Of a DNA stretch of 27,996 nucleotides, positions 1 through 27,996 are shown piece by piece; position 1 is the first letter of the stretch, and each line of letters begins with the position of its first letter. Source of the DNA: a virus; IMG/VR virus record IMGVR_UViG_3300031269_000074, positions 1 through 27,996 of that record, one strand, 5' to 3'. The notes beneath the pieces were generated by a model, which searched no databases, was not told the DNA's origin, and worked only from the letters and a program-made list of their open reading frames with translations. Made by a program: the position numbers and the translations under genes.

Positions 1-344
1 AACAGGAACGAGTTCAGGAGCTTGTCCATGTCCGCGATGCCCGCGATCACCGTGAACCCTTTGTCGTTGTAGGGCGCGAACCCGCCGGGCGCGAACGTCA
101 TCTTGTCCGCGCCGTCAAAGATGAGCGACTGCTCGCCCGTCGTATCGTCGGCGATCACGGGGCGGAGGTCGACCTCGGCCTGCACGAGGAGCGCGCCCTC
201 TTTGCCTGCCCATGAGGCGGGGTCGGTGGCATCGCTCGCTTCCCACCATCCGCCGAGGTCGGTGGCATCGCTCGCTTCCCACCATCCGCCGAGCGTAGGC
301 AAATCCCTCAGAAAGATACTTCGCTGGAAGATGTGCTTGGCCAT
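1..344 (-). CDS. Tail or adhesin protein with LamG-like domain (3' end outside window)
   Basis: The reading frame begins MAKHIFQRSIF and stays open to the window edge, so only the first 114 residues are visible. The start ATG shares one base with the stop of the upstream gene (TAATG), which suggests translational coupling; no Shine-Dalgarno site is seen. Residues 18-41 are a perfect tandem duplication of LGGWWEASDATD, followed by a region resembling the start of concanavalin/LamG-like domains of phage tail proteins (W-x-[DE]-A-S-D-A, then W..K.G, then LIFDG-x-D). Such domains often bind sugars on tail tips or fibres. The first 15 codons have ordinary composition, but the rest is about 58-70% GC per 60 bases, unlike its neighbours. 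The domain call is from pattern memory; a structural virion role is inferred. Confidence 0.6.
   Translation of the reverse strand, partial: MAKHIFQRSIFLRDLPTLGGWWEASDATDLGGWWEASDATDPASWAGKEGALLVQAEVDLRPVIADDTTGEQSLIFDGADKMTFAPGGFAPYNDKGFTVIAGIADMDKLLNSFL
222..293. repeat. Perfect 36-bp tandem duplication inside tail gene
   Basis: The 36-base unit at 222-257 is repeated without any mismatch at 258-293. It is in frame and duplicates 12 residues (LGGWWEASDATD) at the start of the LamG-like domain. Perfect identity suggests a recent slippage event or an assembly artefact. Confidence 0.9.
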
Positions 345-745
345 TACTTTAGGAGTACGGAGATGGTTGACTCACCGGCAGTAACGCCGTTCTTGTTATG
401 CAGAACTCGAATGTGTGACATATGTTCACATTCACTCTCATAAAGAACGGCGGTGGTTCCGGCTGCTAGCCCAACATTGGTTGCCAAGACATTTGTTCTA
501 GGATCATTACCTCCTTGTAGAAACTCAACCTTATAATCACCTGCCTGGGAAAGCGCTGTGGCTAAAATGGTTAGTCTTGTATGGCCTCGCACATCAATCC
601 ACCCGTCGGCATCCTGTTTACCGTGTATGGAGAATGGCGAATAGTTTGTAAATGTGACAGGAAGCTCAGTCTCAGCTTGCACAATACTTGTGGCGCGATA
701 TTCGAAAGCGCCTGCGATTACTTTTGTTAGTGCAAAATCACTCAT
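344..745 (-). CDS. Small beta-rich virion-type protein, unrecognised
   Basis: 133 residues starting MSDFALTKVIAG. I do not recognise a named family. The sequence is rich in alternating hydrophobic and polar residues (VTFTNYSPFSIHG, LTILATALSQAG, YKVEFLQGG), with no signal peptide, membrane segment or cysteine cluster; this is the look of a beta-sandwich tail or capsid-decoration protein. It sits 4 bases after the stop of the upstream basic protein and shares one base (TAATG) with the start of the tail gene downstream, so the two are probably translationally coupled and made late. Virion function is inferred from context only. Confidence 0.6.
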   Translation of the reverse strand: MSDFALTKVIAGAFEYRATSIVQAETELPVTFTNYSPFSIHGKQDADGWIDVRGHTRLTILATALSQAGDYKVEFLQGGNDPRTNVLATNVGLAAGTTAVLYESECEHMSHIRVLHNKNGVTAGESTISVLLK

Positions 746-749
746 CTAA

Positions 750-1202
750 TTACCATTTTTTACAGGACCGATGTGCTGCTTTCCATTTTGGTCCGGGGTT
801 GTCGCAATAACTGTACAAGCTTTCCTGTGCAGCCTTTTTTCTAAGAACTGTCTTGGCTACCCTATAAGGAGCCGCTACTGCAGAATGCATGGCGCTTCCA
901 ACGCTAGAGGCTGCGTTCAACATATGGCCTGCAGGAGCCAGCATATGCTCGGCTACCTCGCCAGGCTTTCCTTTGATGGTCTTTTCTAATTTTTTATACG
1001 CCTTCTTGGCTTTTTTCTCTCGGCGCTCTTTGGCACTTTCGTCTTCGTCTGCCTGTTTGTTGAGTTTTGGCTTTTTTTGAGCCAGCTCTTTAATCTTCTT
1101 GAGATTATTATTCTGGGCAGACTGGTTGATTTTTTTTGAATCTGGGGCTTGCTTTGGCGGATCGTATCCGGTGTAGTTAGATATTTTTAGCAAGACCCTC
1201 AT
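750..1202 (-). CDS. Lysine-rich basic protein, unrecognised
   Basis: About 150 residues. The ATG at 1202 (MRVLLKISNY) is preferred over an in-frame TTG two codons upstream, which would sit only three bases from AAGG. Residues about 25-85 are very rich in Lys, Glu and Gln and should be helical or a coiled coil (KKIKELAQKKPKLNKQADED). They are followed by a small-residue segment (HMLNAASSVGSAMHSAVAAP) and a C-terminus with two cysteines. It lies directly after another basic protein in the same operon. Candidates are a small DNA-associated head protein or a tail-assembly factor, but nothing in the sequence decides between them. Confidence 0.55.
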   Translation of the reverse strand: MRVLLKISNYTGYDPPKQAPDSKKINQSAQNNNLKKIKELAQKKPKLNKQADEDESAKERREKKAKKAYKKLEKTIKGKPGEVAEHMLAPAGHMLNAASSVGSAMHSAVAAPYRVAKTVLRKKAAQESLYSYCDNPGPKWKAAHRSCKKW

Positions 1203-1204
1203 GA

Positions 1205-1639
1205 TCAATAGCCTTCGCGCTTGGCCTTCAGTGCTTGGAACATGCTCTTGATATCCTTTTTACCCGACACTGCCTGGCCTGGCTTTCTTGCATTTAGCTT
1301 GTCTACAGACTGAGACTTGCTAACAGCTTCGCGCAGCTTTGCTTTGTTAGACTTTGGTCTCTTGTTTTTGAAGTAAGACAAAAAGCCGCCGCCTGTATCC
1401 TTGGCTGAGCGACCTGCATCACCCACCCTCTTCTTGGTTGAGCGACCTGCATCACCCACCCTCTTCTTAACTGCTTGACCTTTGGCCTTCACTTGAGTTT
1501 TGGCAGAGCTGTACATATTTTTACTTTTACCCACGACGTCAATATTAGGATCTTTGCCTGCAATAGCCCGGTTCATTCGGTGTCGAGACCCAAAGGAAAA
1601 AGCATTTTTTTCCATTGCTGTTTCTTGAATTCTTTTCAT
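1205..1639 (-). CDS. Lys/Arg/Ser-rich protein with internal repeat, unrecognised
   Basis: 144 residues from ATG at 1639 (MKRIQETAMEK), which follows the stop of the upstream gene by one base; a second ATG (MEKNAFSFG) is possible. The protein is highly basic and contains an 11-residue repeat, KKRVGDAGRS(T/A), encoded by two 33-base units at 1406-1468. The C-terminus (KDIKSMFQALKAKREGY) may be a short helix. The high charge suggests a disordered, nucleic-acid-binding internal head or accessory protein, but that is inference. Its stop is 3 bases from the next gene's ATG, in keeping with co-translation. Confidence 0.55.
   Translation of the reverse strand: MKRIQETAMEKNAFSFGSRHRMNRAIAGKDPNIDVVGKSKNMYSSAKTQVKAKGQAVKKRVGDAGRSTKKRVGDAGRSAKDTGGGFLSYFKNKRPKSNKAKLREAVSKSQSVDKLNARKPGQAVSGKKDIKSMFQALKAKREGY
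1406..1468. repeat. 33-bp in-frame tandem repeat in basic protein gene
   Basis: A 30-base core at 1406-1435 is repeated at 1439-1468 with a period of 33 bases, giving two copies of KKRVGDAGRS. The period is a multiple of three, so the frame is kept. Confidence 0.85.
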
Positions 1640-1640
1640 T

Positions 1641-1961
1641 TTAATATTTGTGACTGTCCGCGTCACCCTCTTCTGGTTCTTGTGAGTGCATGATAACCCA
1701 CTCAACGTGAATTAGGAGGTCGTTCTCTTTTGTCCACGTCTTAGTTATAGCATTGCCCATAGGGTTAAGCATAATTTTTGAGGTAGGTTCATATGGATAC
1801 ATGCTCTGTATCAGCTTGTTATAATCGTCGGTTTGATCCAAGCCGTTTAATGACGATATTACAAAAACCTTAGAGTGAAATTCACATATATCCCAATCCA
1901 ACTCATTGTCTGCAATGTAGTTTGGATTCAACGATGGTGATACTTTAGCTTCGCTTCCCAT
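1641..1961 (-). CDS. Small acidic protein downstream of portal, unrecognised
   Basis: 106 residues starting MGSEAKVSPSLN. The ATG lies one base from the portal stop codon and has GGAGAAAGTAA upstream, a good ribosome site. The sequence looks like a compact globular protein with alternating strands (VFVISSLNG, DLLIHVEWVIMH) and an acidic tail (SQEPEEGDADSHKY). It has no cysteine motif or membrane segment. Its place directly after the portal gene would suit a head-completion or connector protein, but I cannot identify the family. Confidence 0.55.
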   Translation of the reverse strand: MGSEAKVSPSLNPNYIADNELDWDICEFHSKVFVISSLNGLDQTDDYNKLIQSMYPYEPTSKIMLNPMGNAITKTWTKENDLLIHVEWVIMHSQEPEEGDADSHKY

Positions 1962-4097
1962 TTACTTTCTCCTTGGCGGTTTAACTTCTGGATTTGGTCT
2001 TGTGTCCGGGCCACTTAGTTTGGCTTTACCTCTACCTCGATTAATTCCCATAGCTTCTGAAACCATTGTGGCAAGCATTGGGTCTTCATCAAGTAGTTGT
2101 TGTAAGGCTTGAGCCTTGAGTTCTTTTGGCAGCATAGTGATTCGTTCTGCCATCTCTTTAGGCGACGCACTATTGAGCCTTAGCTCTGTGAGAATATCCC
2201 TTCCGGCACTATTGGGAGATTCTTGCCCTACCAACTCAGATAATCTCTCCTCAACTTTCTGGGCAATAATGGGTGCAGACTCATGCAATCTCTCTATCTT
2301 CTTAGTTCGAAGATCGGGTTTCATTGTAAGGAGTTGTTGCACCAGACCTTCGACTACGGGAGCTACCTGGAACTGCTCTTGAGCGAGATCTGTCTTAGTG
2401 TCTTTCTGTTCTGCCGAGGCTTCTGTCTTTGCCACCTCAGCTTCTTGTGCCCTACCCTCCAACTCTGCTTGAGCCTGCTCAGCCTCTGCCTGTTGTTGTT
2501 CCTGTTCTTCTTGTTGTTGTTCAACGGCCTCGTAAGGAGCATCTCCTTCAAGATGACCTTTAGCGGCTGCTGCATGTTGATTGAGTTCCTCAACCATATG
2601 AGTGGTTGATTCTGCTCGGGACTGTTGACTGATTTGCCACTTAACAGCCTCCAATCCAGCCTTGGCTTCTGTAAGAGCTTCCTTAACCATGAGGTTCTGA
2701 ATCTTCTCAGTTTCGTTGTTCACAATTTCATGTTGCTCTTCCCAATCAAGATCCATCCTGTCTAGGATTTCCTTGAATGATACATGCTTCATCTGTGCTA
2801 ACTGCATCAGCATCGCGAGCATCTGAACGTCATCGGCCATCCTGAATGGCTTGAAGCGAACGTCAGCTTCAGGAATTTCTGTAATCTTAGATGTTTCCTT
2901 AACAACAAATCTTAATAGCTTATTGAGCGCTCTGAGATATGACATCATCATATTCTCAAGCATTCTAAGCTGAACGCTACCTCCCGACCACGTCATACCG
3001 TCACCAAGAAATCCTTCTGGAACTCCGGTGGAACCGATAATTTCTTTGATCGTAAGCTCTCTAAGATTGGCGGTAAATAATCTTTGAGCATCACCCCCAA
3101 TCTCTGCGACACCAACAGGGAAAGGCACTGGCATAAGAGCATTCTTATCGTGCCTAAATCTACGAATAGATCTGCCAATGAAATTAGAGAACTTCGAAAG
3201 AGAGATTGTTCTAAATGGATCGTTTGATGTTGCTTGAGGGAACACAAATCTGGCCGGTACGGTTCGCTCGTTAGCTACCGTCTCATCTGCCTTTTTGTAT
3301 ACCTGATTGAGATAGGCATCCTTAAGAGCTGCCATAATGATAGGCAAACCCCAGTGCATCCTACGACCAGAGAGTGTTGGCTCCTTGAGGTGAAGGATTT
3401 TACCTTTGGCAAACTTGATTTTCTTTTTGTTAATCGCAGCCCTTACATATACCCAAGGGGTAGAATCGATAAAAGCTCGGTCTGGCTTGTTATTATTTAC
3501 CGCTTTCTTAAGCTCAGCAGGAACTTGCCTGTAGTACTCCGATTTGCCGGTTAGCGAGTTGTATCTAATGTGCATTTCCTGTGGAGGGATGCGCACAATT
3601 GCGATTTCTTCTACAGCTGTAATAGGGTTATCCCTACCTTCAAACTCGCTTCTTTTTTTACATCCAGGGCAATCGGCGTAAAACTTAGCGCCGATAATGT
3701 AGTAATTCAGTCTGCCCGCAGGCTGATCAACCTTACAGGATTTACACCGATATGATCTGACAAAAGGCTTGTGTATGGTAATGAAGCAATTACCATAACC
3801 CATATAGTCAAGGCCCATAGCCTCGGCTGTTTCGTATATATTAAGCTCATCCTCTAGAATGTGCTTCCACTTAGCCTCTAGAGACTTGTGGTTAGACGGA
3901 GAGTTTACGATTATGTTCGTAATGGGATATTTCGCCAACTTCTTGACAATAGGCGAAATTTGAGGATGGGTTGTAGCAAAGAGATACAGAAGCTCAAGAA
4001 GTTTCTTTTGAGACTTCGGTAGCTTTGTACTCGCAATATCTAAGAACGGATCAGGATATTGCTGCCGGTATGTACTGAAACTATTCTGGGGACTCAC
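1962..4097 (-). CDS. Portal protein with inserted zinc ribbon
   Basis: 711 residues. Portal proteins form the dodecameric ring at the capsid vertex through which DNA is packaged and the tail attaches. The assignment rests on the overall layout: an alpha/beta N-terminal half, the segment about 350-400 with GVPEGFLGDG and a long helix of portal type, and a charged Gln/Glu-rich coiled-coil C-terminus (about 500-560). Residues C118, C121, C143 and C146 form a CxxC-x21-CxxC zinc-ribbon-like insert, unusual for portals. Translation starts at GTG, whose GTGA overlaps the upstream stop; AGG lies 8 bases upstream. A gene this size among virion genes fits well, but the call is from pattern recognition rather than a search. 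Confidence 0.75.
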   Translation of the reverse strand: MSPQNSFSTYRQQYPDPFLDIASTKLPKSQKKLLELLYLFATTHPQISPIVKKLAKYPITNIIVNSPSNHKSLEAKWKHILEDELNIYETAEAMGLDYMGYGNCFITIHKPFVRSYRCKSCKVDQPAGRLNYYIIGAKFYADCPGCKKRSEFEGRDNPITAVEEIAIVRIPPQEMHIRYNSLTGKSEYYRQVPAELKKAVNNNKPDRAFIDSTPWVYVRAAINKKKIKFAKGKILHLKEPTLSGRRMHWGLPIIMAALKDAYLNQVYKKADETVANERTVPARFVFPQATSNDPFRTISLSKFSNFIGRSIRRFRHDKNALMPVPFPVGVAEIGGDAQRLFTANLRELTIKEIIGSTGVPEGFLGDGMTWSGGSVQLRMLENMMMSYLRALNKLLRFVVKETSKITEIPEADVRFKPFRMADDVQMLAMLMQLAQMKHVSFKEILDRMDLDWEEQHEIVNNETEKIQNLMVKEALTEAKAGLEAVKWQISQQSRAESTTHMVEELNQHAAAAKGHLEGDAPYEAVEQQQEEQEQQQAEAEQAQAELEGRAQEAEVAKTEASAEQKDTKTDLAQEQFQVAPVVEGLVQQLLTMKPDLRTKKIERLHESAPIIAQKVEERLSELVGQESPNSAGRDILTELRLNSASPKEMAERITMLPKELKAQALQQLLDEDPMLATMVSEAMGINRGRGKAKLSGPDTRPNPEVKPPRRK

Positions 4098-5287
4098 GCT
4101 TTGGCCTGATCAATAAATTCTTGTGTATGGTACTGGCATCTTAGCAGTCGCATGTATTGAACTACATGGTCTTGAGGAATCTCATCTTCTTCTTTCATTG
4201 CGCTCATAAGCTGGTCTTGTACCGAAAGGACTTCATCCCCCATCGCAAAAACCAACTCGTTGTAAAAAGGAATTTGAGCAAAACTTAATACGGGTGGCAG
4301 CATGACGTAACCGTCACGCACAGCCACTCCCGCAACATAAGTTTGAACATTATCGGACCATTCCTTCTCGGAGATGTATCGTTCAATTACTGCAACGCAA
4401 GCAGCTAAGTCATGGACTCTAGGCTCCTGGATATGTCCCCAATCTACCATCCTGCCCGCGAAGGCAAGGCACACCTTCTCAAAGACTCTAGGGCTCTTCC
4501 AAAACTCATCTGTCTTGATAAGAACCTTGAGAGCCATAATTTTATCTAGGTTAACTTTTGCAACCTCGATGCCGTCTGCCTCGATCGTTTGGGTGATCGT
4601 TTCAGGTTCCCAATCATGCCAGTCATCACCCCACTCACCGTCAAGGAGTAACATGATTTTGATAGGATTTGCATCGTCTGAGGCTAGCAAAGACAGTTTG
4701 GCTGAGGATGCTTTAACTAGCCCTCCACCCGATCTAGAAGAGTCTGTCTCTCGCCTCTTAACACCAATATCGGTTGGTGTACCTTGGAAAGATTCATATT
4801 CTTTATTTTGCTTCTCTTCTTGAGCTTGAACTTCTTCCTTGGCGTTATGCATAATCTGCATACGCATGTTTCTTAATCTTTCCTTAATGAGCTTGTCGGC
4901 AGAGGGTTTGGGTGCTTCATGCGATCCGTGGGTATCCAGGTCAGTGTCTCCAGATGATGTTCTGGTAGCACCTCCAAGATTTTCACCGCCCGGTTCTGGA
5001 AAAAGAGGGTACTCAATATCTGATGGAGAGTACTCACCGTTAGGTGTTGCACCCTGCTCGTCAGCTTCTTTTACGAAGGATTCGTAGGTGTCTGCGTATG
5101 CAGCGCTCTTGCCTATTCGTGCAATAGAAGCGCGCTCTGACTCATAGTCTTCCACACCTCCAGCGTCGGATATAGGCACATCTATACCACCTCCTGCTTG
5201 ATGCGCTGGCTTATGGCCGGGGTTAAAGCCTTCTCTATTCCATACACCTATAGAGGCTTTGTTCGGATCGAATTTATTATTTCCCAT
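4094..5287 (-). CDS. Structural-operon protein with disordered N-half, unrecognised
   Basis: 397 residues starting MGNNKFDPNK. The first half is low-complexity, rich in Gly, Ser, Asp and Glu (GGGIDVPISDAGG, PEPGGENLGGATRTSSGD), and probably disordered. From about residue 200 a folded domain follows (IKIMLLLDGEWGDDWHDWEP, then a helical stretch FEKVCLAFAGRMVDWGHI). It overlaps the portal start by four bases (GTGA) and the preceding gene by 11. The position just upstream of the portal suggests a head-assembly or portal-associated role. I do not recognise the family. Confidence 0.6.
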   Translation of the reverse strand: MGNNKFDPNKASIGVWNREGFNPGHKPAHQAGGGIDVPISDAGGVEDYESERASIARIGKSAAYADTYESFVKEADEQGATPNGEYSPSDIEYPLFPEPGGENLGGATRTSSGDTDLDTHGSHEAPKPSADKLIKERLRNMRMQIMHNAKEEVQAQEEKQNKEYESFQGTPTDIGVKRRETDSSRSGGGLVKASSAKLSLLASDDANPIKIMLLLDGEWGDDWHDWEPETITQTIEADGIEVAKVNLDKIMALKVLIKTDEFWKSPRVFEKVCLAFAGRMVDWGHIQEPRVHDLAACVAVIERYISEKEWSDNVQTYVAGVAVRDGYVMLPPVLSFAQIPFYNELVFAMGDEVLSVQDQLMSAMKEEDEIPQDHVVQYMRLLRCQYHTQEFIDQAKA

Positions 5288-6284
5288 GAACGTGATCTTC
5301 CACGATGTTTCTTTGAGCAGTGGGTAGAGTTGGGATTACGACTTCTGGATCTTCTTTTATGGAGTTGATGACATCTTCTTCAAATGGCAGCTCATTCCAA
5401 TTTACTGAATCCCAATCAGTTCCTGCCTGCTTTTCCACATCAAAAGGGTTAGTGTTAAAGCCATTTAGAACACTCTCGACGGGGTCGGGTAGCTCATTAC
5501 CCCAAGCATCATCTAGGCCAAATTCTCTGTCAAGGTTTTCGATAGCCTCTGCAATCTTTAGCATGTCGCTGTAAGATTCTTGGTTGAGCATTGCTACCTT
5601 AATGCCCTCCATTCCATCAACATAGCCATTCAACTCATCATTGTCCAGGCTCATTCCCAATTGTTTGATGAGAGCCAGCCTTAAGTCGATGGCCCCGCTG
5701 GCGTGCTTGGACATATCGGTAGACCCAAACTCCATGTTGGATTCTATATTGTGATATTCGGCAGCTTTTTCGAGTTTTGCCGAACAGAGCATTCGTTCGG
5801 ATGCGGGCCACATTTGCGCATTCTTGCTGAAAAGCTGAATGGATGCGAGTGTCTGCTCTGGGGTTGTCACAGGAAGGTTATCATCTGCGTCTGCATACAC
5901 CTCTTCAACATAATCGTCCTGAACGTTTGCATTCTTAATGAAGTCTTTGAAGTCTTGGGGTAGAGAAACGTTGTGTGCGATCCTATACTCTTGAAGTGTC
6001 GTGGCAATCTTAACGATATCCTCAACATCATCAATGGCATCTTGTCCGAAGGCAAGGAAGTACATTGAGCTAGCTAGAGTGTTCTCGGGGGTATCTACGG
6101 GATACCTTGCAATTTTGTCGATTCCGTCAGTCAGGTTAATGATGCAGGCGGTCTTCTCCACATCCAAGCCCACATCTGGGGTATCCATATGAGAGGGCCA
6201 AAATGCCGAAATGAGATCCCAGCCTGCACCGGGATCATCCTGGCGATCTAAAATTAGTCCTGCAACCTTATTAAATTTGTACAC
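5277..6284 (-). CDS. Helical repeat protein of structural operon, unrecognised
   Basis: 335 residues, GTG start with GGAGAAATAA upstream. It is acidic and mostly helical. Residues about 61-109 and 137-181 are an internal duplication: YPVDTPENTLASSMYF aligns with LPVTTPEQTLASIQLF, and each ends in a helix with A..L and a H-N pair. I recall the P-x-(D/T)TPE-x-TLAS pattern from large-phage virion proteins, but cannot name a family. It sits two genes upstream of the portal in one overlapping operon, so a head role is likely. No signal peptide or catalytic motif is visible. Confidence 0.6.
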   Translation of the reverse strand: MYKFNKVAGLILDRQDDPGAGWDLISAFWPSHMDTPDVGLDVEKTACIINLTDGIDKIARYPVDTPENTLASSMYFLAFGQDAIDDVEDIVKIATTLQEYRIAHNVSLPQDFKDFIKNANVQDDYVEEVYADADDNLPVTTPEQTLASIQLFSKNAQMWPASERMLCSAKLEKAAEYHNIESNMEFGSTDMSKHASGAIDLRLALIKQLGMSLDNDELNGYVDGMEGIKVAMLNQESYSDMLKIAEAIENLDREFGLDDAWGNELPDPVESVLNGFNTNPFDVEKQAGTDWDSVNWNELPFEEDVINSIKEDPEVVIPTLPTAQRNIVEDHVHGK

Positions 6285-6618
6285 TTATTTCTCCGTTTGC
6301 CATCTGGTAGCCTTCCATGAGGTCATCGTATCTAATGCCTTTCTTTAGACATTCAATGAACTCTGCAGTTTCTTCGAAAATCACGCCTTCCGTGATCTCT
6401 CTAAGATTAGCATATACAGACCTAAAGCCGTCTGCATCGAAACTGTCTGCGGTAATAACTCTTAGCCACAGCTTGTGTTCTGTTAGGGCGTTCTCTATCG
6501 ACCGAAAGGTAATTCGCGGTTCAAAGTAACCTAAAAAGACGCGCCTCTCTCTCAATACAGTGACAGGTTCGCCTTCATCATTGACCTCTTTGACTTTAAA
6601 GTGACTCACCACTGTCAT
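6271..6618 (-). CDS. Small conserved-looking protein, unrecognised
   Basis: 115 residues if it starts at MTVVSHFKV (6618). An ATG at 6633 (MLVNSM) is the other candidate; its upstream AAGAAG is too close, so neither start has a clear ribosome site. The frame is open further upstream, but that part overlaps the zinc protein and looks non-coding. The sequence alternates strands and helices (VTVLRERRVFLGYFEP, FRSIENALTEHKLWLRVITADSF). The gene overlaps its neighbours on both sides by 14-23 bases, as expected inside a phage operon. Function unknown. Confidence 0.5.
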   Translation of the reverse strand: MTVVSHFKVKEVNDEGEPVTVLRERRVFLGYFEPRITFRSIENALTEHKLWLRVITADSFDADGFRSVYANLREITEGVIFEETAEFIECLKKGIRYDDLMEGYQMANGEISVQI

Positions 6619-6796
6619 CGAGTTTACTAACATCTTCTTGGGTTCTAGGTGTTTCATTCTTTTCGAATGCCTCTGTTCCGTGTACTGGACACTTGTTGAC
6701 TGAGCCGTGATTTTCGGCGACTTTACCACAAATAGAACATTGTGTCACTGCTGAAGCTGTTTTGATTTTAGATGTTTCTACTGCGTACTTTTCCAT
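6596..6796 (-). CDS. Small zinc-ribbon protein, first gene of structural operon
   Basis: 66 residues starting MEKYAVETSK, with CAGGATACATA before the ATG as ribosome site. Residues about 20-41 hold CSIC and CPVHG, a CxxC-x12-CxxH arrangement typical of a single zinc-binding site; the C-terminal third is acidic and probably disordered. It is the first gene after the ribonucleotide reductase terminator and so opens the operon that runs to the left edge. Zinc proteins of this size in phages are often transcription or assembly factors, but no specific role can be read here. Confidence 0.6.
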   Translation of the reverse strand: MEKYAVETSKIKTASAVTQCSICGKVAENHGSVNKCPVHGTEAFEKNETPRTQEDVSKLDDSGESL

Positions 6797-6829
6797 TATG
6801 TATCCTGGGGTTTTTCACCATCTTAACAC

Positions 6830-6835
6830 ATTATA
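6830..6835 (-). promoter_or_regulatory. Possible -10 box (TATAAT) for the structural operon
   Basis: A perfect TATAAT on the minus strand lies between the reductase terminator and the zinc-ribbon gene, about 35 bases before its ATG. The expected -35 position falls within the terminator stem and does not resemble TTGACA, so activity may need an activator or a phage-modified polymerase. Confidence 0.3.
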
Positions 6836-6844
6836 AATGTGGAC

Positions 6845-6874
6845 AAAAAAAAGGCGCTATCCTGAGATAGCGCC
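6845..6874 (-). terminator. Rho-independent terminator after ribonucleotide reductase
   Basis: On the minus strand GGCGCTATC pairs perfectly with GATAGCGCC around a 4-base loop, followed by eight T. It lies 7 bases after the reductase stop and separates the nucleotide-metabolism block from the structural block. Confidence 0.9.
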
Positions 6875-6880
6875 TTGGCT

Positions 6881-8848
6881 CTAAAGGTTAATTGTACAAG
6901 CCTCCCCGTCACAGAACTTATCGTCTGCCTCGTGGTCGATTTTTCTTAAGTCCATATCCTGCAATTTATTAACTATCTCCTCATATTGCTCTTTGGTAAT
7001 CTTCTCGTAGGGAGCTTGCTTGTAGCCATGTTCAGATACAGGCACAAAGCTGATACCCTTCAATCGGTCCTCATAAGCCTCTAAGACTCTGGCAATTTGG
7101 TCTCCCTCTTCTGAGGTAAATGACACAGAGCATGAAACCTGATTGTCTGCCCAATAATGTTGATGAAGGGCCGCAAGGTTTACTTGTTCCCAAATAGAAA
7201 CATCGTCCTTGCCTCTCTCAAAGTACTTGTCGAAGATAGGAAACTCAATAACTTTTGAGCTGGGGTGATAAGCGCAATCTTCTACTGTATAACCGGCGTT
7301 CTGGCAGTTCTTCCAAATAGGAGAAGTGTCCGCAACTCGAACTCTTCGAATGTAGTAACGAGCATGGCCGTAATGAATCCCAGGCGTAGCTCCGGCAAGC
7401 AGGCTAACAGTTCCGCTCGGTTTAACCGATGTGGTCTTGATGCTTCTAGGGATGCAGAGCCAGTCAGAATAAATAAGATCTAACTGTTGAATGTAATCGT
7501 AACCGCTGTCACACCACGCAAGGTGCTCTCGTAGGCCCCGCTTAGCAATGTTCTGTGCAATTCCTGAAATAGAGTCACCAATCCTTCTATTGCGAAGCAT
7601 TACCATATTGGTAAGTGGGTCGTGCGTTGGCACGAGGGTGACCGTCTTGGCATACATATACGAAAACTTTAGTGTTCGCTTAAAGTCTTCGAAGGTTTCA
7701 TGTCTGGCTGGGAAGTTTTCAACGAGACAGCACAACTCTCTGTCTTCCAGGGTTTGCTCAAGACAAGGATTTCCACCCTTAGCTCTTTTGTCCTTCCAGT
7801 TAATGCCGTCTTTGAGACGCCCGTATTTTTGCATATTATCGAGCCATGCAAATCCGGGTTCTCCATTCACCCGTGTGCGCTCGGCTGCCGAATTGTAGTC
7901 CATGCCAACTTGAGCAAAGATTGAGTTGTTGGAAGCCCATCGATGGCTTTCGACCTTTTCTTGATCGAGCTTAAGGTTTAAGAACTCCTCATCATCATGC
8001 CTTGCAAAGGCGATCTCAGCAGTCCTTCTAACGCCCCCCGCTACAACACACTTGCCGGTCATATTCATCAAGTCGGTCGTAATCGTTGAATTCATTTTAT
8101 CGCCGACGTGCATCATCAACATCGACTCTATGCTGGATAGCATTTCTTGCAGCGGTACCGGTCCTGAAGCCACTCCTCCAAAACCTTTAATCAAAGAGCC
8201 TTTTGGTCGAATAAGAGAGAAGTCCCAGTTTGCCGGGAGGGAACCTTTTCCGCTAAATGCTGTAAGTAGTCTTCCTAGCGCATCAGCCCAACCTTCCCTT
8301 GAATCCTCTATAACATGAGTTTCATCTGAACGGCTTGGTTTCTGAATGGTCATTCGACCTTCACCGAGCGTGTCAAAACCTACACCTACACCGTACATAG
8401 ACATTGTGAAGCACCAAACAAAGGGCGTCGCAAAGTCTACATCAATTGATTCGGTGGAAATGAAACCACAGTTATTCAGGCAAGCTCCACCTCGCTCATA
8501 AACAAACTCTGTCCCCATAGCCCACAAGCCTCGTCCCGGAGGAAGCCACTTGAAGTCGAACATGCGGTCGTATGCTTCCTGAGCAGATCGTTGAGCTTTT
8601 CGATTGTCCCAGTGAAGGCCCAGGCTTTTACAGTGAGCTTTTTGAATCGTAAACATACCCTCAATGACTCGACGACATGTCTGCCACCACTCTTCAGTTC
8701 CGCCTTCGGGTAGTGGGCGAGCGTAAGTTCTTTTGAAGGTAATATAAGAAAGAACCCCGAACCCCCAATCGGGCTCCACGTCTGAATAATCCTCCAAAAA
8801 GCCAGTGGAGAGTTTGAATCGTTGGATTTTGTCTACAGGAACAAGCAT
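6881..8848 (-). CDS. nrdJ: Adenosylcobalamin-dependent (class II) ribonucleotide reductase
   Basis: 655 residues. It reduces ribonucleotides to deoxyribonucleotides using a B12-derived radical, independent of oxygen. It resembles the monomeric Lactobacillus-type triphosphate reductase (usually about 740 residues), so it is compact. Visible landmarks: PPGRGLWAMGT (103-113), LNNCGF with C127 as the first active-site cysteine, NPCLE (360-364) with the thiyl-radical C362 and E364, C373 eleven residues on as the second redox cysteine, KPSGTVSLLAGATPG (476-490), and a C-terminal swinging pair C646/C651 in CxxxxC spacing. The ATG follows the dNMP kinase stop by three bases, so it is in the thyA-kinase operon. 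It depends on host or environmental cobalamin. The catalytic set is complete, so activity is expected. Confidence 0.93.
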   Translation of the reverse strand: MLVPVDKIQRFKLSTGFLEDYSDVEPDWGFGVLSYITFKRTYARPLPEGGTEEWWQTCRRVIEGMFTIQKAHCKSLGLHWDNRKAQRSAQEAYDRMFDFKWLPPGRGLWAMGTEFVYERGGACLNNCGFISTESIDVDFATPFVWCFTMSMYGVGVGFDTLGEGRMTIQKPSRSDETHVIEDSREGWADALGRLLTAFSGKGSLPANWDFSLIRPKGSLIKGFGGVASGPVPLQEMLSSIESMLMMHVGDKMNSTITTDLMNMTGKCVVAGGVRRTAEIAFARHDDEEFLNLKLDQEKVESHRWASNNSIFAQVGMDYNSAAERTRVNGEPGFAWLDNMQKYGRLKDGINWKDKRAKGGNPCLEQTLEDRELCCLVENFPARHETFEDFKRTLKFSYMYAKTVTLVPTHDPLTNMVMLRNRRIGDSISGIAQNIAKRGLREHLAWCDSGYDYIQQLDLIYSDWLCIPRSIKTTSVKPSGTVSLLAGATPGIHYGHARYYIRRVRVADTSPIWKNCQNAGYTVEDCAYHPSSKVIEFPIFDKYFERGKDDVSIWEQVNLAALHQHYWADNQVSCSVSFTSEEGDQIARVLEAYEDRLKGISFVPVSEHGYKQAPYEKITKEQYEEIVNKLQDMDLRKIDHEADDKFCDGEACTINL

Positions 8849-8851
8849 GTT

Positions 8852-9391
8852 TTATATCTTTAGTAGGATGGATTGAATTGCGAAATCTACTTTTGTGATG
8901 AACGATTGCATATCTGTTAAATTCCAGATTGTGCAGTCTACCATCCTACTCCAGTTCTCATCCATTTCCAACTCAGAAGCGTGATTGCTTGCTTTTAGAT
9001 CTGCCCGCTTGATTCCAATCACATGACCGCCCATAGATTTGATGGCCTCAGATTCATTAAAGAATCTGCAATCATCAATCACGATTGAAGTTTCGCTTTT
9101 TTCTGCCCGTGACTTTAAGTTCTTGATCCACAAGTCTTTATCAAACTCTCTACCTACCTCAGTTCCCAGTCGTTGCAGAATTTCTCTTGGGGTGATCCCC
9201 CACCTTTCGTCAATCTCTTCCTTGAAAGGCATCTCATATACTTGCTGAGGAGATAGGTCAAACATGGTCATAGCCGCCTCTTTAAGGGGGCCTGCGAAAG
9301 ACATTCTTGTATAGGGATACTTTCGAACTATGTGCTCCGCAGCGGTTGTCTTACCGCTCCCCTTTAATCCACAAAAAGCGATGATGGTCAT
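8852..9391 (-). CDS. Deoxynucleoside monophosphate kinase
   Basis: 179 residues, P-loop kinase of the phage T4 gene 1 type that phosphorylates dNMPs to dNDPs. Walker A is GLKGSGKTT (residues 8-16); SFAGPLKEA (about 31-39), REILQRLGTEVGREFD (about 69-84) and VIDDCRFFNE (about 103-112) match the pattern of this phage family, whose lid and substrate regions contain arginines. The ATG overlaps the upstream stop as ATGA and it is followed by the reductase gene after three bases. Together with ThyA and the reductase it completes a phage dNTP supply line. An adenylate-kinase-like alternative is less likely because of the DCRFFNE segment. Confidence 0.85.
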   Translation of the reverse strand: MTIIAFCGLKGSGKTTAAEHIVRKYPYTRMSFAGPLKEAAMTMFDLSPQQVYEMPFKEEIDERWGITPREILQRLGTEVGREFDKDLWIKNLKSRAEKSETSIVIDDCRFFNESEAIKSMGGHVIGIKRADLKASNHASELEMDENWSRMVDCTIWNLTDMQSFITKVDFAIQSILLKI

Positions 9392-10002
9392 TTGTCTACC
9401 TTGAGTACAAATCTAGTAATAGCTTCGGTGTTAACGGTAGATGTGCTTAGACGTCTAACGATTTTAAACGTGCCTGGTTCAGGTTTGGTGAGGCCTAAAT
9501 GGTCCCACTCGTCTTCTACGTGACCACTCCAAGTTTTTGTTAGAGTTGGACAGCTGGCGTGACAGTTGGTGCATTTTATGCGCCAGGTAGAATTCAGCGT
9601 TCGACGGGAACTTGGGTCAGCAAGATTAACCTCAAGATCTCCTCCACAGTGGCAGGGGTGTTGTGTGTCGCAACACGAAGAAATTCCCTTTAATACTGAG
9701 CCGTGCTTCTTGTCTGAGTACCAGTGGTTAAGTCCATGTATATTGTGAACTGATTCCTTCTGGCAGTCTCTGCAATTAAAGTGTCTCCATTGGTGATTGC
9801 GATTTATCAAGGCATAGCCAAGGAGGGTTGATGAGGCTCCTCGGGGTAAAGTATTATCTGAAGAGCAGTAGGGGCATATGTCTTTTTTTACTACGGGGTG
9901 AAAATTACCACTCTCGCCTCGACGAGCCACCTCTAACATCTCAAGGGGTTCGTTGGGCGTCATAGAGTGAATGGGATGTTCCATGTCTGAGAATTCGGTC
10001 AT
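9388..10002 (-). CDS. Double zinc-ribbon protein between thyA and dNMP kinase
   Basis: 204 residues. It carries two cysteine-pair sets: CPYC (about 43-46) with CRDC (about 77-80), and CHCGG (about 117-121) with CTNC (about 144-147), each likely to hold one zinc. An odd HPCHCGG and paired cysteines (SSCCDTQ) add further possible ligands. The C-terminal 40 residues contain strands ([21 protein letters not shown]). Stop/start overlaps (ATGA) with thyA upstream and the kinase downstream imply co-translation. It may bind nucleic acid or protein partners; I do not recognise a family and no enzyme motif is present. Confidence 0.6.
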
Positions 10003-10868
10003 ACTGATATCGGGGCTTTGATTGAGGGGTGAGGGTTGTAATCAACCAGCTTGACGTCTTCTACCCCGAAGTCGAATACCTTGTCAACGCTAGGATTTAA
10101 CCACAGTAGAGGTAGCTCTCTCGGGGCTCTTTCTAGCTGCTCTTTTACCTGATCTATGTGGTTCTTGTAAATATGTAAGTCTCCAAAAGAATGGATGAAT
10201 CTACCCGCCTCTAAGCCTGTCTCTCGGGCCAGCATGTGTGTGAGAAGGGCGTAGGAAGCAATGTTGAAAGGGACTCCTAGAAAAGCGTCTGCGGACCGCT
10301 GGTACAGGTGACAGTCCAGGTGGCCACTGTTGCGCACGTAGAATTGAAACAGCAGGTGGCAGGGAGGTAGAGCCATATCTTCGATATCTGCAGTGTTCCA
10401 CGCTGATACAACATGTCGTCTTGACTGAGGGTTGGTCTTGAGCCCTTCAATCAGATTGGCCAGTTGGTCATATTCAGTGTCGTATGTCTCAACCTCATGC
10501 TCGTCTTGTATGTCGTACGCCCCCCTTTGTTTACACAAGACATATTCAATCTCTTCCCCGCTCTTCCACCGACGCCACTGCTTTCCATATACAGGCCCCA
10601 AGTCTCCGTTCTCGTCAGCCCACTCGTCCCAGATGTGGACGCCGTGGTCTTGTAAGAATTTTATGTTAGTACCTCCCTTCAAGAACCATATAAGCTCTGC
10701 AACGACGCCTTTGAAATATAGTTTTTTTGTTGTGACGGCTGGAAAGCCTTTTGTAAGATCGTATTCTTCTTGATGTCCGAAAACGCTGAGAGTGCCGGTA
10801 CCAGTCCTATCCTCTCTTTCTTCCCCAAACTTCAAGACATAATTAAGCATTTTCAAGTAATTTTTCAA
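9999..10868 (-). CDS. thyA: Thymidylate synthase
   Basis: 289 residues; converts dUMP to dTMP with methylenetetrahydrofolate. Motifs: DRTGTG (20-25), [11 protein letters not shown] (91-101), [11 protein letters not shown] (148-158), catalytic cysteine C170 in LPPCH, and [20 protein letters not shown] (190-209). A TTG start at 10868 is chosen because the resulting N-terminus, [23 protein letters not shown] in outline, matches E. coli ThyA residue for residue in length; CAGG lies 8 bases upstream. About 25 residues are inserted after the GKQW motif (102-130) relative to E. coli. The TTG is only 12 bases beyond the HU-gene terminator, so expression relies on read-through or an internal promoter. 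Identification is secure. Confidence 0.96.
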
Positions 10869-10880
10869 AACAAAACCTGT

Positions 10881-10911
10881 AAAAAAAAGCCCCCGTTGTT
10901 TAGGCGAGGGC
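10881..10911 (-). terminator. Rho-independent terminator between HU gene and thyA
   Basis: On the minus strand GCCCTCG pairs with CGGGGGC (one G-T pair) around a 9-base loop, followed by eight T. It lies 22 bases after the HU stop and 12 bases before the thyA start, which suggests partial termination that sets the HU to thyA ratio. Confidence 0.8.
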
Positions 10912-10933
10912 GTTTGAGTGAACTGTAAAAAAA

Positions 10934-11200
10934 TCAGTCAGGCTGAATCGTGTCAGAGGCTTTGAAGTAAATCCTCTTTCGGGCTGGGATGACAATAGGT
11001 TCGTTTGTCTTGGGATTTCTGGCTTGCCTTTCAGCTTGCATCCGTGTGCCAAAGATACCAAATCCATAAACCTTCACAGTATCATCTTTAGACAATGCCT
11101 CTTTGATCGATGCAAAGAATGCGTCATGAACTTGTGATGCCTTCTGCTTAGTTAGGCCTGTACGTTCTTGAATTGATGCAACCAGTTCCTGCTTATTCAT
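10934..11200 (-). CDS. HU/IHF-family DNA-binding protein
   Basis: 88 residues, the usual HU length. The N-terminal helices ([20 protein letters not shown]) and the beta-arm region [18 protein letters not shown], then [15 protein letters not shown], are the HU signature, with ARNP as the arm-tip core. It bends DNA and probably aids replication, packaging or genome compaction. AGGAG lies 7 bases before the ATG, and the ATGA overlaps the upstream gene's stop. A terminator follows immediately, allowing high separate expression. Whether it behaves as HU (non-specific) or IHF-like (sequence-specific) cannot be told from sequence. Confidence 0.93.
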
Positions 11201-11520
11201 CTTCTAGCTCCTAATCGTCTGCCCATAAAAGCGCCTCCTGCGGCACCCATCATGGACTTAAAGTTAACACGCCGGACTACCCGATCATGTATATATGCGC
11301 TCCTGGCTTCCAAAATAGCCGGGAGCGCATAACCTACCATAGAACCTACTGCGGTGTAAAGGGTTTTTTTGCTAATAAGAGGGTTGGTGGGATCTTGTCG
11401 AGGCCCCGTATTAATACCTTCAGGAAATTCTCCTCGAAGGGGCGGGTCCGGCATTGTCCTCAAAACACGAGGATTGCCAAACACCAATTCATTTCTAGCG
11501 TATTTAATTAAGCCTTTCAT
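11197..11520 (-). CDS. Small glycine-zipper-like protein, unrecognised
   Basis: 107 residues starting MKGLIKYARN. The middle (TLYTAVGSMVGYALPAILEA) is a possible membrane helix, and the C-terminal part ([19 protein letters not shown]) holds small-residue spacing like a glycine zipper ending in a basic tail. The N-terminal third is proline-rich and probably unstructured. No clear ribosome site precedes the ATG. It sits between SSB and HU genes in the same direction; the context gives no firm role. A membrane-associated protein or an internal virion protein are both possible. Confidence 0.5.
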   Translation of the reverse strand: MKGLIKYARNELVFGNPRVLRTMPDPPLRGEFPEGINTGPRQDPTNPLISKKTLYTAVGSMVGYALPAILEARSAYIHDRVVRRVNFKSMMGAAGGAFMGRRLGARR

Positions 11521-11545
11521 GCAGTAAGTATATCATAGGGTAAAA

Positions 11546-11947
11546 TCAGAACGGAATATCATCATCATTAAAATCAGGCGGCGAGCTTTCTTGAGATCCT
11601 CCTTGAGATCCTTCGCTTCCTTTGTTTTTGGTTGTGATGAACTGCACATTGCGAGCAACAATCTCGGTGGTGTACTTCGTATTGCCCTCCTTATCTTCCC
11701 ACTCCCGAGTTTGCAACTTCCCCTCAACAAGAGCCTTGTCACCCTTACTGAGATACTTGTCGCACGTTTCCGCCTGGCGATTCCACACGACAACTCGATG
11801 CCATTCAGTTCGCTCCTGCTTCTCATCATTTTTGTCTACCCAACTCTCATTGGTGGCTAGACTAAAGTTGGCTACAGCGGCCCCACCCTCTGTGTAACGA
11901 AGTTTGGGATCATCACCTAAGTTGCCAAGAATAAATACTTTGTTCAT
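11546..11947 (-). CDS. ssb: Single-stranded DNA-binding protein
   Basis: 133 residues with an N-terminal OB fold. MNKVFILGNLGDDPKLRYT and VANFSLATNE, then EWHRVVVWNRQAE and VEGKLQTREWED, are the classical bacterial SSB blocks. A short Gly/Ser/Gln-rich linker leads to the acidic tip DDDIPF, which in bacteria recruits replication and repair partners. It coats single-stranded DNA at the fork. The start overlaps the HD-protein stop (ATGA) with AGAGGT upstream. The canonical tip suggests that it can dock on host or phage replisome proteins. Confidence 0.95.
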   Translation of the reverse strand: MNKVFILGNLGDDPKLRYTEGGAAVANFSLATNESWVDKNDEKQERTEWHRVVVWNRQAETCDKYLSKGDKALVEGKLQTREWEDKEGNTKYTTEIVARNVQFITTKNKGSEGSQGGSQESSPPDFNDDDIPF

Positions 11948-12516
11948 GCTGCTACCTCTTTGGTAAGTTGCTCAAAACGAGCGAGGAACCATTTCTTCGC
12001 TAAGCTTGGGCTCAGCGGGTCTATAGTAGGGATAATTCGACTAACACGCAAGGGTATTTCCGCTTTTTCTATCACATCACCCCAGTCGTATCCATAGTCT
12101 CTAACAAGGTACTGCTTCTCTAGTACCAGCATCTGCAGGTCTGCTAACTTCACCTCTTTTGATAGCTCTTGAGGAAGATGAAACTTATGTGCGATTGCCG
12201 CCGCATAGATTCTGTCTTCAAGATCTTGGAATGACTTCTGACCTCTCTTGACCGGAGATGGCATGTCACCTATGTAAGCTTCGGTGGCGTCATGCATGAG
12301 GGCTTCAAGCTCAAAGCCTTCCGGTACGATGTATGAACAAAGTACGGAATGTTGAGCTACTGAGTAAAACTTCTCTACGTGACCGTTGAAGCGACATAGC
12401 ATGCTAAGCGCGTGCGCTATATCTTCTAGATCAATCTGGTCTGGTTGGGGATTATAAGCTTGGAATACATTACCTTGTAATGTTTGCATCCAATGCTCAG
12501 GCATGTCTTTAGGCAT
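11944..12516 (-). CDS. HD-domain phosphohydrolase, YfdR/5'-deoxynucleotidase-like
   Basis: 190 residues from the ATG at 12516 (MPKDMPEHW), chosen because AAGGAGGT stands 4 bases before it; a longer frame upstream would run into the tRNA gene. The core LCRFNGHVEKFYSVAQHSVLC then LMHDATEAYIGDMPSPVK matches, from memory, the E. coli YfdR protein of prophage CPS-53. Metal ligands are H56 and H75-D76, with a later aspartate in VKLADLQML. Relatives dephosphorylate deoxynucleotides. In a phage it could adjust nucleotide pools, for example by removing host or modified dNMPs. It is co-translated with SSB. The family is secure; the exact substrate is not. Confidence 0.82.
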   Translation of the reverse strand: MPKDMPEHWMQTLQGNVFQAYNPQPDQIDLEDIAHALSMLCRFNGHVEKFYSVAQHSVLCSYIVPEGFELEALMHDATEAYIGDMPSPVKRGQKSFQDLEDRIYAAAIAHKFHLPQELSKEVKLADLQMLVLEKQYLVRDYGYDWGDVIEKAEIPLRVSRIIPTIDPLSPSLAKKWFLARFEQLTKEVAA

Positions 12517-12540
12517 AGTACCTCCTTGTGCAAGACATAG

Positions 12541-12613
12541 AGGGCCGGGCGGGAGTCGAACCCGCGACAATTCGCTTAACAGGCGAACGCTCTAACCACT
12601 GAGCTACCGACCC
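12541..12613 (-). tRNA. tRNA-Asn (GTT)
   Basis: Complete 73-base cloverleaf: acceptor GGGTCGG with CCGGCCC, anticodon stem TTCGC/GCGAA, loop CTGTTAA, anticodon GTT at 12578-12580, T-loop GTTCGACTC. CCA is not encoded. It reads AAC and AAT codons. Confidence 0.95.
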
Positions 12614-12623
12614 GATGCTTCAG

Positions 12624-12833
12624 TTATTGATTCTTTTTTTTGCCCTGTCGAGGACCGTTGACATACAGACCATTTTTATACTCCCAGCCATCTTCATCTA
12701 CGCTGGTGAGTGGGTCAATGTCCTTTTCGGTAGGATACGACCCTTCGTGATACAGAGAGTAGTACGCCAGAACTCCTACGCACAAGACAAGACAAGAAGA
12801 AACCGCAATTATCGCTATCTGCATGAGACCCAT
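12624..12833 (-). CDS. Small single-span membrane protein
   Basis: 69 residues with a very strong ribosome site (AGGAGG, 4 bases before the ATG). Residues about 4-26 (MQIAIIAVSSCLVLCVGVLA) form one transmembrane helix; the remainder is polar and acidic (YPTEKDIDPLTSVDEDGWEY) and ends in GKKKNQ. It lies between two tRNA genes. Candidates are a lysis accessory protein or a superinfection-exclusion protein, but nothing specific marks either; it is not a recognisable holin. Confidence 0.65.
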   Translation of the reverse strand: MGLMQIAIIAVSSCLVLCVGVLAYYSLYHEGSYPTEKDIDPLTSVDEDGWEYKNGLYVNGPRQGKKKNQ

Positions 12834-12871
12834 AAAACCTCCTATTTGGTGATGGGTATTTGATTAAGCAA

Positions 12872-12944
12872 AGCCTACCATCGGGATCGAACCGACAACC
12901 TGCTGCTTACAAGGCAGCTGCTCTACCAGTTGAGCTAAGCAGGC
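12872..12944 (-). tRNA. tRNA-Thr (TGT)
   Basis: 73-base cloverleaf: acceptor GCCTGCT with GGTAGGC (G-T pairs included), anticodon stem GCTGC/GCAGC, loop CTTGTAA, anticodon TGT at 12909-12911, T-loop GGTTCGATCCC. CCA is not encoded. It reads ACA. Confidence 0.93.
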
Positions 12945-12953
12945 ATCAAAATC

Positions 12954-13274
12954 TCAAATCTTGATGTCAAAGTCAAATGTACTCCAATCAAAACCTAGAA
13001 ACTTGTCGTCAAAGTCAAATGTACTCCAATCAAAACCTAGAAACTTGTCGAAGATCTCGTCACTAGACAATGTATTCTTAGGTCGATCTACTGTATATCT
13101 TGACCACTCTTTTTTTTCGTTAGTATCATAAATCCCATTACCCCTACAACGCAAGCAAGGTTTCTTCTCTGCTGAGATTTCACCCTCTTCATTCGTCATC
13201 ATGATTAATGTTTGCGTGCCTTTACATGCCGGGCATATCGCGGGACTGACCATATCGAAGTAATTGAGAGACAT
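12954..13274 (-). CDS. DnaJ-type zinc-finger protein with duplicated C-terminal motif
   Basis: 106 residues from ATG at 13274 (MSLNYFDMV); a TTG three codons upstream is less likely. CPACKGTQTL and CLRCRGNGIY form one zinc site in the CxxCxG style of DnaJ central domains, without a J domain. The C-terminus is a perfect duplication of DKFLGFDWSTFDFD, aromatic and acidic, encoded by two identical 42-base units. Such DnaJ-like zinc modules occur widely in phage genomes as small proteins of unknown role, perhaps protein-protein adaptors. It has its own promoter just upstream and is followed by the tRNA-Thr gene. Confidence 0.7.
   Translation of the reverse strand: MSLNYFDMVSPAICPACKGTQTLIMMTNEEGEISAEKKPCLRCRGNGIYDTNEKKEWSRYTVDRPKNTLSSDEIFDKFLGFDWSTFDFDDKFLGFDWSTFDFDIKI
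12967..13050. repeat. Perfect 42-bp tandem duplication
   Basis: Units 12967-13008 and 13009-13050 are identical over all 42 bases. The duplication is in frame and doubles a 14-residue acidic aromatic motif near the C-terminus of the zinc protein. Confidence 0.93.
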
Positions 13275-13313
13275 TTGTATCAACTCGGTAAGTTATAGCT
13301 ACTACCTACGTAG

Positions 13314-13342
13314 ATTATAACTGCACGTTGATTGAAAAACAA
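13314..13342 (-). promoter_or_regulatory. Promoter for zinc protein and downstream tRNA genes
   Basis: On the minus strand TTGTTT (13337-13342) is followed by a 17-base spacer and a perfect TATAAT (13314-13319). This leaves a leader of about 30 bases before the ATG at 13274. The -10 and spacing are ideal; the -35 is poor. Confidence 0.5.
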
Positions 13343-13359
13343 TTAAAATCTAAAGACTT

Positions 13360-13761
13360 CTACTCAAGAGCGAACAGGTCGCCCTCCAATCCACCATTGG
13401 TAAGCTGTGTTAACCCACCATCTACTGTGGCGGTGAAACGGGTTCTGACAACCCGTGGGGGTTTATCTCGGCCAGGCACGAATACGAGAGCGATTACATA
13501 TCCCTCATACACGCCTTTTGAAATCTCTTCCTGAATCTCAACGCGGGTAATCATTGCGTGTTTTTTCTGAATAGCGCTGACAAGCTGGAAGTGCTGGTTA
13601 AGAACATCCTTGATGTACATCTCAACCTTAAGCTCATACTGGCTTCTTTGCGATGTATCGTAACTGTTGGCCTCCACTTGAGCCAAGTCTTTATGGGAAA
13701 CGCAGCCGCATGTAACCAAGGCTGCAACAAGAGTAATGGTGTAAAATAATGATCTAAGCAT
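13360..13761 (-). CDS. Small lipoprotein, unrecognised
   Basis: 133 residues from ATG at 13761 (MLRSLFYTIT), preceded by AGGAGAAAAGAC. The first 20 residues are a lipoprotein-type signal (LRSLFYTITLVAALVTCGC), with C20 preceded by Gly as the probable lipidated residue, though the -3 position is not ideal. The mature part has a helical stretch (YELKVEMYIKDVLNQHFQLV) and then strands (YEGYVIALVFVPGR, RVVRTRFTATVDGG). It would be anchored in an envelope membrane. Phage lipoproteins can block superinfection or take part in lysis; neither role is shown. The ribosome site lies directly after a terminator. Confidence 0.65.
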   Translation of the reverse strand: MLRSLFYTITLVAALVTCGCVSHKDLAQVEANSYDTSQRSQYELKVEMYIKDVLNQHFQLVSAIQKKHAMITRVEIQEEISKGVYEGYVIALVFVPGRDKPPRVVRTRFTATVDGGLTQLTNGGLEGDLFALE

Positions 13762-13777
13762 GTCTTTTCTCCTAATG

Positions 13778-13813
13778 AAAAATGCCCTCACCCAGGGTTG
13801 TTGGGGTGAGGGC
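13778..13813 (-). terminator. Rho-independent terminator downstream of tRNA-Arg
   Basis: GCCCTCACCC pairs with GGGTGAGGGC around a 10-base loop. On the minus strand ATTTTT follows, so it acts on transcripts from the right. The ATG of the lipoprotein gene is only about 17 bases beyond it. The plus side (TTGTTGT) is a weak T-run. Confidence 0.75.
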
Positions 13814-13884
13814 TTGTTGTCTCGTGTCTCGTGTCTACTAGTGCGGCTTCAGCCTAACCAACACTTTATCGACAACAGGCTGAG

Positions 13885-13957
<73 letters not shown>

Positions 13958-14015
13958 TCAAGGGCGACTGCCCTAAAATAGCAGAACTGTCTGCCAAATA
14001 CTATACCAAAAGCGC

Positions 14016-14693
14016 TTATAGGTAGGATTTCACAAAATCTCTAAGCTCGGAATGTTGAACTCCTACAGAAAGATCGTAATAAGGTATGGCTCCTCTACCT
14101 AACAAAAACAGCCTATGAGTCATTCCAACAACATGACCGTATCTATTAACGATCATTCCTCCAGAACTGCCGGGTGCTATTCTAAGGTGATAAAGATCCC
14201 ACGTCAACGAATCATCTACCTGATATTTTCCTGAATAGGTCCCTCTGATAATAGGAACCATATGCCTATCCAGGTCCTCAAGTCCGTAGGGAGATGAGAT
14301 GGAGAATACCTGCTCTCCTTTTACTGGAGGGGTAAACGACACGGTGGCAGGCGTCCCTTTCATTCCGGGTGCCAGAAGCATGCACATGTCAAGGTGAATG
14401 TTAAGTCGGATTATTTGAGCCTCGAAACTATCACCCCCAAGCTTCTTGACGGATGTTTGCTCAAACGGATTAGGGCTTACACATACGTGAGCTGCTGTAA
14501 GTATGTAAGCCCCCTCTTCCTTCGATGCGATTATGGTGCCAGAGCCAGAACTCATCTTGATTCCCGACATATGTTTTACCACCTTAACATATGAGTTTAA
14601 GGGTAAGTTGGGTTCGTACTCTGGTGAGTAAGTTGCACAAGAAGATGTGCAAGAAGAAATGAACAAAACAAATGCAAATAGTAACGTTTTCAA
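14016..14693 (-). CDS. Lipoprotein trypsin-like serine protease
   Basis: 225 residues, TTG start with AGGAG 7 bases upstream. The N-terminus (MKTLLFAFVLFISSC) is a lipoprotein signal with C15 as probable lipid site. The trypsin/HtrA-type catalytic triad is visible: H69 in TAAHVC, D102 in HLDMCML, S177 in APGSSGGMIV. GSGTII (about 50-55) precedes the His as in trypsin folds. No PDZ domain follows. It should face the periplasm or cell surface and cut proteins there. It lies between tRNA-Val and tRNA-Arg genes with a palindrome upstream. An envelope protease is uncommon in phages; roles might be receptor removal, superinfection exclusion or lysis. Fold assignment is firm, role is inferred. Confidence 0.82.
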   Translation of the reverse strand: MKTLLFAFVLFISSCTSSCATYSPEYEPNLPLNSYVKVVKHMSGIKMSSGSGTIIASKEEGAYILTAAHVCVSPNPFEQTSVKKLGGDSFEAQIIRLNIHLDMCMLLAPGMKGTPATVSFTPPVKGEQVFSISSPYGLEDLDRHMVPIIRGTYSGKYQVDDSLTWDLYHLRIAPGSSGGMIVNRYGHVVGMTHRLFLLGRGAIPYYDLSVGVQHSELRDFVKSYL

Positions 14694-14704
14694 CTTTTAA
14701 CTCC

Positions 14705-14722
14705 TAGTAATATCGATTACTA
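14705..14722. promoter_or_regulatory. Palindrome upstream of protease gene (possible operator)
   Basis: TAGTAAT and ATTACTA are perfect 7-base inverted arms with a 4-base spacer, just upstream of the AGGAG ribosome site of the protease. It could be a repressor site or a small RNA hairpin that affects ribosome access. Confidence 0.4.
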
Positions 14723-14764
14723 TATATAGAATAGCAGGACTAAGAGTTTTTTGATAAAAGTTAG

Positions 14765-14837
14765 TACCACCTACTGGGCTCGAACCAGTGACTTTCTGCG
14801 TGTAAGGCAGACGCTCTCCCAACTGAGCTAAGGTGGC
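14765..14837 (-). tRNA. tRNA-Val (TAC)
   Basis: 73 bases: acceptor GCCACCT with AGGTGGT (a G-T pair at position 1), discriminator A, anticodon stem TCTGC/GCAGA, loop CTTACAC, anticodon TAC at 14802-14804, T-loop GGTTCGAGCC. CCA is not encoded. It reads GTA/GTG. Confidence 0.94.
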
Positions 14838-14871
14838 ATATTTTTTTGCAGACTTCGTATTAATGGGTGTA

Positions 14872-14908
14872 CTATGATTATAGTATTTCAAGTATACTAA
14901 CATCATAG
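14872..14908. promoter_or_regulatory. Inverted repeat in divergent intergenic region, with minus-strand TATAAT
   Basis: Two 15-base arms (14872-14886 and 14894-14908) match at 13 of 15 positions around a 7-base spacer. A perfect minus-strand TATAAT lies in the left arm at 14877-14882, suitably placed for the tRNA-Val/protease transcript, and plus-strand TATAGT at 14879-14884 overlaps it. No good -35 is seen for either. The plus-strand ATG follows 9 bases after the repeat. This suggests a shared operator for divergent transcription. Confidence 0.45.
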
Positions 14909-14917
14909 AGTAAATAA

Positions 14918-15346
14918 ATGAGCAAAACAAATGTAGATTCAAACGTTGATGCGGTTTTACCTGTTAGTCCTAGCTGGGCTGGCTCACCAAACAACGTCAA
15001 ACTTCAGGTTGCTCTGGATGACCTCAAGAACTTCACTGGAGGAAATCCCGTATCTGTAGATAATACCGCGTCTCCATACGCAGTTGCATTAACGGATAAT
15101 GTAATTTTGGTAGACGCTACTGCTGGGGCTGTCACTTTAAACCTACCTGCCGCTGCGACTGCAGATGGAAGAAGTCTCTTTGTAAAGAAGGTGGATAGCA
15201 GTATTAATGCTGTTACATTAGAGCCTGACGGAGCTGAAACTATTGAAGGCGCGGCCAATCTAAGTACGCTAGACGCTCAGTATGATGTCGTAGAAATCTT
15301 CTGCGATGGTACTGAGTGGTTTATTCTGTCAAGTCTTATCGCATAA
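14918..15346 (+). CDS. Beta-module virion-type protein, moron-like (only plus-strand gene)
   Basis: 142 residues starting MSKTNVDSNV, weak ribosome site (AGAG, 7 bases before ATG). The C-terminal module (about 45-142) has the pattern ILVDATAGAVTLNLP, then G-R-x-L-F-V-K-K-V-D, then a run ending in DGTEWFIL. The same module appears twice in the minus-strand protein at 23518-24261, so the two share a tail or decoration-type fold. The first 40 residues resemble a short attachment segment. It stands alone, against the direction of all neighbours, between tRNA-Val and tRNA-Gln, with a strong terminator behind it. This is the arrangement of a moron or of an independently controlled surface protein. 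Function is inferred. Confidence 0.75.
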   Translation: MSKTNVDSNVDAVLPVSPSWAGSPNNVKLQVALDDLKNFTGGNPVSVDNTASPYAVALTDNVILVDATAGAVTLNLPAAATADGRSLFVKKVDSSINAVTLEPDGAETIEGAANLSTLDAQYDVVEIFCDGTEWFILSSLIA

Positions 15347-15368
15347 GCTTCCCTACCCGCCAGGGAAT

Positions 15369-15401
15369 GGGGAGGAGCTTCGGCTCCTCCCCTCTTTTTT
15401 T
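15369..15401 (+). terminator. Strong rho-independent terminator of the plus-strand gene
   Basis: GGGGAGGAGC and GCTCCTCCCC pair perfectly around a TTCG tetraloop, followed by TCTTTTTTT. No T-run follows on the minus strand, so it acts on plus-strand transcripts only. Confidence 0.95.
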
Positions 15402-15402
15402 A

Positions 15403-15475
15403 TTCGGGTGCCAGGATTCGAACCTGGAATACACGGTACCAAAAACCGACGCCTTGCCAATTTGGCTACACCCGA
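15403..15475 (-). tRNA. tRNA-Gln (TTG)
   Basis: 73 bases: acceptor TCGGGTG with CACCCGA, discriminator A, D-arm GCCAAATTGGCAAGGC typical of Gln, anticodon loop TTTTGGT with TTG at 15440-15442, T-arm CCAGG-TTCGAAT-CCTGG. The first anticodon-stem pair is T-T, a mismatch. CCA is not encoded. It reads CAA. Confidence 0.93.
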
Positions 15476-15509
15476 GTACAGCTAATTATTCCTTTTTTTT
15501 AACTTCTCT

Positions 15510-16121
15510 TTAGGCTTGTCCTAAGAACTGAGCCTCAAAAGGATCTTGTCCTATCATCTTTTTTCCTAACTCAACGGCATCTTCTTGAATAAGTTGCTCT
15601 AGAGTTAGGTCTAGCTGCTCTATCATCTTAAATAGGATTGCTCCTGTAGCCTCCGCATCATCTATAGCTCTGTGAGCATTTGTGAGCTGTACACCGAAGT
15701 GGTATGAAAGGCTTGACAGCTTCTTTGATTTAAGAACATCGTTAGGAATAAATCTTCTAGCGATGGCTAGTGTATCAAGTGTAGGCTTCTCTGGAAAGTC
15801 AAATCCAGATCTTTTTAACTCCGATTTGATGAAGCCTTTGTCGAAAGATACATTCTGTCCACACCATACCGGCGCTCTAGATAGCCACTTGTACGCATGA
15901 GGCGCGAAGTCTTCAAAAGGGATACCACCCTCGGCCATAGCCTGAGTGATGCCGGTTATCTCTGTAACCTTGGGTGGTATCTGGCATTGAGGGTTTATTA
16001 TTTGACTAACCTTACCAATAACCTTTCCGTTGTCATCAAAGGCCACGCCACCAAACTCAATAATTCTATCCTTGTTGGGACTGAATCCTGTTGTTTCAAC
16101 ATCAAACGCTAAAATAGGCAT
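15510..16121 (-). CDS. DEDDh 3'-5' exonuclease (DNA polymerase III epsilon-like)
   Basis: 203 residues. All catalytic residues of a DnaQ-type exonuclease are present: D7 and E9 in AFDVETTG, D94 in GQNVSFDKGF, H150 and D155 in NAHRAIDDAEAT. The GITQAMAEG block (57-65) is also typical. It should proofread for the phage polymerase encoded three genes upstream, or degrade host DNA. The start overlaps the upstream exonuclease gene by 20 bases. The C-terminal 40 residues (about 165-203) may contact a partner; a canonical clamp motif is not evident. Confidence 0.9.
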   Translation of the reverse strand: MPILAFDVETTGFSPNKDRIIEFGGVAFDDNGKVIGKVSQIINPQCQIPPKVTEITGITQAMAEGGIPFEDFAPHAYKWLSRAPVWCGQNVSFDKGFIKSELKRSGFDFPEKPTLDTLAIARRFIPNDVLKSKKLSSLSYHFGVQLTNAHRAIDDAEATGAILFKMIEQLDLTLEQLIQEDAVELGKKMIGQDPFEAQFLGQA

Positions 16122-16944
16122 TAGGTTCTATTGTGGGGTTTTTGTCAAAGTAGTCCATCACCTCTCGGGTGCTGGCGTTATGAAAGAACTTGCTCTGTCT
16201 GGCGATCTTAAGGAACACGTTCCCGGCCAGTTCAGCATCATCTCCGGCTCTGTGTGAGTTGCTGCCCTCCACACCGAAATGGTCTGCTACAACTTCAAGT
16301 GTATTTTTTTCCTGACCGCACGGATTCCTGATTGCCAGCTCCATAGAGCACCAGCAAGGATTGGTGATATAAGACCCTATATCAAAGCAGCCGTGTAGAA
16401 GGAAACCCATATCAAAACCTCTGTTGTGTGAGATTAAGATAGTCTCTGGAGTAAAGAACTTTTCGCTAAAATAGTCCATCATGTCAGATAGGGTTGGTGC
16501 GTCTTCTATCATTTCGTTCGAGATTCCATGAATGGCTGAAGCTTCATCTGGGATGGGAACTCCCTCGTTTAAGAAAAAAGATTCAGCCCTCATGAACTTC
16601 TTTTTGCTGATATCAAACTCAGAAAACCCAATCTCAACAATCTTACCTTCTACAGGGTCTACACCTGTAGTCTCCACATCGAAAGAAACTAACCTCTGTT
16701 GATACCAAGGCTTGTCCCAATCTATCTGGGTTTCTATGGCTGCGGCAGATGTGTTAATTGATGAAACGCTATCAATCATTGGTGTCTGCCTAAATCGATT
16801 CTGATAAATCGACCTTGCACTTTCAATTGCATCGTCTTCTGTTTCTGCTTCCAGGAAAATATGCTGGAAGTGAATTGGTTTGGACTTATTCCACTTAACG
16901 CTGTAGTAGCTTGAAAAAGTCCTACCTTTTACTATATAGGCCAA
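16102..16944 (-). CDS. Second DEDDh exonuclease with N-terminal extension
   Basis: 280 residues, TTG start with AGGAG 5 bases upstream, overlapping the previous stop. Residues 1-80 form an extension with strand and helix pattern (HFQHIFLEAETEDDAIESA) and no known domain. The exonuclease core follows: D89 and E91 in SFDVETTG, D178 in SHNRGFDMGF, H231 and D236 in SHRAGDDAE. The core is only distantly similar to the exonuclease next door, so it looks like an old paralogue or a separate acquisition. Possible division of labour: one proofreads, the other processes primers or degrades host DNA. That is inference. Confidence 0.87.
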   Translation of the reverse strand: MAYIVKGRTFSSYYSVKWNKSKPIHFQHIFLEAETEDDAIESARSIYQNRFRQTPMIDSVSSINTSAAAIETQIDWDKPWYQQRLVSFDVETTGVDPVEGKIVEIGFSEFDISKKKFMRAESFFLNEGVPIPDEASAIHGISNEMIEDAPTLSDMMDYFSEKFFTPETILISHNRGFDMGFLLHGCFDIGSYITNPCWCSMELAIRNPCGQEKNTLEVVADHFGVEGSNSHRAGDDAELAGNVFLKIARQSKFFHNASTREVMDYFDKNPTIEPNAYFSV

Positions 16945-17516
16945 ACCATCTCCTTTTCCTCTGAATCTTTAATTCTACCCAAGAATAGCTCAAACTTTGG
17001 CTTGTGCTCTACCGATCCGTATTGAGATGGGATAGATCTCAACTTGCGCAAGATCTTGTTGGCGCTTGACCTATCTTTTTCGAGCAACGCTTTCTGTAAA
17101 GCCAGTGGTACGACATGCATGGGTACCGATACTGCTCCGAAGTAACTAGCCAGGCTGGGCATCGTCTCTGGAGCGAGGTGCATCACTTGCTCCAGTTTAA
17201 TAGCCAGTGCAGACGTAAGGCAAATCACATTCTGATTAACTAGATAGAGAGGATTGTCCTTGTCGAGGATAATGCACTCTAGCTCTAATACATCTACGCC
17301 GTATTGTTGAAGAACCTCCGAACCTTCTTTCTCAAAAAAATCGAGGAGGTCCTCATCTTCTAGCTCACACTTGATGTCTACAGCATGATTGCCTTCAGCG
17401 TCAGTAATTTTAGACTTCTCAAATCTAATTGCAAATTCTTTACCTTCGACAACTTCTCGTAACAGAAGTCTGCCGACTCGATCGGGCGTAAGGTTTTCTT
17501 CGCTAGTTATATGCAA
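16932..17516 (-). CDS. Unknown protein between replicase and exonucleases
   Basis: 194 residues if translation starts at TTG 17516; GGAGG lies 6 bases upstream and the start is 14 bases inside the polymerase stop. The longer open frame to 17585 lacks a ribosome site. I do not recognise it. The N-terminal half alternates strands and acidic helices (EFAIRFEKSKITDAEG, CELEDEDLLDFFEKEG); the C-terminal half is helical and basic (LLEKDRSSANKILRKLRSIP). It is co-translated with the polymerase and the second exonuclease, so a polymerase-exonuclease linker or accessory subunit is a reasonable guess. It is not an obvious clamp or theta subunit. Confidence 0.65.
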   Translation of the reverse strand: MHITSEENLTPDRVGRLLLREVVEGKEFAIRFEKSKITDAEGNHAVDIKCELEDEDLLDFFEKEGSEVLQQYGVDVLELECIILDKDNPLYLVNQNVICLTSALAIKLEQVMHLAPETMPSLASYFGAVSVPMHVVPLALQKALLEKDRSSANKILRKLRSIPSQYGSVEHKPKFELFLGRIKDSEEKEMVWPI

Positions 17517-20500
17517 AATGTGCCTCCAGGCAATGTGCGCTAGGTTTGTCTTTGTATAGACTAATTTCAACCTTAATAAAAACAACCCTAAACAGCATGT
17601 CGTTGAATTTTTGACTATCGTAGTCGTTGGGGAAAACGGATATATCTAAGAAGCTGCTCTCATCTTCCAGTTTGAGAAAGCACATAAGGTCATTGTTCTT
17701 TGTCGCTATCTCATTCAGGTCGGTCACAATACCACATAACCAAGAGGTAGATCCAGGAGTCATTCTCATTTCCTCAATCTTTTTAGAACCCATCTTAGAC
17801 GCCTGCATTCTAAACTCGTCTGCAGGGTGGCCTGTCCTATACCTACCCAAAAATTCTCTCTCCTTATCGAGCATGAATCTAGTCTCCGGTCTTTCAACTA
17901 TGTTAGATTCAAACGGAATCTCAAGAGATCCAAATAGATTCATCTGGTCTGGATTCTGCTTTCTAAAGTAACTTAGGTACTTAGAAGACTGGGCTACAAG
18001 ATCGGCTCTGGCTTGGTATGTGTCGCCTTTAAGTAGGAGGTCGAGTGCTCCCGAGTAAACCAAGCTGTCCAAGCTTTTTGAACTCATTGTCACCTTTGAA
18101 AACAGTTCGGTAAGGTTCTTGTATGGAGGAAAAGGCATCTTCCTCTCGCTTTCATTATTGGGGTTTGGCATTCTTGGAATTTCTTCTGCCACGATAGTAC
18201 TTATATTCTGTATGCCAGAAAGACCTACCCATATCTGACCATCCCTTACCTTAAAGTTTGCAGAAGACTTTTGTACGGTTGGCTCAAAAACTTCTACGCC
18301 AAAACTCTTAGCATCTTCGATAAACATCCTTACGTCATCAAAGTTGCTCTGCCTTATTTGCATCTGGGCGGCAAGCAGTTCTGCGGTGTAGTGGGCTTTT
18401 AACCATGCTGTCTGATAAGTAATCATGGCGTATGCTGCCGCGTGAGATCTGTTGAAACCGTATCTTGCGAATGTTTCAATCTGCCTCCAAAGCTCTTCAA
18501 GAAGCTCTAGAGAATAATGCTTGGCTGAACCTCCCTGCATGAAAGTTTTCTTCTGCATCGCCATTTCATCTGCTTTCTTCTTCCCCATAGCTCTACGAAG
18601 TAAATCTGCTCCGCCAAGCGTGTAGCCGCAAACAACCTGAGCAATTTCCATAACTTGCTCCTGATACAGAATGACCCCATAAGTTGTTTTTAGTATGGGC
18701 TCAAGATCTGGGTGCAAGTAAGTAACAGGTTCCTTGCCGTTCTTTCTCCGGATGTAGACTTCATGCATTCCAGCGTCCATCGGTCCAGGTCTGTACAAAG
18801 CAACCGTTGCAACAACATCCTCAAACTCAGAGGCGTTCATCTGGCCTACCATCTGAGCCATGCCGTCCGAAGACACTTGAAACATACCGATTGTTCTACC
18901 AGAAGATATGAGTTCAAATACCTTCGGGTCGTCTAGAGGTATGTTGGACATATCTGGGACAGGCTTTCCCTGATTGCCAATAAGTTCCAAGGCGTACTGA
19001 ATGACGTCTAGTTCTGCCAATCCAAGAAAATCAAACTTTACAAGCCCCATCTTCTCAGAGTCATTCTTATCTAGCTGTGAAACGTACCGTGTGATGTTCT
19101 TGCTTTCGTCTTTGACATTGATGGGAAAGTCTTTGCCTTCCGTATCCCAAACGGGTACATAGTCAGCAAGGTGTCCGTTAGATATAAGAACACCAGCAGC
19201 TCCACGGCCAACGCTTCTGTAGGCACCCTCAAGTCTAGACGCAACGTCTACTACCTTTCTCCATTTTGGGTTTCTTTTAAGCTCATACTCCAGCTTTTGG
19301 TATTTTGCTGGAGCTGTCTTTTTTACCCGCCCCTTCTCAAAAACGTCTGCAATCTTTTCGGGGTCATTCGGAGGTTCGGGCAACATCTTGCTGAAGCGAT
19401 CGCTGTCCTGAGCCGATACGCCTAGTACACGCGCGCAGGAGTGCCATGAAGACCTCGGTTTAAGTTCGCTGAATGTAGCTATCTGGCATACAGAATCCTG
19501 CCCATATCTTTCTACAACATACTTGATTACCTCTCCCCGACGAGACATACAGAAGTCAATGTCAAAGTCAGGCATAGAGACACGCTCTGGATTGAGAAAG
19601 CGCTCAAAGAGGAGATTGTATTTAATCGGGTCTAGGTCTGTGATACGCAAGCAATACGCCACCAATGAGCCAGCGCCAGAACCTCTGCCGGGTCCAACGG
19701 CAATGCCTTGGTTGTGAGCAAAGTTAACAAAGTCCCAGACAATAAGGAAGTAGCCCGGAAATCCCATATTGCTAATTACGGAAAGTTCGTATTCAAGGCG
19801 ATCTTCATACGTTTTGTCTGCATGAGGGCAGCGTATCCTTAACCCCTCATAAACCAGATGTTTGAGATAGGCGTATTGATCAGAAAACTTTTTGGGAATC
19901 TCAAAGTCAGGCAAAAAGTTATTCTGAAGATCTAGAGACACATTACACTTGAGTGCAATCTCTTGAGCAACCTCATCTTCAGGCATCGGTTTTAGCCACG
20001 CCTCCTTGATGGTGTGGTAGTTCGTGTTGTCAATACTTAGTCGTCTCTTCAGCCTATCGCATATGAGAACTGACTGTAGCTCAGCGTCTTCTCGGTTCAG
20101 GTAATGAACATCATTTGTGCGAACCTTCTTCACTCCAAGTTGGTTAAGAACTCGATTAACCTTCTTCTGTTCTCTGAGTCCGTGATCGATAACCTCTAGA
20201 TAGAAATCATCCTTATAGGTTTTCTTAAGTTGATAGAGGTGCCGATTGAGTTCATCTCTATCTTCTCTCAAAATAGATACGGGTATGGCACCCATGAGAT
20301 CACCACTCAACGCAATGACACCGCTCCTGTGGCGATACAGGTCCTCGTATGACTTGTCGGTCGCGCAAAGGTGAAAGAGGTTTTTAAGGCCCTCTTCGTT
20401 CTTTGCAAGAAGCGTTAAGTGATGATTCTCATCAGTTGTTACTTCAACTCCATATATAGGTTTAACTCCATTAGACCTGCATGCATAGTGATGTTGAACA

Positions 20501-20637
20501 ATTCCAGACATGGAATTGTGGTCAGTGATAGCAAGCACGCCCTGAGATGTATTACTCGCAACTTTCCGGGCCAATGACTTCGAGGCAGGTAGAGCGTCCC
20601 CAGTCGAGTGCTTCGTGTGAACGTGAAGGTGAATCAT
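17503..20637 (-). CDS. dnaE: DNA polymerase III alpha subunit-type replicase
   Basis: 1044 residues; C-family replicase. The PHP domain at the N-terminus keeps metal-ligand motifs (HLHVHTKHS 3-11, ITDHNSMSG 37-45, TNDVHYL 174-180), so it may be an active nuclease or pyrophosphatase, unlike E. coli. Palm motifs: GPGRGSGAGSLVAY (315-328), PDFDIDF (356-362) with D357 and D359, and D536 in KFDFLGL. A clamp-binding pentapeptide QMNLF lies at 898-902 and an OB fold at about 965-1005. It ends soon after the OB fold, without the tau-binding domain of the roughly 1160-residue E. coli protein. AGGAGG precedes the ATG, which lies 86 bases inside the AAA+ gene. Confidence 0.96.
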   Translation of the reverse strand: MIHLHVHTKHSTGDALPASKSLARKVASNTSQGVLAITDHNSMSGIVQHHYACRSNGVKPIYGVEVTTDENHHLTLLAKNEEGLKNLFHLCATDKSYEDLYRHRSGVIALSGDLMGAIPVSILREDRDELNRHLYQLKKTYKDDFYLEVIDHGLREQKKVNRVLNQLGVKKVRTNDVHYLNREDAELQSVLICDRLKRRLSIDNTNYHTIKEAWLKPMPEDEVAQEIALKCNVSLDLQNNFLPDFEIPKKFSDQYAYLKHLVYEGLRIRCPHADKTYEDRLEYELSVISNMGFPGYFLIVWDFVNFAHNQGIAVGPGRGSGAGSLVAYCLRITDLDPIKYNLLFERFLNPERVSMPDFDIDFCMSRRGEVIKYVVERYGQDSVCQIATFSELKPRSSWHSCARVLGVSAQDSDRFSKMLPEPPNDPEKIADVFEKGRVKKTAPAKYQKLEYELKRNPKWRKVVDVASRLEGAYRSVGRGAAGVLISNGHLADYVPVWDTEGKDFPINVKDESKNITRYVSQLDKNDSEKMGLVKFDFLGLAELDVIQYALELIGNQGKPVPDMSNIPLDDPKVFELISSGRTIGMFQVSSDGMAQMVGQMNASEFEDVVATVALYRPGPMDAGMHEVYIRRKNGKEPVTYLHPDLEPILKTTYGVILYQEQVMEIAQVVCGYTLGGADLLRRAMGKKKADEMAMQKKTFMQGGSAKHYSLELLEELWRQIETFARYGFNRSHAAAYAMITYQTAWLKAHYTAELLAAQMQIRQSNFDDVRMFIEDAKSFGVEVFEPTVQKSSANFKVRDGQIWVGLSGIQNISTIVAEEIPRMPNPNNESERKMPFPPYKNLTELFSKVTMSSKSLDSLVYSGALDLLLKGDTYQARADLVAQSSKYLSYFRKQNPDQMNLFGSLEIPFESNIVERPETRFMLDKEREFLGRYRTGHPADEFRMQASKMGSKKIEEMRMTPGSTSWLCGIVTDLNEIATKNNDLMCFLKLEDESSFLDISVFPNDYDSQKFNDMLFRVVFIKVEISLYKDKPSAHCLEAHFAYN

Positions 20638-21865
20638 CTTCTTCCTCCTCCTTCTCTTCTTCTTCCTGAAGTTTTAATATCTCCTCCTCAATACCACTGA
20701 AGACAATATCATTTGGAGGGATTGTGTAATCCCAACCTTTGACTTTATAGCGACGCAACAGTTCAACTAAGTGAGATACGGGGTATGCCTGAATAAGACG
20801 GTCAAAAAACTCAAACATGTATTCAGGAATATCTTCTACACCCTCCCTCTCTGCCATCGTGACGATAATGTCTCGCCTGATGTCTTCTGTAGGAAGAGGC
20901 ATCTTAATTATCTGGTCAATCCTACCCGGTCTTCTGAATGCATCTGGTAGTCTAGATTGGTCGTTAGTACTCATGAGCGTAACTGGAACATGGTAGTGGC
21001 TGTCCTCGAAGAGGAACAAACTCGTCTCCAGCGCTCGACTGTTGCCTCGATCGATGTCATCGATGATAACTAGAGTGGGTTGAAGTAAATCAATCAACTC
21101 CCTCCAGTCCTGTCTTGAGATGTGAGTCAATACCTGGTTTGTGATGACGATAGTTCTCTTAGATAGAATCTTATGGGCATTGGCACATAAGGTTGATTTA
21201 CCTGTGCCTGGTACTCCTTGAAATATAATGACCCTTCTGACTCCGCTCTTAATATACTCCTTTAGGCCCTCAACCTCCCCAACAAGCTGACCTTTATATT
21301 CCTTGTTTTCGAACTGGTGGCCCATAACGATAAATTCATCAACATCGCTATCAATGATGACGCTCTCGTTCTTGCTCCAGAAGAGGTCTCGTATACCTTC
21401 ATACGCGAGATTCTTTTCTGGCGATGGAGGTATGTGAAGTTCATCAAACTCATACTCATCGCCAGATATAGTAATGAAAACAGAGCCGCCATTCTCTAAG
21501 GGTGCCTTGCAGAGTCTTTTGTTGGAGCTTTCTATCTCTACATCGAGATCTAACTCTTCCATCAAAAATTCACCCACCCAACACATAGAGTCGGGAACGT
21601 CTGACTTAAAACCCTTCTGATGTAAAAAGTTATCAATGGGGTCTACCCTTCGAGCATCTTTCTCAACAAGACTTTCCACCACATTGAGTGAAGACTGAAC
21701 CCATGTGTCGGGCTTATCAATGTCTAAGTCTTGTAAGGTTCTACTCCACTGGCGAAACTCTGAGATTAGCGGCTCAACTTTTTCGTATACTTCTCTTGGT
21801 ATTCTCGTTCGGTCGACAATCACTTTAGAAAGCAACTGCTCCAAAATAAGTGCAGGGATTTTCAT
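20552..21865 (-). CDS. AAA+ ATPase of replication operon
   Basis: 437 residues. Walker A GVPGTGKST (217-225), Walker B LVIIDDID (265-272), sensor-1 STND (299-302) and the arginine-finger-type segment RRPGRID (311-317) mark a classical AAA+ module like those of FtsH/Cdc48-type unfoldases. It lacks the SRC motif of clamp loaders. Residues 1-190 are an unrecognised N-terminal domain. The C-terminus is strongly acidic (about 393-409) and runs 86 bases into the polymerase gene in another frame. Role: energy-dependent remodelling of a replication or assembly complex, inferred from the neighbouring replicase. AGAGGAA lies upstream of the ATG and a good promoter precedes it. Confidence 0.85.
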   Translation of the reverse strand: MKIPALILEQLLSKVIVDRTRIPREVYEKVEPLISEFRQWSRTLQDLDIDKPDTWVQSSLNVVESLVEKDARRVDPIDNFLHQKGFKSDVPDSMCWVGEFLMEELDLDVEIESSNKRLCKAPLENGGSVFITISGDEYEFDELHIPPSPEKNLAYEGIRDLFWSKNESVIIDSDVDEFIVMGHQFENKEYKGQLVGEVEGLKEYIKSGVRRVIIFQGVPGTGKSTLCANAHKILSKRTIVITNQVLTHISRQDWRELIDLLQPTLVIIDDIDRGNSRALETSLFLFEDSHYHVPVTLMSTNDQSRLPDAFRRPGRIDQIIKMPLPTEDIRRDIIVTMAEREGVEDIPEYMFEFFDRLIQAYPVSHLVELLRRYKVKGWDYTIPPNDIVFSGIEEEILKLQEEEEKEEEEDDSPSRSHEALDWGRSTCLEVIGPESCE

Positions 21866-21914
21866 TCGATCGATTCCTCTCTTGGGTATTAGTACGAAAA
21901 CGAATGCAGTGTAT

Positions 21915-21944
21915 ATTCTAGCCGATGTCCAGACTCTCAGTCAA
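21915..21944 (-). promoter_or_regulatory. Sigma-70-type promoter for the replication operon
   Basis: TTGACT (21939-21944), an 18-base spacer and TAGAAT (21915-21920) on the minus strand, each one base from consensus. The -35 overlaps the stop codon of the ribbon-helix-helix gene. Transcription would start about 40 bases before the AAA+ ATG. Confidence 0.6.
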
Positions 21945-22171
21945 GACTTCTTTTTAGTGCTTATGTGTTTTGAGAGGATCTCTCTCATCAGCTGAGCGGG
22001 TGACACATCCATTCTTTCAGCATACTCACATAGCCCCTTCATGACATCTTCGTCAAGATAAATCTTGACTCTCGGTGCGCTTTTTTCTGGGGGGTCCTCA
22101 AAAACAGGACCTTTCATAGGGTAGATGGGTTTCATAGGGTGGGTGGGTTTCATAGGGTGGGTGGGTTTCAT
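21941..22171 (-). CDS. Ribbon-helix-helix DNA-binding protein with repeated start
   Basis: 76 residues if begun at the first ATG (22171), immediately after a terminator T-run. Four in-frame ATGs (22171, 22153, 22135, 22117) occur at 18-base spacing, giving MKPTHP-MKPTHP-MKPIYP-MKG; none has a Shine-Dalgarno site. The domain is APRVKIYLDEDVMKGL then YAERMDVSPAQLMREILSKHI: one strand and two helices as in MetJ/Arc-type regulators, with a lysine tail. These bind DNA as dimers and usually repress. The replication promoter lies at its 3' end, making it a candidate regulator of that operon or of itself. Domain call is fairly firm, target inferred. Confidence 0.75.
   Translation of the reverse strand: MKPTHPMKPTHPMKPIYPMKGPVFEDPPEKSAPRVKIYLDEDVMKGLCEYAERMDVSPAQLMREILSKHISTKKKS
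22118..22171. repeat. Three 18-bp tandem repeats carrying start codons
   Basis: Units at 22154-22171 and 22136-22153 are identical and the third (22118-22135) differs at three bases. Each begins with ATG on the minus strand and adds six residues (MKPTHP or MKPIYP). Confidence 0.9.
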
Positions 22172-22215
22172 AAAAAAAGGCCGCCACAAACCAGGAGGAG
22201 GAAGTTTGTGGCGGC
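22172..22215 (-). terminator. Strong rho-independent terminator abutting RHH start
   Basis: GCCGCCACAAAC pairs perfectly with GTTTGTGGCGGC around a 12-base loop of TTCCTCCTCCTG on the minus strand, then CTTTTTTT. It ends the alpha-CTD-like gene transcript; the first RHH ATG is the next base after the T-run. Confidence 0.9.
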
Positions 22216-22217
22216 GG

Positions 22218-22239
22218 GACCGTAGAATATCCTACGGTC
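22218..22239. repeat. Second hairpin next to terminator
   Basis: GACCGTAG and CTACGGTC are perfect 8-base inverted arms with a 6-base spacer, two bases from the terminator stem. No T-run follows, so it is a transcript stabiliser, a pause site or a protein-binding palindrome. Confidence 0.6.
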
Positions 22240-22278
22240 ATCAAGAGAACAAGATATTAACATGAACCCTATTCTATG

Positions 22279-23181
22279 TCAAAAAGAAAAGTTATCATCA
22301 ACCTTGACGGAACGAGCGTCTACTTCTGCTGTAAGTTCGATAAGAATTTGATTACCTTCCTCAAAGGTAATTTTATCAAACTCCTTGCCGGTTAGCGCAA
22401 TGGCTCGCTCTCTTGCAGTCTGTTGGTCTTCGCCCAATTCCCAGGCTTGGTCCATAATATCTTCTACCAGCTTATCGTGGGCGGGTAGATTGAATGCAAG
22501 TTTTTCAAGTGTTGCTTCAAACGTATCGGGGTCATCCTTGTCGTAGATACCACCGATGAGATCCATGATCTGCCCCTTGGCGGTGTCGTACGGAATATCC
22601 CATGCGTTCTGGTAGATCTTGCAAGCCTTGGTGATACTTTCAGATGAGAGATCATCACCTTGACCCATTCTCTGGAGTTCCAAGAAGTAGTCGTGATTGC
22701 TCTTATCCTCTCTCTCTGTGACCTGAGCCTCTTCCTTCTCTTCCTTCTCAAGAAGCCCGTGTTCTTCGAGTTGAGTGAAGATGATTTCAACGGTGCCCTT
22801 ACCGAAGCCTTCTACCTTCATAAGCTCGTCGGCTGAGTACGCCATAAGATCCTCAACTGAAGAGAAGTGGTCGTTCAGGAGATTGTAGGCACGAGTTCCA
22901 CCTCGGCCAAGTTCAGTTAACCCCATGAAGTCAAAGGCGTCGGTCTGCTCTTTCTCTTTCTCTACCTCTTTCTCTTCATCATCATCTTCCTCGACTACCT
23001 TCTGTGGCTCCTCTACCACCGCTGCAGGTCTTGCTACAATATCATCTCGATTCTGATGGATCTTATCGTACTGTTTGAATACGTAGATCTCAAAGGGAAG
23101 CCCTTCTTTTCGGGCATTCTGTTCTGTTTCTTTCACAACTTCTGGCGACATCAATTCGCGTGGATCAACTTCGATTTTCAT
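22279..23181 (-). CDS. Acidic protein with RNA polymerase alpha-CTD-like helix-hairpin-helix domain
   Basis: 300 residues, GGAGG 4 bases before the ATG. Residues about 60-80 are a run of Glu, Asp and Lys. Residues about 85-145 resemble the bacterial RpoA C-terminal domain: LTELGRGGTRAYNLL matches the ELTVRSANCLK region with R97 and N100 in R-x-x-N spacing (R265/N268 in E. coli), followed by SVEDLMAYSADELMKVEGFG, then GKGTVEIIFTQLEEHGL for the second helix-hairpin-helix. That domain binds UP-element DNA and activators. A generic DNA-binding HhH domain is the alternative. The C-terminal 120 residues are helical and unrecognised. A terminator and hairpin follow. A transcription role is inferred. 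Confidence 0.65.
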   Translation of the reverse strand: MKIEVDPRELMSPEVVKETEQNARKEGLPFEIYVFKQYDKIHQNRDDIVARPAAVVEEPQKVVEEDDDEEKEVEKEKEQTDAFDFMGLTELGRGGTRAYNLLNDHFSSVEDLMAYSADELMKVEGFGKGTVEIIFTQLEEHGLLEKEEKEEAQVTEREDKSNHDYFLELQRMGQGDDLSSESITKACKIYQNAWDIPYDTAKGQIMDLIGGIYDKDDPDTFEATLEKLAFNLPAHDKLVEDIMDQAWELGEDQQTARERAIALTGKEFDKITFEEGNQILIELTAEVDARSVKVDDNFSF

Positions 23182-23494
23182 CTTTCCTCCAAGATTTATA
23201 AATCTCTTGACATGCTGCTGAAATGTTCTCTTGCTCTCGCAAGAACGAATTTACTTCTGGTGAAATGTTCACCCAAATATACGGCTTCGTTTTTTTGGAT
23301 GATTGGTACGACCTAATATTTTCCACAAGAAGCCATACCTGCTCCTCCTTGTGTGCAAAGTTCATTAGGTATCTAACATAATCCTCCGTAACGCAAGCGT
23401 ATTCTGACAACACCTTTACCGACAACCTGTTGTCTTGTATCAGCTTGGTTAAGTGCTGAGCAACAGGGTGTCGACGGCTTATCAGTATATGCAT
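23165..23494 (-). CDS. Possible helix-turn-helix protein
   Basis: 109 residues, AAGG 4 bases before the ATG. Residues about 12-45 (AQHLTKLIQDNRLSVKVLSE then CVTEDYVRYLMN) have helix-turn-helix spacing like Cro/C1-type regulators, but the match is loose. A second segment (ISPEVNSFLREQENISAACQ) looks like two short helices. It overlaps the alpha-CTD-like gene by 17 bases, so the two are co-translated and may work together in regulation. I cannot name a family. Confidence 0.5.
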   Translation of the reverse strand: MHILISRRHPVAQHLTKLIQDNRLSVKVLSEYACVTEDYVRYLMNFAHKEEQVWLLVENIRSYQSSKKTKPYIWVNISPEVNSFLREQENISAACQEIYKSWRKDENRS

Positions 23495-23517
23495 TATGCC
23501 TTTTTTTGCAAACCCAT

Positions 23518-24261
23518 TTAGTCCACTATGTGGTAGGTTGCGCCATCCGAAATTACTGTTAGTCTTTGGTATTGAGAGGGTAGCAATACGCTTCCATCGC
23601 CATCTATACCGGAACCGGAAATAACTGTCAGGTTATTTCCGGTTCCGTCTACTCTCTTGATTGTTATCCTCTCTCCGTACGTATTACTCGGGTCATTAAG
23701 TTCAATCTCAATATCACCTCCAGAGCAATCTACCAGAATAAGACTTCTCTGATGATAGTTTGCTTCTAGAGTTGCCGTTCCAGAGAACTCTAAAATTAGA
23801 GTTTCATGCTTTCTTTGAACAACCTTATATTCTGTGCCGTCCGATATGAAAGACGCCGAAGCTCTTCTTGAGCCTAAGAAGAGGTTTGTATCTCCATCTA
23901 TTCCGGGGGCAAATACAGTTGCGGTATTGTTGTCAGAATTTTTTTTGACTGTGATCATCTTGCCTTCTGTGTCGGCGGCAAGAGGTAGCGTGATGTTAAT
24001 TGGAGAGAGGGCTGTATCTGCAAGAACTAGCTGGTTTTCTGACTGAGCAAGAGTGCCACTCGCGCTGACGGTAATAACATCTTTTGCAATGTGATGAAAC
24101 ATCTCTGTAGAGAAGTCTCCCAAAGCATCTCTTGTAAGTGTCTCTGTGTCGATGGATTGGTCAACCCCTTCAGCATCTACATAATTGATAACGTCAAAAT
24201 TCTGACCACTATCCTTTCTTCTCTGAATGTACTCATTCAGGAAGTCGTCGATGTTAATCAT
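23518..24261 (-). CDS. Two-module beta-rich virion protein
   Basis: 247 residues, AGGAGG 7 bases before the ATG. After an N-terminal 60 residues of polar helix (NIDDFLNEYIQRRKDSGQNF), two copies of one beta module follow (about 63-149 and 155-247). Each has a strand block ending in (I/V)KK or IKR, a GIDGD loop and a closing strand with SDG-(T/A)-x-Y. A third copy of the module forms the plus-strand protein at 14918-15346. Such repeats are typical of phage fibre, baseplate or capsid-decoration proteins. It lies among other tail-like genes. Virion location is inferred; the internal duplication is seen directly. Confidence 0.7.
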   Translation of the reverse strand: MINIDDFLNEYIQRRKDSGQNFDVINYVDAEGVDQSIDTETLTRDALGDFSTEMFHHIAKDVITVSASGTLAQSENQLVLADTALSPINITLPLAADTEGKMITVKKNSDNNTATVFAPGIDGDTNLFLGSRRASASFISDGTEYKVVQRKHETLILEFSGTATLEANYHQRSLILVDCSGGDIEIELNDPSNTYGERITIKRVDGTGNNLTVISGSGIDGDGSVLLPSQYQRLTVISDGATYHIVD

Positions 24262-24288
24262 ATTTAAGCCTCCTAGCTTCAGGTGATT

Positions 24289-24738
24289 CTACAACTCTTT
24301 TATAACACTTCCAAGTACGGCACTAATCTTTTTCTTTTGAATCAAGAAGCCCATGCTGTCTGGGTTGTTATAGTCTGCGGCGAGGGCATCCCATATAGCA
24401 GAGGCGAGTGATGTGCTCCCGACATTATTCTGAATCGTTGCCAGAGCTTCCGCAAATGAGCCTGCCGTTCCAGAGTAATCGGCAGTCAAAGACTGCCAGA
24501 TGGCAGGAACAACGACGTCGCGTATCCTGTCAATATCAGCATCGGAAATACCCTCGTCCGCTGCAGCTTGCTGGAAGACCCTGAAGATAGCAGATACCTG
24601 AGACTGGAAAGATCCAAAGCCGTTGTTGATAAATGGCGACACTCCTGTGTCCGTAACAAGGTTGCCGTCAATATTCACAACGTGATCGTAGCCCTCCCAG
24701 GATATTATTTTCCAATCGTTAATGAGGAACAGAATCAC
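24289..24738 (-). CDS. Unrecognised protein, probably 5'-truncated by a frameshift
   Basis: 149 residues from a GTG at 24738 that lacks a well-spaced ribosome site. The frame stays open upstream for about 30 codons and still looks coding (IKYDAAFEAIGGQPLPQEG). An ATG at 24835 in another frame reads MSIIQATHEN then stops; skipping one base at 24808 would join both parts into one protein beginning MSIIQATHE-IKYDAAFEAI. So the gene is likely longer, with a one-base insertion, a sequencing error or a +1 programmed frameshift. The visible part has a helical region (ADIDRIRDVVVPAIWQSLTADY) echoed later (SLASAIWDALAADY), suggesting a short internal repeat. Function unknown. Confidence 0.55.
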   Translation of the reverse strand: MILFLINDWKIISWEGYDHVVNIDGNLVTDTGVSPFINNGFGSFQSQVSAIFRVFQQAAADEGISDADIDRIRDVVVPAIWQSLTADYSGTAGSFAEALATIQNNVGSTSLASAIWDALAADYNNPDSMGFLIQKKKISAVLGSVIKEL

Positions 24739-24869
24739 ATCAACGAATAGCCCTTCCTGCGGCAGTGGCTGTCCACCAATAGCCTCGAATGCCGCATCGT
24801 ATTTAATTCTCGTGGGTTGCTTGAATAATACTCATGTTAGCAACTATTTCGTCGTATAACTAAAAGTAA

Positions 24870-25079
24870 TTACAGTCCAGCTTTGTTGAGCTTCGTATAA
24901 TATTTTGGATCTTCTGTAAGGTGGTCCATCACAATCTCCCTTGCTTTTGATTTGCTATCGGTATGCTCCATCTCAACCCTTATGCCCATCCTTAACTGCT
25001 TGGAGTCAAAGTCATTTTGGTTCTTACCGTCTCCAAGACCACCCTTAAGTTCTTCTGCCATTTTGATAATCATTTTCAT
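24870..25079 (-). CDS. DUF5661-like small protein
   Basis: 69 residues. FDSKQLRMGIRVEMEHTDSK then AREIVMDHLTEDPKYYTKL matches, from memory, the DUF5661 pattern (QL..G..VEMEHT, A.EI..DHL.E...YY..L), which occurs alone or inside larger phage proteins. Its role is unknown. The start overlaps the upstream stop by one base (TAATG) and so is coupled to the tail protein. A second ATG (MAEELKGG, 25061) is an alternative start. Confidence 0.7.
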   Translation of the reverse strand: MKMIIKMAEELKGGLGDGKNQNDFDSKQLRMGIRVEMEHTDSKSKAREIVMDHLTEDPKYYTKLNKAGL

Positions 25080-26740
25080 TATGGGTTCTCGTAGTTTCGG
25101 TCAAACCGTTGCTGGATAGGAATGGAAGCGTCCGCAGAGGGCACTGTAAAACCTTTTAGGGCAACGGGTTCATAAGTTACATTAATGATTTGTATGTTAA
25201 CAACTGTTCCGGCAGATAGCGAGAAAGAAAATTCTCGGTTATCCGTTGTGCCAACTATTGCGTCTTCGATGCCTGCAAGTTCAGTCCTTGCAGATGTGGG
25301 TGAGGCGTTGTCATAAACCCTCACCTCTGTATTATCTCGAAGTCCTGTTAGTGTAACAGAGATGTTGTTATTGATTGTTGTTGATGCGCCCGCACCGTTT
25401 CGAACGGTAGGGGTACCGCCCCCACCCCCAACGTTAAGAGTGATAAGCCCACCGGAGTTATTGTAGACAGCAGCATCGTTTGTTGTGTCTGCTCCGTATC
25501 CAGAAAAACTATTACCCGTAAAAGAAAATGTTCCTGCTGCGGTGAACTGAATAGCGTGTCCGTCTGAGAAGCTAAACGATGAGTCATCAATGTCAGATGT
25601 ATCATCGGACGTAATAAACGCAACGCCGTCTGCGGTGTTAGCATCAATAATGGAGTTTCTTTGGAAAGCCGCTGCGTTATTGGGGACAAGACTTGAACAA
25701 TCAATGAACTGAGAAGAGATTGTCTCAACAGTAGTGTTATCAAGCTGAAAGTCTCCACCGTGGATAAACGTACAGCCATAAAAAGCCACTAAGTCAATAT
25801 CAGCACCGTCTGCATCCAAAAACCAGCGAACCTGGGCGGGTCCTGCCGTAATCGTACAGCCCTGTGCGCCGGTGGCGGCTGCGCCTGTTCCAGTCTTAAT
25901 GCCAAGTCGAACGTTTACGGTGCCTGTTGCGGCACCAACAATATTGATGCCATACAAATCTGCTGGGGCAAATTCTTGGTCAGCCCACAAAACAAGTGCG
26001 TTGGTGTCGGTGAAAGCATGCGTTGTGGCATCATTGATACCGATCTGAATGGGTGCGTTACAAACAAAACCACCCCCAGCGCCAGCTCGGGTGAATACGC
26101 CACTTGCATTTCCTAGTTGGGTGAAGAGGTCGGAGAACTTCCAATCGGTCGCTCCGCCGTTTCTACCCTCGATACGAATGCCGGGACTGCCGTCAGGAAG
26201 CCTGTACATGGCATCCATCCAGGTGTTATCAGCCATTCTGGGCATGGTACCACCCGTGATACCCGCCCAACCTACACGCTGAATCGCACTTGTTGCTGGT
26301 ACAGTGCCGTTGGTCCACCCGTTTGTTACTGCAGTTGAACGGGCTCCTTCAATATCGACCACGAACGTAACCCAACCACCCGCGATAGCTCGGGGCCACG
26401 AGTCCGATCCGCCAACATACACCTCAAACCAGTTCGATACCGTCGCACCCGTAAATCTGATTCTAAAACCACCAGCCGCCTTCGTTGCCAAAAGACCGAC
26501 GATACCGCAGTTGATACGAATGTAAAAAACGTTGTTTGACCAGTTTTGAGCAGACCCCGCGTTATAAAGCACTCCATCTAAGCTGGAAGAAAGATACTCC
26601 GCAACCGAGCCCGTCCCCTGAACAAAGATCTCTGCATCGAGCGTGCCTGCTGAGCCACCGCCAAGATCTACATATACATAAGGTGTCACAACATCTGCTG
26701 CGTGAATCAACGTGCGTTGGTCTGTAATTTGGTTAGCCAT
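25079..26740 (-). CDS. Large beta-rich tail or adhesin protein
   Basis: 553 residues, AGGAG 8 bases before the ATG, overlapping the previous gene by 8 bases. It is rich in Gly, Thr, Ala, Asn and Asp. Residues about 60-240 suggest a beta-sandwich, about 300-440 suggest a right-handed beta helix (repeated short strands such as FYGCTFIHGGDFQLDNTT and FSFTGNSFSGYG), and the end is a small beta domain (LTGLRDNTEVRVYDNASP) closing with SIPIQQRFDRNYENP. I recall that closing motif from tail proteins of environmental phages. The protein probably contacts the host surface. No cleavage or hydrolase motif was seen. Confidence 0.75.
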   Translation of the reverse strand: MANQITDQRTLIHAADVVTPYVYVDLGGGSAGTLDAEIFVQGTGSVAEYLSSSLDGVLYNAGSAQNWSNNVFYIRINCGIVGLLATKAAGGFRIRFTGATVSNWFEVYVGGSDSWPRAIAGGWVTFVVDIEGARSTAVTNGWTNGTVPATSAIQRVGWAGITGGTMPRMADNTWMDAMYRLPDGSPGIRIEGRNGGATDWKFSDLFTQLGNASGVFTRAGAGGGFVCNAPIQIGINDATTHAFTDTNALVLWADQEFAPADLYGINIVGAATGTVNVRLGIKTGTGAAATGAQGCTITAGPAQVRWFLDADGADIDLVAFYGCTFIHGGDFQLDNTTVETISSQFIDCSSLVPNNAAAFQRNSIIDANTADGVAFITSDDTSDIDDSSFSFSDGHAIQFTAAGTFSFTGNSFSGYGADTTNDAAVYNNSGGLITLNVGGGGGTPTVRNGAGASTTINNNISVTLTGLRDNTEVRVYDNASPTSARTELAGIEDAIVGTTDNREFSFSLSAGTVVNIQIINVTYEPVALKGFTVPSADASIPIQQRFDRNYENP

Positions 26741-27095
26741 TCTTCAAGCTCCTGTCATACAGAACAATGCCCGCGCTCACCCATGAATACATCTCTTGGT
26801 AACCATCAAGAGGGATATAGACGATATGGTCGGGGGGTCTAGGAATAAGATCGAGTTGAAAATGAACGTGATCGGGGCCGATGACATAGCAGGCGTTTTC
26901 GGGGTGTTCAAAGTCATGAAGACTGATCTCCCCCGAAACAATATGCCCATTCTTAGGCGCTAATAATACAATCTCCACATCATCAGGAATGTCGTCGTAA
27001 GGTATAACTTCAATTTCTTTCCAATGTGAAACCAGGTGAGCCCACTGATTCTCAGTATGTCCACCCCGCTCGTGTGAGTGTGCCAAAAAAATCAC
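26733..27095 (-). CDS. Small SPOUT-methyltransferase-like protein
   Basis: 120 residues, GTG start with AGGA upstream, 8 bases after the previous stop. The C-terminal half recalls the knotted fold of TrmH/TrmL RNA 2'-O-methyltransferases: EIVLLAPKNG (41-50), then YVIGPDHVHF (70-79) in place of the FGPE..G motif, then IPLDGYQEMYSWVSAGIVLY (94-113) in place of IPM...SLN-(V/L)-S-x-A...-LYE. The usual N-terminal Asn/Arg motifs and part of the fold (about 155 residues in TrmL) are missing. It may be a degenerate methyltransferase reused for another purpose, or a true tRNA modifier serving the phage tRNAs. Family assignment is inference. Confidence 0.5.
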   Translation of the reverse strand: MIFLAHSHERGGHTENQWAHLVSHWKEIEVIPYDDIPDDVEIVLLAPKNGHIVSGEISLHDFEHPENACYVIGPDHVHFQLDLIPRPPDHIVYIPLDGYQEMYSWVSAGIVLYDRSLKNG

Positions 27096-27103
27096 ATCAT
27101 TTC

Positions 27104-27370
27104 CTATCTTCCTTGGAAAAGACTTGTTAGTTTATTCTTTTGGTGCTCCCTCATTGCGGCGACATCTCTCTTCTTTCCGTATGCTCTAGATACTGGATTG
27201 TCGGCGCTGTTTCCCGCAGCAGCGTATGCTTTGTAGTGTTTTTGTCTTGCTTTTTCTAGAGCGCTATCCGTCCGCTTATTGTCCTTTTTGTGAAATCTGG
27301 ATACAGCCTTACCTCTGCGCTTGGCTTTGATTTTATCCAGAAGTCCCGCTTTCTTTTGTAGAGCTTTCAT
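27104..27370 (-). CDS. Lysine-rich small basic protein, unrecognised
   Basis: 88 residues, AAGGA before the ATG. It is very basic throughout (LLDKIKAKRRGKAVSRFHKK, QKHYKAYAAAG, AMREHQKNKLTSLFQGR) and predicted to be helical. It has no cysteine or membrane motif. It resembles in style the two basic proteins of the left block, so it may be part of a set of DNA-associated virion components, though they share no obvious sequence. Function unknown. Confidence 0.55.
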   Translation of the reverse strand: MKALQKKAGLLDKIKAKRRGKAVSRFHKKDNKRTDSALEKARQKHYKAYAAAGNSADNPVSRAYGKKRDVAAMREHQKNKLTSLFQGR

Positions 27371-27397
27371 TTTTTTCCTTTTGTGTAGTTTTAGACC

Positions 27398-27535
27398 TTA
27401 AGTACCACTAATTGTAGCAAGTCTGGCAATTCCAAGTTCAGAAAGAGTAGGAACGGCCAGTTTAACTTTTTCTTTCTTCGAAGGAGGTTGTCGTAATTTC
27501 TCTAACCTGTCTCGCATTGAAGATAGTTTATACAT
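27398..27535 (-). CDS. 45-residue small protein
   Basis: A short minus-strand frame, MYKLSSMRDRLEKL through VPTLSELGIARLATISGT, fills the gap between two basic or coiled-coil genes. It has an amphipathic helix and a Leu/Ala-rich end. No ribosome site is seen at either the first ATG (27535) or the second (27517). A TATAAT sits just upstream. Its protein-like composition and tidy fit between neighbours support it, but only moderately. Confidence 0.4.
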   Translation of the reverse strand: MYKLSSMRDRLEKLRQPPSKKEKVKLAVPTLSELGIARLATISGT

Positions 27536-27539
27536 ATCA

Positions 27540-27566
27540 ATTATACCGGACTGTAAAAAATATCAA
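27540..27566 (-). promoter_or_regulatory. Promoter-like TTGATA-15-TATAAT
   Basis: On the minus strand TTGATA, a 15-base spacer and a perfect TATAAT (27540-27545) lie at the end of the coiled-coil gene. The spacer is short. Transcription would begin near 27533, so the 45-residue frame would start at its second ATG or lack a leader. Confidence 0.35.
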
Positions 27567-27802
27567 GTAGGTTGATAGCCTTCTTCCATCAACTCTTTTT
27601 TACGCCTAATGATTCTTTCAAAATCACGGACTCTATCTTCAGTTTCTCTGACATTATCTCTAAGTGTTTCTAGAATTTTTTTAGAGGAGTCCATTTGCGC
27701 TTCGAGTGTTTCAAACTTCTGGTTGAAGATTTGCTTGTCAGTCCAACCTGCCGTCTTGCGCTCAGTCTTGCCTTTTCCAAGGTCTAGACGTGTTACTTTC
27801 AT
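27563..27802 (-). CDS. Coiled-coil small protein, unrecognised
   Basis: 79 residues. From residue 25 on it is a heptad-like helix (FETLEAQMDSSKKILETLRD, VRETEDRVRDFERIIRRKKE), so a coiled coil is likely. The ATG overlaps the stop of the upstream gene as ATGA. No named family. In a tail-gene setting a chaperone or trimerising segment is possible. Confidence 0.6.
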   Translation of the reverse strand: MKVTRLDLGKGKTERKTAGWTDKQIFNQKFETLEAQMDSSKKILETLRDNVRETEDRVRDFERIIRRKKELMEEGYQPT

Positions 27803-27996
27803 GAATAATCCAAGGACTCTCTACTGTCCAAAATATTGTCAAAGTTATTATTGCCATCTGCCCACTCAATGTGAACATTATCGCCAGATGTTGTTATTCT
27901 TTGTATCTGCCACACCGAGGCGCTTGAAATAGAACCTGGTGTAGCTTTGCCTATGTATGATACATCAAGGTTTATACTATCAGCAAAATAATAAAT
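27799..27996 (-). CDS. C-terminal part of phage protein with YIGKA/WADGN domain (5' end outside window)
   Basis: The last 65 residues before the stop at 27799; the frame is open to the window edge. SYIGKATPGSISSASVWQIQ then DNVHIEWADGNNNFDNILDS and RESLDYS match, from memory, a small beta domain common in phage tail or virion proteins (YIG-x-A-x-PG, W-x-I-x-R, WADG...FDN..D.R.SL.YS). Its ATGA overlap with the coiled-coil gene shows co-translation. The rest of the protein is unseen. Confidence 0.7.
   Translation of the reverse strand: MYYFADSINLDVSYIGKATPGSISSASVWQIQRITTSGDNVHIEWADGNNNFDNILDSRESLDYS

Follow-up and report, generated by a model that had tools for sequence, protein, structure and literature searches.

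A phage protein family with a domain related to the RNA polymerase alpha C-terminal domain, encoded just upstream of dnaE

The stretch of viral DNA analysed here, referred to as the window, comprises the 27,996 nucleotides of the IMG/VR record IMGVR_UViG_3300031269_000074 (positions 1 to 27,996). Its minus strand carries a gene for a 300-aa protein, preceded by an overlapping partner gene and followed by genes for a ribbon-helix-helix (RHH) protein, an AAA+ ATPase and a DnaE-type DNA polymerase (Table 1). The minus-strand segment 22739-22935, which a first-pass annotation had singled out as a mimic of the RNA polymerase (RNAP) alpha C-terminal domain (alpha-CTD), corresponds to residues 83-148 of this protein.

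Table 1. Position of the 300-aa protein gene, of its parts and of the neighbouring features in the window
Feature	Position	Strand	Basis and remarks
300-aa protein gene	22279..23181	-	ATG behind GGAGG; orthologs in four phage records
Helical hairpin, residues 1-46 (helices 13-26 and 30-46)	23044..23181	-	AlphaFold pLDDT about 65-80 over residues 11-40; pattern common to orthologs
Acidic linker, residues 50-82, presumably flexible	22936..23034	-	Sequence; pLDDT <50 over residues 42-80
Alpha-CTD-like (HhH)2 domain, residues 83-146	22744..22935	-	PF03118 25.2 bits, HHH_5 25.8 bits; fold; orthologs are clear alpha-CTDs
R97-A-Y-N100, equivalent of R265 and N268 of E. coli alpha	22882..22893	-	Alignments
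G127-K-G-T130, second hairpin, equivalent of G296-K297-K298-S299	22792..22803	-	Alignments
Orphan helical C-terminal domain, residues 162-295	22297..22698	-	Window versus G001, p = 1.6e-7 from shuffling
Acidic, phenylalanine-containing C-terminal tip DDNFSF	22282..22299	-	Sequence; similar tails in orthologs
109-aa partner gene, probable HTH N-terminus, RHH-like C-terminus (by eye)	23165..23494	-	Positional homologs in G001, G008 and G009
Ribbon-helix-helix protein	21941..22189	-	PF01402 E = 4e-5
AAA+ ATPase	20552..21865	-	PF00004 E = 2e-9
DnaE-type DNA polymerase III alpha	17503..20637	-	PF07733 E = 4e-87
Two hairpins after the gene	22180..22239	-	Fold -36.9 kcal/mol, z = -8.4
Promoter-like TTGACA-17-TAATAT, 10/12	22254..22282	-	Consensus match only; close behind the gene and before those for RHH, AAA+ and DnaE

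The elements on which the first-pass annotation was based are all present in the protein. The R-x-x-N is R97-A-Y-N100, the GKGT motif is G127-K-G-T130, the two helix-hairpin-helix (HhH) turns are L91-G-R-G-G-T-R-A98 and V123-E-G-F-G-K-G-T-V131, and the fused acidic segment (EEDDDEEKEVEKEKEQTD) spans residues 64-81. The helical C-terminus, described there as unknown, has indeed no Pfam family, no convincing match in phages and no second copy in the loci compared, yet it is kept in four other phages. At the other end, residues 1-46 resemble by eye the two helices of RHH proteins and may constitute a dimerisation part, a Pfam search giving no match for the RHH idea. The alpha N-terminal domain, which dimerises and binds beta and beta', has no match in the 300-aa protein, which therefore cannot join the core RNAP by the known route of alpha.

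The gene begins, behind a GGAGG, within the last 17 bp of ORF 23165-23494, in agreement with the co-translation with a possible HTH protein that had been suggested; the partner gene has only weak RHH matches. Of the two hairpins that follow the gene, the second (13-bp stem, then a U run) looks like an intrinsic terminator and, together with the promoter-like site, would mean that the HTH/RHH and alpha-CTD-like pair may form a transcript of its own. A second promoter-like site is at 23512-23484. No common promoter motif was obvious by eye in the intergenic regions of the window. The hairpins lie just downstream of the promoter-like site and might also represent an attenuator-like leader or an operator before the RHH, AAA+ and dnaE genes. 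At positions 22118-22172, a short tandem repeat (TGGGTTTCATAGGGTGGG-like, about three copies) falls among the opening codons of the RHH gene, or within the leader should translation really begin further in. Elsewhere on the minus strand of the window, an 88-aa ORF (10934-11200) reads like a histone-like protein of the HU/IHF family, and a 225-aa ORF (14016-14693) looks like a lipoprotein that is secreted and carries a serine protease domain of trypsin type (TAAHVC, GSSGG), which is unusual for a phage.

The AlphaFold model of the central domain (residues 76-150), built from the single sequence, has five helices and a mean pLDDT of 85.7. When it was compared with the PDB using Foldseek, the best matches were mostly alpha-CTDs, including that of E. 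coli (3n97_C, TM 0.66, rmsd 1.4 A, probability 0.97), and ranking by probability placed RNAP alpha-CTDs highest, with pol lambda, Hef and other HhH proteins lower. This is the structural overlay on the E. coli alpha-CTD that the first-pass annotation had called for; its E-values are weak (0.3 to 1), which the small size of the domain (65 residues) would lead one to expect. At the profile level, PF03118 (RNA_pol_A_CTD, curated cut-off 23.8 bits) exceeds its cut-off when run over the six frames of the window record (E = 3.8e-7, 25.1 bits), falls just below it on the whole 300-aa protein (22.2 bits) and, on the domain alone, ties with HHH_5 (cut-off 27 bits). The best NCBIfam match of the domain is a Hel308-type model (NF001308), and its first hairpin, GRGGTRA, is a canonical HhH, as is that of its counterpart in G001 (see below). 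A profile built from three clear orthologs gives the window domain 24.6 bits, barely more than Hel308 (23.0), while true RpoA CTDs score 44-67. The residues by which the alpha-CTD contacts DNA are R265, N268, N294, G296, K298, S299 and E302; according to the alignment, the window copy keeps R265, N268 and G296, has T at 299, and lacks N294, K298 and E302. The window copy by itself allows no choice between an alpha-CTD and a general HhH domain.

Used as a query, the 300-aa protein gave no match in phages, viral contigs or bacterial and archaeal genomes. Relatives were therefore reached through the portal gene, which led to related records that were then searched as a whole. One of them, IMGVR_UViG_3300028372_000005 (64 kb, hereafter G001), has portal, RNR, DnaE, thymidylate synthase and more in common with the window, and encodes directly upstream of dnaE a 388-aa protein that can be aligned with the window protein. 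This ortholog was identified by blastp on the G001 ORFs combined with synteny, a direct search of G001 with the protein giving no match. The best conserved part of the pair is the C-terminal domain. A profile made from these two sequences finds proteins in three further records, G008 (E 8.6e-23), G009 (4.1e-11) and G006 (5.7e-6), each encoded upstream of dnaE; as these were left out of the profile, they confirm the family independently. Four phage records with window-like portal and DnaE genes thus carry a positional ortholog. The gene was not found in those of the directly found DnaE relatives that were searched, neither it nor dnaE was found in the portal-only relatives (G011 and G012), and the AAA+ relatives (L040 and L041) showed no alpha-CTD. 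The DnaE of G001 (L010:11594-15553) contains an intein that includes a probable HNH nuclease (PF14890, E 2.6e-11), and the window DnaE shows none.

All five members display the same order of parts: N-terminal helices, an acidic linker, the alpha-CTD-like or HhH domain, a second acidic linker and the orphan helical C-terminal domain. An acidic tail bearing phenylalanine is present in most of them, the tips across the family being GEDFFAVDE, DEGFFDE, LKDLTF and DDGFFEE besides that of the window. The genetic setting is equally stable. All five genes lie just upstream of dnaE, that of G006 overlapping the predicted dnaE start by 4 bp, and an AAA+ gene is inserted between the two in the window, G008 and G009; the AAA+ protein matches clamp loaders and DnaC-like loaders weakly. 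Homologs of the partner gene occur in G001, G008 and G009 (p = 3e-5 to 2e-9, about 2e-9 for G001), and the overlap with it is found in four of the five phages, as 17 bp in the window and G009 and as an ATGA-type overlap in G001 and G008; the HTH/RHH gene is absent in G006.

Three of the orthologs settle the question that the window copy leaves. In G009, G006 and G008, PF03118 reaches 44.7, 39.9 and 39.0 bits and HHH_5 only 15.7, 18.6 and 26.7 bits, so that at the family level the repair-type HhH profile is not the better match; PF03118 exceeds its cut-off in four of the five members (G001 has no match), and HHH_5 stays below its own in every member that matches it. The NCBIfam matches of these three domains are headed by RpoA models (down to 5.5e-13), and in the PDB all 51 matches of the G009 domain and 48 of the 49 matches of the G008 domain are RNAP alpha, the marginal exception being a designed protein (E 0.09). 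Four members retain the counterparts of R265 and N268, and all five those of G296 and S/T299. Specifically, G009 keeps R265, N268, G296, S299 and E302 with R at 298, G006 keeps R265, N268, G296, K298, S299 and E302, and G008 keeps R265, N268, N294, G296 and K298 with T at 299. In G001, R265 and N268 are gone; it keeps G296 and the HhH hairpins, has T at 299, and is HhH-like only. The segment between the hairpins varies among the orthologs and is not conserved in the alignment. An early lean towards a generic HhH domain distinct from the alpha-CTD, prompted by the lost RxxN of G001, was overturned by the three further orthologs. From these sequence comparisons, we conclude that the domain is, at the family level, a genuine but drifting alpha-CTD homolog, whose window and G001 copies have drifted to a generic HhH look, and that what is said of the window copy depends on its orthologs. 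The homology proposed by the first-pass annotation is therefore upheld by the orthologs and not by the window copy, which ties with generic HhH, and the word mimic fits only loosely since homology is more probable than convergent mimicry. The competition with or replacement of the host alpha-CTD that the annotation also proposed is a hypothesis, and without an alpha-NTD the protein would not replace alpha within core RNAP by the known route.

The setting of the gene fits a DNA-binding adaptor for transcription or replication. The likeliest reading, which we put forward tentatively, is that of a phage adaptor whose central domain descends from the alpha-CTD and which helps the host RNAP at phage promoters. 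The N-terminal helices would dimerise and thereby present two alpha-CTD-like domains on flexible tethers, as in the RNAP alpha dimer; these domains would use R97 and N100 to contact the minor groove of A/T-rich DNA, and a partner would be recruited by the C-terminal domain and its acidic, phenylalanine-bearing tip. At phage promoters, the protein would work jointly with the HTH/RHH protein that is co-translated with it. In E. coli, Arg265 is crucial for the binding of the alpha-CTD to UP elements and for its contact with CRP (PMC2988021). The conservation of R97 and N100 makes minor-groove contact by the window copy plausible, but the lack of N294, K298 and E302 makes the case weaker. G001 has neither R265 and N268 nor a PF03118 match, so alpha-CTD-type minor-groove recognition is not universal in the family, and the two lost residues argue against a need for UP-element recognition throughout it. 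A sigma70 region 4-like ORF was found in the 125-kb relative G009 (31 bits, G009:C1:117576-117659), and none in the window, G001, G006 or G008.

The location of the gene among replication genes (dnaE, AAA+) suits a replication role as well, and a replication or recombination accessory is a possible, if somewhat doubtful, alternative, in which the alpha-CTD-derived module would bring the C-terminal domain, and through the tip a part of the replisome, to DNA near an origin or fork together with DnaE and the AAA+ protein. The position directly upstream of dnaE in all five phages, with the AAA+ gene adjoining in three, speaks for it, as does the retention of the HhH hairpins without R265 and N268 in G001, which is expected if general DNA binding suffices. 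The acidic, phenylalanine-containing tails are also reminiscent of the tips of SSB, which are of this kind, and of the clamp-binding tails of T4. In this phage, the ends of gp43, gp55 and gp33 are hydrophobic-acidic tails that bind the clamp (PMC2988020). However, the C-terminal domain has no sequence link to any replication protein, gene adjacency by itself gives no function, and the terminator-like hairpin and promoter-like site separate the window gene from the AAA+ and dnaE genes. Two features, the loss of R265 and N268 by G001 and the constant linkage to dnaE, keep this alternative close to the transcription adaptor. Both functions would be joined if the pair of alpha-CTD-like domains marked promoters while the C-terminal domain and tip bound the phage replisome (DnaE or clamp); we hold such coupling to be the least probable of all the readings, but it would, if true, tie phage transcription to replication by a route other than T4 gp33/gp55/gp45.

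That the protein is a decoy or inhibitor, shutting down host transcription by titrating the host activators or the sigma surface that touch the alpha-CTD or by occupying UP elements, appears improbable. Phages do act on alpha, as in the modification of Arg265 by T4 Alt and ModA (PMC2988021) and the RpoA cleavage to which phage Rac leads (PMC7552054), and an alpha-CTD in free form could compete. Nevertheless, the region between the hairpins, which in E. coli includes contacts with activators, is not conserved among the orthologs, and a decoy would need neither the large extra domains nor the dnaE linkage. Even less probable is a generic (HhH)2 DNA-binding domain whose likeness to the alpha-CTD reflects common HhH ancestry only. 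The tied scores, the NF001308 match, the canonical first hairpin and the narrow lead over Hel308 in the window copy would suit it, as would the merely HhH-like domain of G001, but it is contradicted at the family level by G009, G006 and G008, which are clear alpha-CTDs and whose orthology is shown by their gene neighbourhood and their C-terminal domain.

Among known systems, residues 250-329 of E. coli RpoA share with the window protein the fold, the two HhH turns, the equivalents of R265 and N268 and a flexible linker after the N-terminal part, whereas the window protein lacks the alpha-NTD and N294, K298 and E302, and has the extra orphan C-terminal domain. The HhH domains of Hel308, Hef and UvrC type are alike in their (HhH)2 fold and second hairpin and score similarly against the window copy, whereas the clear orthologs match RNAP alpha instead. 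T4 Alt and ModA and phage Rac resemble the family in that they act on host alpha or its CTD, but their effect is modification of host alpha or its eventual cleavage, and they do not carry an alpha-CTD.

Further parallels are other phage proteins with an alpha-CTD-like domain: QDP42789.1 of Bacillus phage vB_BmeM-Goe8 (L033:1959-2591, annotated as RNA polymerase subunit alpha), gp24 of Microbacterium phage Atraxi (L042:2782-3201), gp68 of Mycobacterium phage Zenteno07 (L043:2692-3192), gp23 of Ruegeria phage vB_RpoS-V16 (L044:2929-3795, named pyrophosphatase in its RefSeq copy), ORF40 of Erythrobacter phage vB_EliS-L02 (PMC9127768), and proteins of several uncultured Caudovirales and of Rhodococcus phage Finch. 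Many further records named as phage and matching the alpha-CTD (Listeria, Staphylococcus, Enterococcus, Salmonella, gut 'Bacteriophage sp.') look like mislabelled host rpoA and were set aside. Like the window family, the phage proteins listed have the domain on a protein that is not alpha, but those of Goe8, Atraxi, Zenteno07 and V16 differ from it in partner regions and gene places. The presence of the domain in these four different proteins, all with R265 and N268 kept, suggests that phages have captured the alpha tail more than once. The first-pass annotation knew of no described phage protein of this layout, and this stands for the layout as far as searched but not for the domain, which is annotated in other phage proteins. 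Alpha-CTD domains in a few other phage proteins are thus known, and what is apparently new is the present layout, the orphan domain and the conserved place beside dnaE. The open-access literature yielded no functional study of phage proteins with an alpha-CTD domain. Phages are known that modify, cleave or displace the host alpha-CTD, and we found no study of a phage carrying its own. The five members, at a fixed place by replication genes, offer a natural series in which the DNA-contact residues go from near-complete to lost. These uncultured phages place a captured RNAP alpha tail domain between two other domains, beside DNA-polymerase genes.
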